Shown one piece after another: positions 1 through 64,000 of a DNA stretch of 64,000 bases. The position numbers were made by a program, and so were the translations under genes. Where the stretch lies: the NCBI RefSeq assembly GCF_006442545.2, contig NZ_CP083952.1, forward strand, positions 186,001 to 250,000, read 5' to 3'. The notes beneath the pieces were generated by a model. It searched no databases. It worked only from the letters and a program-made list of their open reading frames with translations, and was not told where the DNA came from. Numbering within the stretch: the stretch's first letter is position 1; each line of letters starts with the position of its first letter. The DNA comes from Mesorhizobium sp. B2-1-8 (GTDB lineage Bacteria > Pseudomonadota > Alphaproteobacteria > Rhizobiales > Rhizobiaceae).

Positions 1-66
1 GTGTCCGCCTCCTTCGTCATGGAAGAGATCAAGGAGACGACGGTTGTTCCGATGGAAGTTCGCTAA
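1..66 (+). CDS. C-terminal fragment of an unidentified protein (partial)
   Basis: An open frame enters the window at base 1 and ends with TAA at 64-66. The last 21 residues are rich in Glu, Val and Thr and end MEVR. It lies about 100 bp upstream of dut on the same strand. In many Rhizobiales the gene before dut is coaBC, but this tail is too short to assign and I do not recognise it. The reading frame is open over only 22 codons, so the call rests mainly on the sense of the neighbouring gene. Confidence 0.35.
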   Translation: MSASFVMEEIKETTVVPMEVR

Positions 67-162
67 GCCGCCCTCAGGCCATAGTGATGCCCGAAAGAAA
101 GCCGTTGATAGGTCCGCGGTCGAGTTGACCGAATCGACAATCGCGCCGATAGGATCGATTTT

Positions 163-648
163 ATGCGCGCAGCCCTCCAAACTCCCTCCGTCATCGGTCC
201 GACCGTCGGCTTCGTCAGGCTGCCGCACGGTGAGGGACTTCCTCTTCCAGCCTATGAAAGCGCCGGCGCCGCCGGCATGGATTTGCGCGCAGCGGTGCCC
301 GAAGACCGGCCGCTTCTGATCCTGCCGGGCAAACGCGCTTTGGTGCCGACCGGGCTGATCCTGGAAATTCCCGAAGGCATGGAAGGCCAGGTGCGGCCAC
401 GCTCGGGCCTTGCCTTCAAACATGGCCTTACCGTCCTCAATTCACCGGGCACGGTCGACAGCGATTATCGCGGCGAGGTGAAGGTGCTGCTGGTCAATCT
501 CGGCGACGAGGATTTTGCCGTCACGCGCGGCATGCGGATTGCCCAGATCGTTTTCGCCGCAGTGACGCAGGTGGCGGTGGAAGAACGTTCGCTCGCTGGC
601 GGCACGGCGCGCGGCTCGGGCGGCTTCGGATCGACCGGCACCGCCTGA
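163..648 (+). CDS. dut: dUTP diphosphatase (dUTPase)
   Basis: Hydrolyses dUTP to dUMP and pyrophosphate, keeping uracil out of DNA and supplying dUMP for thymidylate synthesis; the family is a cytosolic homotrimer. All five trimeric dUTPase motifs are visible in order: AGMDLRA (residues 37-43), RPRSGLA (78-84), [10 protein letters not shown] (96-105, with the catalytic Asp), RIAQIVF, and the C-terminal glycine-rich arm [10 protein letters not shown] (150-159). The length of 161 aa is normal for bacteria. An AGGA lies about 10 bases before the ATG. The HAD hydrolase gene follows after 53 bp on the same strand. Confidence 0.97.
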
Positions 649-701
649 TGCATGGCTGCGTTTCGGCATATTGAACCGTTTGCCGGGTAGACTGATCCAA
701 T

Positions 702-1373
702 ATGATTGAAACACGGCCTCTGCCAAAGCTCGTCATCTTCGACTGCGACGGGATCCTGGTCGATACCGAGAACCTGGCCAACCGACGCCTGGCCGAATGG
801 CTTAGCGCGGCCGGTTACCCAACGACCTTCGAATATTGCCGCAAGAACTTCTCCGGCCGCAGCATGGTGTCAGTGCAGAAGGAGATCGAGGAAACGACCA
901 GCGTCAGGCTCGGCGCCGATTTCGTCGAGCGCTGGAATGCCGGCCTGCCGGATCTGTTCGCCCATGGCGTCGAAGCGATCCCTTATGTCCGGGAGTTCAT
1001 CGAGGCGGTCCGTGCGGCCGGCCTCGCCTATTGCGTCGCCACCTCGGCCAGGATCTCCAAAATGCACATAACGCTTGGCCAGACCGGGCTGTTGCCGCTG
1101 TTCGAGCATGCCATGTTCAGCGCCACCATGGTGTCGCGGGGCAAGCCGTTCCCCGACCTGTTCCTGCATGCGGCCAGGACCATGGGCTTCGAGTCCGCCG
1201 ACTGCATCGTCATCGAGGACAGCGTTGCCGGCACGCAGGCCGGCATCGCCGCCGGCATGCGGGTGTTCTCCTATCATGGCGATCCCTATTCCGACCGCAA
1301 CGGCCTGATCCAGGCCGGCGGCATCCTGTTCGACGACATGCGCGAACTCGCCGGGCTGGTGCCGATCCACTGA
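702..1373 (+). CDS. HAD superfamily (IA) phosphatase, phosphoglycolate-phosphatase/beta-phosphoglucomutase type
   Basis: A 223-aa haloacid-dehalogenase-type hydrolase. Motif I is FDCDG with the nucleophile Asp14 and acid/base Asp16; motif II lies in VATSA, motif III is the Lys of SRGKPFPD, and motif IV is IEDSVAG. The helical cap between residues about 20 and 90 identifies subfamily IA. Such proteins dephosphorylate small phosphometabolites such as 2-phosphoglycolate or sugar phosphates, but the substrate cannot be read from the sequence. It probably follows dut as an independent or loosely coupled gene (53 bp gap). Confidence 0.85.
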   Translation: MIETRPLPKLVIFDCDGILVDTENLANRRLAEWLSAAGYPTTFEYCRKNFSGRSMVSVQKEIEETTSVRLGADFVERWNAGLPDLFAHGVEAIPYVREFIEAVRAAGLAYCVATSARISKMHITLGQTGLLPLFEHAMFSATMVSRGKPFPDLFLHAARTMGFESADCIVIEDSVAGTQAGIAAGMRVFSYHGDPYSDRNGLIQAGGILFDDMRELAGLVPIH

Positions 1374-1457
1374 CTTTGCCGGCCGGATTGGCTAGCTGCG
1401 GCGCCCTGCAAGCCATGTTAGCTTCGCGATGCTTGCGGTGAGGGGACGATATCAAGC

Positions 1458-2309
1458 ATGTCAGGATTTTTGCATCGGCTCGTCTTTGCCTGCCTGTTGG
1501 TGCCATTGCTGTGCGGCGCGGCCAGCGCCCAGGATGCCGCCAGCCCGGACCTCGCCAAACCCATCGCCGGCCACGCCGATACGACCTATGCCGATCTCAT
1601 CAGGATGGTCATTCCGGATCTGACGGCGAAGGGTGACTATTATGTCGGCTCCTCGCCGATCGAGATGCGGCACATTGCCGGTCCCGACAATGACAGCTCG
1701 CCACCGGAAGCACCGAGCATTTTCAGCGCCGGCGTGCTTGGCATCAAAGCCGGCGGCAAGGACCGGCTGGCCATGCTGTTCGACCTCGGCGAGTCGCCCG
1801 ACAGCGCGGAGGGCTATGTGGTGCTGGCGCTTTACGACCTCACCGGCAAACCGAGGCTGCTCGATGCCGTCAATGTGGCGACCGACCGTTTCACCTTCTT
1901 TCGCCACCCCGGTAAACTTTCGCTCGGCGTCGGTGACGATGCGCTGATGATCTCCAGCACGCATTTCAACTCGAACCAGGGCTACATGTCGACGCCGCTT
2001 ATCCTGGTGCGAGACGACCGTTTTGAGCTGATCGACCTCATCAACACGTTCGACGAAAATGTCTGTTCCTACCGGCGCTCCCAGGATCTGGCCTTCCAGG
2101 CTTTGAGCGATGGCCCGCCCTACGCGGCGATCAAGGCGACGATAACCGACAAGACAGCGCCCGGCGAAGAGACTTGCGACGAACCGGCCCCGAAGGCCGT
2201 CTCGAACGACATTTCCGTCACCTACCGCTGGGATAAGAGAACGGCGGGCTATGTCGCCGATTCCGACGCTTTCGAGAAATTGGCAGCAGACAACGAGAAA
2301 CGCTTCTGA
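1458..2309 (+). CDS. Secreted hypothetical protein with signal peptide
   Basis: A 283-aa protein that I do not recognise. It starts with a typical Sec signal: a short basic n-region, a hydrophobic core (LVFACLLVPLLCG) and an Ala-x-Ala cleavage site after about residue 24, so it is probably periplasmic. The mature part is soluble, rich in Asp and aromatic residues, and has two cysteines in its C-terminal third (ENVCSYR and EETCDEP) that could form a disulfide. No repeats or membrane segments follow the signal. It lies between a HAD phosphatase and a metabolic enzyme gene, and nothing in that context suggests a function. Confidence 0.7.
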   Translation: MSGFLHRLVFACLLVPLLCGAASAQDAASPDLAKPIAGHADTTYADLIRMVIPDLTAKGDYYVGSSPIEMRHIAGPDNDSSPPEAPSIFSAGVLGIKAGGKDRLAMLFDLGESPDSAEGYVVLALYDLTGKPRLLDAVNVATDRFTFFRHPGKLSLGVGDDALMISSTHFNSNQGYMSTPLILVRDDRFELIDLINTFDENVCSYRRSQDLAFQALSDGPPYAAIKATITDKTAPGEETCDEPAPKAVSNDISVTYRWDKRTAGYVADSDAFEKLAADNEKRF

Positions 2310-2384
2310 ACCAACCGCATTCGTTTGCCCGGCCGCAAACAGCGCGCTAGCATCCGCCCCGACACTCGTTATGGGGGAGCATCC

Positions 2385-3188
2385 ATGGACAAGGGCAAGA
2401 TTTTTCGCGACCTGCATGCCTCGACCTTCGTCATGCCCAATCCCTGGGACCCGGGCACGACGAAGCTGCTTGGCTCCTTCGGCTTCAAGGCATTGGCCAC
2501 GACCAGCGCCGGCTTTGCCTTTTCGCGCGGCCTGCCGGATGGAGCCGTGAGCTTCGACCAGATGATCCATCATTGCCGCGACGTGACGGCCGCCACCGAC
2601 CTGCCGGTTTCGGCCGATCTCGAGAAGGGCAAGGGCGACAGCGCCGAGCAGGCCGCCGAGACCATCTTCGCGGCGGAAGCCGCCGGGCTTGCCGGCTGCT
2701 CGATCGAGGACCACACCGGCGATCCGGATAAGCCCATCTATGAGTTTTCGCACGCGGTCGAGCGTGTCGCGGCCGCGGTGGAGGCGGCGCGTGCGCTGAA
2801 GCGCGATTTCGTGTTCACGGCGCGGGCCGAGAATTTCCTCTGGGGCAAGTCCGACCTCGACGACACGATCAAGCGGCTGCAGGCTTTCGAAAAGGCCGGC
2901 GCCGACGTGCTCTATGCGCCGGGCATCGGCGACATCGAGATGGTGCGCACGATCTGCTCGGCGGTCGGCAAGCCGGTCAACGTCATGGCGAGGCCCGGCT
3001 TCACCATCGCCGACCTTGCCATGGCCGGCGTCAAACGGATTTCGCTTGGCCCCTGGCTGACCAATTTCGCCTACGGCATGCTGGAGACGGCGGCGCGCGA
3101 AATCCAGCAGGACGGCACGTTCGGCTTCACCCGCGCCGCCATGCCGTTCGGCAAATTGCAGGCGCTGTACGGCAAATCCCAGGGCTAG
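2385..3188 (+). CDS. Isocitrate lyase/PEP mutase family enzyme
   Basis: A 267-aa TIM-barrel protein of the isocitrate lyase/phosphoenolpyruvate mutase superfamily (short PEP-mutase-like form). The family pattern is visible: an N-terminal MPNPWDPG segment, an ADLEKGKGD stretch at the metal site, SIEDHTGD, then ARAENFLWG. Members cleave or form C-C or P-C bonds next to a carboxylate; the substrate is not readable here. The frame stays open 20 codons further upstream, but the ATG at 2385 is preceded by GGGGGAG at 2373-2379, so I place the start there. The hydroxyproline dehydratase gene begins 10 bp downstream, so the two are probably co-transcribed and may share an amino-acid or keto-acid catabolic role. 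Confidence 0.85.
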   Translation: MDKGKIFRDLHASTFVMPNPWDPGTTKLLGSFGFKALATTSAGFAFSRGLPDGAVSFDQMIHHCRDVTAATDLPVSADLEKGKGDSAEQAAETIFAAEAAGLAGCSIEDHTGDPDKPIYEFSHAVERVAAAVEAARALKRDFVFTARAENFLWGKSDLDDTIKRLQAFEKAGADVLYAPGIGDIEMVRTICSAVGKPVNVMARPGFTIADLAMAGVKRISLGPWLTNFAYGMLETAAREIQQDGTFGFTRAAMPFGKLQALYGKSQG

Positions 3189-3198
3189 GACCGGCCGC

Positions 3199-4197
3199 AT
3201 GAACCTCACCGTCGTCGACATGCATACGGGCGGCGAGCCGCTCCGGATCGTCACGGGCGGCTATCCCAGCATTCCCAAGGGCACCATCCTGGAGAAGCGC
3301 GCCTATGTGCGCGACCATCTCGATCATTTGCGCAAACTGCTGATCTTCGAGCCGCGCGGCCACTACGACATGTATGGCGCCCTGCTGGTCGAGCCGGACC
3401 TGCCCGGCGCCGACCTCGCCGTGCTGTTCATGCACAATGAGGGCTATTCGACCATGTGCGGCCACGCCATCGTCGCGCTCGGCCGCTACGCCATCGATCA
3501 AGGACTTGTGGCGAAACAGGAGCCGTTCACTACCGTGAACATCGAGGCGCCGTGCGGCCTTGTCGTCGCCTCTGTCGCGGTCAGCGATGGCAGGGCCGGT
3601 TCGGTGTCGTTCGAGAGCGTGCCGGCCTTCCTGTTCGCCCGCGACCAGCAGATCGAACTGACGGAATATGGCAAGATCGGTTTCGATATCGCCTATGGCG
3701 GGGCTTTCTACGCGCTGGCCGACTGCCATCAATTCGGGCTGGAATTCGGCCGCAACCGCGTGCGCGATTTCGTCGACGCGGCAACCGCGCTGACGAACCG
3801 GCTCAAGGCCGAATTTCCGCTATCGCATCCCGATCATGATGATCTCGCCTTCCTCTATGGCACCATCCTGACCGATGGAAAGGACGCCTTTTCCGAGGAG
3901 GTCACCAGGAATGTCTGCGTCTTCGCCGAGGCGGAGGTCGACCGTTCGCCGACTGGTTCGGGCGTCACCGCCCGGCTGGCGGCCATGCATGCCAAGGGCG
4001 AGATCGCCATCGGGCAGACGCGCATTTTCGAGAGCATCGCCGGCTCGCGCTTCTCGGGGGCCGTGGCGCGAACGGCACAGGCCGGCGCGCATGAAGCGAT
4101 CGTCGCCCGCGTTGGCGGCCGTGCCTATTATTCCGGACGAGCCGAGTTCATTGTCGAACCGGACGACGAGCTGGGGCGCGGTTTCCTCTTGCGCTGA
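3199..4197 (+). CDS. trans-3-hydroxy-L-proline dehydratase (proline racemase family)
   Basis: A 332-aa member of the proline racemase family. The first catalytic cysteine is present in STMCGHAI (Cys87). At the second catalytic position, DRSPTGSG, a threonine (Thr252) replaces the cysteine found in true racemases and 4-hydroxyproline epimerases. That Cys/Thr pair is the established signature of trans-3-hydroxy-L-proline dehydratase (EC 4.2.1.77), which converts the substrate to delta-1-pyrroline-2-carboxylate for collagen- or plant-derived hydroxyproline breakdown. The ATG follows the preceding gene by 10 bp. Family membership is certain; the substrate call is inferred from one residue. Confidence 0.85.
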   Translation: MNLTVVDMHTGGEPLRIVTGGYPSIPKGTILEKRAYVRDHLDHLRKLLIFEPRGHYDMYGALLVEPDLPGADLAVLFMHNEGYSTMCGHAIVALGRYAIDQGLVAKQEPFTTVNIEAPCGLVVASVAVSDGRAGSVSFESVPAFLFARDQQIELTEYGKIGFDIAYGGAFYALADCHQFGLEFGRNRVRDFVDAATALTNRLKAEFPLSHPDHDDLAFLYGTILTDGKDAFSEEVTRNVCVFAEAEVDRSPTGSGVTARLAAMHAKGEIAIGQTRIFESIAGSRFSGAVARTAQAGAHEAIVARVGGRAYYSGRAEFIVEPDDELGRGFLLR

Positions 4198-4201
4198 AGG
4201 C

Positions 4202-4912
4202 TCAACCGCGTGCGGGGCGCGCCATTTCCCGCGCCGCAATCGCCTTGTGCAGATGCACCATCATGGCGGCGGCGAAGAGCGGCGTCAGCAGGTTGAGGAG
4301 CGGCACGGCAAGGAAGGCCGCGATCACCAGCCCGGCAAGGAACACTGTGCCGGCATAGTGCCGGCGCAAGGCTCTGGCCTCTTCTTCCCCGCGAAAGCGC
4401 ATGGCGGCGAATTCAAAGAATTCGCGCCCGAGCAGGTAGCCGTTGACGATGAAGAAGGCGGCGATGTTGATGCCCGGCACCAGCAGAAGCATGAGCGCCA
4501 CGATATTGCCCAGGATGACGACGCCGAAGAATTTTATCGCCAGCACCAGCGAGCGCAATGCCGGGATGGCGCGTCCGGCCGGGTCGCCGGGATAGTCGGT
4601 GCGCTCGACCACGTCAGCGACTTCGTCGAGGAACAGGCCGGCGATGACGGCCGTGACCGGCGCGACGAGCAGCGCCATGCCGAAGGCAAGCGCTATTGCC
4701 GCGACAATGCCGCCCAGCCAGCCGGCCCAGGATGGCATGCCGGGAAACAGTGTCTGGAGCCACGGCAGGGCCAGCCATTCGACAAGGCTGGTCAGGCCGA
4801 ACCACAGGGCGACCAGCGCCAGCAGAGTCAGGCCGAGCGTCTTGATGAAGACGGCGCGGAACGGAGGCGAGAGCAGTTCCAGGGCCGCGGTGCGGGCAGC
4901 GTCGAAAATCAC
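4202..4912 (-). CDS. EI24/CysZ-like integral membrane protein
   Basis: A 236-aa polytopic inner-membrane protein with about five hydrophobic segments (residues about 22-45, 62-90, 125-150 and 182-215, among others) and a short charged C-terminus. The overall pattern, with a loop reading VERTDYPGDPAGRAIPAL and the segment FFIVNGYLLGREFFEFAAMR, matches the EI24 domain family annotated as CysZ-like sulfate uptake proteins. A sulfate role is family-based inference only: no cys genes are nearby. It converges with the hydroxyproline dehydratase gene (4 bp gap). Confidence 0.75.
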   Translation of the reverse strand: MIFDAARTAALELLSPPFRAVFIKTLGLTLLALVALWFGLTSLVEWLALPWLQTLFPGMPSWAGWLGGIVAAIALAFGMALLVAPVTAVIAGLFLDEVADVVERTDYPGDPAGRAIPALRSLVLAIKFFGVVILGNIVALMLLLVPGINIAAFFIVNGYLLGREFFEFAAMRFRGEEEARALRRHYAGTVFLAGLVIAAFLAVPLLNLLTPLFAAAMMVHLHKAIAAREMARPARG

Positions 4913-4948
4913 CGTGCTTCAACCCCAGGTCAGCGGACACAGCCACAA

Positions 4949-5048
4949 GAGCAATTCCAGGAAAAGTGCCTAGCGGTTTTCCGTCCGGGATTGCGTAAAA
5001 ACAAGAAATTAGAGCGGGTCAGAGATTCCATCAAACACTGAACCGCTC
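4949..5048 (-). repeat. Dispersed rhizobial intergenic repeat, copy 1
   Basis: Read on the minus strand this 100-bp stretch begins GAGCGGTTCAGTGTTTG and ends CTTTTCCTGGAATTGCTC. The same ordered blocks recur on the plus strand at 60998-61124, including TTTACGCAAT versus TTCACGCAAT and the terminal CACTTTTCCTGGAATTGCTC. Copy 1 lacks an inner hairpin block present in copy 2. The element lies between the CysZ-like and EamA genes, both on the minus strand, and carries short inverted GAGCGG/CCGCTC ends. Confidence 0.8.
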
Positions 5049-5134
5049 AAGGCACGACGCTCCCGAGATAGGCGGTGCGGCCCGCGAGCACAAGCGCGGA
5101 CCGTTGCTCGCCTTTGGACGCTCTCGAAATTTGC

Positions 5135-6037
5135 CTATCGGGCGAAGGCCGGTCTGCGGACCGGTATGGTCATGGTAGCCACGCCTGCGACGACAAAACC
5201 CATGCCGAGCCAAGCCGTGGGGCCAAGGCTTTCACCGAGGAAGACAGCGCCGATGCCGACGCCGATCGGCACGCGCAGATAGGCCTGAGACGTGGTGCCG
5301 ACCGAACCCAGCGTGTGGATCAGACGGAAATAGATGACGAAAGCCAGTGCCGTCGAAAACACGGACAGGCCGAGCAGCGCGAGGATGGAAGCCCCCGAAG
5401 GCGCCAGCGTCCACGGCTGGTCGACCGCCAGGCTGAGCGGCACCAGCATGACCGCGCCGCACAGCATCGAACCGGCGGCGGGGAGCATCGGATCGAGGCC
5501 CTTGAAGCCAAGGCCGAAAATCGCGGCGCCCGCATAGCACACGGTTGCCGCGACGATGGCCAGCTGCGCCCAGAGCTGGTGGCCGATGCCGCCAAGCGCC
5601 TGCGTGCCGACGATGAGGCAGATGCCGGCGATGCCGGCGCCGACGCCGACCAGCTTGCGCACTGTGACCGGCTCATGGCGGGTGATGAGCGCCGTCAGCA
5701 GGAAGGTGAAGATCGGCGAGGTGGCGTTGAGGATGGTGGCAAGGCCGGCGTCGACCGAGCGCTCGGCGGCGGCGATCAACGTGAACGGGACGACGCTGTT
5801 GAGGCAGGCCTGGAAGGCAAAGCGGCGCCAGCTTGCCGCATCACCCGGCATGGCAAGCCCGCGCCAGCGGATGACGGCGAACAGGATGGCGCCGGCGATC
5901 AGGGTGCGGGCGGCGATGAAGGTGATGGGCGGGATGGTCTCGACGCCGATCTTGATGAAGGTGTAGGAGGCGCCCCACAGCACCGCCAGCACGCCGAGCA
6001 GCGCCAGGTCGGTGGTCGTATCGCTCTTTGCAGACAT
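5135..6037 (-). CDS. EamA/DMT-family transporter
   Basis: A 300-aa drug/metabolite transporter with ten predicted membrane helices in two EamA repeats of about 140 residues each (GVLAVLWGASYTFIKIGVE opens the first, AIVAATVCYAGAAIFGLGFK the second). Such proteins export amino acids or other metabolites across the inner membrane; the substrate is unknown. The open frame runs far upstream to 7189 through the divergent kinase gene, but the DMT homology begins at the ATG at 6037, which is preceded by a purine-rich GAAGGCGG. It is divergent from the PfkB kinase gene with a 276-bp intergenic region. Confidence 0.88.
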   Translation of the reverse strand: MSAKSDTTTDLALLGVLAVLWGASYTFIKIGVETIPPITFIAARTLIAGAILFAVIRWRGLAMPGDAASWRRFAFQACLNSVVPFTLIAAAERSVDAGLATILNATSPIFTFLLTALITRHEPVTVRKLVGVGAGIAGICLIVGTQALGGIGHQLWAQLAIVAATVCYAGAAIFGLGFKGLDPMLPAAGSMLCGAVMLVPLSLAVDQPWTLAPSGASILALLGLSVFSTALAFVIYFRLIHTLGSVGTTSQAYLRVPIGVGIGAVFLGESLGPTAWLGMGFVVAGVATMTIPVRRPAFAR

Positions 6038-6313
6038 GGGCTTGCCGCCTTCGGGTCGAGATCGAACAAGCCCTTTTAGGCAACGCCACGACGAAATGCT
6101 TCGGCCACGATCGAATTGTCGTAACGCCTGGGGGTACAACGAAAACCATGGGCAGAACCGCTTTACAGGCACGTAGTTGCTGGCTTCTTCGACAAAGATG
6201 GGCCTCGCCGCAACGCCGGCAACGACAGAAAATCGGTTGCCAGTTTTCAGGATCATGCTGTAGACCCGCGCGGGCATGGCAAGAAGCCGGCCCGGGTTTT
6301 GGCGGAGACATTG

Positions 6314-7306
6314 ATGCCGGAATATGACGTGCTTTGCATCGGCAATGCGATTGTCGACATCATCGCCCAGTGCGAGGAGGACTTCCTCCAGACCAACGGC
6401 ATCATCAAGGGCGCGATGAACCTCATAGACACCCACCGCGCCGAATTGCTCTACAGCCGCATGGGTCCGGCGATCGAGGCCTCCGGCGGCAGCGCCGGCA
6501 ACACGGCGGCTGGTGTCGCCTCCTTTGGCGGACGCGCCGCCTTCTTCGGCAAGGTCTCCAACGATGCGCTGGGCGAAATCTATGCGCACGATATCCACGC
6601 GCAGGGCGTCGCCTTCGACACCAGGCCGCTCGAGGGCGAGCCGCCGACGGCGCGCTCGATGATCTTCGTCACCCCCGATGGCGAGCGCTCGATGAACACC
6701 TATCTCGGCGCCTGCATCGAACTCGGGCCGGAAGATGTCGAGGCCGACAAGGCGTCGGGCGCCAAGGTCACCTATTTCGAGGGTTATCTGTGGGACCCGC
6801 CGCGCGCCAAGGAAGCCATCCGGCAGACGGCCAGGCTGGCCCACGCGGCCGGCCGCGAAGTGTCCATGACTCTCTCCGATTCGTTCTGCGTCGACCGCTA
6901 CCGCGACGAGTTCCTCGACCTGATGCGTTCGGGCACAGTCGACATCGTTTTTGCCAACAGCCACGAGATCAAGTCGCTTTACCAGACTTCGTCGTTCGAC
7001 GAGGCGGTGGCGCAGATCCGCAAGGATTGCAAGATCGCGGCGGTGACCCGTTCCGAAAAGGGCTCGGTCATCGTGCGCGGCGACGAGACCGTGGTCATAA
7101 AGGCGACCGCCATCAAGGAACTGGTCGACACGACGGGCGCCGGCGATCTCTACGCCGCCGGTTTCCTGCATGGTTATACACAGGGACACGACCTCCAGAC
7201 CTGCGGCGATCTTGGCTCACTGGCGGCCGGATTGGTGATCCAGCAGATCGGCCCGAGGCCACGGCAGAACCTACGCAAAGAGGCCGAGCAGGCGGGGTTG
7301 TTGTAG
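6314..7306 (+). CDS. PfkB-family carbohydrate kinase, probable adenosine kinase
   Basis: A 330-aa ribokinase-fold kinase. The N-terminal part has the substrate-binding GGSAGNTAAGVASFGG segment, and the C-terminal part has the PfkB signature DTTGAGDLYAAGFL with the catalytic Asp. The N-terminus (YDVLCIGNAIVDIIA) and the GGSAGNT motif match the alphaproteobacterial group annotated as adenosine kinase, which makes AMP from adenosine and ATP. A TTG in frame at 6299 is possible, but the ATG at 6314 has a well-spaced GGCGGAG at 6301-6307. A strong hairpin at 7312 follows the stop codon. Confidence 0.88.
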   Translation: MPEYDVLCIGNAIVDIIAQCEEDFLQTNGIIKGAMNLIDTHRAELLYSRMGPAIEASGGSAGNTAAGVASFGGRAAFFGKVSNDALGEIYAHDIHAQGVAFDTRPLEGEPPTARSMIFVTPDGERSMNTYLGACIELGPEDVEADKASGAKVTYFEGYLWDPPRAKEAIRQTARLAHAAGREVSMTLSDSFCVDRYRDEFLDLMRSGTVDIVFANSHEIKSLYQTSSFDEAVAQIRKDCKIAAVTRSEKGSVIVRGDETVVIKATAIKELVDTTGAGDLYAAGFLHGYTQGHDLQTCGDLGSLAAGLVIQQIGPRPRQNLRKEAEQAGLL

Positions 7307-7311
7307 GACAA

Positions 7312-7350
7312 AGCTGCCGATCTCCCTCCTCGTGGGGGAGATCGGCAGCT
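7312..7350 (+). terminator. Strong hairpin after the kinase gene (possible terminator or repeat)
   Basis: AGCTGCCGATCTCCC and its exact complement form a perfect 15-bp stem around a 9-base loop, starting 6 bp after the kinase stop codon. No U-tract follows, so it may be a repeat-derived or RNA-stabilising hairpin rather than an intrinsic terminator. Confidence 0.5.
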
Positions 7351-7576
7351 TCGCCGTCTCGCTCACCGTCGCGCAGTTGTCACATACCGCTCCTAAACGC
7401 AAAAGCGAGCGTGCCGGGACTGACATTTCGGCAGGCTAATCGGGGTGTGGAGCAATGCAGGACAGCAACCTGTCGGGTCGCTGCATCTGTTGCCGTCGCG
7501 CTTTCCACTTTCCGCCGTAACCGTTCGACAACCGGCCGCGGCTGAGGGAGGAGCGCGCGGCCAAGAAAACAGATGC

Positions 7577-8275
7577 ATGACCAGATTTCAGACTAAGACG
7601 ACCGGCATCACGCAGGACGATTTCGCCGACATGGTGGCGGAAAAGGTCGAGCGTGCGCTTGCCCACTATGACGAGGCCATCAACGGTCCCACAAAGGTCT
7701 CGGTCGGCAAGATCGCCGGCAGCATAGCGTCCGCCGTCACCTTGCTGTCGCCCAAGCACCAGCGCGCCATCGACGCCATCCATGCCGACCTTCCCGGCCT
7801 TGCCTCGAAATTCGTGCGTGCGCTCGCGGCCGAAGCCGCGCGCCGCAGCGAAGCCGGCACAACCGGGACGACAACGCTGTCGGCTGAGGCCGAAACACTC
7901 CCCGCGTTCCCCCCGTCCGACGACCTCGAATCGATGCTGATCGAGGACTGGGCCGGCCGCGTCGCCGGCTCGACCTATCTGGAAGAAAACCTGCGCATCG
8001 CCCGCTCCACCTTGCACCGCTGGCAGAGACGCGGCGACGTCATCGCGTTGCGCAAGGGCGGCCGCAAGCACGTCTTCCCGCTGGCGCAGTTCGTCGACGG
8101 CAGGCCGGTGGCCGGCATAAGCGACGTACTGGAGCTGATCGGCAACCCGAGGCTCGCCTGGCTGTGGCTGAACCGCCCAGCGGCGCAGCTCGACGGCCGC
8201 ATTCCAATCGATCTGCTGCGGCAGGACCGGGCGGAAGAGGTGGTCGAGGCGGCGCGGGTGTTCGCGCCAGGGTGA
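7577..8275 (+). CDS. DUF2384 (Xre/MbcA/ParS toxin-binding domain) antitoxin-like protein
   Basis: A 232-aa protein. The N-terminal half is helical. A wHTH-like segment follows (ARSTLHRWQRRGDVIALRKG, residues about 140-160). The C-terminal 50 residues (GNPRLAWLWLNRPAAQLDGR, then PIDLLRQDRAEEVVEAARV) have the pattern of the MbcA/ParS toxin-binding domain, DUF2384. In the family such proteins neutralise RES-domain toxins and repress their own operon. No RES toxin lies beside it: the next gene, maeB, converges with a 41-bp gap. The frame opens at 7445, but the ATG at 7577 begins the protein-like part. It may be a stand-alone regulator. The family call is from pattern only. Confidence 0.6.
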   Translation: MTRFQTKTTGITQDDFADMVAEKVERALAHYDEAINGPTKVSVGKIAGSIASAVTLLSPKHQRAIDAIHADLPGLASKFVRALAAEAARRSEAGTTGTTTLSAEAETLPAFPPSDDLESMLIEDWAGRVAGSTYLEENLRIARSTLHRWQRRGDVIALRKGGRKHVFPLAQFVDGRPVAGISDVLELIGNPRLAWLWLNRPAAQLDGRIPIDLLRQDRAEEVVEAARVFAPG

Positions 8276-8316
8276 GGGTCCCAGCCTGATCGCCAGCTTT
8301 CGTCAGTCCGTCTGCC

Positions 8317-10596
<2,280 letters not shown>

Positions 10597-10900
10597 GATG
10601 CTTTTGATTTCCTCGCCGGTGCGACACCTCCTTGAGGCGGGTGCCTGTGTGCTTGCGAATTAAGACCACGGGCCGCCGCGTGTAAACCACGAAGCTCTGC
10701 AAAGCTGCTTCAAAGCGGACACGCTCGGTCAGGAGCCCTTCCGCGCCACCCTGGATGCCATGATTTCATGCGCATGCGCGATCACGGCATCGGGCAATGC
10801 CGCTGAATAGCCCTTCCATGGACGATGGCTCGCGGTCTTCCCCTGCTTTTCGATGGCCCGGCATTAAACCCCGCCATCACATCTGCTAGCGTGCCGCGCC
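10597..10900. other. Divergent intergenic region between maeB and mutS
   Basis: This 304-bp stretch holds no supportable gene; the longer open frames are extensions of maeB or mutS shadows. It must contain the outward promoters of both genes. I see a purine-rich AAGGAGGTG about 35 bases upstream of the maeB start and a small ACGGCAT/ATGCCG dyad near 10783-10802, but no recognisable operator. Confidence 0.5.
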
Positions 10901-13672
10901 ATGAACATGCACAGCCCGAACGAGCCCGACGCCGCCCCCGAGGCGATGACGCCGCCACAGCCCGGCACGGCCGCCGTCACGCCGATGCTGGAGCAGTTCA
11001 TCGAGATCAAGGCGGCGAACCCGGATTCGCTGCTGTTCTACCGCATGGGCGATTTCTACGAGCTGTTCTTCGACGATGCCGAGAAGGCGAGCCGGGCGCT
11101 CGGCATCGTGCTCACCAAGCGCGGCAAGCATCAGGGCCACGACATTCCGATGTGCGGCGTGCCGGTGCATGCGGCCGACGACTATCTGCAGAAGCTGATC
11201 GGCCAGGGATTCCGCGTCGCCGTCTGCGAGCAGATCGAGGATCCGGCCGAAGCCAAGAAGCGCGGCTCCAAATCGGTGGTGCGCCGTGACGTGGTGCGGC
11301 TGGTGACGCCGGGCACTATCACCGAGGACAAATTGCTGGCGCCGTCGGAATCGAGTTTCCTGATGGCGTTGGGCAGGGTTAAGGGTGGGGCGGAGCCAAG
11401 AAGCGGGGAGCGCGGCAGCGCGACAGGGAACCAAGGAAGCTTTGCAATTGCCTGGATCGACATCTCGACCGGCGCCTTCCGCGTCGCCGAGACCACCGCC
11501 GACCGGCTGCTGGCCGACATCTTCCGCGTCGATCCGCGTGAGCTGATCGTCGCCGAGCCGGTGTTCCACGATCCCGAGCTGAAGCCGGTTTTCGACGTGC
11601 TCGGACGCGTTGCCAGCCCACAGCCGCCGAGCCTGTTCGATTCGGCCTCGGCCACGGGGCGGATCGCGCGCTTTTTCGAGGTGGCGACACCAGACAGTTT
11701 CGGCACGTTTTCACGCGCCGAACTGTCGGCCATCTCGGGCGCCATCGCCTATGTCGAGAAGACGCAGAAGGCTGAGCGTCCTCCCTTGTCGCGGCCCGAA
11801 CGCGAGGAGCAGGGCTCGACCCTGTTCATCGATCCGGCGACGCGCGGCAATCTCGAACTGTTGCGCACGCTGTCCGGCAGCCGCGAGGGTTCGCTGTTCA
11901 AGGCGATCGACCGCACGGTGACCGGCGGCGGCGCGAGGCTGCTCGCCGACCGGCTGATGGCGCCGCTGACCGACCCGGCGGCCATCGGCGCACGGCTGGA
12001 TTCGGTGTCGTTCTTCCGTTCCGAAGTGCGGCTTTGCCAGGCAGTACGGATGAGCCTGAAGAGCGTCGCCGACATGCCGCGTGCGCTGTCCAGGCTGGCG
12101 CTCAACCGCGGCGGCCCACGCGACCTCGGCGCGCTGCGCGCCGGCTTCGAGGCGGCCGGCGCCATTGCCGAAACCTTTGCCGCGGTCGCCTTGCCCCAGG
12201 AACTGGCCGGCGCAATGGCCGCCATCCAGACGCTGCCCAGGGCACTTGCCCAGCATCTCACCCAGGCGCTCGGCGAGGAACTGCCGCTGCTCAAACGTGA
12301 CGGCGGTTTCGTTCGCGGCGGTTACCATGCCGAACTCGACGAGATGCGGGCGCTGCGCGACGAGTCGCGCAAAGTGATCGCCGCGCTGGAGCGCTCGCTG
12401 ATCGAGGAGACCGGCATCCGTTCGCTGAAGATCCGGCACAACAACGTGCTCGGTTACTACATCGAGGTGACGGCCAACCATCATGCCGTCATGACCGGCA
12501 GCGATGGCGCCAAGGCGCGGTTCATCCACCGCCAGACCATGGCCAATGCCATGCGCTTCACCACGACGGAACTCGCCGAACTCGAGACCAAGATCGCCAA
12601 TGCCGCCGACCGTGCGCTGAGCATCGAGCTGGCCGCCTTCGATGCGCTGACAGCGGAGGCGGTCGGCGAGGCCGAAGCGATCCGCGCCGGCGCCGATGCG
12701 CTCGCCGTGCTCGACGTGTCGGCAGCACTCGCGCTTTTATCGGAGAGCGAAGCCTGGTGCCGGCCGGTGGTGGATTCCAGCCTGGCCTTCGAGATTTCGG
12801 GTGGCCGGCATCCAGTGGTCGAACAGGCGCTGCGCCGTTCGGGCGAAGGCTCATTCGTCGCCAATGATTGCGACCTCTCACCCGAGGGGAATGCCAAGAA
12901 CGGCGCGATCTGGCTGCTGACCGGCCCGAACATGGGTGGTAAGTCGACGTTCCTGCGGCAAAACGCGCTGATCGCGATCCTGGCCCAGACCGGCTCCTTC
13001 GTGCCGGCGGCGTCTGCCCATATCGGCGTCGTCGACCGGCTATTCTCGCGCGTCGGCGCCTCGGACGATCTGGCGCGCGGCCGCTCGACCTTCATGGTCG
13101 AGATGGTCGAGACGGCGGCGATCCTCAACCAGGCCGGCGAACGGGCGCTGGTGATCCTCGACGAGATCGGCCGCGGCACCGCAACCTTCGACGGCCTGTC
13201 GATCGCCTGGGCGGCGGTCGAATATCTGCATGAGAAGAACCGCTGCCGGGCGATCTTCGCCACCCATTTCCACGAAATGACCTCGCTCGCCGGCAAGCTG
13301 GCGCGGCTCTCCAACGTCACCATGCGGGTCAAGGAATGGGAAGGCGACGTCGTCTTCCTGCACGAGGTCGGCAAGGGCGCCGCCGACCGCTCCTACGGCG
13401 TGCAGGTGGCGCGGCTCGCCGGTCTGCCGGAAGCGGTGGTCGACCGCGCCAAGGCGGTGCTGCACCAGTTGGAGGAAGGCGAGGTCTCCGGCAAGACCAA
13501 CCGGCTGGTCGACGACCTGCCGCTGTTTTCGGTGGCGCTGAAGCGGGAAGAGCCAAAGCCGGTGAAGGACGACGCGCTGGGCGCAGCGCTCGGCGAGATC
13601 AATCCCGACGAGATGACGCCGAAGGAAGCGCTGGAGGCGCTTTACCGGCTGAAGGGGCTGGCGGGGAAATAG
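10901..13672 (+). CDS. mutS: DNA mismatch repair protein MutS
   Basis: A 923-aa mismatch-recognition ATPase that starts methyl-independent mismatch repair. Visible parts are the N-terminal mismatch-binding GDFYELF (residues 50-56; Phe52 stacks on the mismatch, Glu54 contacts it), the connector, lever/clamp region, the Walker [10 protein letters not shown] (about 673-681), Walker [13 protein letters not shown], and the C-terminal MutL-related helix-turn-helix [20 protein letters not shown] tail. Residues about 158-176 form a Gly/Ser/Arg-rich insertion between the mismatch and connector domains that interrupts the family pattern LxAL...IAWIDISTG. The start has no clear ribosome-binding site; the next in-frame ATG (residue 3) is equally possible. 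Confidence 0.96.
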
Positions 13673-13827
13673 GAGAGGCGGCGGCGATACCGCCAATCTC
13701 CCCCGGAGGTGCAGGCGTTCGGTATCCACATCTTCGAGTGGTGCGGCAATCTTGATGCGGGTTTCCATGACGGTTCTTCCCATCTAGGTTCGATGCACGC
13801 AACTGTTGCCGGCACCAATGACCGCTG

Positions 13828-14517
13828 ATGACAACCAAATGGATACGAGGATCGTCAACGTGGATTGCACCTCGACAGGCACATGTCTCCGAGGTGCGGG
13901 CCGGTTTGACGACTCGCTTGGCAGATGTCGTTACTTCATATGTTGAGGGTCCGGTTGTTGTAGCCATTGACGGTCGTACCGCCTCCGGCAAGACAACATT
14001 TGCCGATGAGCTCGCCCACACTCTGAGCGCGACCGTGACAGGTGTGTTTCGGGCGAGCCTGGATGACTTCAAGAAACCCTGGCGAGATCGTTACCTTTAC
14101 GATCGAGCGAGCGGTGAAGGCTACTATCGCAACGCGTTCGATATTGAACGCATTCGCTCAGATTTGGTCGGCGGCTTCCGAGCCGGACAGACCATGCTGT
14201 GCTCGATTGATCCGATAACGCAGATAGACCATTCAGCTGAACTTATACCGGTGCCGGACCAAGCCATTCTCGTCATTGACGGCGTATTCGCATTGCGTCC
14301 CGAATTGCGCGATCTTTGGGATGTTGGGGTGTGGTTGGATGTAGATCCTCAAATATCGGAGCTTCGTGCAACGGCACGCGATGGCGAGATGTTGGAACGC
14401 TATCGCCTGTCTGAACAGCTCTACCTGACCGAGGCACGGCCTCAGCAGGTTGCCGATATCATCATCGACAACGATGATATCTCCGCTCCGGCTTTTAGCA
14501 TTTGGCCGCATCGATGA
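13828..14517 (+). CDS. P-loop kinase of the uridine kinase-like type
   Basis: A 229-aa cytosolic P-loop protein. VVVAIDGRTASGKTT (residues about 43-57) is a Walker A of the uridine kinase/phosphoribulokinase group, followed by SLDDFKKPWRDRYLYD, which resembles the substrate lid of that family, and LVIDGVFALRPELRD. The likely reaction is phosphorylation of a nucleoside or other small molecule, with unknown substrate. Codon use is visibly more AT-rich than in mutS or the aldo/keto reductase (many TTT, GAT, CGT and TTG codons), which suggests acquisition by transfer. It converges with the aldo/keto reductase gene. Confidence 0.75.
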   Translation: MTTKWIRGSSTWIAPRQAHVSEVRAGLTTRLADVVTSYVEGPVVVAIDGRTASGKTTFADELAHTLSATVTGVFRASLDDFKKPWRDRYLYDRASGEGYYRNAFDIERIRSDLVGGFRAGQTMLCSIDPITQIDHSAELIPVPDQAILVIDGVFALRPELRDLWDVGVWLDVDPQISELRATARDGEMLERYRLSEQLYLTEARPQQVADIIIDNDDISAPAFSIWPHR

Positions 14518-14552
14518 TGGCAGTGGTCGGCTCTGCAGGGATTGCTTCCTAG

Positions 14553-15398
14553 CTAAATCATCTCCAGTCCGCGCTTGCGCGTCGGTTGCGGGAACGCACG
14601 ATCGAGATCGGCGATGTCCTGATGTGTAAGCCTGATATCGAGCGCGGCGACATTCTGGCGGACGTGCTCCTGGCTGCCGGCCTTGGGAATGGCGATGACG
14701 TCGTCCTGCCGCATCACCCAGGCCAAGGCGATTTGCGCCGCGCTCGCACCATGGCGGGCGGCGACCTCGGCAAGCCTGGCATTATGTGCCAGCGCGCCCT
14801 GCTCCACCGGCGAATAGGCCATCAGCGGGATGCCGCGTTTCCTCATCCAGGGCGAGAGATCAAATTCCGGGCCGCGGCGGACGAGATTGTAGAGCACCTG
14901 GTTGGTCTGTACCTTGTCGCCGTCGGACAGGAGCACCAATTCCTGCATCTCGTCGGTGTCGAAATTGCTGACGCCCCAATGCCGGATCTTGCCGGCTTGC
15001 TTCAGCGCTTCGAACGCCTCGACCGTCTCGGTCAACGGCACGCTGCCCGGCCAATGCAGGAGATAGAGGTCGATGCGGTCGGTGCGCAGGCGCTTCAGGC
15101 TGTTTTCGCAGGCGCGGCGCACGCCGGCGCGCGAGGCGTTGGAGGGCAGGACCTTCGAGACCAGGAAGGTTTCGTCACGACGCCCGGCGATGGCTTCCGC
15201 TACCACGACCTCGGCACCGCCATCGGCATACATTTCGGCGGTGTCGATCAGCGTGACGCCGAGGTCGAGGCCGAGCTTCAGCGCCCTGACCTCATCGGCG
15301 CGGCGGCGCGAATCCTCGCCCATCTTCCACGTGCCCTGGCCGAGGACGGGTATGGCCTCGCCGCAGGGCAGCGTGGTGGTTCTGACGCTCGATTCCAT
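14553..15398 (-). CDS. Aldo/keto reductase
   Basis: A 281-aa NADPH-dependent oxidoreductase with the (beta/alpha)8 aldo/keto reductase fold. The catalytic tetrad is visible: Asp and Tyr in LIDTAEMY, Lys in FLVSKVLP, and His in LYLLHWPG. The C-terminal NADPH-binding segment IPKAGSQEHVRQN is present. The closest pattern is the YtbE/DkgA group that reduces small aldehydes and ketones; the physiological substrate is unknown. It is a single gene, convergent with the P-loop kinase gene. Confidence 0.9.
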   Translation of the reverse strand: MESSVRTTTLPCGEAIPVLGQGTWKMGEDSRRRADEVRALKLGLDLGVTLIDTAEMYADGGAEVVVAEAIAGRRDETFLVSKVLPSNASRAGVRRACENSLKRLRTDRIDLYLLHWPGSVPLTETVEAFEALKQAGKIRHWGVSNFDTDEMQELVLLSDGDKVQTNQVLYNLVRRGPEFDLSPWMRKRGIPLMAYSPVEQGALAHNARLAEVAARHGASAAQIALAWVMRQDDVIAIPKAGSQEHVRQNVAALDIRLTHQDIADLDRAFPQPTRKRGLEMI

Positions 15399-15488
15399 GG
15401 CATGGCTCCGTGGGTACCCGATCGCATCGAGCCTCGACGTGAACCCGGATGAAGTTCTCGCCGGACCTGCTTAGTGCTGCCGCGAAGC

Positions 15489-15881
15489 TTACTTCACCGG
15501 ATAGGCGGCGAGCCAGTCCTGCATCTGCTTGATTTCGGCTTCCTGCGCGGCGATGACGCCTTCGGCGAGCTTGCGGATTTCGGGATCCTTGCCGTTGGCC
15601 AGTTCGACCTTGGCCATATCGATCGCGCCCTGATGATGCGGAATCATGCCGCGGACAAAATCGACATCGGCGTTGCTGGTATATTGCGAGGCCATCATGT
15701 CGGTATGCATCTTGTCCATCGCCGCCTTGTAGCCCGCCGTCGAAGGGCTTTCCGCTCCCATGGCCATGGCACCCATGTCGTGCTTCATCTCCTCGCTCCG
15801 CGCCGGCACGCTTTCGAGGAAGACGGCAAGCAGCATTCCGGCGGCCATCAGCAGCAGCACGAGTTTCTTAGCCAAGGTCAT
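15489..15881 (-). CDS. DUF305-family periplasmic protein of the copper module
   Basis: A 130-aa protein with an N-terminal membrane anchor or signal (KKLVLLLMAAGMLLAVFL) and a DUF305 ferritin-like helical domain. It has Met/His-rich stretches (MKHDMGAMAMGAE, MDKMHTDMMASQY) and the core motif FVRGMIPHHQGAIDMAK. DUF305 proteins such as CopM bind copper in the periplasm. The gene starts 43 bp after copA on the same strand, so it is probably in the copA operon and under the same copper control. The copper role rests on the Met/His content and the neighbour. Confidence 0.82.
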   Translation of the reverse strand: MTLAKKLVLLLMAAGMLLAVFLESVPARSEEMKHDMGAMAMGAESPSTAGYKAAMDKMHTDMMASQYTSNADVDFVRGMIPHHQGAIDMAKVELANGKDPEIRKLAEGVIAAQEAEIKQMQDWLAAYPVK

Positions 15882-15924
15882 TCATGGTCTCCTGTCGGTT
15901 GGGTTTCGTATCTGGGGGCTGATC

Positions 15925-18432
15925 TCAGAGTTTCAACGTTCTGAGCCGCAAAGCGTTTGCGATCACCGAGACGGAGGACAGACTCATCGCCGCGGCCGCT
16001 AGCATCGGCGACAGAAGCGTGCCGGTGAGCGGATAGAGCACGCCGGCGGCGACCGGCACGCCGAGCACATTGTAGAGGAAGGCGAAGAACAGGTTCTGCC
16101 GGATGTTGCCGATAGTCGCCTGGGCCAGGGTGCGGGCGCGCACGATGCCGTTGAGATCGCCCTTGACCAAGGTGATGCCGGCGCTTTCGACCGCGACATC
16201 GGCGCCCGTTCCCATGGCGATGCCGACATCGGCGGCGGCAAGCGCCGGCGCGTCGTTGACGCCGTCCCCGGCCATGGCGACACCGGCACCCCTGCCGCGC
16301 AGTTCGTCGACGAGCGCTGCCTTCTGTTCCGGCAACAGACCTGCCCGAACCTCGTCGATGCCAAGACGTCCAGCGATTGCCTTGGCCGTGCGCTCATTGT
16401 CGCCGGTCGCCATGACGATCCTCAGCCCGCTGCCGTGTAGCGCCTTGATCGCCTCGGCCGTGGTCGCCTTGACCGGATCGGCGACGGCGACGATGCCGGC
16501 CAGCTTGCCGTCGACGCCGACGAACATCGCCGTCTTGCCATCGCCCTGCAATGCTTCCACGCTGGCTTGGATTGCGGAAACGTCGATGGCGAGATCGGCC
16601 ATCATCGCGGCATTGCCGAGCGCGACCTTCTTGCCCGACACCGTGCCGGAAACGCCCTTGCCGGTAACCGCCTCGAAGCTGCCGGCCTCGGCGATCTTCA
16701 CGCCGCGCTGGTCCGCCCCCTCGACGATGGCCTCGGCCAGCGGATGCTCCGAGCCTTTTTCCAGGGTCGCGGCGTACACCAGCAATTCGTCCTCGGAAAA
16801 GCCCGTAGCCGCGACGACATCGGTCAGTTTCGGCCGGCCTTCGGTCAGCGTGCCGGTCTTGTCGACGATCAAGGTGTCGACGGAGGCGAAGCGTTCGAGC
16901 GCGGCGGCTTCCTTGATCAGCACGCCGGCATGCGCGCCGCGCCCGGTGGCGGTCATGATCGACATCGGCGTGGCGAGACCCAGCGCACAGGGACAGGCGA
17001 TGATCAGCACCGAAACCGCCGAGACGATGGCGAAGATCAGGCTGGGCTCGGGGCCGAAGACCGCCCAGGCGATGAACGCGACGATGGCGACCAGGACGAC
17101 GGCCGGGACAAAGTAGAAGGAAACGCGGTCGGCCAAGCCTTGGATCGGCGCGCGCGAGCGCTGTGCCTTGGCGACGAGTTCGACGATGCGCGACAGCGTG
17201 GTCTCGGCGCCGATCCGTTCGGCGCGCATGATCAGCGAGCCGTTCTTGTTGAGCGTGCCGCCGGTCAACGCATCGCCTTCGGCCTTCTCGACCGGCAAGG
17301 GTTCGCCCGTGATCATCGATTCGTCGATGGAGGAGCGGCCTTCGAGCACCGTCCCGTCGACCGGGACCGCATCGCCGGGCCGGATGCGCAGGCGCTCGCC
17401 GGTCTTCACCTCGTCCAGTGCTACATCGGTCTCGGCGCCGTCCTCGGCGATCCGCCGCGCGGTCTTCGGCGCGAGGTCAAGCAAAGCGCGGATCGCCGAT
17501 CCGGTCTTTTCGCGGGCGCGCAGTTCCAGCACCTGGCCGAGGAAGACAAGCGCGACGATGACTGCGGCGGCCTCGAAATAGACCGGCACCGCACCACCAT
17601 GGCCGCGAAACTCATGCGGAAAGATGTCCGGGAAGAGCGTGGCGACGACGCTGTAGAAATAGGCGGCGGCGACACCCAGCGAAATCAGCGTCCACATGTT
17701 GGGGCTGCGGTTGAGGATCGAGTCCCAGCCGCGATGGAAAAACGGGAAGGCGGCCCAGAGCACCACGGGGCTCGCCAGGGCCAGTTCGATCCAGACCTTT
17801 GCGCGATCCTCGACCAGGCCCTCCAGCGACAGGCCGACCATCGGCGCCATGGTGATGATCAGCAGCGGGGCCGACAGCAGCGCGCTCACCCAGAGCCGCC
17901 TGGTGAAATCGACCAGTTCGGGATTTGGCCCTTCATCGCCCGTCGGCACGCCCATAGGCTCGAGCGCCATGCCGCAGATCGGGCAGGAGCCGGGCTTGCC
18001 GCGGATGATCTGCGGATGCATCGGGCAGGTGTATTGCGTGCCCTTGGGCATCGGCGCCGGCGCCGGCCTGCCGTCGAGATAGGTTTGCGGCGCCGCCTCG
18101 AACTTCGCCTTGCAGCCGGCGGAACAGAAATAGAAGCCCTGGCCTTCATGACGGACGAAATGTTTCGCCGTCGAGCGGTCGACGCTCATGCCGCACACAG
18201 GGTCGGCGGCCGTGAGGTAATTCTCAGGCTCGGCCTGGAACTTCGAACGGCAGCGCTCGCTGCAGAAATGATAGAGGCGGCCGTCATGCTGAGATGTCGG
18301 CTTGCCGGCGGCCGGATCCACGGTCATGCCGCAGACCGGGTCGCGGAGGACCGTATTCGCGGCGGCGCCTTTCGGCGCGCAACAGCCGCCATGCGAGCCA
18401 TGTGCCTGGTGATCGTGATCTGAATGCGTCAT
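15925..18432 (-). CDS. copA: Cu(+)-exporting P1B-type ATPase
   Basis: An 835-aa copper-efflux ATPase. The N-terminus is His-rich, then come two YHS domains (about 30-72 and 76-119, each with DPVCGM and FCS..C) and a short heavy-metal-binding domain (YTCPMHP ... CPICGMALEP, about 132-160). The classical CxxC ferredoxin-like HMA domain is absent. Eight membrane helices follow, with the transport motif CPC (about residue 479), the phosphorylation site DKTGT (about 522), and GDGVNDAPALA. The upstream CueR/HmrR-type operator at 18467-18497 supports copper induction. In rhizobia this architecture is often named actP. Confidence 0.93.
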   Translation of the reverse strand: MTHSDHDHQAHGSHGGCCAPKGAAANTVLRDPVCGMTVDPAAGKPTSQHDGRLYHFCSERCRSKFQAEPENYLTAADPVCGMSVDRSTAKHFVRHEGQGFYFCSAGCKAKFEAAPQTYLDGRPAPAPMPKGTQYTCPMHPQIIRGKPGSCPICGMALEPMGVPTGDEGPNPELVDFTRRLWVSALLSAPLLIITMAPMVGLSLEGLVEDRAKVWIELALASPVVLWAAFPFFHRGWDSILNRSPNMWTLISLGVAAAYFYSVVATLFPDIFPHEFRGHGGAVPVYFEAAAVIVALVFLGQVLELRAREKTGSAIRALLDLAPKTARRIAEDGAETDVALDEVKTGERLRIRPGDAVPVDGTVLEGRSSIDESMITGEPLPVEKAEGDALTGGTLNKNGSLIMRAERIGAETTLSRIVELVAKAQRSRAPIQGLADRVSFYFVPAVVLVAIVAFIAWAVFGPEPSLIFAIVSAVSVLIIACPCALGLATPMSIMTATGRGAHAGVLIKEAAALERFASVDTLIVDKTGTLTEGRPKLTDVVAATGFSEDELLVYAATLEKGSEHPLAEAIVEGADQRGVKIAEAGSFEAVTGKGVSGTVSGKKVALGNAAMMADLAIDVSAIQASVEALQGDGKTAMFVGVDGKLAGIVAVADPVKATTAEAIKALHGSGLRIVMATGDNERTAKAIAGRLGIDEVRAGLLPEQKAALVDELRGRGAGVAMAGDGVNDAPALAAADVGIAMGTGADVAVESAGITLVKGDLNGIVRARTLAQATIGNIRQNLFFAFLYNVLGVPVAAGVLYPLTGTLLSPMLAAAAMSLSSVSVIANALRLRTLKL

Positions 18433-18466
18433 TCCGAAAATGCCTTGATGTCATTGCTTCGAACCC

Positions 18467-18497
18467 GAGGTAGTGCTTCCAGTAACTGGAAGGTCAA
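18467..18497 (-). promoter_or_regulatory. CueR/HmrR-type copper-responsive promoter of copA
   Basis: On the minus strand TTGACC (18497-18492) is separated by 19 bp from TACCTC (18472-18467). The spacer carries a dyad, CTTCCAG-TTA-CTGGAAG. A long 19-bp spacer filled by CCTTCC...GGAAG is the known arrangement of MerR-family copper promoters such as E. coli copA and rhizobial hmrR targets. The copA ATG is about 35 bases downstream. The probable cognate regulator is encoded at 31125-31610. Confidence 0.85.
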
Positions 18498-18635
18498 GGG
18501 CCGTTTTGATTTTCCGATTTCGGGGGCCGTGAAATCGATCGAACACCCCCTGCACAAAGGCACATCTCGTGCTAAAACTTTTCTTGCTAATATTATTCGC
18601 CGCATCCCGTTCATCTCGCTAGATTTCGGTCGACT

Positions 18636-19439
18636 ATGAAGTGCCTGGTCATCAATCTCGATCGGTCCCCGGACCGACTTGCTCACATAAGTGCAGAGTT
18701 CGCCCGGATCGGCGCTGCGTTCCAACGTGTTGCGGCGGTCGATGCGCGCAGCCACCCCGAACTCGGGCAGCAACCGCAACATCCGATGTATGCCCCCCGG
18801 CGTTTGCTGGGCAGCGAGATCGCCTGCCTGCACAGCCACCGCCTCTGCTGGGCGATCCTGGCGCAGGACGATGCCAGCTACGGCGCCATCTTCGAGGACG
18901 ACGTGATTTTTTCAGCAAATGCCGGTCCGTTGCTTGCCGACAACGGCTGGATTCCGACCGATGCCGACATTGTCAAGTTGGAGACGTACTTCAAGAGAAC
19001 CCTCGTCCACCGGCGAAGGACCGCCGCTGGACATGGTTTTTCCGCGTTCAGGCTCTACAAGAACCATCCGGGGACCGGGGGCTACATCATCTCCAGACAG
19101 GCCGCGCGCGATCTCCTCGAGGCGACCGAAAAGATCAATATCACCGCCGACGATCTAATTTTCACCCCGGCATTCGCTACCTCGTCCAGCAAGACGATCT
19201 ACCAGCTCGTCCCTGCGCTGTGCGTGCAGGATCAGTTCGTCGGCGACCGATTGCCAAGCCTGCTCGGCCAAGAGCGGGACGCCGAGGGAACCGCGAATGC
19301 TCTTGTCGCAAAACGCAGAAGGCCCGTCGCCGAAAGAATCATGAAGGAAGGCGGACGAGCCGCGCGGTGGATCGTCGATTTCTGCAGATATCGGCGACAC
19401 ATCGTCGTCCCCTTCGATTCGACCGGCGCAACCGACTAA
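18636..19439 (+). CDS. Glycosyltransferase family 25 protein, paralogue 1
   Basis: A 267-aa GT25-type glycosyltransferase, a family that adds galactose or related sugars to lipopolysaccharide. The N-terminus VINLDRSPDRL is the family opening; GSEIACLHSHRLCW, the DxD-like IFEDDVIF, and GGYIISRQAARDLLE follow in the family order. It aligns end to end, without gaps, with the next gene. It has no signal peptide and is predicted cytosolic, probably acting on a lipid-linked glycan. The region upstream is shared with the divergent copA promoter. Confidence 0.85.
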   Translation: MKCLVINLDRSPDRLAHISAEFARIGAAFQRVAAVDARSHPELGQQPQHPMYAPRRLLGSEIACLHSHRLCWAILAQDDASYGAIFEDDVIFSANAGPLLADNGWIPTDADIVKLETYFKRTLVHRRRTAAGHGFSAFRLYKNHPGTGGYIISRQAARDLLEATEKINITADDLIFTPAFATSSSKTIYQLVPALCVQDQFVGDRLPSLLGQERDAEGTANALVAKRRRPVAERIMKEGGRAARWIVDFCRYRRHIVVPFDSTGATD

Positions 19440-19700
19440 GCTTGCCTGGCCGGCAGAATCGCCAACATAAGTATAGACCTCAGTGTTGTTTCGACCCTCC
19501 TTGCGACGAACGGGGGATAGAAATTGAAAACCCCCCCTTCCCCAAACATCGACAGTGATTCCGGCCAGTTGAATGGCTAAACAGCCGTATTGTCCCTTTC
19601 ATTTGGCCACAAAGCAAAGTCCTTCCCAAAATACAGAAGACGCAAGCTCCGCATGTGCTATAGAGCGCCGCCACCACAAGAAAAAACAAGTTAGTGAAGA

Positions 19701-20504
19701 ATGAAGCGCCTGGTTATCAACCTCGATCGATCTCCCGACCGGCTTGCCCATACGACTGCGGAGTTTGCGCGCATTGGCCTTGGATTCGAGCGGGTTGCCG
19801 CAATCGATGCAAGGGACCGTCCAGACCTCGTGTTGCAGCGCCAGCATGCATTGTATGCGGTGCGGCGTCTGTCCGGCAGCGAGATCGCTTGCCTGCACAG
19901 TCATCGCGCCTGCTGGACCATCATCGCGCAAGACGACGCGCCGTATGGCGCCGTCTTCGAGGACGACATGGTGTTTTCCGCGAAAGCCGGTGCGCTGCTG
20001 GCCAATACGGACTGGGTTCCGACCGGCGCCGATGTCGTCAAGCTCGAGACGTTCTTCCACACGACGGTGATCCAGCGGGAGAAGGTTGCCGTCGGCCACG
20101 GTTTTTCGGTGTTCAGGCTTCGCAAGAACCATATCGGAGCCGGTGGCTACCTGCTGTCTAGGCAAGCGGCTCACGCTCTTCTCGAGGCGACCTCCGATGT
20201 CAATGTGGCGGTGGACAATCTCATCTTCGATCCTGCGTTCGCGACGTCGACCGGCAAGACGATCTACCAGCTTGTCCCGGCGCTCTGTGCGCAGGACCGG
20301 TTCGTGGACGACCGGTTGCCGAGCCTGCTTGAACAAGGCCGGGAGGCCGAGCGGGTCGCAAGCGGGCTCGCCAACGGACAGAGGATGCCGGCTCTCGCAC
20401 GGATCCGTAGGGAGGCCAGGCGGGCAACGCGGCAGATCACCGATCTCTGCAGGCTGCGGCGGCAGATTGTCGTCCCGCTCGCTCCAGTCGAGGCAAACGA
20501 CTAG
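19701..20504 (+). CDS. Glycosyltransferase family 25 protein, paralogue 2
   Basis: A second 267-aa GT25 protein with the same motifs: VINLDRSPDRL, GSEIACLHSHRACW, VFEDDMVF and GGYLLSRQAAHALLE. It is identical in length to the preceding gene product and clearly more than half identical to it without any indel, which indicates tandem duplication followed by divergence. The two genes are separated by 261 bp of rather A/T- and C-rich DNA that looks like a separate promoter region, so they may be expressed independently. The acceptor is unknown; a lipopolysaccharide role is family-based. Confidence 0.85.
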   Translation: MKRLVINLDRSPDRLAHTTAEFARIGLGFERVAAIDARDRPDLVLQRQHALYAVRRLSGSEIACLHSHRACWTIIAQDDAPYGAVFEDDMVFSAKAGALLANTDWVPTGADVVKLETFFHTTVIQREKVAVGHGFSVFRLRKNHIGAGGYLLSRQAAHALLEATSDVNVAVDNLIFDPAFATSTGKTIYQLVPALCAQDRFVDDRLPSLLEQGREAERVASGLANGQRMPALARIRREARRATRQITDLCRLRRQIVVPLAPVEAND

Positions 20505-20593
20505 AGCGTTTGCGGGATCGATAGCAGGCCCATACCCAGCGCCGCGAAAACACGCTATAGACGCCGCCCAAAAGGCAAGGCCAACCGGTATCT

Positions 20594-23395
20594 ATGGCAA
20601 AAATCTCCCTGAAGCTCAATGAACTGATCGACGGCGACGCTTTGCGCCGCGAGATGACCGCACAGACCGCGGCCAGTGCCGGCGATGGTTCCAGCCAGGG
20701 CATCCGTGCTGCCGTTCTTCAGCTTCTCAAGGGGCGCCTGGCCGAGGGTCGCAAGACAGCCGAGGCGATGCTGAGGCAAGATGGCGGCGGCAACGCCTGC
20801 GCCGAACGGCTGTCGCACCTGATGGACGAGCTGATCCGCGCGCTCTACGATTTTGCCGCCACGCATGTCTACCGGGTGAAGAACCGGTCCTCGGCCGAAC
20901 GCATGGCGGTCGTTTCCGTCGGCGGCTATGGCCGCGGTACACTGGCGCCGGGATCCGACATCGACCTGCTGTTCCTGCTGCCCTACAAGCAGACGCCTTG
21001 GGGAGAACAAACGGTCGAATACATGCTCTACATGCTGTGGGACATGGGGCTGAAGGTCGGCCATGCCACCCGCAACATCGATGAGTGCCTCAGGCTGTCG
21101 CGCACCGACATCACCATCCGCACCTCGATCCTGGAAGCGCGTTTCCTGTGGGGCGAACGCAAGCTCTATGACGAGCTGATGCTGCGCTTCGACCATGAGG
21201 TGGTGCGCACGACCGGACCGGAATATGTGCAGGCCAAGCTCGCCGAACGCGACGAGCGCCATGCCAAGGCCGGCGAAAGCCGCTATCTGGTCGAGCCCAA
21301 CGTCAAGGACGGCAAGGGCGGCTTGCGCGACCTGCAGACGCTGTTCTGGATCGGCAAGTATTTTTACCGCGTGCGTACCGGCGAGGAACTGGTCGAGAAA
21401 GGCGTCTTCACCGAGGCCGAGTATCGTGAGTTCCAGAAGGCCGAGGATTTCCTGTGGGCGGTGCGCTGCCACATGCATTTCCTCACGGGGAAGGCCGAGG
21501 AGCGGCTGCATTTCGACATCCAGCGCGAGATCGCCGAACGGCTCGGCTATACGACCCATCCCGGCCTGTCGGCGGTCGAACGCTTCATGAAGCACTATTT
21601 CCTCGTCGCCAAGGATGTCGGCGACCTGACCCGCATCTTCTGCGCCGCGCTGGAGGAGGAGCAGGCCAAGCACGTTCCCGGCTTCAACCGCATCTTCCTC
21701 ACCTTCCAGCGCCGCAAGCGAAAGCTTGCGGGCACGTCCGACTTCATCGTCGACAACCATCGCATCAACATCGCCGACGACGGCGTCTTCGAGCGCGACC
21801 CGGTCAATCTTCTCAGGCTGTTCTGGTTCGCCGACAAGCACGGGCTGGAATTCCATCCCGATGCGCTGAAACTGCTCACCCGTTCGCTCGGCCTGGTCAA
21901 CAAGTCGCTCAGACGCGACGAGGAAGCCAACCGGCTGTTTCTCGACATATTGACCTCGGACCGCAACGCCGAACTCAACCTGCGGCGTATGAACGAGGCG
22001 GGGCTGCTGGGCCGGCTGATCCCGGATTTCGGCAAGATCGTCGCCATGATGCAGTTCTCGATGTACCACCACTACACGATCGACGAGCACCTGATCCGCT
22101 GCATCGGCGTGCTGGCCGAGATCGAGCGCGGCGATGGCGAGAAGGTGCATCCGCTGTCGCATTCGCTGATGCCGGGCCTGAAGAAGAGCCGCGAGGCGCT
22201 CTATGTCGCCGTGCTGCTGCACGACATCGCTAAGGGCAGGCCTGAAGACCATTCCGAGGCCGGCGCCAGGATCGCAAGGCGGATCTGCCCGCATATGGGG
22301 CTTTCGCCGGCCGATACGGAAACCGTCGCCTGGCTGGTCGAGAACCACCTCGTCATGTCGATGACGGCACAAACCCGCGACCTCAACGACCGCAAGACGA
22401 TCGAGGACTTCGCCTCGATCGTGCAGTCGGTCGAGCGGCTGAAGATGCTGTTGATCCTGACCGTCTGCGACATCAGGGGCGTTGGACCAGGCGTGTGGAA
22501 TGGCTGGAAGGGCCAGTTGCTGCGTACGCTCTACTACGAGACCGAACTGCTGCTGACCGGCGGCTTTTCGGAAGTCTCGCGCGCTCAACGCACGGCGGCG
22601 GCGCGCGAACGGCTGGCGGAGGCGCTCGCCGACTGGCCCGACAAGGCGCGCAAGCGCTATGTCAGGCTGCATTATGAAAACTACCTCCTGGCCGTGGACC
22701 TGCCGGACCAACTTCGCCACGCCGAATTCATTCGCGAGACGGACGCGGCTGGCAACAAGCTCGCAACCATGGTCAAGACGCACCAGTTCGAGGGGGTGAC
22801 CGAAATCACCGTGCTGGCGCAGGACCATCCCCGTCTTCTCTCGGTCATTGCCGGGGCATGCGCCGGCGCCGGCGGCAACATCGTCGACGCGCAGATCTTC
22901 ACCACGTCGGACGGCCGGGCGCTGGACACGATCCTGATCTCGAGGGAGTTCGACCGCGACGAGGACGAGCGCCGGCGCGCCGAGCGCGTCGGCAAGCTGA
23001 TCGAGGACGTGCTGTCGGGCAAGAGCTGGCTGCCGGAAATGATCGAGAAGCGCACCAAGCCAAGGCGCGGATCCAAGGTGTTCAAGATCCCGCCGCGCGC
23101 CGAAATCCGCAACGCGCTGTCGAACCGGTTTTCGGTGATCGAGGTCGAGGGGCTCGACCGCCCCGGCCTGCTGTCGGAAATCACCGGGACGCTGTCCGAC
23201 CTGTCGCTCGACATTGCCTCGGCGCATATCACCACTTTTGGCGAGAAGGTCATCGACACCTTCTATGTCACCGACCTTACCGGCCAGAAGATCGACAGCC
23301 CGGCCCGAATCGCCACCATCCGCAACCGGTTGATCGCGACGCTCGAAGGCATCGTGCCAGAACGCGGCGGCAGGGCCAAGGCAGCCGCCGAGTGA
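20594..23395 (+). CDS. glnD: [Protein-PII] uridylyltransferase/uridylyl-removing enzyme
   Basis: A 933-aa nitrogen sensor that uridylylates PII proteins under nitrogen limitation and removes UMP when glutamine is high. Domains in order: nucleotidyltransferase with GGYGRG (110-115) and Asp122/Asp124; the GlnE-like helical linker; HD hydrolase with [15 protein letters not shown] (around 543); and two ACT domains for glutamine sensing (from about 734 and about 846). The length is typical for rhizobia. murJ follows after 46 bp, a glnD-murJ order that is common in Rhizobiales. Confidence 0.97.
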
Positions 23396-23441
23396 CGGCC
23401 ATCATCTTCTTCTCCCAATCCCACAGGCAGTTTGCGAACGC

Positions 23442-25049
23442 ATGAGTCTTGTCAAGAAATTCGCTACCGTAGCCTCCGGCACGTTGATGAGCCGTGCGCT
23501 CGGTTTCGGCCGCGAGATGCTGATGGCAGCCGCACTCGGCACCGGACCGGTCGCCGACGCCTTCAACGCCGCCTTCCAGTTCCCCAACACGTTTCGCCGG
23601 CTGTTCGCCGAAGGCGCGTTCAACGCCGCCTTCGTGCCGCTGTTCGCCAAGGAGATCGAGACGCACGGCACCGACGGCGCCAAGCGATTCTCGGAAGAAG
23701 TGTTCGGGGTCCTGTTCACCGCGCTGCTGGCGCTGACCATCGCCATGGAACTGGCGATGCCGCTGATCGTGCGCTACCTGGTGGCGCCGGGCTTTGCCGA
23801 CACGCCGGGCAAGTTCGAGACGACCGTCCGGCTCGCGACGATCATGTTCCCCTACCTGATCTGCATGTCGCTCGCCGCCATGATGGCGGGCATGCTGAAC
23901 TCGCTGCGCCGCTATTTCGCCGCCGCGATCGCGCCGGCTTTCCTCAACATCATCCTGATCAGCGTGCTTGGCTACGCCTGGTACCATGGGCAGGATGCAC
24001 ATGCTGTCGGCTTCGCCCTGTCCTGGGGCGTGCTGGCGGCCGGCATCGTGCAACTCGCCATCGTCTGGGTGGCGGTGCGCAATGCCGGCATCTCGATCGG
24101 CTTCCGCCGGCCGAAGATGACCCCGAACGTGAAGCGGCTCCTGATCCTGGCGCTGCCGGCGGCGATCACCGGCGGCATCACCCAGATCAACCAGCTGATC
24201 GGAACGGCCATTGCCTCGGCGCAGGACAGTGCCGTCTCCTCGCTGGCCTATGCCGACCGCGTCTACCAGTTGCCGCTCGGCGTCGTCGGCGTCGCGGTGG
24301 CGATCGTGCTGTTGCCCGAACTGTCGCGGGCTCTGAAATCAGGCAATGTGATCGAGGCCGCCAATCTGCAGAACCGCTCCGTCGAATTCACCCTGTTCAT
24401 GACCTTGCCGGCGGCGGCGGCACTTTGGGTCATGTCGGAACCGATCGTACGGCTGGTCTATGAGCGCGGTGCGTTCGCCGCCAACCATTCGACGCCTGTC
24501 GTGGCGGCGATCCTGGCGATCTTCGGTCTCGGCCTGCCGGCCTTCGTGCTGATCAAGGCCTTCACCCCAGGGTATTTCGCGCGCGAGGACACGCGCACGC
24601 CGATGATCTTCGCCGCAATCTCCGTGGCGGTGAATGTCGGCACCGCACTGACGCTATTCCCGAGGATGGGCGCACCCGGTATCGCCGTGGCTTCGGCAGT
24701 CGCCGGCTGGGTCAACGCGCTGATGCTGCTTGCCGTACTGATCCGGCGCGGCCATTGGGGCCGCGACGTGCCGCTCTTGAAGCGAATTCCACGGCTGGTG
24801 CTGTCGGCGGCGGTAATGGGTGTCGCCCTCTATTTCGCCGAACATTATTTCGCCGCCAGGCTCGGACCCGGTTCGCCGCTGGTCATCAAGGCGACCACGG
24901 TGCTCGCGCTGGTGGCAGGTGGGGCGACGCTCTATTTCGTCACCGCATTCGCCACCGGCGGCGCCGATTTCGGCATGATCCGGCGCAATGTCGGGCGCAG
25001 GAGAACAGAATCCGGTCAGTCCGTGGCAAAATCAGAACTCGACGAATAA
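23442..25049 (+). CDS. murJ: Lipid II flippase MurJ
   Basis: A 535-aa MOP-superfamily inner-membrane protein with about 14 helices that flips lipid II to the periplasm for peptidoglycan synthesis. Conserved pieces are the N-terminal SRALGFGREMLMAAALG, FQFPNTFRRLFAEGAFNAAF with its essential Arg and charged cavity residues, and the helix-7/8 region with QINQLIGTAIAS. The ATG at 23442 gives the canonical MSLVKKFATVASGTLMSR start. It is likely co-transcribed with glnD. Confidence 0.96.
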   Translation: MSLVKKFATVASGTLMSRALGFGREMLMAAALGTGPVADAFNAAFQFPNTFRRLFAEGAFNAAFVPLFAKEIETHGTDGAKRFSEEVFGVLFTALLALTIAMELAMPLIVRYLVAPGFADTPGKFETTVRLATIMFPYLICMSLAAMMAGMLNSLRRYFAAAIAPAFLNIILISVLGYAWYHGQDAHAVGFALSWGVLAAGIVQLAIVWVAVRNAGISIGFRRPKMTPNVKRLLILALPAAITGGITQINQLIGTAIASAQDSAVSSLAYADRVYQLPLGVVGVAVAIVLLPELSRALKSGNVIEAANLQNRSVEFTLFMTLPAAAALWVMSEPIVRLVYERGAFAANHSTPVVAAILAIFGLGLPAFVLIKAFTPGYFAREDTRTPMIFAAISVAVNVGTALTLFPRMGAPGIAVASAVAGWVNALMLLAVLIRRGHWGRDVPLLKRIPRLVLSAAVMGVALYFAEHYFAARLGPGSPLVIKATTVLALVAGGATLYFVTAFATGGADFGMIRRNVGRRRTESGQSVAKSELDE

Positions 25050-25148
25050 ATCGGCCGTCCGGCCCGTCTCGCTGCTCTTGATCCTCCCCCCACTCTCGTC
25101 CATAAGCGCGCCGTCGCAAGACTTTCGCCGCGCGCGGTTTCCAGCCGC

Positions 25149-25187
25149 GTGATTGGCTCCGAAAAGTCTGCAACTTTTCGGAATCAC
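25149..25187. repeat. Short palindromic intergenic element upstream of trpS
   Basis: CCGAAAAGT and ACTTTTCGG form a perfect 9-bp hairpin stem around CTGCA, flanked by GTGATT and AATCAC arms. Hairpins of this CCGAAAAG type are common dispersed intergenic elements in rhizobial genomes (from general knowledge). It lies 36-74 bp before the trpS start and could also affect trpS leader structure. Confidence 0.55.
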
Positions 25188-25222
25188 GCTTATACGGCCC
25201 TCCACAAGCCATGAGGAAACCC

Positions 25223-26290
25223 ATGTCCGCCTTCAAGCCACTCGTCTTCTCCGGTGTCCAGCCGACCGGCAATCTGCATCTCGGCAACTATCTCGGCGCC
25301 ATCAAGAAATTCGTCGCCCTGCAGGACACGTCCGACTGCATCTATTGCGTCGTCGACCTGCATTCGCTGACCGCCCAGCTCGTCTATGACGACCTTGCCG
25401 ACCAGACGCGGTCGATCACTGCGGCGTTCCTCGCCTCCGGCATCGATCCGAAGAAGCACATCGTCTTCAACCAGTCGCGGGTGATGCAGCATGCGGAGCT
25501 CGCCTGGATCTTCAACTGCGTCGCGCGCATCGGCTGGATGAACAAGATGACGCAGTTCAAGGACAAGGCTGGCAAGGACCGCGAGAATGCCTCGCTGGGC
25601 CTGCTCGCCTATCCCTCGCTGATGGCGGCCGACATCCTGCTCTACCGCGCCACCCACGTGCCGGTGGGCGAGGACCAGAAGCAGCATCTGGAATTGACCC
25701 GCGACATCGCCCAGAAATTCAACAACGATTTCTCCGACCGCATCGCCGGTCTTGGCGTCGGCGTCGAGATGCAGGTCGGCGAGGAGACGGTGAACGGCTT
25801 CTTCCCGATCACCGAACCGGTCATCGGCGGCCCGGCGGCGCGCATCATGAGCCTGCGCGACGGGTCGAAGAAGATGTCGAAGTCGGACCCATCGGACCTG
25901 TCGCGCATCAACCTGACCGACGATGCCGACACCATCTCGAAGAAGATCCGCAAGGCCAAGACCGACCCGGAAGCCTTGCCGAGCGAGGTCGACGGGCTGG
26001 AAAGCCGGCCCGAGGCGGAAAACCTGGTCGGCATCTATGCGGGCCTCGCCGAGATGTCGAAGGCCGACGTGCTCAGGCAATTCGGCGGCCAGCAATTCTC
26101 CGTCTTCAAGCCGGCGCTGGCCGATCTCGCGGTGGAAAAACTGGCGCCGATCGCCGGCGAGATGCGGCGCATCCAGGGCGACCGCGCCTATGTCGACGCC
26201 GTGCTCCGGGACGGCGGCGAACGTGCCGGCGTGCTTGCCGAGACGACAATGAAGACGGTGCGCGACATTGTCGGGCTGCTGCAGGGCTGA
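25223..26290 (+). CDS. trpS: Tryptophanyl-tRNA synthetase
   Basis: A 355-aa class I aminoacyl-tRNA synthetase that charges tRNA-Trp. The N-terminal [18 protein letters not shown] carries the HIGH-like motif (HLGN), and KKMSKSD is the KMSKS loop. A Rossmann core and helical C-terminal domain of normal length are present. An ATG 12 bases upstream (25211) is in frame, but GAGGA at 25213-25217 sits ideally before the ATG at 25223, and the resulting N-terminus fits the family. It follows murJ with 173 bp containing a palindromic element. Confidence 0.96.
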
Positions 26291-26326
26291 GCCTGATCGT
26301 CAACGCACCGCCTCATACCGGCCCAG

Positions 26327-26377
26327 GACATACTGGCCAAGACATACTGGCCTATGGCCGGCGGCTTGCCGCCGGCC
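26327..26377. repeat. Short direct repeat and perfect hairpin after trpS
   Basis: GACATACTGGCC is repeated in tandem with a 14-bp period at 26327-26352. Immediately after, GGCCGGCGG-CTTG-CCGCCGGCC forms a perfect 9-bp stem with a 4-base loop (26356-26377). No T-run follows, so termination is uncertain; it could stabilise the trpS mRNA end. Confidence 0.5.
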
Positions 26378-26423
26378 TGCCGTGGTGGCAGATTGCGGCG
26401 CAAAAGATACCGAGTAGGTAGAC

Positions 26424-26915
26424 ATGGTCTCCAAACGCCTCAGCCGCGAAGCCGGTCATCGCAGGAAATTCCTGGCGATCATCGATGACACGCCGGAATG
26501 CGAACGCGCCGTCGCCTACGCCTCGAAGCGGGCGCAGAGCACCAGCGGCACGCTGGTGCTGCTCTATGTCATCGTACCGGACGATTTCCAACACTGGCTG
26601 GGCGTCGAGAAGATCATGCGCGAGGAGGCGAACGCCACGGCGCGCGCGGCGCTCGATGGCTACGCCAACAAGGTGCGCCAGAAGCTCGGCATCGAACCGG
26701 AGATGGTCGTGCGCGAAGGCAAGCCGACGGAAGAGATCCATAAGCTGATCGAGGAAGACCAGGATATCGCCATTCTCGTGCTGGCGGCCGGTGCCGGCAA
26801 GGAAGGGCCGGGGCCGCTGGTCGGCGCCGTGGCCGGCAAGGGCGCTGCCTTTCCGATCCCGGTGACCGTGGTGCCGCAGAACCTGTCGGACGACGAGATC
26901 GAGAGCCTCGCCTAG
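26424..26915 (+). CDS. Universal stress protein (UspA family)
   Basis: A 163-aa cytosolic protein with one Usp domain. It opens with KFLAIIDDTPECERAVAYA and has the hydrophobic strand LVLLYVIVP. The C-terminal part, LVLAAGAGKEGPGPLVGAVAGKGAAFPIPVTVVP read as two pieces, corresponds to the usual ATP-binding Gly-x2-Gly-x9-Gly loop, but the glycines are spaced differently, so nucleotide binding is uncertain. It probably forms a dimer and is stress-induced, as is usual for the family. It is a single gene between trpS and a glucosidase gene. Confidence 0.82.
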   Translation: MVSKRLSREAGHRRKFLAIIDDTPECERAVAYASKRAQSTSGTLVLLYVIVPDDFQHWLGVEKIMREEANATARAALDGYANKVRQKLGIEPEMVVREGKPTEEIHKLIEEDQDIAILVLAAGAGKEGPGPLVGAVAGKGAAFPIPVTVVPQNLSDDEIESLA

Positions 26916-27084
26916 GGTGTGAGCTCTCGGGTTCCGCGAAGGACCCCTCCCGTGCAATCGGGTGGATGGATCCGACCCTATCGGCGTCATCAGTCATCGG
27001 TGCGCGACAAAGCGCGCCCTTGGCGCGTTATCCCGTTGCGCCATTTGGAATCGGCATGGAAGCCATGATTCCAAAGGAAAGCCG

Positions 27085-29409
27085 ATGGCCAGATTGAACA
27101 GGGAAGCAGGCAAGAGCGGGCGGCCCAACCCGCAAAGCAGCGGGAAGGCCCGGCCTGCTCCACGACACCGCGAGCAGTCGGCACGAGCTCAGGACAAGGT
27201 GCAGCAGACTCCGCAGGCGCAGCAGGAGCGCAAGCTTCGTGTGCTGACCAAGGGGCATCCGGCCATGGTGGACAGCATCGCCGGTGCGGTCACGGTCAAG
27301 AACCTCGATCTTTACTACGTCGTCGCTTCGGACGCGCAGATGCCTGTGAAAGGCGAGCACGGGTTCGGGCTGTATTTTCACGACTGCCGCTTCCTCGGCG
27401 GCTATGAGATGGCGCTTGCCGGTCTGGCTCCCGTCGTGTTGGCCTCGACCGCACAAGAGGGCTATCGGGCGCTTTTTGAATTGACCAATCCTGAGCTGCA
27501 GCTCGAGCAGGGGCAATCGATCCCCAAGGACGAACTCGGCATCCGCTGGCAGCGTGTTCTCGATGCGGGGCAGACCTGCGTGCGGGAGGTCATGACCATT
27601 CAGAACTTCGGGCACCAGGCATGCAGCTTTCCGCTGACCTTGCACTTCCGAGCCGGCTTCGAGGACATCTTCAGCGTGCGCGGGTTGGTGCAGGACAACC
27701 TCGGCAGATCCGAGCAACCCGCCTGGCGCGGCGGCAAGCTGGAGTTCGTGTACCACGGCGCCGATCGGCTGCGCAGGACAGTGACGGTCACCTTCTCGCC
27801 CGCGCCCGACACCAGGCACAAAACCGCTGCGGAGTTCCGCATCCGTGTCCCCGCGGGCGACACGCGGACCATCACGGTTACCCTCGAGCTTACCGAAAAC
27901 GCCGAGGAGGCCGAGGCCGGGCATTTGGACCAGCGGCCGGCGGTTACGCTCGGCAGCCTCGCAAGAAACCTCCAGAACAGTTCACAACAATGGCTGGAGC
28001 AGCATACGAAGCTCACCAGCGACAGCGCGCTGCTCAACGGCATCATGGACCGCTCGCTGCGCGATCTCGCGGTGCTGAGATCGCGCCTGGGCGACAAGGA
28101 GTATTTTGCCGCCGGCGTGCCGTGGTTCGTCGCCCTGTTCGGCCGCGACAGTCTGATCGTGGCCTTGGAGATGCTGGCTTTCCAGCCGGAGATCGCCGCC
28201 CAGACATTGCGGCTGCTGGCCAGCTATCAGGGGTGGCGGGACGATCCGTGGCGCGAGGAGCAGCCCGGCAAGATCATCCATGAACTCAGGGTCGGCGAGC
28301 TTGCCCGGGCCGGCGACGTTCCGCACGCCCAATTCTACGGCACGGTGGACGCAACCCCGCTCTTCCTGCTGCTTCTGGGCCGCCATGCGGCGTGGACCGG
28401 CGACCTCGGTCTGTTCCGCGAATTGCGGGAGCCGGTGGAACGCGCGCTGGGCTGGATCGCGAAGGCCGGGGACAACCATGGCGACGGCTACCTCAAATAT
28501 CGCAGCCGGTCCGAGAAAGGCCTGGTCAACCAGGGATGGAAGGATTCAGGCGACGCCATCGTCAGGGCCGACGGCAGCCTTGCGAAGCCGCCGATAGCGC
28601 TGGTCGAGGTGCAGGGCTACGTATTTGCCGCGAAGCGGGCGATTGCCGATCTCTACGAGCGCGCCGGAGAGCCCGATCGGGCAAGCCAGCTTCGCCATGA
28701 AGCCGAGACGCTTCGGAAACGATTCAACCGTGACTTCTGGTGCGAGGAGCAAGGCATCTTCGTCCTCGCCCTGGAGGCCGGAGGCCGCCGGGCCGAAGTC
28801 GTCTCCTCAAATCCCGGGCACGCGCTGTGGACCGGTATCGCGGACGAGGACAAGGGGCACCGGTCCGTGGCGCGCCTTATGCAGGACGACATGTTCAGCG
28901 GCTGGGGCGTGCGCACCCTGTCGACGGCGGAACGGCGCTACAATCCGGTCGGATACCATCTCGGAACCGTTTGGCCGCATGACAATGCGCTGCTGGCGGC
29001 CGGCTGTCGAAACCATGGCGAGGATGAAGCGGCGCTGCGGATCTTCACCGCGATTGCCGAGGCTGCCGCGCACTTTCGCCACCAAAGGCTGCCCGAGGCG
29101 ATGGCGGGCTTTCGACGCGAGGATTTCCAGGCGCCGGTGCATTATCCCGTGGCTTGCCACCCGCAGGCCTGGGCAGCCGGAGCGATACCGTTCCTGGTGA
29201 CCACGTGCCTCGGGCTGGAGCCCGACGCATTCGCCGGGAAACTGCGGGTGGTGCGGCCTCGCCTGCCCGACTTTGCAAAGCACATAGCGCTTCACGGGCT
29301 GCGCGTCGGTGACGGCAGCGCCGACCTCGAATTCAGGCGGACCGCCGACGGGGCCGAGGTAACCATCCTGCGGACAAATGGACAACTGAGCGTCGATGTT
29401 GAAGGATAG
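27085..29409 (+). CDS. Amylo-alpha-1,6-glucosidase / glycogen debranching enzyme-like protein
   Basis: A 774-aa protein. Residues 1 to about 60 are a low-complexity Gln/Arg/Pro-rich extension. The N-terminal GDE_N_bis-type beta domain follows (VKNLDLYYVVASDA, GLYFHDCRFLGGYEMAL). The C-terminal (alpha/alpha)6 barrel carries VPWFVALFGRDSLIVALEML, YGTVDATPLFLLLLG and QGWKDSGDAI, features of GH-type debranching/amylo-1,6-glucosidases. It probably acts on alpha-glucans, but the exact bond is not shown. The frame is open further upstream; the ATG at 27085 is chosen because AAAGGA lies 7 bases before it. Confidence 0.85.
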   Translation: MARLNREAGKSGRPNPQSSGKARPAPRHREQSARAQDKVQQTPQAQQERKLRVLTKGHPAMVDSIAGAVTVKNLDLYYVVASDAQMPVKGEHGFGLYFHDCRFLGGYEMALAGLAPVVLASTAQEGYRALFELTNPELQLEQGQSIPKDELGIRWQRVLDAGQTCVREVMTIQNFGHQACSFPLTLHFRAGFEDIFSVRGLVQDNLGRSEQPAWRGGKLEFVYHGADRLRRTVTVTFSPAPDTRHKTAAEFRIRVPAGDTRTITVTLELTENAEEAEAGHLDQRPAVTLGSLARNLQNSSQQWLEQHTKLTSDSALLNGIMDRSLRDLAVLRSRLGDKEYFAAGVPWFVALFGRDSLIVALEMLAFQPEIAAQTLRLLASYQGWRDDPWREEQPGKIIHELRVGELARAGDVPHAQFYGTVDATPLFLLLLGRHAAWTGDLGLFRELREPVERALGWIAKAGDNHGDGYLKYRSRSEKGLVNQGWKDSGDAIVRADGSLAKPPIALVEVQGYVFAAKRAIADLYERAGEPDRASQLRHEAETLRKRFNRDFWCEEQGIFVLALEAGGRRAEVVSSNPGHALWTGIADEDKGHRSVARLMQDDMFSGWGVRTLSTAERRYNPVGYHLGTVWPHDNALLAAGCRNHGEDEAALRIFTAIAEAAAHFRHQRLPEAMAGFRREDFQAPVHYPVACHPQAWAAGAIPFLVTTCLGLEPDAFAGKLRVVRPRLPDFAKHIALHGLRVGDGSADLEFRRTADGAEVTILRTNGQLSVDVEG

Positions 29410-29551
29410 TGCTTGTCGGGTTTCGAAGGGCCACGGCAAAAACATTCCGCCAGCCAGCCGTTCCGGCGATGCGTTTCGCTTGAATGTCCAGCCGATAGAG
29501 CCTATTTAGAACTATTCCAAACTAGTTGCCCAAACGGGCATGGAGACGGCC

Positions 29552-30121
29552 ATGTTCATCCAGACCGAGTCGACGCCCAATCCGGCGACGCTGAAATTCC
29601 TGCCCGGCAAGGAAGTGCTGCTCGAAGGCACCGCCGATTTCCGCGATGCCGACAGTGCGGCGACGGCCTCGCCGCTGGCTGGCCGGCTGTTCGAAATCCC
29701 CGGCGTCACCGGTGTTTTCTTCGGCTACGATTTCATCACCGTGTCCAAGGACGGCCCGGACTGGCAGCACCTGAAGCCGGCGATCCTCGGCGCCATCATG
29801 GAGCATTTCATGTCCGGCGCGCCTGTCATGGCCAAGGCCGGTCCCGCCGCCGAGACCAGCCAGACCGGCGAATTCTACGACAAGGCCGACGAGGAGCTCG
29901 TCATCACCATCAAGGAGCTGCTCGATACGCGGGTGCGCCCGGCGGTGGCGCAGGACGGCGGCGACATCACCTTCCGCGGCTTCGAGAACGGCACCGTGTT
30001 CCTGCACATGAAAGGTGCGTGCGCCGGTTGCCCGTCGTCGACGGCGACGTTGAAGCACGGCATCCAGAACCTGCTTCGCCATTTCGTGCCGGAAGTGCAG
30101 CAGGTCGAACAGGTTTCCTAA
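29552..30121 (+). CDS. NifU/Nfu-type Fe-S cluster scaffold protein
   Basis: A 189-aa protein with an N-terminal Nfu domain (MFIQTESTPNPATLKFLPG) and a C-terminal NifU domain with the cluster-binding CAGC motif in MKGACAGCPSS. It assembles or carries [4Fe-4S] clusters to target apoproteins in the cytosol. An ATG four codons upstream (29540) is in frame, but GGAG at 29542-29545 and family alignment favour 29552. A strong bidirectional terminator follows the stop codon. Confidence 0.93.
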   Translation: MFIQTESTPNPATLKFLPGKEVLLEGTADFRDADSAATASPLAGRLFEIPGVTGVFFGYDFITVSKDGPDWQHLKPAILGAIMEHFMSGAPVMAKAGPAAETSQTGEFYDKADEELVITIKELLDTRVRPAVAQDGGDITFRGFENGTVFLHMKGACAGCPSSTATLKHGIQNLLRHFVPEVQQVEQVS

Positions 30122-30145
30122 TCGGTAATTTCCCACAAAACAGAC

Positions 30146-30182
30146 AACAAAAAACCGGGCCGAATTGCCCGGTTTTTTGTTT
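30146..30182. terminator. Bidirectional intrinsic terminator
   Basis: ACCGGGC-CGAATT-GCCCGGT with flanking A6 on the left and T6 on the right makes a classic rho-independent terminator readable on both strands. It ends the Nfu gene on the plus strand and probably the L,D-transpeptidase gene on the minus strand. Confidence 0.9.
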
Positions 30183-30281
30183 GGGACGTCCGTTGTTGCC
30201 TAGACGGTCCGCGTATGAAAGGCGACTTCCAGTCTAACCACGATATGCCGAAAAAGCGGACAGGCTTTCCGGCATCATGGC

Positions 30282-30899
30282 CTAAAGAACGATGACCTTG
30301 GCGCCGACCTCGGCGCGATCGTAGAGGTCGATGACATCCTGGTTCATCAGCCGGATGCAACCCGACGACATCGCCTTGCCGATCGAGTTCCATTCCGGGC
30401 TGCCGTGCAGGCGGTAGCCCATGTCACCGCCCTTGTTGAACAGGTACATGGCGCGCGCGCCGAGCGGGTTCTTCAGGCCCGGATCCATGCCGCCGGCGAA
30501 CTTGGCGAGTTCGGGCTGGCGCTTGATCATCTGCGAGGGCGGGGTCCAGGTCGGCCATTCGCGCTTGATGGCGATATGGGCGGTGCCGTGCCATTCAAAA
30601 CCCTCGCGGCCTACGCCGATACCGTAGCGGATTGCCCGGCCGCCGCCCTCGACGAAGTAAAGGAACTTGTTCTGCGTATCGACGATGATGGTGCCCGGCT
30701 TTTCCTTGCTGTCGTAATTGACTTCCTGGCGATGGTACTTCGAAGGCACTTTCTCGATCGGGATACGCGGCAGCTGGTAACCGGCATCGGTCACCGCGCC
30801 ATAGTCGTTGGAGAAGATCTGCCCGCCGATGGTGCTGCAACCGGCAATAGCGGTGGACAACGCCAGTGCGGCGACTATTGCAAGCGACTTCATGCGCAT
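30282..30899 (-). CDS. L,D-transpeptidase (YkuD) lipoprotein
   Basis: A 205-aa envelope protein. The N-terminus is a lipoprotein signal (LALSTAIAG followed by Cys21 in a lipobox). The mature part carries the YkuD catalytic motif HGSPEWN ... MSSGCIRL with the nucleophilic cysteine. The family forms 3-3 peptidoglycan cross-links or attaches proteins to peptidoglycan; rhizobia rely heavily on such links. The frame runs upstream to 31148 across the divergent regulator gene, but the lipoprotein signal fixes the start at 30899 (or 30893, two codons later). Confidence 0.88.
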   Translation of the reverse strand: MRMKSLAIVAALALSTAIAGCSTIGGQIFSNDYGAVTDAGYQLPRIPIEKVPSKYHRQEVNYDSKEKPGTIIVDTQNKFLYFVEGGGRAIRYGIGVGREGFEWHGTAHIAIKREWPTWTPPSQMIKRQPELAKFAGGMDPGLKNPLGARAMYLFNKGGDMGYRLHGSPEWNSIGKAMSSGCIRLMNQDVIDLYDRAEVGAKVIVL

Positions 30900-31124
30900 G
30901 TGGTGATCCGGTGCCCCGCCTAAACCAGAGCGGCACGAGTCGGCCGCTTTCTCAACATCATTCATGCTGGCATTTGCTTTGCTTGCCAAGCACACGATGC
31001 CTATATGCAGGGACTTACATGCTGGTATGCGTATCACTATGGCATTTCGGCAACATGCTTCACCGGATTGTGAAGGAAATTCAATGGGCCTGAATCGCAG
31101 GCCTCGCAAAACCGAGGACCCGCC

Positions 31125-31610
31125 ATGAATGTCGGCGACGCCGCCCACCGCTCAGGCCTGCCGGCCAAGACCATCCGCTACTACGAGGAAATCGGCCTGA
31201 TCGCGCCCGCGCGCGCCGCCAATGGCTACCGCGACTATTCGGGCGACGACATCCACCGGTTGGCCTTCCTGCGCCGCGCGCGCAACCTCGGCTTTTCCAT
31301 CGACGACTGCCGCCAACTGATGGCGCTCTACAGGGATCGCGGCCGCGCCAGCCACGACGTGCGCGCGATCGCCGCCGCCCACGTCACAGCCATCGAGGAG
31401 AAGGTGCGCGAGCTGCAATCGATGCGCTCGACGCTGCAGAAGCTCGTTCATGCCTGCCATGGCGACGAGCGGCCGGACTGCCCGATCCTGGATGATATGG
31501 CGGGGGCGGCGTTGGCCGGCGACAAACCGCACCGCAGGAGCGGTCGACAGCGTGTCGAGGAAGGTGTCCTGGGCGAAGGCGGCGCCAGCCGCCTTGCCAC
31601 GCGCTCGTGA
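31125..31610 (+). CDS. MerR-family Cu(I)-responsive regulator (CueR/HmrR)
   Basis: A 161-aa MerR-type activator. The N-terminal winged helix starts GDAAHRSGLPAKTIRYYEEIGL; a dimerisation helix follows; the metal loop is CHGDERPDCPIL with Cys111 and Cys119, the CxxxxxxxC pair that binds Cu(I) in CueR/HmrR. About 30 extra residues follow the metal loop, longer than E. coli CueR. GAGGA lies 6 bases before the ATG. The matching operator is in front of copA at 18467-18497, about 13 kb away; none was found in front of this gene itself. Confidence 0.9.
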   Translation: MNVGDAAHRSGLPAKTIRYYEEIGLIAPARAANGYRDYSGDDIHRLAFLRRARNLGFSIDDCRQLMALYRDRGRASHDVRAIAAAHVTAIEEKVRELQSMRSTLQKLVHACHGDERPDCPILDDMAGAALAGDKPHRRSGRQRVEEGVLGEGGASRLATRS

Positions 31611-31628
31611 AAGCCGCCAGCATTGGTT

Positions 31629-31660
31629 CGTGCAGTATATTGCACGCTCTAATATGAGCG
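31629..31660. promoter_or_regulatory. Two adjacent hyphenated dyads upstream of the deaminase gene
   Basis: CGTGCA-GTATAT-TGCACG (31629-31646) overlaps CGCTC-TAATAT-GAGCG (31645-31660). TAATAT resembles a -10 box, placing the first dyad in the promoter spacer where a repressor could bind. The site is 60-90 bp before the deaminase start. The regulator is unknown. Confidence 0.35.
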
Positions 31661-31720
31661 TAGGGTACAAGCACAGCCGCTGGTCCCGCTTGCCGGTGAC
31701 CCAATGACCGGAGAGAGTGC

Positions 31721-32191
31721 ATGACCCGCGACCAGATGCTCGCCCACCTTCGCACCGCCGATGCGGTCGCTCGCGAGACTGCCGCGCACGGCCATCATCC
31801 GTTCGGTGCGGTGCTGGTCGGTCCCGACGACGCGATCCTCATGCGCCAAGGCAACATCGACACCGTTCATCACGCCGAGACCGAACTCGCACGGCGCGCG
31901 GCGGCAGCCTATTCGCCGGCGTTTCTCTGGACCTGCACGCTGGTCTCGACCGGCGAGCCCTGTGCGATGTGCACCGGAACGCTCTACTGGGCGAATATCG
32001 GGCGGCTGGTCTATGGCTTCGAGGAGACCGAGCTTCTCGCGCTGACCGGCGACCATCCCGAAAACCCGACGATGAGCCTGTCCTCGCGCGTCGTGCTCGG
32101 CTCTGGACAGAAGAAGATCGAGGTTCACGGCCCCTTCCCCGAAATTGCGGACGAACTGGTCGCGGTGCACCGTGGCTTCTGGCAGCGATAG
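31721..32191 (+). CDS. Nucleoside/nucleobase deaminase (CDA superfamily)
   Basis: A 156-aa zinc-dependent deaminase. The catalytic HAE (His51-Glu53) and the zinc ligands PCAMC (Cys81, Cys84) are in place, with the general shape of guanine deaminase/TadA-like enzymes. The substrate (guanine, adenosine or another base) cannot be read with certainty; the short length and the C-terminal segment VAVHRGFWQR favour the small nucleoside deaminase group over tRNA-editing TadA. GGAGAG lies about 8 bases before the ATG. Confidence 0.85.
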   Translation: MTRDQMLAHLRTADAVARETAAHGHHPFGAVLVGPDDAILMRQGNIDTVHHAETELARRAAAAYSPAFLWTCTLVSTGEPCAMCTGTLYWANIGRLVYGFEETELLALTGDHPENPTMSLSSRVVLGSGQKKIEVHGPFPEIADELVAVHRGFWQR

Positions 32192-32775
32192 CGGTTCTTC
32201 GCGACCACGCCCCGCGGAAATGCTGCCCGGCATTCGAATGACGCCACCCCGCCAATCCTGCGCTATTATGGTCAAAGCTGACGGCGACCAAATCCCCAAA
32301 TCTGCCGCCGCCAGTCAGGCTCGGCGGTTTTGCCAGTATTTATGTCCCCCCAAACCGCCGAGCCGCCCCCGGTCAGCCGGTCGATTCCTCTGCCTAAAGC
32401 GGGTTGGGCGGCAGATTCAACGCGCGTTTTTGAGGCGGCTGGTCCACGGCGTCTCGTGCTTGCCTTGGTACGAAGGGGCGCGCCAACGCTGCCCTGTTCA
32501 AACCCAATAAAAAGCCCGCCACAGTAGCGACCCGGGACGGGCTTCATTCTGAGCGGCTACATCCTGAGAATCGACCGCTGCACCCTAACTGTTTAGCATT
32601 TTAATTATTCTGTGAATGGTGTTATCGCACCATTGGGTCTGTCAAATACACAATCGCCGCCTAAAAGGCGATTATCCGGAATATGATCCTCGACAGGCCG
32701 GCTCTTTCTGTACGCATCATACCAAGCCCGCGTTGGCCTCTAGGAAATCCATGGCGCCGCTCTAGGTGGGGCGGA
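32192..32775. other. Gene-poor region with several inverted repeats
   Basis: This 584-bp stretch has no convincing gene on either strand. It contains a 13-bp perfect inverted repeat (32318-32330 with 32352-32364), a minus-strand intrinsic terminator (32506-32544), and two small dyads, AATGGTG/CACCATT (32615-32634) and AATCGCC/GGCGATT (32652-32673). The right half is clearly more AT-rich than the surroundings. The minus-strand signals suggest a small RNA (see next entry). Confidence 0.6.
32506..32607 (-). ncRNA. Candidate small RNA with its own promoter and terminator
   Basis: On the minus strand a consensus -35 TTGACA (32645-32640) is followed by a dyad AATGGTG-N6-CACCATT in the promoter spacer region, about 100 bases of non-coding DNA, and an intrinsic terminator: AGCCCG-bulge-CC pairs with GG-CGGGCT and is followed by TTTTTATT (ending at 32506). 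No gene on the minus strand lies upstream to need this terminator. The 5' end near 32607 is a guess, and the -10 box is weak. Confidence 0.4.
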
Positions 32776-33054
32776 ATGGCGCTCTATTATTTCCACCTCG
32801 ACAACAACGGAACGAGCTTCCCTGACGATGGGGGCACAGAGTGCCAGGACGTTGCCGTTGTCAGGTATGAAGCAATCAATTTCCTGGCAGAGATGACGAG
32901 AAACGCGCTTCCGGATGGCGATGACCACAAGCTGGTGATCGTAGTCAAAGATGGCGGCGGAGATTTGGTTTTTCGAGCCAGTCTTTTTGAGGTTGAAACG
33001 GGGCGTCTGTCGGCATCACCACCCTCGCCAGGTCATGGAACCGTGGGAACCTGA
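32776..33054 (+). CDS. DUF6894-like small protein
   Basis: A 92-aa protein starting MALYYFHLDNNGTSFPDDGG, with later ECQDVAVVRYEAINFLAEM. This matches the pattern of the small DUF6894 family (xxYYFHxxDG...D..G.E..D...A..EA), common in Rhizobiales and of unknown function. GGTGGGGCGGA precedes the ATG. The open frame begins upstream at 32683 but without family similarity. Its 3' end overlaps the next small gene. Confidence 0.65.
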   Translation: MALYYFHLDNNGTSFPDDGGTECQDVAVVRYEAINFLAEMTRNALPDGDDHKLVIVVKDGGGDLVFRASLFEVETGRLSASPPSPGHGTVGT

Positions 33055-33214
33055 CGACTACTTCGATATAAGCGCTCGCCTATATCAGGAACGGGCGGTG
33101 GCACAGGTTGAGAATTTGCGCTCGGATATCGAAGAGACGCGCCGTGTAATCGATGAATCTCGCAAGCTGCTAGATCGGCTTGCCGCCAAGTCAGGCGGCG
33201 CTATCCAGCCGTAG
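33035..33214 (+). CDS. Small coiled-coil hypothetical protein
   Basis: A 59-aa, highly charged peptide beginning MEPWEPDDYFDISARLYQE. Its helical stretch (NLRSDIEETRRVIDESRKLL) has a heptad pattern consistent with a short coiled coil. It overlaps the end of the DUF6894 gene by 20 bp, suggesting translational coupling. The frame is open upstream to 32951, so the start is uncertain. Not recognised as a known family. Confidence 0.45.
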   Translation: MEPWEPDDYFDISARLYQERAVAQVENLRSDIEETRRVIDESRKLLDRLAAKSGGAIQP

Positions 33215-33254
33215 GGGAATGGCTCCGCTGTGGAAGCTCTGATACAAATCAGCC

Positions 33255-33449
33255 ATGGTCGCGCCCTTTAGTAGTTTTGTTGGAAGCATGATCCTTATTG
33301 TGATCGGCATTCTCGCGTACCGGTGGTTTGGCCTCATCGCGGTCGTCATTGTCGGCGGCATTGGTTATCCCGCGTTGCTGGCCTTGACCTTATACTGGGG
33401 CGATTTGAAAGCCCGGAAGGTCTTTAATCCGACTGATCAGGACCTCTAG
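33255..33449 (+). CDS. Small membrane protein, two predicted helices
   Basis: A 64-aa protein with two hydrophobic segments (SMILIVIGILAYRWFGLIAV and VIVGGIGYPALLALTLYW) and a short charged C-terminus. There is no clear ribosome-binding site, but it follows two small co-oriented genes closely (40 bp). Function unknown. Confidence 0.45.
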   Translation: MVAPFSSFVGSMILIVIGILAYRWFGLIAVVIVGGIGYPALLALTLYWGDLKARKVFNPTDQDL

Positions 33450-33554
33450 CCGTTCAGAACTAGGCCGTATGGGCCTGACAGGCCGGCAACCTATTTGGTG
33501 GTTCGACGCAAGAACGGGTTCAAACCGTGAACAAAATCTGGCATAGTGCCTGCC

Positions 33555-34055
33555 ATGCCAATCATCTCCCCGATTCCCCTGAACCCTCTGATCGACGGTC
33601 GCCAGTCCGAGCGCGCCATGCTGGTGCGGCGGGGCGTGCAGCGGCTGCTGATGCAAATGGGCGCGCATGTGCTGCCCGAACTGTCGCTGGCCACCGGCCG
33701 CCGCGCCGACCTCGTGGCGCTGACCCGGCAAGGCGATATCTGGATCATCGAGATCAAATCCTCGATCGAGGATTTTCGCGTCGACCGCAAATGGCCTGAT
33801 TACCGGCTGCATTCCGACCGTTTCTTCTTTGCTACCCATCCCGGCGTGCCAGCCGAAATCTTTCCCGAAGAATGCGGCTTCATCCTCTCCGACGGCTATG
33901 GCGCCGAAATCCTGCGCGACGCGCCGGAGCACCGCATGGCGGCGGCAACGCGCAAGGCGCTGATGCTGCGCATCGCAAGGGCGGGTGCTTCGCGGCTGCT
34001 GGCGGCGGAGCTGGCGGGCGTGGCAGTGCCGGCGCTGGAGGGGGAGAGCGAGTAA
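33555..34055 (+). CDS. mmcB: MmcB-family DNA repair protein
   Basis: A 166-aa protein of the MmcB/PF06319 family, a putative PD-(D/E)xK nuclease. The nuclease-like core is RRADLVALTRQGDIWIIEIK, with Asp in the second strand and ExK (EIK) after it. Caulobacter mmcB is induced by DNA damage and works with alternative translesion functions. The GTG at 33546 would add three residues; the ATG at 33555 is used because the family begins MPIISP-like. There is no strong ribosome-binding site. A large inverted-repeat element follows. Confidence 0.83.
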   Translation: MPIISPIPLNPLIDGRQSERAMLVRRGVQRLLMQMGAHVLPELSLATGRRADLVALTRQGDIWIIEIKSSIEDFRVDRKWPDYRLHSDRFFFATHPGVPAEIFPEECGFILSDGYGAEILRDAPEHRMAAATRKALMLRIARAGASRLLAAELAGVAVPALEGESE

Positions 34056-34096
34056 ACGCGGCCCTGAAATTGACGCCCGCAACTGTCAGGGTGCTG

Positions 34097-34273
34097 GCGC
34101 CGCCCCTCATCTGCCTGCCGGCATCTTCTCCCCGTATAGCGACGGGGAGAAGGACGCTCTCGTCGCGGATTTCGCCGATCGCCGACATTGCAGAGAAAGG
34201 TGGCGGGGTTGCGGCCAGCCCCTTCGCCCCGTTTACGGGGAGAAGATGCCGGCAGGCAGATGAGGGGCGGCGC
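34097..34273. repeat. Large rhizobial inverted-repeat element (RIME-like), copy 1
   Basis: A perfect 39-bp inverted repeat: the left arm (34097-34135) begins GCGCCGCCCCTCATCTGCC and is exactly complementary to the right arm (34235-34273). The 99-bp centre also contains smaller CCCCGT/ACGGGG dyads. The element resembles the rhizobial intergenic mosaic elements. A diverged copy lies at 35581-35760 on the other side of nhaA. Confidence 0.85.
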
Positions 34274-34333
34274 GACATTCGCCGAAAAGTGGATTCGCGT
34301 CGAAACAGCGGTCACGTTTTAGGGCAGGCCATC

Positions 34334-35530
34334 CTACTCCTCCGCTTCTTCCACTCCCCCCGCAGCCGGCGCCATCAGCAGCACCGCGGCGCCGAGCAGC
34401 GCGGCGACGAAGGAACCCGCGAGAATGCCGACCTTGACCGCGTCCTGCAGCGCCACGTCGCTGGCGAAGGCGAGCAGGCCGATGAACAGGCTCATGGTGA
34501 AGCCGATGCCACACAGCAGCGAGATGCCGATCATGTGCGACCAGCCGGCATGGGCCGGCAGGTCGGCGAGGCCGAAGCGGATGGCGAGCGCGGAGGAGCC
34601 GAACACGCCGACCAGCTTGCCGACGACGAGACCGGCCGCGACGCCCAGCGTCAGAGGCTCGATCAAGGCACTGACGCTCAGGCCGGCAAGCGAAACGCCG
34701 GCATTGGCGAAGCCGAAGATCGGCACGACGATGAACGCCACCAGCTTGTGCAGACCATGCTCGAGCCGGTGCAGCGGCGAATGGTCGAGATCGTGGCCGA
34801 TCCCGGCGGAGCGTTCGAGCGGAATGGTGAGCGCCAGCGCCACGCCGGCGAGCGTGGCATGGACGCCGGACTTCAGCACCAGCACCCACAGGACGGCGCC
34901 AAGCACGAGATAAGGCACCAGCGTCATCACCCGCATGCGGTTGAGCACGACAAGCGCGGCAATGACGGCGAAGGCCGCGCCGAGATAGGCCAGCGACAGA
35001 CCGCTGGTGTAGAATATGGCGATGATGATGACGGCGCCCAGGTCGTCGATGATGGCAAGCGCGGTCAGGAAGACCTTCAGCGAGGCCGGCACGCGGCTGC
35101 CGAGCAGCGACAGCACGCCGAGGGCGAAGGCGATATCGGTGGCGGTCGGGATCGCCCAGCCGGACAATGCGGCCGGGTTGTTGCTGTTGACGGCGACATA
35201 GACCAGCGCCGGCACCACCATGCCGCCGGCCGCGGCTATGCCGGGCAGCACCCGGCGCGGCCAGGTCGAGAGCTGGCCGTCCAGCATCTCGCGCTTGATC
35301 TCCAGCCCGACGAGCAGGAAGAACACCGCCATCAGCCCGTCATTGACCCAGTGCGAGACGCTGAGCGGGCCGAGATAGGCGTGGAGAACGGAGAAATAGG
35401 TTTCGGCAAGCGGCGAATTGGCGACGATCAGGGCAAGGGCGGCCGCCGCCATCAGGATGATCCCGCCAGCCGCCTCGCTGTCCAGGAATTCGCGAAAGAC
35501 GGAAACCGGCCGTTGCTTCAAATCCTGCAT
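34334..35530 (-). CDS. nhaA: Na+/H+ antiporter NhaA
   Basis: A 398-aa inner-membrane antiporter that exports Na+ in exchange for protons at alkaline pH or high salt. The ion-binding and unwound-helix residues are visible: Asp132 in [12 protein letters not shown] and the Asp162-Asp163 pair in AIIDDLGAV. The N-terminus [19 protein letters not shown] is typical, and about 12 helices are present. It stands alone between two inverted-repeat elements. Confidence 0.96.
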
Positions 35531-35580
35531 TTTGCCTCCGTTACCTAGCCTGCTCGGCGGGCTTCATTGTCCATGCGCCG

Positions 35581-35760
35581 GCGCCGCCCCTCACCTGCCT
35601 GCCGGCATCCTCTCGCCGTATAGTGACGGGGAGAGGGGCGCTGTCACTGTCGGCTTGGCCAATCACCTGCGTCGCAGAAGGGCGCCGACATCGCAGCCAG
35701 CCTCTTTCTCTCCGTCACTATACGGGGAGAAATGCCCGGCAGGGCAATGAGGGGCGGCGC
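35581..35760. repeat. Large rhizobial inverted-repeat element (RIME-like), copy 2
   Basis: Ends GCGCCGCCCCTCA and its complement TGAGGGGCGGCGC match copy 1. The arms share the GCCTGCCGGCAT and CTCxCCGTATAGTGACGG blocks but with several mismatches and a one-base bulge, so this copy has decayed more. It lies between nhaA and actR. Confidence 0.8.
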
Positions 35761-35800
35761 TGAGTTCGAAATTGGCATGGTCCGAACCGATCCGGCGATC

Positions 35801-36364
35801 CTAGCGCGGCGCGCGCTTGGCCAGTATCCGCTGCAGCGTGCGGCGATGCATGTTGAGCCGGCGCGCGGTCTCGGAGACGTTGCGCTCGCACATTTCGTAG
35901 ACGCGCTGGATATGTTCCCAGCGCACGCGGTCGGCCGACATCGGGTTTTCCGGAGGCGCGGCGCGCTCGCCGGTGGTGCGGGTCAGTGCCGCGAAGACAT
36001 CGTCGGCATCGGCGGGCTTCGACAGATAGTCGACGGCGCCGAGTTTCACCGCGGTCACCGCGGTGGCGATGTTGCCGTAGCCGGTCAAGATGATGGTGCG
36101 GGAATCCTCGCGCTTCTCGCGGATGGCGGCGACCACGTCGAGGCCGTTGCCGTCGCCCAGCCGCATGTCGACCACCGCATAAGCGGGCGGATTGGCGCGG
36201 GCCTTGCCCACGGCCTCCTCGACGCTCTCGGCGGTCTCGACCACGAAGCCCCTGGTTTCCATGGCACGGGCCAGACGGGTCAGGAACGGCTTGTCGTCAT
36301 CGACGATCAGAAGCGAGGTGTCCTCGCCTTCAACCATGGGCCCACTGTTTTCATCGCCTGTCAT
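35801..36364 (-). CDS. actR: Response regulator ActR/RegA (redox two-component system)
   Basis: A 187-aa PrrA/RegA/ActR-type regulator. The receiver domain has the acidic pocket VDDD (21-24), phospho-acceptor Asp66 in VVDMRLGDGNG and Lys in LSKPAD. The C-terminal Fis-like helix-turn-helix NVSETARRLNMHRRTLQRIL is the invariant family DNA-binding helix. It controls carbon fixation, respiration, acid tolerance and nitrogen functions in alphaproteobacteria. The frame continues to a TTG abutting the actS stop codon; the ATG at 36364 with an upstream AGGAA is preferred. It is downstream of actS in the same operon. Confidence 0.93.
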   Translation of the reverse strand: MTGDENSGPMVEGEDTSLLIVDDDKPFLTRLARAMETRGFVVETAESVEEAVGKARANPPAYAVVDMRLGDGNGLDVVAAIREKREDSRTIILTGYGNIATAVTAVKLGAVDYLSKPADADDVFAALTRTTGERAAPPENPMSADRVRWEHIQRVYEMCERNVSETARRLNMHRRTLQRILAKRAPR

Positions 36365-36427
36365 CGTCTCGAAAATTCCTGCTGCCTTATTTTTACGCAG
36401 ATATAGTTTTGCGGGGCTATTGTCCAA

Positions 36428-37759
36428 TTACGCAGTGTCAAACATGGTCGCCGGGGCGGATTCCGGATTCAGAAAGACGCTTCTCGGCCATGAAATCCGC
36501 ACCACGGCCCCTTCGCCGAGGCCGCTCGAGTTGCGGAAGTCGAGCGTAGCGCCAGAACGTTCGAGCAATGTCTTGGCGATGAACAGGCCGAGCCCGAGGC
36601 CGCCTCCGGCCTCATTGCCCTGGCGTGTCGACATATAGGGCTCGCCAATACGGTCGATGATCTCGGGCGGAAAACCCGGGCCGTCATCGGTGATCGAGAA
36701 GGAGACCGTCGCCTCGTCCCAGCTCCAGCGTATGGTGACGCTCTTGCGGGCGAAATCGACGGCGTTCTCGACCAGGTTGCCGAGGCCATAGATGACACCC
36801 GGATTGCGCCGCCCGACCGGCTCCGGTCCGGTCCGCTCGCCGGGGCGAAGCTTGATCGAAATGCCGAAGTCGCGATGCGGCGCGATAACCTCCTCGACCA
36901 GCGAGGTCAGCGGCAGGCGGGACAGATGCGCCTCGCCCTCCGACGACAGGCTGGTCAGGCGCTTGAGGATTTCGCGGCAGCGCTCGCTCTGCGAGCGCAG
37001 CAGCTTCACGTCTTCCCCGTATTTCGGATCGCTGCCGAGCGCCTTTTCCATTTCCTTGGCGACCAGCGTGATGGTGGCGAGCGGCGTGCCGAGTTCGTGC
37101 GCGGCGGCGGCGGCCAGGCCGTCGAGTGCCGAAAGATGCTGCTCGCGCTGCAACACCAGTTCGGTGGCGGCCAGCGCGTTGGCCAGAAGCCGGGCCTCGG
37201 CGGCCACCCGGAAGGCATAGATGGCAGTGAAGGCGATGGACGACAGCACCGCCATCCACATGCCGGCGACGTAGATGAAGGGCATCACCAGCGGCGCGCC
37301 TTCATGCCAGGGCAGCGGCAGATGTCGGAAGACCAGCAAGGTCGCCGCTATCATCACCAGCCCGCCGAGGATGGCGGTGAGCCGAAGGGGCAGCGAGGTC
37401 GCCGAAATGACGACGGGCACGGTCATCAGCAGCGAGAACGGATTGGTCAGGCCGCCGGTCATGTAGAGCAGGCCGGCAAGCTGCAGGCTGTCGAAGATCA
37501 GAATGCCGAAGGCGGCGAACGGGGTGAGCCGGTGCGCGGCCGGAAAGCGGAAGGCCAGAAACAGGTTCATCCAGGCCGAACCGGCGATCAGGGCGAAACA
37601 CAGGCTGACCGGCAGCGGGAATTTCAGCCCGTAGGCGACGACGAGCACCGCCACGCTTTGACCGACGATGGCCAGCCAGCGCAGCCGGATCAGCGTGTTG
37701 AGGCGCAGTCGCTGGCTCTGCTGGAAATCGGGCGTGTTCAGAATGTTGATCATGGCCAT
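36428..37759 (-). CDS. actS: Redox sensor histidine kinase ActS/RegB
   Basis: A 443-aa membrane kinase. Six hydrophobic segments fill residues about 28-185, including the quinone-sensing GGLTNPF (102-108). The H-box is AAAAHELGTPLATI (His221), and the redox box QSERCREIL holds the conserved cysteine (Cys261) that forms an intermolecular disulfide in RegB. N, G1 and G2 boxes (NLVENAVDFA, DDGPGF, GGGLGLGLF) complete the kinase domain. It phosphorylates ActR. The hrpB gene ends 26 bp upstream, so these genes may be co-transcribed. Confidence 0.95.
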   Translation of the reverse strand: MAMINILNTPDFQQSQRLRLNTLIRLRWLAIVGQSVAVLVVAYGLKFPLPVSLCFALIAGSAWMNLFLAFRFPAAHRLTPFAAFGILIFDSLQLAGLLYMTGGLTNPFSLLMTVPVVISATSLPLRLTAILGGLVMIAATLLVFRHLPLPWHEGAPLVMPFIYVAGMWMAVLSSIAFTAIYAFRVAAEARLLANALAATELVLQREQHLSALDGLAAAAAHELGTPLATITLVAKEMEKALGSDPKYGEDVKLLRSQSERCREILKRLTSLSSEGEAHLSRLPLTSLVEEVIAPHRDFGISIKLRPGERTGPEPVGRRNPGVIYGLGNLVENAVDFARKSVTIRWSWDEATVSFSITDDGPGFPPEIIDRIGEPYMSTRQGNEAGGGLGLGLFIAKTLLERSGATLDFRNSSGLGEGAVVRISWPRSVFLNPESAPATMFDTA

Positions 37760-37785
37760 GGATTACAGCCGTGGGGCGGCGAGCG

Positions 37786-40248
37786 CTAGGTCCCGCGCGG
37801 CTTGGCGCGGGCGGTGGCGGCGGCGAGCAGCGGGTTTTCCGGCCAGACATGCCTGGGATAGCGGCCGCGCATCTCGGCGCGCACGTCAGCCCAGGAGCCG
37901 CGCCAGAAGCCGGGCAGGTCGCGCGTCGTCTGGATCGGCCGGTGCGCCGGCGACAACAGCTCGAGCGTCAGGGGCACGGTGCCGCTGGCGATCGAAGGAT
38001 GGCGGTCGAGGCCAAACAGTTCCTGGACGCGGACCGCCAGAACCGGCCGTTCGCCGTCATAGCGGATGGGAACATGGCTGCCCGACGGCGCGTCGAAATG
38101 GGTCGGCGCCAGCGCATCGACCTTACGCTGCAGGTCGTGCGGCACGAGCGACTCCAGCCCTGCCGAGATCACGCCGGGATCAATGGCGGCCAGGGATGCC
38201 GCACCGGACAGAAACGGCAGCAGCCAGTCGTCGAGGCGCTCGGCGAGCGCTTCATCCGACATGTCGGGCCAGGGCGCGCCCAGGCCTTTGTGCAGCCAGG
38301 ATAGCCTGTGGCGCAGCGTCTGGGCCTCCTTGCTCCAGGTCAAAAGGGAAAGCCCATGCTCGCGCACGGCCTCGATGATGGCGCGGTCGGCATCGGCGCC
38401 GGTCGGCGGCGGCAGCATGCGTTCGGCGAGCGTGATGGCGCCGAGACGCACGGTTTCGCGCACCCGCACGGCGCGGCGCTCGCGGTCGAAACTCGTCTGC
38501 CTGCGCGTTTCGATCTTGCCGCCAAGCGCCGACCGGATGTCCTCCTCGCTGATTGCCGCCGCTGCCGTGATGCGGGCATTCTGCACCTTGCCCTGCAGGT
38601 CGGCGACGACCAGAAAGGGTTCGCCCGCCAGCGGATCGGCGGCGTCGAGCATGGCGCCGGAGCCATTGGCCAGCACGAAACGGCCGCGCTCGCCGCGCGC
38701 CTTGGCGACGCGGTCCGGCCAGGCATGGATGAGCAGGGTTCCGGCTGGAGCAACTCCGCTGGTCTTCGCAGCGCCTACCTGCCTGGCCAGGCGCTCGGCA
38801 AGCTGGCGCGCCGACGTGGCACGCGGCGATTTCTCGCCGCGAAAACGCATCAGCCGCCGCTCGAGATCGGCACCGTCGCCGCCAAGGCCGCGCTCGGTGA
38901 GCAGCACGGCGAGCATGGCTGCTTCGCCGCCATGGCCGCTGCCGGCCGCCTCGGCGACCATATGCGCCAGCCGTACCGGCAAAGCGAGCTTGCGCATCGA
39001 CGCGCCCGCGCCCGTCAACCGGCCTGCCTCGTCGATTGCATCGAGCGCGCGCAACAGCGCCCTTGCCTCGTTGAGCGCGGGAGCCGGCGGCGGATCGAGG
39101 AAAGCGAGCGTCCCGGGATCGGCGACGCCGAAGGCGGCGCAGTCCAGCAGCAGGCCGGACAGGTCCGCCTCGAGGATTTCCGGCGGCGTGAAGGCGGGAA
39201 GCGCCGCCGTCTGCTCGGCGCGCCACAGCCGGATGGCGACGCCGGCTTGCGTGCGCCCGGCGCGGCCGGCGCGCTGGTCGGCGGAAGCCTTGCTGACGCG
39301 AACTGTCTCCAGCCGTGTCAGGCCGCTGGCCGGCTCGTAGCGCGGCAGCCGCGACAGGCCGGAATCGATGACGACGCGCACGCCGTCGATGGTGATTGAG
39401 GTCTCGGCGATCGAGGTCGCCAGCACCACCTTGCGGCGGCTTGGCGGCGCCGGCTTGATCGCCGCGTCCTGCGCCTTGCCGTCGAGCTGGCCATAGAGCG
39501 GGACGACGTCGGTGTCGGCGCCGACCTTGCCGGCCAGCCGTTCGGCGGTGCGCTCGATCTCGCGCTGGCCGGGCAGGAAGGCAAGCACGCTGCCGCTCTC
39601 GCCGGCAAGGGCGGAGCGGATCGCCTTGGCCATGGCGTCCTCGATCGGCACGCCGGCCGGCCGTTCGTCGTACCTGGTATCGACGGGGAAGGCGCGGCCC
39701 TCGCTTTCGATCACCGGCGCGCCCGACAGGAGTTTCGCGACCCGTGCGCCGTCGAGCGTTGCCGACATCACCAGCAGACGCAGATCCGGCCGCAGCGCGC
39801 CCTGCACATCGAGGGCGAGAGCGAGACCGAAATCGCCGTCGAGCGAACGCTCGTGGAATTCGTCGAAAATGACGGCGCAAACGCCGGGCAGTTCAGGGTC
39901 GTCGAGGATCATGCGCGACAGAACGCCCTCGGTGACGACCAGGATTTTCGTCCGCGCCGAGCTGCGGTTTTCCATACGCATGGCGTAGCCGACGGTGGCG
40001 CCCGGCTCTTCCCCCAGCAGTTCGGCCATGCGGCGCGCCGCGGCGCGGGCGGCCAGCCGGCGCGGTTCGAGCAACACGATCTTGCCCGTCCCCAGCCAGG
40101 GCGCATCGAGCAGCGCCAGCGGCACCAGCGTGGTCTTGCCGGCGCCGGGCGGCGCCACCAGCACGGCGCTGTTGCCAGAGCCGAGCGCCTCGGTCAGCGT
40201 CGGCAGCACGGCGGATACCGGAAGCTCCGGCAAGGGATTGGTCGTCAT
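37786..40248 (-). CDS. hrpB: ATP-dependent helicase HrpB
   Basis: An 820-aa DEAH/DExH-type helicase. Walker A is APPGAGKTT (32-40); the Walker B is FDEFHERS (DEFH, 129-132); motif III is MSATL; motif VI is QRAGRAGRTQAG. The C-terminal HrpB-specific domain is complete. HrpB is a putative RNA helicase of unclear substrate. The gene sits between an EamA transporter gene and actS on the same strand with short gaps (55 and 26 bp). Confidence 0.93.
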   Translation of the reverse strand: MTTNPLPELPVSAVLPTLTEALGSGNSAVLVAPPGAGKTTLVPLALLDAPWLGTGKIVLLEPRRLAARAAARRMAELLGEEPGATVGYAMRMENRSSARTKILVVTEGVLSRMILDDPELPGVCAVIFDEFHERSLDGDFGLALALDVQGALRPDLRLLVMSATLDGARVAKLLSGAPVIESEGRAFPVDTRYDERPAGVPIEDAMAKAIRSALAGESGSVLAFLPGQREIERTAERLAGKVGADTDVVPLYGQLDGKAQDAAIKPAPPSRRKVVLATSIAETSITIDGVRVVIDSGLSRLPRYEPASGLTRLETVRVSKASADQRAGRAGRTQAGVAIRLWRAEQTAALPAFTPPEILEADLSGLLLDCAAFGVADPGTLAFLDPPPAPALNEARALLRALDAIDEAGRLTGAGASMRKLALPVRLAHMVAEAAGSGHGGEAAMLAVLLTERGLGGDGADLERRLMRFRGEKSPRATSARQLAERLARQVGAAKTSGVAPAGTLLIHAWPDRVAKARGERGRFVLANGSGAMLDAADPLAGEPFLVVADLQGKVQNARITAAAAISEEDIRSALGGKIETRRQTSFDRERRAVRVRETVRLGAITLAERMLPPPTGADADRAIIEAVREHGLSLLTWSKEAQTLRHRLSWLHKGLGAPWPDMSDEALAERLDDWLLPFLSGAASLAAIDPGVISAGLESLVPHDLQRKVDALAPTHFDAPSGSHVPIRYDGERPVLAVRVQELFGLDRHPSIASGTVPLTLELLSPAHRPIQTTRDLPGFWRGSWADVRAEMRGRYPRHVWPENPLLAAATARAKPRGT

Positions 40249-40303
40249 TGCGCCCGCATATCAGCCGTCACGGGGCCCGTGCAACTTGTCGGACTGCAGC
40301 GAC

Positions 40304-41194
40304 TCAGAGCCGGGCTCGCGAAAACGGATTCCAGCGCACCGTACCCAGCCGCGCTTCCTCGCGCACCATGGTCAGCAGGCCGGATCCGCCGACGACCGCG
40401 AGGCCGACAAGCGACAGCCAGTCCGGGTATTCCTGGAAGAACAGCGCGCCGAGGATGACCGCCCAGACAATCTGCGAATAATGCGTCGGCGCGATCCGGT
40501 TGGCGGGCGCGTATTTGACGGCCAGCAACTGCAGCAATTGTCCACAGGCGGTGAAGGCGCCCGCCATCGCCAGCCATGCCAGTTGTTTTCCATCCGGAAC
40601 GGTGAAGGAGGTCGCGGCGGCGCCGATGCCGTTGAACAGCAGTCCGTACCCGATCAACACGCCGAGTATGGTGGTGCGTTTTTCCTGCTGCGCCAGCGAA
40701 CGCATCAGGATGACGTTGGTGGCCGCGAGGAAGGCGATGGTGAAAGCGGCAAGGTGGCCGAGGTGCAGTTCGCGAAAGCCCGGCCTGACAACCAGCATGA
40801 CACCGGCAAAGCCGGCGACCACCGCCAGCCAGCGCCAGGGGCCGACCTTTTCCTTGAGGATCACGGTGGAGAGAATGGTGACGCAGAGCGGCGCCAGAAA
40901 GATAAGCGCATAGGCCTCGGCCAGCGGAATGGTGGTGAAAGCATAGACGCTGAGCACGCCCGACGCGATGCCGGCCCAAGCCCGCGCCTGCACCGCCCAG
41001 GGACGTTTGGTGCGCCAGAAATCACGCCAGCGCTCGTTGGCCGGCCGGCTGAAAAAGAGGAAGCAGCCGGCGAACAATGTCGAGAAGAAGCCGATCTCGA
41101 ACACCGTGAATTGGCCGCCCAGGCTCTTGATAACGGCATCGCTGCCCGAATAGCTTGCATAGGCGATCAGGGCGAGCAGGATTCCGTTCGGCAC
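40304..41194 (-). CDS. EamA/DMT-family transporter
   Basis: A 296-aa ten-helix DMT exporter, with EamA repeats from about residue 5 (LLALIAYASYSGSDAVIKSL) and from about 145 (FTIAFLAATNVILMRSLA). The conserved end-of-repeat segments VYAFTTIPLAEAYALIFLAP and LKEKVGPWRWLAV are present. The substrate is unknown. The frame runs on to 41926 as a shadow of the PIG-L gene; DMT similarity begins at a GTG at 41194 (VPNGILLALIAY). The divergent PIG-L gene starts only 24 bp away. Confidence 0.85.
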   Translation of the reverse strand: MPNGILLALIAYASYSGSDAVIKSLGGQFTVFEIGFFSTLFAGCFLFFSRPANERWRDFWRTKRPWAVQARAWAGIASGVLSVYAFTTIPLAEAYALIFLAPLCVTILSTVILKEKVGPWRWLAVVAGFAGVMLVVRPGFRELHLGHLAAFTIAFLAATNVILMRSLAQQEKRTTILGVLIGYGLLFNGIGAAATSFTVPDGKQLAWLAMAGAFTACGQLLQLLAVKYAPANRIAPTHYSQIVWAVILGALFFQEYPDWLSLVGLAVVGGSGLLTMVREEARLGTVRWNPFSRARL

Positions 41195-41218
41195 GTTTTC
41201 ATTTCCAGGGAGATAAAG

Positions 41219-41908
41219 TTGAAAATACTGGCGCTCGGTGCGCATCCGGACGACATCGAGATCTTCATGTTCGGTACGATGGCCGCCTATGCCGCGCAAG
41301 GCGCAGAACTCAGTTTTGCCGTGGCCACCGATGGTGCCAGGGGCGGCAAGAGCGATCCCGCCGTTCTGGCTCGTGTCCGCCGCGAGGAAGCGACGGCCGC
41401 GGCCGCGCTGCTCGGGGCGGCGCCGCGCTTCCTCGACTTTCCCGATGGCGGCCTGGTGGCCGACGCCGCACTGATCGACGCGCTGAAAATGCTGATCGAC
41501 GAAATCGGGCCGGATCTCGTGATCACGCACGCGACCAACGACTATCACGCCGACCATCGCGCGCTGTCGGACGGCGTGCGCATCGCCGCGTCGTTCGGCG
41601 TCCCCGTGCTGCATGCCGATACGATGGGCGGCACCGGGTTCTCGCCGACGCACTATGTCGATATTTCCGCTCATGCCGACATCAAGGCCAAAGCGATCCG
41701 CATGCACCAGTCGCAGGACCCGGATCGCTTCGTCGACATCGCGCTGACGCAAAACCTTTTCCGCTCGGGCCAATGCAATGGCGCGCAAGGGTCGCTGGCC
41801 GAAGCCTTCCGCTTCGAGCCGACGTTTCCCTTCGGCGACATCCGCGCGCTGCTGCCGCCGGCGCCGCCGATCAGGACGGTGATGGTGAGCACCAAGCGGC
41901 TCGACTGA
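41219..41908 (+). CDS. PIG-L/LmbE-family deacetylase
   Basis: A 229-aa zinc-dependent N-acetylglucosaminyl-type deacetylase. The zinc motif AHPDDIE is near the N-terminus and the second ligand lies in TNDYHADHRAL. Members remove acetyl groups from GlcNAc-containing compounds or related small molecules; the substrate is unknown. The best start is a TTG at 41219 with AGGGAG at 41207-41212; no ATG fits before the zinc motif. It is divergent from the EamA gene and followed by the operator of the ABC/Dha cluster. Confidence 0.85.
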   Translation: MKILALGAHPDDIEIFMFGTMAAYAAQGAELSFAVATDGARGGKSDPAVLARVRREEATAAAALLGAAPRFLDFPDGGLVADAALIDALKMLIDEIGPDLVITHATNDYHADHRALSDGVRIAASFGVPVLHADTMGGTGFSPTHYVDISAHADIKAKAIRMHQSQDPDRFVDIALTQNLFRSGQCNGAQGSLAEAFRFEPTFPFGDIRALLPPAPPIRTVMVSTKRLD

Positions 41909-42021
41909 ACCCCGGACCGCGTCCACACTCCGCGCTCAGCCAACCGGCGCCCGGCGCTTTTCCCAACGTTTTCAGACACCGGCGCAAGCATGTTGCGGCG
42001 CAGCAACGAATTCGCTTGCCT

Positions 42022-42061
42022 TGTTTAGTAGAAATTGCATTACTAAACAAATTACTAAACA
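42022..42061. promoter_or_regulatory. Three-half-site operator upstream of the ABC/Dha operon
   Basis: TGTTTAGTA (42022-42030) is an inverted half-site of TACTAAACA (42041-42049), and the latter is repeated directly at 42053-42061. Arms are 9 bp with a 10-bp centre, and the direct copies are 12 bp apart. The site lies in an AT-rich patch about 100 bp before the binding-protein gene. It is probably the operator of a substrate-responsive repressor (DeoR, LacI or ROK type are possible); no such regulator gene is in the window. Confidence 0.65.
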
Positions 42062-42161
42062 TTCGCGACGCGATAACGCCGCCATGTTTGGGCCTCTGAG
42101 GAGAGAGGTTAAGGGTTCTCGAGACCGCCATCCGGGCGTGTTTCACAAATGGGAGGAAGGC

Positions 42162-43493
42162 ATGAAATCGAGTTTGAAACTGGCGTTGGGACTGACCTCG
42201 GCGATCACAGCGTCGACAGCCGCCTCGAACGCCGCGCACGCCGAAGACCTGACGCTGTGCTGGGCCGCCTGGGACCCGGCCAATGCACTTGTCGAACTGT
42301 CCAAGGATTTCACCAAGGAAACCGGCATCGGCATGAAATTCGAGTTCGTGCCGTGGACCAACTATGCCGACCGGTTCCTCAACGAACTGAACTCGCACGG
42401 CAAGCTCTGCGACCTGATCATCGGCGATAGCCAGTGGATCGGCGGCGCGGCGGAGAACGGCCACTACGTCAAGCTGAACGACTTCTTCGACAAGGAGAAG
42501 ATCAGCATGGACGACTTCGTGCCGGCGACGGTCGTCGGCTATTCGGAATGGCCGAAGAACACGCCCAACTACTGGGCGCTGCCGGCCATGGGCGACGTCG
42601 TCGGCTGGACCTACCGCAAGGACTGGTTCTCCAAGCCCGAGCTGCAGAAGGAATTCAAGGAGAAGTATGGCTGGGATCTCGGCCCGCCGGCCACCTTCGA
42701 CCAGTTGAAGCAGATCGCCGAATTCTTCCAGAAGCGGCAGATCGACGGCAAGACCGTCTACGGCGCCTCGATCTACACCGAGCGTGGTTCCGAAGGCATC
42801 ACCATGGGCGCCATGGACGTGCTCTACAGCTACGGCTTCCAGTACGAGAATCCGAAGAAGCCCTACGAGATGGAAGGTTTCGTCAACTCCGAGAAATCGG
42901 CGAAGGGGCTGGAATTCTACAAGGCTCTCTATGATTGCTGCACCCCACCCGGCGCCTCCAACAGCTACATGGGTGAAGGCGTCGATGCCTTCAAATCCGG
43001 CCAGGTGGCGATGCACATGAACTTCGCCTTCACATGGCCTGGCCTGCAGAAGGACGAGAATGTCGGCGGCGACAAGATCGGCTATTTCGTCAACCCGAAG
43101 GGTCCCGACGGCGACCAGTTCGCCCAGCTCGGCGGCCAGGGCATTTCGGTGGTGTCCTATTCCGACAAGCAGGAATCGGCGCTGAAATACATCAAGTGGT
43201 TCGCCAACAAGGACGTGCAGGCCAAGTGGTGGTCGCTCGGCGGCTATTCCTGCCTGAACGCGGTGGTGAAGGATCCGAAGTTCCCGTCCAGCCAGCCCTA
43301 TGCGCAGGCCTTCCTCGACTCCATGGCCATCGTGAAGGACTTCTGGGCCGAACCCAGCTACGCACCGCTGCTGCAGGCCTCGCAGAAGCGCTTCCATGAC
43401 TATGTCGTCGCCGGCCAGGGCTCGGCCAAGGACGCGCTCGACGGGCTGGTCAAGGACTGGACGCAGGTCTTCCAGGACGACGGCAAGATGTAG
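42162..43493 (+). CDS. CUT1-type ABC transporter substrate-binding protein
   Basis: A 443-aa periplasmic binding protein of the carbohydrate (family 1) type. It has a Sec signal peptide ending near AHA-ED (about residue 28), then the two-lobed solute-binding domain (LTLCWAAWDPANALVELSKD, hinge segment ALPAMGDVVGWTYRKDWF, and MHMNFAFTWPG). GGAGG lies 5 bases before the ATG. It is the first gene of a cluster with two permeases, two ATPases and dihydroxyacetone kinase genes, so the ligand is likely a polyol, glycerol-like or short keto-sugar compound; that is inference from context. Confidence 0.92.
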   Translation: MKSSLKLALGLTSAITASTAASNAAHAEDLTLCWAAWDPANALVELSKDFTKETGIGMKFEFVPWTNYADRFLNELNSHGKLCDLIIGDSQWIGGAAENGHYVKLNDFFDKEKISMDDFVPATVVGYSEWPKNTPNYWALPAMGDVVGWTYRKDWFSKPELQKEFKEKYGWDLGPPATFDQLKQIAEFFQKRQIDGKTVYGASIYTERGSEGITMGAMDVLYSYGFQYENPKKPYEMEGFVNSEKSAKGLEFYKALYDCCTPPGASNSYMGEGVDAFKSGQVAMHMNFAFTWPGLQKDENVGGDKIGYFVNPKGPDGDQFAQLGGQGISVVSYSDKQESALKYIKWFANKDVQAKWWSLGGYSCLNAVVKDPKFPSSQPYAQAFLDSMAIVKDFWAEPSYAPLLQASQKRFHDYVVAGQGSAKDALDGLVKDWTQVFQDDGKM

Positions 43494-43535
43494 CCGCGAG
43501 GCAATATCCAAGGCTCCTCCCGAGCCGTGACCGCC

Positions 43536-43565
43536 GCGTCCCGTGCCGCCCTTGGCACGGGACGC
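43536..43565 (+). promoter_or_regulatory. Intercistronic mRNA-stabilising hairpin
   Basis: GCGTCCCGTGCC-GCCCTT-GGCACGGGACGC is a perfect 12-bp stem-loop 42 bp after the binding-protein stop codon and before permease 1. No U-run follows. Hairpins at this place in binding-protein-dependent operons commonly protect the upstream mRNA so that the binding protein is made in excess; it may also attenuate transcription. Confidence 0.7.
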
Positions 43566-43619
43566 AGTTCAGATAAGTTCCATCATCGAGTCTGACCCGT
43601 GACCGAAGCAGGACTAACC

Positions 43620-44567
43620 ATGCTCAATCGGACTGCGGACAACGTTGCCCGGGCGACCCCGGAACCGTTGGCGCGCAAGGTCCGTGGCATCAGCGACAAG
43701 GGCCTCGCCTGGCTGTTCATCTCGCCGACGATCCTGTTGCTGCTCGCCATCAACATCTTCCCGCTGTTCTGGGCGATCTATCTGTCGTTCACCAATTTCC
43801 GCGCCAACCGCCCCAACGAAGTGGTGAAGAACCTCGGTTTCGCCAATTACCGGCGCATCCTCGGCGACCAGGACATCTGGATCGCCATGCAGACGACGGC
43901 GCATTTCGTGTTCTGGACCATCCTCTTGCAGACGCTGATCGGCTTCACGCTGGCCTGGCTGATCGACAGGAAGTTCCGCGGCCACGCCTTCTGGACGACG
44001 CTGATCCTGGTGCCGATGATGCTGTCGCCGGCGGTGGTCGGCAATTTCTGGCGCTTCCTCTACGAGCCGCAGATCGGGCTGTTCTCCTATGTCATCTCGT
44101 TCGTGTCGGGCATTCCGCCGACAAGCATCCAGATGCTTTCCAACGTCTCGCTGGCGCCGTGGTCGATCATCATCGTCGACACCTGGATGTGGACGCCCTA
44201 CGTGATGCTGATCTGCCTGGCGGGCCTGCGTTCCATCCCCGAATACATCTATGAGGCGGCCGAGGTCGACCGTGCCTCCAACTGGCGGCAGTTCTGGTCG
44301 ATCACGCTGCCGATGGCGCTACCCTTCATCATGCTGGCGGTGCTGTTTCGCGGCATCGAGAACTTCAAGATGTTCGACATGGTCAATCTGCTGACCGGCG
44401 GCGGACCGGGCTCCACCACCGAGGTGGCCTCGATCACGCTGAAGCGGCAAGCCTTCGAAAGCTGGCGCACCGGCTATTCCTCGGCCTTCGCCATCATCCT
44501 GTTCGTCGCGGTGTTCGGTCTGGCCAACATCTACGTCAAGGCGCTCAACAAGGTGAAGCAGAGATGA
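43620..44567 (+). CDS. ABC sugar/polyol transporter permease 1
   Basis: A 315-aa MalF-type inner-membrane permease with six helices. A long hydrophilic N-terminus is followed by WLFISPTILLLLAINIFPLF, a typical CUT1 opening. The EAA loop that contacts the ATPase reads IYEAAEVDRASNWRQFWSIT. An in-frame GTG lies at 43599, but AGGA at 43610-43613 sits correctly for the ATG at 43620. Its stop codon overlaps the start of permease 2 (ATGA). Confidence 0.93.
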   Translation: MLNRTADNVARATPEPLARKVRGISDKGLAWLFISPTILLLLAINIFPLFWAIYLSFTNFRANRPNEVVKNLGFANYRRILGDQDIWIAMQTTAHFVFWTILLQTLIGFTLAWLIDRKFRGHAFWTTLILVPMMLSPAVVGNFWRFLYEPQIGLFSYVISFVSGIPPTSIQMLSNVSLAPWSIIIVDTWMWTPYVMLICLAGLRSIPEYIYEAAEVDRASNWRQFWSITLPMALPFIMLAVLFRGIENFKMFDMVNLLTGGGPGSTTEVASITLKRQAFESWRTGYSSAFAIILFVAVFGLANIYVKALNKVKQR

Positions 44568-45514
44568 GCCTGACCACAGCCCATTCGGTCGTCGCCCCCT
44601 CGGCTGGTTCGAAGCGCATCGCCGGCGCGATCATCATCGCCTATGCGCTGATCTCGATCGTGCCGCTCTTGTGGATCTTCGCCACCAGCTTCAAGACGCC
44701 GCCGGATTCGATCGCCTACCCGCCCAAGATCGTGTTCCAGCCGAGCATCGAGGGCTACTGCAACCTGTTCACGACGCGGACCAGGCAGACGCCGGAATAC
44801 ATCAACTCGCTCGGACCGGCGACCGGCTTCTGCGACGAGACGGTGCGCAAGCGCAACATGGTGATCGCCGGCCCGTCCAACTTCCTGCCGCGCTTCATCA
44901 ATTCGCTGATCATCGCCTTCGGCTCGACCTTCTGCGCGGTGTTTCTCGGCACGTTGTCGGCATACGGGTTTTCGCGTTTCAAGGTGCCGCTCGCCGACGA
45001 CCTTCTGTTCTTCATCCTGTCGACGCGTTTCATGCCGCCGATCGCGGTCGCGATTCCCATCTACCTGATGTACCGCGAGCTTGGGCTGTCGGACACCGCG
45101 CTCGGCATGATCCTGCTTTACACGGCGGTCAACGTGTCACTCGCGGTATGGCTGCTCAAAGGCTTCATCGACGAGATCCCGCGCGAATATGAGGAAGCCG
45201 CCATGATCGACGGCTACACGCGACTGCAGGCCTTCTGGCGCACCGTGCTGCCGCAAGCGACGACCGGTATTGCCGCGACCGCCATCTTCTGCCTGATCTT
45301 CGCCTGGAACGAATATGCGTTCGCGGCACTTCTGACTTCCGGCACGGCACAAACCGCGCCGCCCTTCATCCCGACCATCATCGGCGAAGGCGGCCAGGAC
45401 TGGCCGGCGGTCGCGGCCGGCACGACGATCTTCCTGGTTCCGATCCTTGTCTTCACCATCCTGCTCCGCAAGCAATTGCTGCGCGGCATCACCTTCGGCG
45501 CGGTGCGCAAATGA
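44564..45514 (+). CDS. ABC sugar/polyol transporter permease 2
   Basis: A 316-aa MalG-type permease with six helices. It starts inside the stop codon of permease 1 (ATGA overlap), showing translational coupling. The EAA loop is EYEEAAMIDGYTRLQAFWRT. A periplasmic loop of about 60 residues after the first helix (around IEGYCNLFTTRTRQTPEYI) is longer than in MalG and contains two cysteines. It pairs with permease 1 to form the transmembrane channel. Confidence 0.93.
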   Translation: MSLTTAHSVVAPSAGSKRIAGAIIIAYALISIVPLLWIFATSFKTPPDSIAYPPKIVFQPSIEGYCNLFTTRTRQTPEYINSLGPATGFCDETVRKRNMVIAGPSNFLPRFINSLIIAFGSTFCAVFLGTLSAYGFSRFKVPLADDLLFFILSTRFMPPIAVAIPIYLMYRELGLSDTALGMILLYTAVNVSLAVWLLKGFIDEIPREYEEAAMIDGYTRLQAFWRTVLPQATTGIAATAIFCLIFAWNEYAFAALLTSGTAQTAPPFIPTIIGEGGQDWPAVAAGTTIFLVPILVFTILLRKQLLRGITFGAVRK

Positions 45515-45534
45515 TTGATCTGGGAATAAGTCGA

Positions 45535-45676
45535 CCCCCACTCCGTCGAGCTTCGCTCGACACCTCTCCCCCGATCGACGGGGGAGAGGAAGGGCGCGAA
45601 CTTCATTCAGCAAGGCTCCCTTCCTCTCCCTCCGGAGGGGGGAGAGGTGTCGCTGCGAAGCAGCGACGGAGTGGGG
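45535..45676. repeat. Palindromic intergenic element inside the operon
   Basis: The outer arms CCCCCACTCCGTCG and CGACGGAGTGGGGG are exact complements. Each arm carries its own small hairpin (GTCGAG-CTTCG-CTCGAC and GTCGCTGC-GAA-GCAGCGAC), followed inward by ACACCTCTCCCCC/GGGGGAGAGGTGT. It separates permease 2 from the 67-aa membrane protein gene. This is a different family from the copies beside nhaA. Folded in RNA it would be very stable. Confidence 0.8.
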
Positions 45677-45731
45677 GAACCACCTGGCAGTCATCTCTCC
45701 CCTTGAACGGGGAAAGGGAAGGGAGCTACGC

Positions 45732-45935
45732 ATGACGCGCCCCGCCATCTCTGGGAAATCATCATGGCCGCGTTGGGCCCGGCGCGGGCTGATGGAAAAC
45801 ATCGCAACGGCATTGATCGCCATCGGCTTCCTGATGCTGTTCCAGCCTTTCGCGCTGTCGCTCTACACCTATTCCTTCATCACCATGCTTGCCGGCACGG
45901 TGACGTTCATCATCGTCTCTAAGTTCCCGGAATAA
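45732..45935 (+). CDS. Small two-helix membrane protein of the ABC/Dha operon
   Basis: A 67-aa protein with a basic N-terminus and two hydrophobic segments (IATALIAIGFLMLFQPFALS and YSFITMLAGTVTFIIVS). AAGGGAG sits 8 bases before the ATG. It lies between permease 2 and the first ATPase, with only 2 bp to the ATPase start. Small membrane proteins occur in some polyol ABC operons; it may be an accessory to the permease, but I do not recognise the family. Confidence 0.65.
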   Translation: MTRPAISGKSSWPRWARRGLMENIATALIAIGFLMLFQPFALSLYTYSFITMLAGTVTFIIVSKFPE

Positions 45936-45937
45936 TC

Positions 45938-47050
45938 ATGGCCGAGATCCGCGTCCAACATCTGAGAAAGGCCTTCGGCGATTTCGTCGCGGTGCAGGAT
46001 TCCAATTTCGTCGTCGAGGACGGTGAGTTCTTCGTCATGCTAGGGCCATCGGGCTGCGGCAAGACCACCACCTTGCGCATGATCGCCGGGCTCGAGCTGC
46101 CAACGGGCGGCCAAATCCTGCTCGGCGGCGACGACGTCACCATGCTCAGGGCACGCGAGCGCGACATCGCTTTCGTCTTCCAGCTGTTCGCGCTCTACCC
46201 GCATATGAATGTGCGCAAGAACATCGGCTTCCCGTTGCTGGCGCAAGGCATGCCCTCGTCCGAGATCCGCACCCGCGTCGAGGAAACCGCGAAGCTTCTG
46301 CGTATCGACCATCTGCTCAACAAGTCCGTTTCCGGTCTTGCCGGCGGCGACCGCCAGCGCGTCGCGCTCGGCCGCGCCATCGTGCGGCGGCCGAAATGCT
46401 TCCTGATGGACGAACCGCTGGGGACGCTCGACACCGAATTCCGTGACCTGATGGTCCATGAATTGCGCGAGCTGCACAACCGCATCCACGCCACCACGGT
46501 CTATGTAACGCATGACCAGATGGAAGCGATGTCGATGGCCGACAAGATCGCGGTCATGAACCATGGCGTCATCGAGCAGTTCGGCACACCGCGCGAAATC
46601 TACGACCGCCCGGCTACCATGTTCGTCGCCGACTTCATCGGCTCGCCGCCGATGAATTTTCTGGGCTTTGGCGGCGGGCTTCCCAAAGGCGCGAAGGAGA
46701 TCGTCGTGCAGGGTGCCAAGGTCGCGGTACCGGAGGTGCGCGAGGACATCGCGCCCGCCGACATGGCACTCGGCATCCGCCCCGAACACATCCGCTTCGA
46801 CGATGCCTCCAAGCTGCGCGGCGCCATCTACGGCACCGAATATCTCGGCACGACGCAGATCGTTGCGGTGGAGACGGCGGACGGCATCATCAAGGCGCGG
46901 GTGCCGGCAGAAATCCGGCTCAACACCGGCGACCATGTCGGCCTGACGCTGAACAGCGCGCGGCTGTCGCTGTTCGAAAAAGGCTCCGGGCGCGCGGTGA
47001 GAACGGCGATCCACGACACTGCCTCGGAGCGGAGAGTGCAACATGGCTGA
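45938..47050 (+). CDS. ABC transporter ATPase 1 (CUT1, MalK/UgpC-like)
   Basis: A 370-aa ATPase with a C-terminal OB-fold regulatory domain. Walker A is GPSGCGKTT (36-44), Q-loop FVFQLFALYPH, Walker B CFLMDEPLGTLD and H-loop VTHDQMEAMS. The signature motif reads LAGGD (134-138) in place of LSGGQ, so the conserved serine is missing. Paired with a second, different ATPase immediately downstream (8-bp overlap), it probably forms a heterodimer with one degenerate ATP site, as proposed for the rhizobial glycerol importer GlpST. Confidence 0.92.
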   Translation: MAEIRVQHLRKAFGDFVAVQDSNFVVEDGEFFVMLGPSGCGKTTTLRMIAGLELPTGGQILLGGDDVTMLRARERDIAFVFQLFALYPHMNVRKNIGFPLLAQGMPSSEIRTRVEETAKLLRIDHLLNKSVSGLAGGDRQRVALGRAIVRRPKCFLMDEPLGTLDTEFRDLMVHELRELHNRIHATTVYVTHDQMEAMSMADKIAVMNHGVIEQFGTPREIYDRPATMFVADFIGSPPMNFLGFGGGLPKGAKEIVVQGAKVAVPEVREDIAPADMALGIRPEHIRFDDASKLRGAIYGTEYLGTTQIVAVETADGIIKARVPAEIRLNTGDHVGLTLNSARLSLFEKGSGRAVRTAIHDTASERRVQHG

Positions 47051-48056
47051 CGTGCACATCAAGGGCGTGACCAAGAGTTTTGGCGAGCATGTCGCCGTCA
47101 ACGGTCTCAATCTCCATATAGCTGACGGCGAATTCGTCGTGCTGCTCGGACCGACCGGGGCCGGCAAGACGACGACGCTGCGGCTGATCGCCGGGCTGGA
47201 GCGGCCCGATGCCGGCACGATCGAGATCGGCGGCCACGATGCCACGACCCTGTCGCCGGCCGAGCGCGACACCGCTTTCGTCTTCCAGCAATATTCGCTC
47301 TATCCGCACCTGTCGGTGTTCGACAACCTCGCCTTCCCGCTGCGCTCGCCGGCGCGGAAAATACCGGAAGACCAGATCCGCCGCCGGGTCGAGGAGGTGG
47401 CGAAGATGGTGCGCATCCATCACAAGCTCGCCAACCGGTCGACGAAATTGTCGGGCGGCGAGATGCAGCGCGTCGCCATCGGCCGCGCATTGGTGCGCAA
47501 GCCGTCCATCTATCTGATGGATGAACCGCTGTCGTCGCTCGACGCCAAGCTGCGCGCGGATCTGCGCCTGGAGCTGAAGCGCATCCAGTCCGAACTCGGT
47601 GCCACCATGCTTTACGTCACCCACGACCAGATCGAGGCCATGACCATGGCAGACCGCATCGGCATCCTCGCCGACGGCGTGCTGGTGCAGATCGGCTCAC
47701 CGCGGACGATCTATTCCGAGCCGGCAAACCTGCACGTTGCGGCAAGGCTCGGCCAGCCGGCCATCAATCTTCTGCCGACGGGGTTGCTGCCTGACGGCGG
47801 CGCGCCGGCCGGCACCAAGACCATCGGCGCACGCACCGAGCACCTGGCGATCGAGAAGGCGCCAAATGGCCATGCCGACGGCGTCGTCGACTGGGTCGAG
47901 CATCTCGGCGACCAGAACCATCTGCATGTGACGGTGGGGCCGAAGAAACTCGTTACACTGACCGATCCCGACACCGATCTGGCGCAGGGCGACAGAGTGA
48001 TGATCCGCTACCGCTCGCCGCTCTATTTCGGCGCCGACGGACACCGACTGATGTGA
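47043..48056 (+). CDS. ABC transporter ATPase 2 (CUT1)
   Basis: A 337-aa ATPase with intact Walker A GPTGAGKTT (36-44), signature LSGGEMQR, Walker B IYLMDEPLSSLD and H-loop VTHDQIEAMT, plus a shorter OB-fold C-terminal part. Its start overlaps the end of ATPase 1 by 8 bp. It is distinct from ATPase 1 rather than a recent duplicate. The two together likely energise the permeases encoded upstream. Confidence 0.92.
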   Translation: MADVHIKGVTKSFGEHVAVNGLNLHIADGEFVVLLGPTGAGKTTTLRLIAGLERPDAGTIEIGGHDATTLSPAERDTAFVFQQYSLYPHLSVFDNLAFPLRSPARKIPEDQIRRRVEEVAKMVRIHHKLANRSTKLSGGEMQRVAIGRALVRKPSIYLMDEPLSSLDAKLRADLRLELKRIQSELGATMLYVTHDQIEAMTMADRIGILADGVLVQIGSPRTIYSEPANLHVAARLGQPAINLLPTGLLPDGGAPAGTKTIGARTEHLAIEKAPNGHADGVVDWVEHLGDQNHLHVTVGPKKLVTLTDPDTDLAQGDRVMIRYRSPLYFGADGHRLM

Positions 48057-48127
48057 ATGGTTTTCGGCATCCCCGCCAAGGTGACGCCGGCATCTGATTG
48101 ACGATTGCGAAATACGGGACGAATTCG

Positions 48128-49771
48128 ATGAAGCACTTTTTCAACCGCAGGGAAACGATCGTCACCGAGGCGCTGGAGGGATTGCTGCGCACCATTGGCT
48201 CAGGCGACCTCGCGCGCCTCGACGGCTATCCCGAGATCAAGGTCGTGCTGCGCGCCGATTGGGACAAGTCCAAGGTTGCCGTCGTCTCCGGCGGCGGCGC
48301 CGGGCACGAGCCATCGCATGCCGGCTTCGTCGGCAAGGGCATGCTGACGGCTGCCGTATCGGGCGAGATCTTTGCCTCGCCAAGCGTCGAGGCCGTGCTG
48401 GCAGCCATCCGCGCGGTCACCGGACCGGCCGGCTGCCTGCTGATCGTCAAGAATTACACCGGTGACCGGCTCAATTTCGGCCTGGCGGCCGAGAAAGCGC
48501 GCGCCGAAGGTTTTGCCGTCGAGATGGTGATCGTCGCCGACGACATCGCGCTCCCCGACATCGCCCAGCCGCGCGGTGTAGCCGGCACGTTGTTCGTGCA
48601 CAAGATATCAGGACATCTGTCGGAAGCCGGCCAGGACCTGGCATCCGTTGCGACAGCCGCGCGAGCGGCGGCGAAGGACATCGTCTCGCTCGGCATGTCG
48701 CTGTCATCTTGCTCCATCCCCGGCCAGCCGCACGAGGACCGGTTCGGCGCCGATGACGGTGAGCTTGGCCTTGGCATCCACGGCGAGCCCGGCGTCGAGC
48801 GCATCGCGGTGCAGAGTGCCGACCGGCTGGTGGCTGTCATGGCGGAGCGCTTGGCGGTGCGGCTCGACCCGAAGGCCGCCCATGCCTTGCTCATCAACAA
48901 CCTGGGCTCCGTGCCACCGCTTGAAATGTCTGTTGTCGCCAATGCGGTGCTTGCCTCGCCGCTCGTCAGGACTGTGAAGCTCACGATCGGCCCCGGGCCG
49001 CTGATGACGGCGCTCAACATGAACGGCTTTTCGCTGTCGCTGATCAAGCTCGACGCGGCGCGCGAAGCTGCCTTGCTGGAACCGGTCGGCCCACACGCCT
49101 GGATGCCGGCAAAGCCGGTCGTTGCGCCTGCTGTCGTATCGATGACCAAGGCAGCCGGACAAGGCGCGGCGCGCAAGGCCAGCCAGGATGCAGGCACCAG
49201 GCGCTTGATCGCCACTGTCTGCGAAAGGTTGATTTCGCTCGAAGCGACATTGAACGGGCTCGACGCCAAGGCGGGCGACGGCGACACCGGCTCGACCGTG
49301 GCGACCGGCGCGCGCAGCATCCTCGAACGGCTCGAGACGCTGCCGCTTGCCGAGCCCCCAGCGACGCTTGGCGCGGTGGGCGATATTTTGAGTTCATCCA
49401 TGGGCGGTTCTAGCGGGGTGCTGCTGTCGATCTTCTTCACAGCAGCGGCGCAGGCTATGGACAGCGGTGCGAAGCTATCCAAGGCGCTGCTAGCCGGGCT
49501 TGAACGAATGATCTTCTACGGTGGCGCCAATCCAGGCGATCGCACCATGGTCGACGCGCTGGAGCCGGCATTGAAGGCGCTCGACGGCAAAGGCTTGGAG
49601 GAAGCCGCGATAGCGGCCCGGCGCGGCGCCGAGGCAACGGCCGCGATGGAGAAGGCGAAGGTCGGACGGTCCGCGTATGTCGGCGCCAAATTGCAGGGCG
49701 TGGTCGACCCCGGCGCCCATGCCGTGGCCGAGGTGTTCGCGGCCGCCGCCACGCTTCTTGTCATGGCCTGA
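48128..49771 (+). CDS. Fused DhaK-DhaL kinase (ATP-dependent dihydroxyacetone-kinase type)
   Basis: A 547-aa two-domain kinase. The DhaK domain has SGGGAGHEPSH (His60) and the substrate-binding GIHGEPG (His218, which forms the covalent hemiaminal in the family). After an Ala/Lys linker (about 330-355), the DhaL domain carries LDAKAGDGDTGST with metal-binding Asp379, Asp384 and Asp386. The DGDTG form resembles ATP-using kinases (yeast, Citrobacter) rather than the DGDHG of the PTS-type DhaL. Substrate: dihydroxyacetone or a related ketose such as erythrulose; not decidable here. A TTG at 48098 is in frame; the ATG at 48128 is preferred. Confidence 0.9.
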   Translation: MKHFFNRRETIVTEALEGLLRTIGSGDLARLDGYPEIKVVLRADWDKSKVAVVSGGGAGHEPSHAGFVGKGMLTAAVSGEIFASPSVEAVLAAIRAVTGPAGCLLIVKNYTGDRLNFGLAAEKARAEGFAVEMVIVADDIALPDIAQPRGVAGTLFVHKISGHLSEAGQDLASVATAARAAAKDIVSLGMSLSSCSIPGQPHEDRFGADDGELGLGIHGEPGVERIAVQSADRLVAVMAERLAVRLDPKAAHALLINNLGSVPPLEMSVVANAVLASPLVRTVKLTIGPGPLMTALNMNGFSLSLIKLDAAREAALLEPVGPHAWMPAKPVVAPAVVSMTKAAGQGAARKASQDAGTRRLIATVCERLISLEATLNGLDAKAGDGDTGSTVATGARSILERLETLPLAEPPATLGAVGDILSSSMGGSSGVLLSIFFTAAAQAMDSGAKLSKALLAGLERMIFYGGANPGDRTMVDALEPALKALDGKGLEEAAIAARRGAEATAAMEKAKVGRSAYVGAKLQGVVDPGAHAVAEVFAAAATLLVMA

Positions 49772-49843
49772 CGCATGCTCCAGTTGTCGAACGACCGTTC
49801 TTTCGCTACTGCGGGCAAGGTGGAAATCGGGAATTCGGGCGAC

Positions 49844-50446
49844 ATGAGAGCGCTGGACCTTTCGAGACTGATCACGGCTGCCGCTGACACGATTGTCGAC
49901 CACGCCGAGGAATTGACGGCGCTCGATCAGGCGATCGGCGATGGCGACCACGGGCTAAACATGAAACGCGGCTTCGAAGCCCTGCGGTCCGACGCCAATG
50001 TGTTCGCCGCAAAGCCGCTGCCCGACGCCCTGAAGGCGATCGGCACAAAGCTGGTGATGACCGTGGGCGGCGCTTCCGGTCCGCTGTTCGGCACATTGTT
50101 CATCGCGCTCGGCAAGGAGATATCGGCGGACCCCGACAATGCCAATTTGACGGCTGCCTTCGGCAAGGCGATCGAAGCCGTGGCCGCGCGCGGCAAGTCA
50201 CAAGTCGGGCAGAAAACCATGCTCGATGTGCTGCAGCCGGTGCGTGACGCGTTGGCCGGGGAAAAGACGGCGGCTGAAATAGCCGACATCGCCGACGCCG
50301 CCGCCAAAGCGACCGTGCCGATGAAGGCGCTGCGCGGCCGTGCCTCGTTCCTCGGCGACCGCTCCATCGGCCATATGGATGCCGGCGCGCGCTCGACCGC
50401 GCTGCTGGTGCGCACTCTGGCGCAGATCATCGGGGACAAAGCATGA
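49844..50446 (+). CDS. dhaL: PTS-type dihydroxyacetone kinase subunit DhaL
   Basis: A 200-aa nucleotide-binding subunit. ALDQAIGDGDHGLNM carries the three metal-binding aspartates (Asp28, Asp33, Asp35) and the DxDHG form typical of PTS-dependent DhaL, in which ADP stays bound and is rephosphorylated by DhaM. The frame is open to an ATG at 49775, but family alignment and the lack of a Shine-Dalgarno there favour 49844. It overlaps dhaM by 4 bp. Confidence 0.9.
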   Translation: MRALDLSRLITAAADTIVDHAEELTALDQAIGDGDHGLNMKRGFEALRSDANVFAAKPLPDALKAIGTKLVMTVGGASGPLFGTLFIALGKEISADPDNANLTAAFGKAIEAVAARGKSQVGQKTMLDVLQPVRDALAGEKTAAEIADIADAAAKATVPMKALRGRASFLGDRSIGHMDAGARSTALLVRTLAQIIGDKA

Positions 50447-50832
50447 GCAATGTCGGGATCGTGATCGTGTCGCATTCGCCGCTGGTCGCGGAAGGCACGG
50501 CCGACATGGTGCGCCAGATGGTGGGTGACGAAGTGCCGCTTGCGTGGTGCGGCGGAAACGGCCATGGCGGGCTCGGCACCAATGTCGAGGCGATCATGGG
50601 CGCCATCGAGAGGGCCTGGTCGGACGCTGGCGTCGCCATACTGGTCGATCTCGGCGGGGCCGAGACCAATTCGGAAATGGCGGTGGAGATGATCGGCGAG
50701 CCGCGGGCGCAGAAGATCATCGTCTGCAACGCGCCGATCGTCGAGGGCGCGGTGATGGCGGCGACCGAGGCGTCCGGCGGCGCCTCGCTGAAAGAAGTGG
50801 TGGCGACGGCGCATGAATTGTCGCCGTCGTGA
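50443..50832 (+). CDS. dhaM: DhaM phosphotransferase subunit (EIIA-Man-type domain only)
   Basis: A 129-aa protein with the mannose-type EIIA fold. The active-site histidine is His11 in GIVIVSHSP; VDLGGAETNSEMAVEM matches the family core. E. coli DhaM carries EIIA, HPr and EI-like domains in one chain. Here only the EIIA part is present, and the other two are encoded next as separate proteins. It overlaps dhaL by 4 bp (ATGA). Confidence 0.92.
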   Translation: MSNVGIVIVSHSPLVAEGTADMVRQMVGDEVPLAWCGGNGHGGLGTNVEAIMGAIERAWSDAGVAILVDLGGAETNSEMAVEMIGEPRAQKIIVCNAPIVEGAVMAATEASGGASLKEVVATAHELSPS

Positions 50833-50853
50833 GTGAACAGGAACGTTGAGCAT

Positions 50854-51156
50854 ATGTCCGCAACCGCCGAAGCGACCGTCCTGATCACCCACGATGTGGG
50901 CCTGCATGCGCGACCTTCGGTGAAGTTCACCAAGCTGGCCAAGAGCTTTGCCGCCGACGTGGAAATCGCGCTTGCCGCCAATGGCCCATGGTTCGATGCC
51001 AAGAGCATCGTCAAGGTGATGGCGGCCAAGGCGCCGAAGGGCACGGTGCTGCATATCAGGGCCAATGGTGATGGTGCCGATGATGCTATCCGCGCGCTGA
51101 TCGAACTGGTACAGCGCGATTTCGACGAGGATGCCGGCCATGTCCGCTCGGCTTGA
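50854..51156 (+). CDS. HPr phosphocarrier protein of the Dha relay
   Basis: A 100-aa HPr. The phosphorylated histidine is His18 in HDVGLHARPS, and the regulatory serine position is kept (Ser51 in KSIVKVMAA, equivalent to Ser46). It starts 21 bp after dhaM, and its stop codon overlaps the open frame of the enzyme I gene. It should carry phosphate from EI to DhaM. This is not the usual rhizobial PTS-Ntr HPr, whose gene normally sits near chvG/hprK. Confidence 0.92.
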   Translation: MSATAEATVLITHDVGLHARPSVKFTKLAKSFAADVEIALAANGPWFDAKSIVKVMAAKAPKGTVLHIRANGDGADDAIRALIELVQRDFDEDAGHVRSA

Positions 51157-51197
51157 GGCCGACGCATGCCTTGGCCGGCCCGCGGGGAATGCGGGCC

Positions 51198-52772
51198 ATG
51201 CGCATTGAGGGTGTTCCGGCCTCGGCCGGCTACGCCGAGGGGCCTTTGTTCGACCTCGGCCGGCCTGCCGGCATCTACGCGAGCAAGGCAAGCTCCGCGG
51301 AAGAGAAGATGTCACTGGAGGCCGCGATCGGCAAGGCGGTGAACCGGCTCGCGGCCATGGTCGGGACCGCCGACAGCGATGCCGCCGACATACTCGAATT
51401 CCACATCGCGATGCTCGAAGACGACGCGCTGAGCGGGCCGGCTTTCGCATCGATCGCTTCGGGAAAACCCGCCGACGCGGCTTGGCGGCAGGCACTCGAT
51501 GCCGAGATCGCCGGCTACGAGGTCTCGGACCAGGATTATTTCCGCGCCCGCGCCACGGACCTGCGCGATATCAGGGACCAGGTGCTGCGCGTCCTGACCG
51601 AGGACGGTGACAGCGCGGCACCGGCGGGCGCCATCCTCTACGGCGAGGATATCGCGCCGACGCGCTTTCTCGAAACCGACTGGAGCCATGGCGGCGGCAT
51701 CGCGCTGAAGGCAGGCAGCACCGCAAGTCACGTCGCCATGCTGGCGCGCTCGCGTGGCGTGCCGATGGTCGTGGGTCTGCGCGAGCCGCTCACCGCTGTT
51801 GCCGGCATCGCGCTGCTCGACGCTGAGCACGGCAATATCGTTCTGGCGCCCTCGCCCACGGAGATCGGCTCGTTCCGGCAGTCGTCCTCAGCCTTCGTGG
51901 CCCGCCAAGGCGATGCACAGACCTTTCTGGCGCGGCCGGCGGCGACGAAGCGCGGCACCGCGGTGCGCGTGCAGGTCAATATCGCCGACCCCAGGGATGT
52001 CGATGCCATCGACATCGCCACTTGCGACGGTGTCGGCCTGATGCGCACGGAATTCCTGTTCGGCAAGACGCTGCCGGATGAAGAGACGCAGTATCGCGCC
52101 TATCGCAAGGTGCTGGAATGGGCCAGCACAAAACCGGTGACGATCCGTACCGTCGATGCCGGCGGCGACAAGCCGGTGCCGGGCTTCACCGTCGAGGAAG
52201 GCAATCCGTTCCTCGGCCTGCGCGGCATCAGGCTGTCGCTGGCCAGGCTCGACATATTCCGTGTTCAAATAAGGGCATTGCTGCGCGCCGCACCACACGG
52301 CAATCTCAAAGTCATGTTTCCGATGATCGCCACACCGGAAGAGTATGAACGCGCCGCCGCCCTGTTCGCCGAGGAACGGGTAGCCCTTGCCACGCGCGGC
52401 ATCGCGCACAAAATGCCGCCGCTCGGCATCATGGTCGAAGTGCCTTCGGTGGCCATCGCGCCGGAGGCGTTCGCCGGCGTCGCCTTCCTGTCGATCGGTT
52501 CCAACGATTTGACGCAATATGTGATGGCGGCCGCGCGCGACAATGCCGCTGTGGCCAAGCTGAATTCTGTTCGTCATCCCGCAGTGCTGAGGCTGATCGG
52601 CTCGGTCGCGGCCTTCGGACGGGAAAACGGGATTCCCGTCAGCCTGTGCGGGGATGCCGGCGGCGACCCCGCCGCGATCCCCTCGCTGCTGGAGGCTGGC
52701 CTGCGCGATCTCTCCGTCGCGCCGGCGCAACTCGCCATGGCCAAGGCGGCCATCGCGAACGTCCCGGTCTAG
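51198..52772 (+). CDS. PEP-protein phosphotransferase, enzyme I
   Basis: A 524-aa enzyme I. The phospho-histidine is His178 in GSTASHVAML, the PEP-binding segment is GVGLMRTEFLF, and the catalytic cysteine is Cys484 in SLCGDAGGDP. It lacks the GAF domain of PtsP/EI-Ntr and is about 50 residues shorter than classical EI. It should take phosphate from PEP and pass it to the adjacent HPr. Several starts are possible (51153 TTG, 51189 ATG); the ATG at 51198 gives the family-like MRIEGVPASAG and has GGGGA upstream. Confidence 0.9.
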   Translation: MRIEGVPASAGYAEGPLFDLGRPAGIYASKASSAEEKMSLEAAIGKAVNRLAAMVGTADSDAADILEFHIAMLEDDALSGPAFASIASGKPADAAWRQALDAEIAGYEVSDQDYFRARATDLRDIRDQVLRVLTEDGDSAAPAGAILYGEDIAPTRFLETDWSHGGGIALKAGSTASHVAMLARSRGVPMVVGLREPLTAVAGIALLDAEHGNIVLAPSPTEIGSFRQSSSAFVARQGDAQTFLARPAATKRGTAVRVQVNIADPRDVDAIDIATCDGVGLMRTEFLFGKTLPDEETQYRAYRKVLEWASTKPVTIRTVDAGGDKPVPGFTVEEGNPFLGLRGIRLSLARLDIFRVQIRALLRAAPHGNLKVMFPMIATPEEYERAAALFAEERVALATRGIAHKMPPLGIMVEVPSVAIAPEAFAGVAFLSIGSNDLTQYVMAAARDNAAVAKLNSVRHPAVLRLIGSVAAFGRENGIPVSLCGDAGGDPAAIPSLLEAGLRDLSVAPAQLAMAKAAIANVPV

Positions 52773-52781
52773 GCGGCAGGC

Positions 52782-53204
52782 ATGATCGATATCAAACCCG
52801 AACCCGGTTCCGAAGAGGCGATCCGCGCCTACAAAACGATCCTGTCACAGGTCATCGACCAGCGCCCGTCCGGTATGCGCCAGCGCCTTGCCGACGCGCT
52901 TGGCAAGCACCGCAGTTTCGTCACGCAGATTTCGAGCCCCGCCTATTCGATCCCGATACCGTCAAAGCATCTGCCCGCCATCTTTTCCGTCTGCCATTTC
53001 AGCCAGGCCGAGCGCGACCAGTTTCTCGCCGCCTATCATCAGGCACATCCCGGGAAGATCTCGGTCGCCGCGGGCGCGCGCAAGACAAGGCACGTTTCGC
53101 TCATCGTGCCGGATTTCGGCGACGACAAGCAGAATGCGGCGCTCGACCGCGCGATCAACGAATTCATCCAGAAGGTCACCATCATCACCGGCAAGAGTGG
53201 CTGA
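52782..53204 (+). CDS. Putative helix-turn-helix protein of the Dha cluster
   Basis: A 140-aa protein between the enzyme I gene (9 bp gap) and dhaK. Residues about 30-60 (GMRQRLADALGKHRSFVTQI) look like a Cro/Xre-type HTH, followed by an Er..Fl.aY..AHP segment (QAERDQFLAAYHQAHP) and a C-terminal part with KTRHVSLIVPDFGDDKQN. I do not recognise a named family. The position suggests a regulator or modulator of the kinase system. Confidence 0.6.
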   Translation: MIDIKPEPGSEEAIRAYKTILSQVIDQRPSGMRQRLADALGKHRSFVTQISSPAYSIPIPSKHLPAIFSVCHFSQAERDQFLAAYHQAHPGKISVAAGARKTRHVSLIVPDFGDDKQNAALDRAINEFIQKVTIITGKSG

Positions 53205-53243
53205 GTGACCCTTGATGTCAGGCTATTTCGGGAGGAGACAGCC

Positions 53244-54230
53244 GTGAAGAAATTCATGAACTCGGTGGATACGGTGCTGACCGAGAGCCTCGACGGTTTC
53301 GTGGCCGCCCATGCCGGCATCCTGGTGCTTGGCGAGGAGCACAAATTCATCCGCCGCAAGGTGCTCAAGCCGGGCAAAGTGGCGCTGATCTCCGGCGGCG
53401 GCTCCGGCCACGAGCCTCTGCATGGCGGCTTTGTCGGCCATGGCATGCTGGACGCCGCCTGCCCCGGCCAGGTGTTCACCTCGCCGACGCCGGACCAGAT
53501 GCTGGCGGCCGCGCAAGCTGTCGACACCGGCGCCGGCTGCCTGTTCATCGTCAAGAACTATGAAGGCGACGTGATGAACTTCGACATGGCGGCGGAAATG
53601 TCGGAAGGCGTGCTTCAGGTGGTGACGAATGACGACGTCGCCGTCGAGAATTCTTCCTACACGACCGGCCGGCGCGGCGTCGCCGGCACGCTGGTGGTTG
53701 AAAAGATCGTCGGTGCCGCCGCCGAGCACGGCCTGGCATTGCCGGCGTTGAAGGCGCTGGGCGACCGCGTCAACGACGCGACCCGCTCGATGGGTGTGGC
53801 GCTGACCAGTGGCACCGTGCCGGCGGCCGGCAAGCCAACCTTCGACATCGGCGACGGCGAGATGGAATTCGGCGTCGGCATCCATGGCGAGCCCGGCCGC
53901 CGCCGCGACACCTTGATGAGCGCCGATGCGATCGCGCAGGAGATCTGCGCCGCGATCCTTGGGGATCTCGGTGACAAGGCGAAGGGACCCGCGCTGCTGT
54001 TCGTCAACGGCTTCGGCGGCACCCCGCTGATGGAGCTCTATTTGATGTACAACAGCGCCCGCCGGATATTCGAGCAACATGGCGTGACGATAACCCGCTC
54101 GCTGGTCGGCACCTATGTCACCTCGCTCGACATGGCCGGCTGCTCGATCACGCTGACCCTGCTCGACGACGAATTGACGGGCTGGTGGGACGCACCTGTC
54201 CACACGGCCGCGCTGCGCTGGGGCCTATAA
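53244..54230 (+). CDS. dhaK: PTS-type dihydroxyacetone kinase subunit DhaK
   Basis: A 328-aa substrate-binding subunit. SGGGSGHEPLH includes His56, and GVGIHGEPG includes His214, the residue that binds dihydroxyacetone covalently. The C-terminal WDAPVHTAAL is as in E. coli DhaK. There is no fused DhaL domain. The start is a GTG at 53244, encoding MKKFMNS like the family, with a perfect GGAGGAG at 53231-53237; the ATG four codons later is less likely. With DhaL and DhaM it makes a complete PTS-type kinase. Confidence 0.92.
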   Translation: MKKFMNSVDTVLTESLDGFVAAHAGILVLGEEHKFIRRKVLKPGKVALISGGGSGHEPLHGGFVGHGMLDAACPGQVFTSPTPDQMLAAAQAVDTGAGCLFIVKNYEGDVMNFDMAAEMSEGVLQVVTNDDVAVENSSYTTGRRGVAGTLVVEKIVGAAAEHGLALPALKALGDRVNDATRSMGVALTSGTVPAAGKPTFDIGDGEMEFGVGIHGEPGRRRDTLMSADAIAQEICAAILGDLGDKAKGPALLFVNGFGGTPLMELYLMYNSARRIFEQHGVTITRSLVGTYVTSLDMAGCSITLTLLDDELTGWWDAPVHTAALRWGL

Positions 54231-54282
54231 GGCTCGCTTCGTCCGCGCTTTTCTGCAACCATTCTGGACTATCCACTTAGCG

Positions 54283-55323
54283 ATGGGTTTGCCCGGATTG
54301 ATGCTGCCATCCCTCACCTGCGCCGAAGAAAGACTGCTGCTGCGCTTCGCCGATCCCGAGGCCTCGGCGGTCGAGGACGATTTGTCGGCGAAGGCCCTGT
54401 CGGCGCTGCTCGACAATGCCGAATTCCACGGCGTCCTGCCGATCATGCTGCGCAAGCTCTGGGAGCGCGGCGACGCGCACCTGCCGTCGGACGCTGGCTT
54501 GCAGGACAAACTCGACGACCTGCGCCAGAAGGCGACGATCGCCACCGGCCAGTCGATGCTGCTGCAGTATCATGGCGACCGCATCATGAAGGGGATGGCG
54601 GCGGAAGGCATTCCGGCGCGGATCGTCAAGGGACCGGTCTTCGCGCGAAAACTCTACCGCAACGTTTCCGACCGGCCGTTCACCGACATCGACATCCTCG
54701 TCGAGCCCGCCAACCTCGTGCGGGCAAACCAGGTGATCGCGGCATCAGGCTTCGAGCTTGGCAGCAACGAAGCCGAATCCTACCGGCTGCAGGAGTTCAA
54801 ATGGCTGGAAAAGGAGAACTCCAGCCTGCTGGTCGAGTTGCATGGCGACCTTGTGCATGACACCGGCATGCGGCGGCGCCTGTCGCTGGGTTTTCGCGAG
54901 TTGGGCATCATCGACGGCGAGGCGGCGGACACGCCGGCAGCCCTTTTGACGATCGCCATCGTGCATGCGGCCGGGGGACATAAATTCCACCGGCTGCAGC
55001 TTTGCGTCGACGTGCTGCAAGGCGTGCGGGCGCTGCAGTCGCCGAAAGCCGAGGAACGCCTGCTCGACGCCGCCCGCATGACCGGCATCGAGCTTGAACT
55101 GGCGATTGTGCTCAACGTGACCGGCCAGTTGTTCGACGAACCGCATGCGCTCGAACTCGCCGGGCGGATCAAGCCTGACCTGTCGATACGGCTGGCCAAA
55201 AAGCTGATCACGGTGAACACCCTGCTCAGGGTCAATTCCCGGGAGAAGATCGGCTCGCGTCTACGTCGCGATGCGTTCCGCTGGATCCAGCGGTTGGCCA
55301 AGGCCAGGCCATACCCCGCTTGA
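54283..55323 (+). CDS. Nucleotidyltransferase family protein (NTP_transf_5-like)
   Basis: A 346-aa protein with an uncharacterised nucleotidyltransferase domain. The core is ARIVKGPVFARKLYRN and DRPFTDIDILVEP, with the DxD-type metal residues in TDIDIL. Members of this PF14907 group occur beside lasso-peptide B2, PqqD and HprK-like genes. It converges with the HprK-like gene with 8 bp between stop codons, so it belongs to the same locus but is read from the other side. Substrate unknown. Confidence 0.8.
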   Translation: MGLPGLMLPSLTCAEERLLLRFADPEASAVEDDLSAKALSALLDNAEFHGVLPIMLRKLWERGDAHLPSDAGLQDKLDDLRQKATIATGQSMLLQYHGDRIMKGMAAEGIPARIVKGPVFARKLYRNVSDRPFTDIDILVEPANLVRANQVIAASGFELGSNEAESYRLQEFKWLEKENSSLLVELHGDLVHDTGMRRRLSLGFRELGIIDGEAADTPAALLTIAIVHAAGGHKFHRLQLCVDVLQGVRALQSPKAEERLLDAARMTGIELELAIVLNVTGQLFDEPHALELAGRIKPDLSIRLAKKLITVNTLLRVNSREKIGSRLRRDAFRWIQRLAKARPYPA

Positions 55324-55331
55324 AGTGGCCG

Positions 55332-56315
55332 TCAGCCTCGTGATGTCAATGTGGCGCTTATCAGCGTCGCCGCATCGGCCGGACGCGCCCCCACTTCCAA
55401 GGTGAAGGTCGGCACCGAGGCGACCAGTCTGCCGATCGTCGCCAGCCGGCGCTTCTGCAGCGGCAGCAGGCCGGTCATGCCGGTTCGGACATTGTCCATC
55501 GCCAGCGCCACCATCGCGTCGGTCCGGGCCATGGGCGCGAGCCGGGTTTGTTCATCGGCCGATCGCGCAAGGTGCAGGAGCGCGGCTACCGGACGGGCGG
55601 TCGGGCTTTCGATTTTCACGATCCCGCCCAGCTTTTCCAGCGAAACAGCCTGTTCGCCGTTGCGATCCCAGGATGGCCCCAGGCATGGCGCCACAAGCGG
55701 GATCATCCGCGCGGTCTTCTCATGGATCTTGACGTGGCGGGGCAAACCCCAGGCAACGGGCGTGGCGGACGCGACATTCAGGATCATGGCATCGTCGGAG
55801 CACAGGCCGAATCCTTGCGTCGCCAAGGCCAGCGATATGGTGGTCTTGCCGGTGCCGCTCGGGGCATGGGCCAGCACGACGGCGTCGCTGCCCGGCAGCG
55901 TCAGGCCAGCGGTGTGCAGCATATGTTGGCCGCCGGCGTCGAGTGCCGCGTCCAGCATCAGCATTGACGGCGTCCAGGCGGCCTTGCTGTCGGGCACGAT
56001 GCGGAGTCGAGCCCAGCCCTTCTCGTTGATCTCGACGGTCTGACGTCCCGGCAAGACCAGATGGACGCTGGCGCCGTCCGCGATCATCCGGCAATGGCCG
56101 TCGTCCGGTATCTCGCCGTCGAAGACCAGGGATCCGGCGGGGGTCTCGTCCAGCGCTTCCGCCTCGACGATGTCGAGATGGAAATCCGCTTCGGTCGAAC
56201 CTTCGACGCGCAGGCTGGCGAGCATCCTGTCGAAGTCCCGCCATAGCTCGGCGCGGTCGGCCGAAATGCCGAGGACCTGGCCGTTGAGATCATAGAAGGC
56301 GGAAGGTCTGGTCAA
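55332..56315 (-). CDS. HprK-like serine kinase
   Basis: A 327-aa protein. The N-terminal 110 residues are a variable beta-rich domain. The C-terminal part is a P-loop kinase of the HPr kinase type, with PSGTGKTT (152-159) and the downstream acidic LCSDDAMIL. Such HprK-related kinases accompany PqqD and B2 proteins in lasso-peptide and polysaccharide loci; some phosphorylate a peptide serine. Its start overlaps the end of the B2 peptidase gene by 4 bp, indicating one operon. Confidence 0.82.
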   Translation of the reverse strand: MTRPSAFYDLNGQVLGISADRAELWRDFDRMLASLRVEGSTEADFHLDIVEAEALDETPAGSLVFDGEIPDDGHCRMIADGASVHLVLPGRQTVEINEKGWARLRIVPDSKAAWTPSMLMLDAALDAGGQHMLHTAGLTLPGSDAVVLAHAPSGTGKTTISLALATQGFGLCSDDAMILNVASATPVAWGLPRHVKIHEKTARMIPLVAPCLGPSWDRNGEQAVSLEKLGGIVKIESPTARPVAALLHLARSADEQTRLAPMARTDAMVALAMDNVRTGMTGLLPLQKRRLATIGRLVASVPTFTLEVGARPADAATLISATLTSRG

Positions 56316-56749
56316 GCGGGGCGCACTTTCGAGGCACGGTCATGATGGCGATAGATCTCGACCATGCCGGGAAGGCTGTCGCTGACCACCGGCATGCCGT
56401 CGAGGCAGACCCAGCAATGCGCCGACAGCCGCGACGCTTGCAGCGACTTCGGATCGACGCCGAAACGCAACTCCGGATCGAAGCCGGCGAGGCGCAGGAA
56501 ACGATGGCCGAGCAGTCCTTCCCGCAGGCATCTGCGATCGCGCATCAGCCAGGGACGGCGCACGGCACGGTTGACGCAGGCGACAATGTAGGGGGCTGGC
56601 AGACCGCGATAGGGCGTCGGCGAGGCGAGCGGCGCCCATTTCAGCACCTCCTCGAAACTGCGGTTGGCGATGAGGACCGGCATCAGCCGCGCGCTTGCCC
56701 AGAGATGGCAGCGGAACAAGGCGCGCAGGAGAGGACTGTCCGCCATCAA
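56312..56749 (-). CDS. Lasso-peptide B2-type transglutaminase-like cysteine peptidase
   Basis: A 145-aa protein of the transglut_core3 family. The catalytic triad is in the family order: Cys74 in RRCLREGLLGHRFL, His111 in SAHCWV, and Asp118 in CLDGMP. In lasso-peptide systems B2 removes the leader peptide with help from the PqqD-like B1. It lies between the PqqD-like gene (8 bp gap) and the HprK-like gene (4 bp overlap). The substrate is not identified. Confidence 0.85.
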   Translation of the reverse strand: MMADSPLLRALFRCHLWASARLMPVLIANRSFEEVLKWAPLASPTPYRGLPAPYIVACVNRAVRRPWLMRDRRCLREGLLGHRFLRLAGFDPELRFGVDPKSLQASRLSAHCWVCLDGMPVVSDSLPGMVEIYRHHDRASKVRPA

Positions 56750-56757
56750 GCAGCCCT

Positions 56758-57048
56758 TCAGCCATCGAGCCCTGGCGCGGCGAGGATGCCTTCCGACACA
56801 AGGTCGGCGGCCAGCGCCGCCATGTCCTCGTCAAGTGTGCCCTTGTCCACCTCGAACTCCTCGCAAAGCAGGCCGACGATCTGGCCGAGGCTGCGCGCGC
56901 CATCCACCTTGTCGAGAAAAGCTTCGGTCGTGCCGTTGCAGGTATAAAGCTGGCCGCTGCGCGCCAACAGCACGACCGCGCCGTCGCCGACATGCTGAAC
57001 CGAGGCATCATCCGTCAATCGCAGAATCGTTCCAGCGACTATTTCCAT
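56758..57048 (-). CDS. PqqD-family protein (RiPP recognition element)
   Basis: A 96-aa protein with the PqqD winged-helix fold: N-terminal beta strands (GDGAVVLLARSGQLYTCNGT), then LDKVDGARSLGQIVGLLCEEFEV read in two parts, and the C-terminal helix LAADLVSEGIL. PqqD/B1 proteins bind the leader of a precursor peptide and hand it to the modifying enzyme. It is the first gene of the PqqD-B2-HprK operon. The frame opens at a TTG (57060); the ATG at 57048 is preferred. Confidence 0.85.
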   Translation of the reverse strand: MEIVAGTILRLTDDASVQHVGDGAVVLLARSGQLYTCNGTTEAFLDKVDGARSLGQIVGLLCEEFEVDKGTLDEDMAALAADLVSEGILAAPGLDG

Positions 57049-57780
57049 CACGAACCCCAAAAGCCATGCAAAACCCCGAAATGAGATAGCGCGGTGGTGG
57101 GGCGCTGTCTATCCGGCCGGCTGGGAGACAGCACCGCAGCCCGTGTTTGCGGCAGGCTCTCGCCAGGCCGCAACATCCATCCACGGCAGAAATCGTCCCA
57201 GAAATAGTCGTCAGCACGACGCGCCAGGCAGGTGCGTTGACCGGTAGGACCGTTGCTTTTCTTCCCTAAGGTAAGGTAAGAACTCCCCCGGGTCTTGGGG
57301 AGATAAGCGTATGCGTTACAATTGGGAGAGGGCTCCGACGCCTTTCGAGCGTCATCGAAAAGCTCTTGCGACAGCCATTTTGATCTTTGGCGGCATCGGC
57401 CTCATGCTGGTGGCCTTGCCGATCTAGCGCAATCAACATCTGTCCAGCGAATCCGATTCGTTAGACGGCTATCGACGGGTTGCTCAGCGAGGTTTCCTGT
57501 CACCGCGGTGACGCGACGACCGCGCCCTTCAAAGCCCCGGCTGAAGCGCTGTACCAGCACGACGATCACCGCCGGCTTGAATTGGTGGGCTTCCGGCAGG
57601 CTGTAGGAGTTCGGGCAGTTCCTCGACTCGATCGATCATCTATGGCGCATGCGCTCACGTCCTCCCCCTCGATACGTAGGTCACGATAGGGCATCTCAGA
57701 CGAAAATCAGGGAAGACAGCGCCGGAAAAAACAGCATAGGCTGTTGGCAAGACGGCAAATCGATCCTGGGGAGGATGTGG
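57049..57780. other. 732-bp intergenic region with one small ORF
   Basis: This stretch separates the divergent PqqD and prpE genes. The only supportable coding element is the 38-aa ORF at 57311-57427. On the minus strand upstream of PqqD I looked for a precursor peptide: a 23-codon ORF starting at 57180 and a 69-codon ORF overlapping the PqqD start exist, but neither has a good ribosome-binding site or precursor-like features. The rest holds short direct repeats (AAGGTAAGGTAAG near 57269) and no recognised motif. Confidence 0.5.
57311..57427 (+). CDS. 38-aa membrane microprotein (candidate)
   Basis: A short ORF with a well-placed GGGGAG (57297-57302) 8 bases before its ATG. The product has a charged N-terminal half (RYNWERAPTPFERHRKAL) and a single hydrophobic helix (TAILIFGGIGLMLVALP) ending just before the stop codon, so it looks like a small tail-anchored inner-membrane peptide. 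It could be expressed alone; it does not look like a lasso precursor (no leader Thr before a Gly core). Confidence 0.5.
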   Translation: MRYNWERAPTPFERHRKALATAILIFGGIGLMLVALPI

Positions 57781-59688
<1,908 letters not shown>

Positions 59689-59834
59689 GGAGCAGTGCCC
59701 GACCCTGAGTGGAGCCAACGTTCCGCGATGTTGCGGCACGGCGAACTTTGTGATGACCGCAGGGAGCAATCGTTGATTGTGCAATGCAATATTCCACCTT
59801 AAACTTCCCGCGGGGGGCCATTCGACGGGATCGC

Positions 59835-60901
59835 ATGGCTCAGCAAAAGACAACGTTTGGCGGTATCGATATCCTGCGGTTTCTCGCCGCCGTGCTGGTC
59901 ATGGTCTACCACTACGGTTTCTGGGTGTGGGCCTATCCCGACGGTATCTCGGCGCAAGCCACGGGCGGCGTTCCGGCGCAGCCCGGTATAGGCGCCTGGG
60001 TCGAGTCCGGCTGGGTCGGCGTTGAGATCTTCTTCGTCATCAGCGGTTTCGTCATTGCCTTCAGCGCCGAGAATTCGACACCGCTGCGGTTCTTCGAGGC
60101 AAGGGTCAAAAGACTGGCGCCGGCGGTCTGGATCTGCGCGCCGATCACCGCGGCACTGCTGCTGCTCATTGGCTCGACCTGGCCGACCGACGCGGTGGTC
60201 AGGCTCGCCCGAACGGCCCTGTTCGCACCCTATGGTCCCTGGGTGGACAGCGTCTACTGGACGCTCGGCATCGAAATCGCCTTCTATGCCATCGTCTGGA
60301 TCCTGCTGCGGCTCGGCCGCTTCCATCTGATGGAGAGGGTTGCCATCGTCATCGGCCTGGTCAGCACGTCGTTCTGGTGCCTCTATTATCCTTCGCCGAG
60401 ACGCGCTGGCTGCAGCTCATCCTGGTGCATCATGGCTGCTTCTTCGCCGTCGGCGTGCTCATCTGGCTGATGCGGTTCAAGGCGATGACGCCTCCCCGCC
60501 TTGCTTTCTGCCTGCTGTTCCTCGGCGGCGGCGTGCTGCAGATCGCGAGTTCCGTCGACGTCCACAGCATCAAGGTCGCAGCCGCCATGCCCTACGCGCC
60601 GCCGATCCTGATGTTCCTCGCAGCCATCGCCCTGATGGCATGGTCGCTGCGGCTCGATCTCAGTTGGAGCGGCTGGCGCCGGATCGGGCTGATGACCTAT
60701 CCGCTCTATCTGATCCACGACGTCATCGGCGCGTCGATGCTCGGCGCCATGGTGCGCGCCGGGCTGCCATATCTCCCGTCGATGGCAATCGTCGGCGCGA
60801 CCATGATCGCGGCAAGCTGGCTGGTGGCAACCGAGGCCGAACCGCGCATCCGGCTGCTGCTCGACTACACGCTCTTCCGCTACCGGCTCAAGACGGCGTA
60901 G
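59835..60901 (+). pseudogene. Acyltransferase family 3 (OafA/YrhL-like), frameshifted
   Basis: An O-acyltransferase that would acetylate a surface polysaccharide. The first frame runs from 59835 (FGGIDILRFLAAVLVMVYHY, with the family His, then VGVEIFFVISGFVIAFS) to a stop at 60470. Similarity continues without a break in the -1 frame from about 60385 (FAETRWLQLILVHHG ... MTYPLYLIHD) to 60901. One base appears to be missing near 60384-60391. With it restored, the protein would be about 355 aa with ten helices. It is either a real mutation or a sequencing error; no slippery heptamer was seen. Confidence 0.8.
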
Positions 60902-60997
60902 GCGATGCGACGCTCCGCTTCATGTCCGGCCGCATGAACGGTGGCGGGACGGCCGAAGCTTTGCGCAATTTCGAATGAGAACCGCAGCCCACTCCTA

Positions 60998-61124
60998 GAG
61001 CGGTTCAGTGTTTGTTGGAATCGCCGAACCGCTCTAACTCTTTGTTTTCACGCAATTCCCTAGGGAAAGCGCTACGCGCTTTTCCCGGGAAAACCGCTAC
61101 GCACTTTTCCTGGAATTGCTCTAA
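60998..61124 (+). repeat. Dispersed rhizobial intergenic repeat, copy 2
   Basis: Begins GAGCGGTTCAGTGTTTG and ends CACTTTTCCTGGAATTGCTC, matching copy 1 (minus strand, 4949-5048). GAGCGGTTC and GAACCGCTC form a hairpin at the left end. This copy contains an extra hairpin block, GGGAAAGCGC-TAC-GCGCTTTTCCC, absent from copy 1, so the family is mosaic. Confidence 0.8.
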
Positions 61125-61171
61125 TGCATGTCGCCCGGAAGTGTCCTCGGTTCCGGGACAACGACATGCAT
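61123..61171. repeat. Second palindromic module next to copy 2
   Basis: ATGCATGTCG and CGACATGCAT are perfect 10-bp arms, and just inside them CCCGGAA pairs with TTCCGGG around GTGTCCTCGG. This module abuts copy 2 and looks like a unit of a common Mesorhizobium intergenic element (from memory of such genomes). Confidence 0.7.
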
Positions 61172-61252
61172 AAAATCAGAAGCTTACCAGCAGGTCCGGC
61201 GAATCCTATTCGCCGCGACATGCTGTAAGAGAATAGTGGGCGACGACCTGCC

Positions 61253-63634
61253 TCAGACCGCTGCCTTGCTACGCACTTCCGACTTGTCGAGATAGTAGGT
61301 CGAGTACTTGTCGAAGAATTTCTCCGAGGCCCCGATCGATCCGTATTTGGCGAGCTTCTTCAGGTCGACCTTGTTCAGCACCGCGCCCACGATCTTGTTG
61401 GCGACATAGGGTTCGGATTCCAGCATCGAGCGCACCATGGCGCGCGGCGTGCGACCCCATTCGGTGACCAACACGAAGCCGTCGACGAGCGGTGCGAAGG
61501 CCTTGGCGTCGACCACCGGCCCGAGCGGCGGCAGATCGACGACGATGTATTCGAACGTCTCCTTGGCGTTCTCGATGAAGCGGCGCATGCCGGCCGAGGA
61601 GAGAAGCTCGCTGGTGTGCGAGAAATGCCCGCGCGACACGGCCGGGATGATCGCCAGCTTGGTCTGCCTGTCGATCTTGCCGACGGACTGCCAGGTCTGG
61701 CCGCTCACCACTGCTTCCATCAACCCTTGCTCGGCTTCCATGCCGAGGCTGCGGCTAAGGCCCGGATTGCGCAGGTCGCCGTCGATGAGCAGCGTCCTGG
61801 CGCCGTTGGCGGCCAGCAGCCCGGCGAGATTGGCGGCGACCGTCGACTTGCCTTCGCCGGGCAGGACCGAGATCACGCCGATGACGCGACTGGCTTGCCC
61901 TTCCAATACCACGTCGAAGGCGATCTTGGCGCTGCGCAGCGTTTCGGAGAACATCGATGCCGGAGCGTCGATGCTCACCCGCATTCGCGCGCGCCTTTCG
62001 ATGGCAGCCGGCGTTCTGGCAACCTTGAGATCTGGCTCGCCCGGCTTGTCTTCCTTCATCGGTTTGCCGCCGATGGTGGGCAGGTAACCGAGGAATTTGA
62101 GGCCGACGCGGTCGCGCACCTCCTCGCCGGTCCTGAAGAACCGTTCGTTGAACTCGTTGAGGCCGCCGAAGCCGGCGCCCATCAGAACGCCGAGCACCAG
62201 CGAAAGACCGAGCACGACCATGGTGCGGGGGCTCGAGGCGGCAAGCGGCGTCGACGCGTCCGAGATGATGCGGATCTTGCCGACAGGGAAGGATTGCTGC
62301 TGCGCGGCTTCCTCATAACGGCCGAGGAAAGTCTGGTAGAGCGTCGTCAGCGCCGTCGCCTTCTGGTCGAGTTCACGCAGCTTGACTTGCGACTGGTTGT
62401 CGATGGAGCTCTTGCCTTGTGCGGCAGCGACATTGGCCCTGAGCGCCGTCTCGCGCGCCAGAGCCACCTCATACTCGTTGCGGTAACTTTCGGTGAGTTG
62501 CTTCAGCTCGCCGAATATCTGGGCCGAAATGTCTGCCTTTTCCTTGGCGAGCGCCACGGCTTGGGGATGCTGGGCGCCGAAATTCGCCTCGACATCCTGC
62601 TGCCGTTTGGCGACCGCGAGATAGCGTGTCTTCAGCGCCGCGATGACCGAGCTGCTTGGCTGGTCGCTCGATATTGCGGCGTCCTTGAAAGCGTTGTCCG
62701 AGCCGCTGTCGACGATCGACTTGTACTGCTGGTAGCGGGCGCTGGCACGTGCCGTGTCGGCCTGCGCCACGATGAGCTGCGCGTTCAGGTCGGCAAGCTG
62801 CTTGTCGCTCATCAGCTGGCCGTCGCTGTTGGCGGAAAGACCATGCTCGGCCCTGAATTTCTCGACCGCGAGCGATGCCTGCCGCGAGCTTTCGCGCAGT
62901 TCGGTCAGCCGGCCCTGCAGCCAGACCGCCGCGCGCTCGGTGGCATCGAAGCTGGCATCGAGCTGGTCGGCGAGATAGGCGTCGGCATAGGCCTTGGTGA
63001 TGGCTTTCGCCAAACCCGGATCCGTCGCCTGGTAGCCAAGCGCGATGACGTAGCTTCGCCCGACGCGATCGGCTCGGATCTCGTTCTGCAGCTTGAGGAT
63101 CGCATAGTCGCGTCGCGACGTGGCGATCAGCGCATCGCGCGTGGCGGGGTCGAGCTTGGAGATATCGCCGACACCCGGCATGACCGGGCTCGGACGGACA
63201 TACTGGATCAGACCGCGGACCAAGCCGACGCCTTGGGCAAGGGCCGACTGCGGCGGGTTCATGAACGCGTCGTTCTGGTCGAGTTTCAGCTTGTCGACGA
63301 CCACGGCGGCAAGCCGCGTCGAGGTCAGGATTTCGATCTGGCTGAGGATGGCGGAATCGGTCTGCATGGTTGTCGACGCCGCCGAGATGTCGTCGACGAT
63401 CTTGTTCAGCCCCTCGTCGATCAGCACGCTGGCGACCGACTGGTATTTGGGCGGCGTCGTCTGCAGATAGAGCAAGCCCAGGAAAAGACCGATGATGGCG
63501 CACACGCCAACCACCTTGGCCTGCCGCGCGGCCATGCCAAGCAGCCGCTCCACGTCGATGAAGTCTTCGCCGTTTCCTGCGTCCGGATTCGGCAATGGCA
63601 TCCTCTTGTCGAGAGGAAAGTTGGCATAATTCAT
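61253..63634 (-). CDS. exoP: Exopolysaccharide co-polymerase/tyrosine autokinase (ExoP/Wzc-like)
   Basis: A 793-aa inner-membrane protein that controls polymer length and export. Two helices (about 45-65 and 480-500) flank a periplasmic Wzz domain with coiled-coil segments. The cytoplasmic BY-kinase domain has Walker A VLPGEGKST, Walker A' LLIDGDLRNPG, Walker B YIVVDLPPLG and a C-terminal tyrosine cluster DKYSTYYLDK that is autophosphorylated. The frame opens at 63706; the ATG at 63634 (MNYANFPLDKR) with GGA upstream is preferred. The uridylyltransferase gene lies just upstream. Confidence 0.92.
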   Translation of the reverse strand: MNYANFPLDKRMPLPNPDAGNGEDFIDVERLLGMAARQAKVVGVCAIIGLFLGLLYLQTTPPKYQSVASVLIDEGLNKIVDDISAASTTMQTDSAILSQIEILTSTRLAAVVVDKLKLDQNDAFMNPPQSALAQGVGLVRGLIQYVRPSPVMPGVGDISKLDPATRDALIATSRRDYAILKLQNEIRADRVGRSYVIALGYQATDPGLAKAITKAYADAYLADQLDASFDATERAAVWLQGRLTELRESSRQASLAVEKFRAEHGLSANSDGQLMSDKQLADLNAQLIVAQADTARASARYQQYKSIVDSGSDNAFKDAAISSDQPSSSVIAALKTRYLAVAKRQQDVEANFGAQHPQAVALAKEKADISAQIFGELKQLTESYRNEYEVALARETALRANVAAAQGKSSIDNQSQVKLRELDQKATALTTLYQTFLGRYEEAAQQQSFPVGKIRIISDASTPLAASSPRTMVVLGLSLVLGVLMGAGFGGLNEFNERFFRTGEEVRDRVGLKFLGYLPTIGGKPMKEDKPGEPDLKVARTPAAIERRARMRVSIDAPASMFSETLRSAKIAFDVVLEGQASRVIGVISVLPGEGKSTVAANLAGLLAANGARTLLIDGDLRNPGLSRSLGMEAEQGLMEAVVSGQTWQSVGKIDRQTKLAIIPAVSRGHFSHTSELLSSAGMRRFIENAKETFEYIVVDLPPLGPVVDAKAFAPLVDGFVLVTEWGRTPRAMVRSMLESEPYVANKIVGAVLNKVDLKKLAKYGSIGASEKFFDKYSTYYLDKSEVRSKAAV

Positions 63635-63680
63635 CTTCGGTCCAATTCTGACTTGTCTCGCTCGCAGGCCCCGGGAAGAT

Positions 63681-63771
63681 CGGGAGCATTGGCGGGCGCG
63701 ACACACACTTGGTGCCGGATGGCGCGGAGCCGGCCGGCCCCTCCGCCGTCAGCCGCCCGACAATGCTCCCG
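63681..63771. repeat. Long-range inverted repeat between the uridylyltransferase and exoP genes
   Basis: CGGGAGCATTG (63681-63691) is exactly complementary to CAATGCTCCCG (63761-63771). The 69-base centre contains a further CGGAG/CTCCG hairpin. It could terminate the uridylyltransferase gene, form part of the exoP leader, or be a site for a regulator. Confidence 0.5.
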
Positions 63772-63782
63772 AAAGATGGGCA

Positions 63783-64000
63783 TTATGCGGCTTCTTCCTG
63801 GCGTTCATGCGTCCGGACGAACTCCCGGAGCATCTCGAAGACCGGGCCCTTCATGTCGTCGCGCGCCAGCGCGAAGGCGACATTGGCCTGGATGAACCCT
63901 TCCTTGGAACCGCAGTCGAACATGCGGCCCTTGAAAGGCTGGGCAAAGAATGGCTGCTCCTGCGACAGGCGGACCATGGCGTCGGTCAGCTGGATTTCAT
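63783..64000 (-). CDS. UTP-glucose-1-phosphate uridylyltransferase, C-terminal part (partial)
   Basis: The C-terminal 72 residues of a GalU/ExoN-type enzyme that makes UDP-glucose for polysaccharide synthesis. The family segments [26 protein letters not shown] and VAFALARDD are visible, with the sugar-binding DCGSKxG loop. The gene runs off the right edge of the window. It precedes exoP on the minus strand, which fits an exopolysaccharide gene region. Confidence 0.9.

Follow-up and report, generated by a model that had tools for sequence, protein, structure and literature searches.

Gene content and layout of the operon

The window, a stretch of 64,000 nucleotides from Mesorhizobium sp. B2-1-8, harbors an operon of 13 co-directional genes (42162 to 54230, + strand; Table 1), in which a CUT1-type importer is combined with a fused ATP-type dihydroxyacetone kinase (DhaKL), a self-contained PTS-type set (DhaL, DhaM, HPr, Enzyme I (EI) and DhaK) and a 140-aa protein. 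A preliminary description of this DNA gave the position and shared direction as found here, but counted only twelve genes. Its ATGA overlaps are present between the permease genes (44564-44567) and between the genes for DhaL and DhaM (50443-50446), while the 8 bp placed between the two ATPase genes are an overlap instead.

Table 1. Features of the operon and its upstream region (positions in the window)
Feature	Position	Strand	Remark
-35-like hexamer TTGCCT	42016..42021	+	promoter role inferred
Operator-like inverted repeat TGTTTAGT-N12-ACTAAACA	42022..42049	+	across presumed -35/-10 spacer; putative site of the 140-aa protein, binding inferred
Third half-site ACTAAACA	42054..42061	+	direct orientation, 12 bases past second half-site
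Extracellular solute-binding protein, SBP_bac_1/8	42162..43493	+	443 aa
ABC permease 1, BPD_transp_1	43599..44567	+	GTG start, ATG at 43617
ABC permease 2, BPD_transp_1	44564..45514	+	ATGA overlap with permease 1
Dispersed palindromic repeat	45515..45731		between permease 2 and small gene
Small membrane-type protein	45732..45935	+	67 aa; membrane location by eye
ABC ATPase 1, ABC_tran + TOBE_2	45938..47050	+
ABC ATPase 2, ABC_tran + TOBE_2	47043..48056	+	overlaps ATPase 1 by 8 bp
Fused ATP-type dihydroxyacetone kinase DhaK-DhaL	48128..49771	+
DhaL, ADP-binding subunit, PTS type	49775..50446	+
DhaM, EIIA-man domain only	50443..50832	+	ATGA overlap with DhaL
HPr	50833..51156	+
Enzyme I	51153..52772	+	start uncertain, perhaps 51189 or 51198
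140-aa protein, predicted lambda-repressor/XRE-like fold	52782..53204	+	proposed operon repressor
DhaK, PTS-type dihydroxyacetone-binding subunit	53244..54230	+	start about 53244, frame open from 53205

An open reading frame at 45511-45735 was rejected as the small membrane protein, since it consists of the palindromic repeat DNA, which has further matches elsewhere in the genome. The position of the 67-aa small protein is conserved across relatives. A promoter scan, which covers alphaproteobacterial promoters poorly and also missed the proposed main promoter, gave one promoter-like match within the operon compared to a mean of 2.1 in shuffled sequence and thus lends no support to a split operon.

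The earlier assignment to the CUT1 importers is borne out by the domain matches (an SBP_bac_1 binding protein, two BPD_transp_1 permeases and MalK-like ATPase with TOBE_2), two ATPases being encoded where the CUT1 layout has one. The rhizobial glycerol importer GlpSTPQV has the same set of components as the importer described here (a binding protein, paired permeases, paired ATPases and a small membrane protein), although the 67-aa small protein of the present importer has no match among Pfam/NCBIfam-type families. In the PDB, the binding protein has weak and distant relatives that carry the names of different sugars (best 6DTQ, E about 1e-16), so assignment of a substrate from homology was dropped.

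All subunits of the PTS-type kinase exceed their NCBIfam cut-offs (DhaK 459.6 vs 406.25 bits; DhaL 203 vs 138.3; DhaM 140.4 vs 98.25), as do the relay proteins (HPr 65 vs 47.9; EI 359.7 vs 341.7). Signature motifs are present in DhaK, DhaKL, DhaL, DhaM, HPr and EI, as the preliminary description had noted for the catalytic residues. By sequence, EI, HPr, DhaM, DhaL and DhaK form a complete PEP relay, and PEP-dependent phosphorylation of dihydroxyacetone is predicted. Three HPr-domain matches were found in the genome. DhaK, DhaL and DhaM belong to the same families as the E. coli proteins, and DhaK aligns to PDB 4LRX/1OI2. In contrast to the E. coli system, DhaM consists of the EIIA domain alone, HPr and EI are separate genes of the operon, the kinases are joined to an ABC importer and a DhaR-type regulator is absent from the operon.

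The fused kinase carries the Dak1 and Dak2 domains on one chain, with intact dihydroxyacetone-binding and active-site motifs. It aligns over nearly its full length to the fused kinase of PDB 1UN8/1UN9, which is from Citrobacter (residues 3-541 of 547 with 1UN9, E 1e-148), from which it differs in sharing an operon with a PTS-type kinase. As it scores below the cut-off of the ATP-type family TIGR02361 (525.5 vs 574.95 bits), it is suggested here to work like an ATP-type enzyme, not to be a member of that equivalog family.

Kinase exchange among related loci

In the related loci fetched from the family, the importer adjoins a Dha kinase in 39/39 cases. Three types were distinguished: PTS kinase only (type a, 12 loci), both kinases (type b, 10) and the ATP-type fused kinase only (type c, 17). 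The proposed search for the same gene order among relatives succeeded: the arrangement recurs in the family and order, which places it far from chance. The operon types amount to a natural experiment on the choice of phosphoryl donor, with the same importer served by a PEP kinase, an ATP kinase or both. PEP-driven phosphorylation was proposed earlier, but PEP is not essential, because 17 of the 39 operons have the ATP kinase alone. On a Shinella plasmid, the ATP-only form consists of a seven-gene unit accompanied by a LacI gene, and the flanking DNA is unrelated.

An apparent loss of kinase motifs in type c was rejected; GIHGEAG, with its histidine, is retained in 17/17. The fused kinases of types b and c form separate clades in a tree without outgroup, a pattern that would fit recruitment on separate occasions as well as an ancestor that had both. 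The binding-protein tree disagrees with that of the permeases and ATPases, a conflict that would fit transfer of the binding protein from one type to another.

Two proposed regulatory switches

The 140-aa protein matches no Pfam or NCBIfam family; its predicted fold is lambda-repressor/XRE-like. For the earlier designation as an HTH protein, and with it for DNA binding, this predicted fold is the sole support. Lambda cI and XRE repressors and the C proteins of restriction-modification systems are among the nearest known systems. In the genomes compared, the protein accompanies the PTS-type kinase: its gene is present in 22/22 PTS-bearing genomes of the family (types a and b) and in 0/17 ATP-only genomes, and it sits between EI and DhaK in 39 of 40 loci fetched from outside the family.

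The pattern TGTTTAGT-N12-ACTAAACA has a single site in the whole 6.87 Mb genome, the one upstream of the binding protein gene (42022..42049). Similar sites lie across the promoter in 46 of 53 PTS-bearing operons, the other seven scoring below 13. A score of at least 13 of 16 was reached in 33/39 operons of type a, 13/14 of type b and 1/17 of type c, compared to 5/1060 shuffles, although the consensus was built from the window itself together with its relatives, so that these scores are not independent. Genome-wide uniqueness and absence from the other locus type are the cleaner tests. The exact operator was found in 13/22 type a/b genomes (missing in nine) and in 0/17 of type c, with 0 for a control pattern; it is a single site per genome and lies directly upstream of the importer-kinase operon in 13/13. 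In all 36 sites with spacing 12 and a score of at least 13, the TTG of the -35-like hexamer stands unchanged 6-4 bases ahead of the operator. Where the cluster has no importer, the operator precedes DhaL in 6/7 cases (full upstream region scanned), the seventh scoring below 13.

A dedicated repressor-operator pair of the 140-aa protein and TGTTTAGT-N12-ACTAAACA is predicted from this comparison, by which a family of proteins that matched nothing in the searched libraries gains a testable DNA site and role. Divergence of the 140-aa protein follows the operator score (rho 0.61; binding protein 0.28), but EI tracks it almost as well (0.52), so the correlation alone does not single out the 140-aa protein.

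In the ATP-only relatives, a LacI-type regulator and the palindrome TGAGGTRCGYACCTCA appear to replace this pair. By direct search, a LacI-type gene was detected in 16/17 ATP-only loci (12 by gene calling; Pfam LacI in two) and in 0/22 others. The palindrome is exact in 12/17 ATP-only genomes and 0/22 others, the type c scores not being independent since it was derived from type c loci; 15 of 16 exact sites are located before the importer-kinase operon. As judged by sequence, the two switches are distributed by kinase type, and regulator and operator are exchanged in step with it.

A counterpart in Bradyrhizobium

A version of this cluster that lacks the fused kinase has been reported before, as blr3566-blr3577 of B. 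diazoefficiens. According to the accessible part of PMC5017801, expression of all 12 genes rises together in a blr7984 mutant and is lowered in bacteroids. The genes are listed there in the order binding protein, two permeases, small hypothetical protein, two ATPases, DhaL, EIIA, HPr, EI, hypothetical protein and DhaK, as in the window, with the difference that no fused DhaKL is listed between ATPase 2 and DhaL; the match is one of gene order and annotation. This co-regulation as one block, together with the linkage in 39/39 family loci, sustains the earlier proposal that ABC uptake is joined to Dha-type phosphorylation. Neither a substrate nor a dedicated regulator is named in that part of PMC5017801, nor for the cluster in the accessible portions of the open-access literature on the cluster, inducers and ABC import of dihydroxyacetone. 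In PMC8632152, as far as available, blr3566 appears in a table row with the class Nitrogen fixation. The cluster is found in many rhizobia and lowered in Bradyrhizobium bacteroids, and the comparison offers a route to its substrate.

Proposed function and substrate

The operon is tentatively read, with confidence a little short of even, as an uptake-and-phosphorylation operon under its own repressor. The binding protein and importer would take up a small ketone in unphosphorylated form, with dihydroxyacetone the most likely candidate. Both kinases would convert it to the phospho-ketone, dihydroxyacetone phosphate, which would enter glycolysis; the PTS branch would draw on PEP and the fused kinase on ATP. 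The 140-aa protein would repress the operon via TGTTTAGT-N12-ACTAAACA, which overlaps the presumed promoter. Dihydroxyacetone itself as the imported substrate is the simplest reading, and the earlier suggestion that the ABC substrate is the ketone stands as such, but not as proven, given the genes for Gfo/Idh/MocA oxidoreductases and TIM-barrel proteins near the cluster elsewhere. These and the epimerase-like genes described below would be hard to account for if dihydroxyacetone itself were taken up.

The main alternative, a doubtful but serious one, is that the importer takes up a larger sugar, polyol or glycoside, on which a Gfo/Idh/MocA dehydrogenase and a TIM-barrel hydratase/epimerase would act until dihydroxyacetone or some other ketose is set free as substrate of the Dha kinases. 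LacI regulators and CUT1 binding proteins are typically devoted to larger sugars. Both genes are found in 15/40 out-of-family loci and in 3/39 family loci. In 12 of the 15 they adjoin the cluster directly, either upstream of it, behind DhaK or in divergent orientation; in the other three (L217, L219, L225) they lie about 7 kb off. Locus L221, which has no importer, reads TIM-Gfo-DhaL-DhaM-HPr-EI-140aa-DhaK. The dehydrogenase reported earlier as missing is indeed missing from the window, but not from these loci, and may exist. The TIM-barrel protein matches PDB 8RO4, a 2-hydroxy-3-keto-glucal hydratase (E 1.9e-168). Its gene is present in 44/44 cluster-bearing genomes compared to 77/107 others (Fisher p about 1e-5), a co-occurrence kept as weak because the gene is common in the family (121/151) and small genomes without it bias the test. 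The genome of the window also encodes it (C1:1715577; 83%), but away from the operon, 15 kb from a paralogous importer. Relative to the binding protein, the interval from -3 to +13 kb contains neither gene in 80/80 named loci, mostly Mesorhizobium, and neither was found in the fetched stretch of 15/17 ATP-only loci. No reaction is known to turn a 3-keto sugar into a substrate of DhaK. For glycosides, PMC13273386 describes a general route of oxidation, elimination, hydration and reduction; its accessible part does not mention these genes.

A more far-reaching version is considered unlikely. Here, the 140-aa protein would found a new family of Dha-operon repressors reading the PTS/kinase state, and the operon would be the phosphorylating end of an undescribed route, the Dha-kinase substrate being made from an imported sugar by a keto-glucal-hydratase-like enzyme together with a Gfo/Idh/MocA dehydrogenase.

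A reading in which the substrate is D- or L-erythrulose, both C4 ketoses, or a related ketose is improbable. The DhaK-type enzymes would phosphorylate it, and the subsequent isomerisation would be left to enzymes whose genes lie elsewhere. In mycobacteria, members of the DhaK family are known to use erythrulose. A ketose-3-epimerase-like gene lies within or beside the cluster in 5/39 family loci and in locus L222, and its place is between ATPase 2 and DhaL in 4/12 type-a family loci and in L222; the best NCBIfam match of its product is D-psicose 3-epimerase, below the cut-off, and its PDB matches are D-tagatose 3-epimerases. However, these are a minority of loci, and the conserved cluster shows no recognisable gene for a tetrose-phosphate isomerase. 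The active-site motifs of DhaK are of the dihydroxyacetone type, yet do not discriminate.

That importer and kinases are mere neighbors on a shared promoter, with an unrelated importer substrate, is very improbable: in the fetched stretch of 7/40 out-of-family loci the kinase set occurs and this importer does not, and a paralogous importer of the same layout has no Dha genes in its own fetched stretch (L074, L077-L080), but in all 39 family loci the importer adjoins a Dha kinase despite the differing kinase type, and the B. diazoefficiens counterpart is co-regulated according to the accessible part of PMC5017801.

Organization of the operon

The operon is real and conserved. The host genome has a size of 6.87 Mb on two contigs, with the window covering positions 186001-250000 of contig 1. 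Thirteen genes run in a single direction, encoding the solute-binding protein, two permeases, a 67-aa membrane-type protein, two ATPases, a fused DhaK-DhaL kinase, DhaL, DhaM, HPr, EI, a 140-aa protein (the proposed repressor) and DhaK. The stop/start overlaps claimed in the preliminary description were found in the sequence, and the two ATPase genes share an 8-bp overlap. The binding protein is 94-99% identical to counterparts in many Mesorhizobium records, which makes Mesorhizobium the most likely host genus.

Positions of features in the window
Feature	Position	Remark
Operator-like inverted repeat (proposed binding site)	42022-42049	upstream of binding-protein gene
Operon	42162-54230	binding-protein gene to dhaK
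Palindromic repeat	45515-45731	217 bp, between permease 2 and small gene
NTP_transf_5 gene	54283-55323	directly after DhaK
P-loop protein gene	55332-56315	opposite strand

The palindromic repeat is an insertion of which partial copies lie at several other sites; a genome-wide comparison gave 22 matching pieces on both strands (own copy counted). An ORF listed there was rejected as a gene, being repeat DNA. The same-genus locus L046 is without the insert, and permease 2 and the small gene are adjacent. The NTP_transf_5 gene is also adjacent in L046. The P-loop protein has no Pfam match and is HPr-kinase-like by eye.

The core arrangement is already published for one relative. In Bradyrhizobium diazoefficiens, blr3566-blr3577, likened to the window operon by annotation and gene order, comprises the same gene kinds minus DhaKL, according to PMC5017801. 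There, these genes are up 4.2- to 24.3-fold in a blr7984 mutant and at 0.17-0.60 in bacteroids compared to the free-living wild type. The ABC and Dha halves are thus expressed together in this relative; unrelated expression would have spoken against the joint uptake and phosphorylation proposed in the preliminary description. No substrate is named for blr3566-blr3577 in the part of PMC5017801 considered. The present comparison adds that one importer is combined with different kinase types, that the proposed regulator and operator change in step with the kinase type, and that dehydrogenase and TIM-barrel genes are linked to the cluster.

Kinases and phosphotransfer proteins

DhaK, DhaL and DhaM as well as HPr and EI of the window passed curated cut-offs. 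DhaM comprises only the EIIA domain, which differs from the domain plan of E. coli DhaM and leaves the relay roles of HPr and EI to separate proteins. Residues 3-541 of the fused kinase (547 residues) align with PDB 1UN9; against the ATP-type family model, the fused kinase scores below the curated cut-off. Both DhaK chains of the operon carry signature motifs of dihydroxyacetone binding. Four Dak1 matches were obtained genome-wide, two of them within the operon. Outside the operon, two DhaK genes of the same genome (L075 and L076, 45% and 41% identity to the window DhaK) lie in other contexts, one with its own DhaL-like gene. An HPr domain in a 675-aa open frame (G000:C1:1522815) possibly belongs to a second multi-domain PTS protein.

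Kinase types around the importer

A binding-protein search in 151 family genomes gave hits in 55 (E<=1e-60). Close relatives (65-100% identity, own included) are found in 44 family genomes, the other hits being paralogs (42-46%). Of 43 non-own close loci, 39 were fetched (G045, G095, G121 and G145 were left out). The importer is accompanied by the PTS kinase only in 12 (type a), by both kinases in 10 (type b) and by the fused kinase only in 17 (type c). Contig ends cut two of these loci, L041 after HPr and L044 within DhaKL; L044 was typed b because the 140-aa gene sits on another contig of its genome. Types a and b are both present within Mesorhizobium among the 80 named loci (the best 80 of 565 relatives).

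Forty out-of-family loci were fetched from genomes chosen by presence of the 140-aa protein, so that type c could not appear there. The full importer and PTS set was found in 31/40 (27 a, 4 b) and the PTS set without this importer in 7/40, while L212 is cut by a contig end and L226 holds the 140-aa gene alone. The latter (G243, contig 34) is the genome's second copy, with no Dha genes within the fetched 16 kb. In two type b loci (L205, L227) the fused DhaKL follows DhaK rather than preceding DhaL.

Proposed operators and regulators

Types a and b have in common the motif TGTTTAGT-N12-ACTAAACA upstream of the binding-protein gene. A best match of at least 13 of 16 was obtained in 33/39 type a, 13/14 type b and 1/17 type c loci and in 5/1060 mononucleotide shuffles, and the window scores 16 of 16, values that are partly circular because the consensus was drawn from the window and its relatives. 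Genome-wide scans of the window genome and of the 39 family genomes are the cleaner test. The exact motif has a single copy in each of 13/22 a/b genomes, in every case immediately ahead of the operon, and occurs in 0/17 type c genomes; a control pattern was found in none of the 39. The window genome likewise has one copy of the motif only, upstream of this operon. Importer-less clusters carry the site ahead of DhaL in 6/7 cases, L230 being without it. A TTG six bases before the operator is invariant in 36/36 sites (spacing 12, score 13 or more), and the site therefore fills the presumed promoter spacer, a placement that would fit a repressor site.

Type c operons show a different palindrome (at least 14 of 16 in 17/17), exact in 12/17 c genomes and 0/22 a/b genomes; 15 of the 16 exact sites precede this operon and one lies elsewhere in G071. 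A LacI-type gene is located within the fetched stretch in 16/17 type c loci, whereas it was found in 0/12 type a and 0/10 type b loci. Two LacI-type proteins tested contain Pfam LacI plus Peripla_BP_4, and an annotated example from type c is found in Shinella.

Probable exchange of parts

Two FastTree phylogenies conflict, one built from the binding protein and the other from the permease and ATPase sequences joined together; each has 76 taxa, among them 5 paralogs. The permeases and ATPases of the window operon group with the same-genus L046 in their tree, where type c forms a single clade, but its binding protein groups with type a relatives, next to 15/17 type c. We read the binding-protein pattern as a probable swapping of components among operons that share a substrate class; it may also reflect a change of specificity. 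The fused kinases of types b and c form separate clades (midpoint root, no outgroup), which would fit either independent recruitment or descent from an ancestor that had both kinases.

Linked genes and paralogous importer

A TIM-barrel gene, whose product matches 2-hydroxy-3-keto-glucal hydratase (PDB 8RO4), and a Gfo/Idh/MocA dehydrogenase gene are found together in 15/40 out-of-family loci (12 directly beside the cluster, 3 about 7 kb off) and in 3/39 family loci, but near the binding protein in 0/80 named loci (best 80 of 565 relatives). Their arrangement around the cluster follows several orders, e.g. TIM-Gfo-DhaL-DhaM-HPr-EI-140aa-DhaK in L221. In L037, L039, L041, L066 and L222, ATPase 2 and DhaL are separated by a ketose-3-epimerase-like gene; in L073 such a gene is situated upstream. 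These linked genes weaken a simple dihydroxyacetone reading. The TIM-barrel gene is present in 44/44 cluster-bearing family genomes compared to 77/107 others; in the window genome, it is located 15 kb from a paralogous importer.

This paralogous importer (L074 and L077-L079, comprising C1:1700454 of the window genome and loci of relatives) has the same layout, with a binding protein 42-46% identical, and adjoins a PEP_hydrolase-family gene. Genes that by eye resemble UPF0261/Tm-1, a 2-hydroxyacid dehydrogenase and a mandelate-racemase-like enzyme lie beside it, and in many genomes with such a locus a keto-glucal-hydratase-like gene is located about 6-20 kb away.
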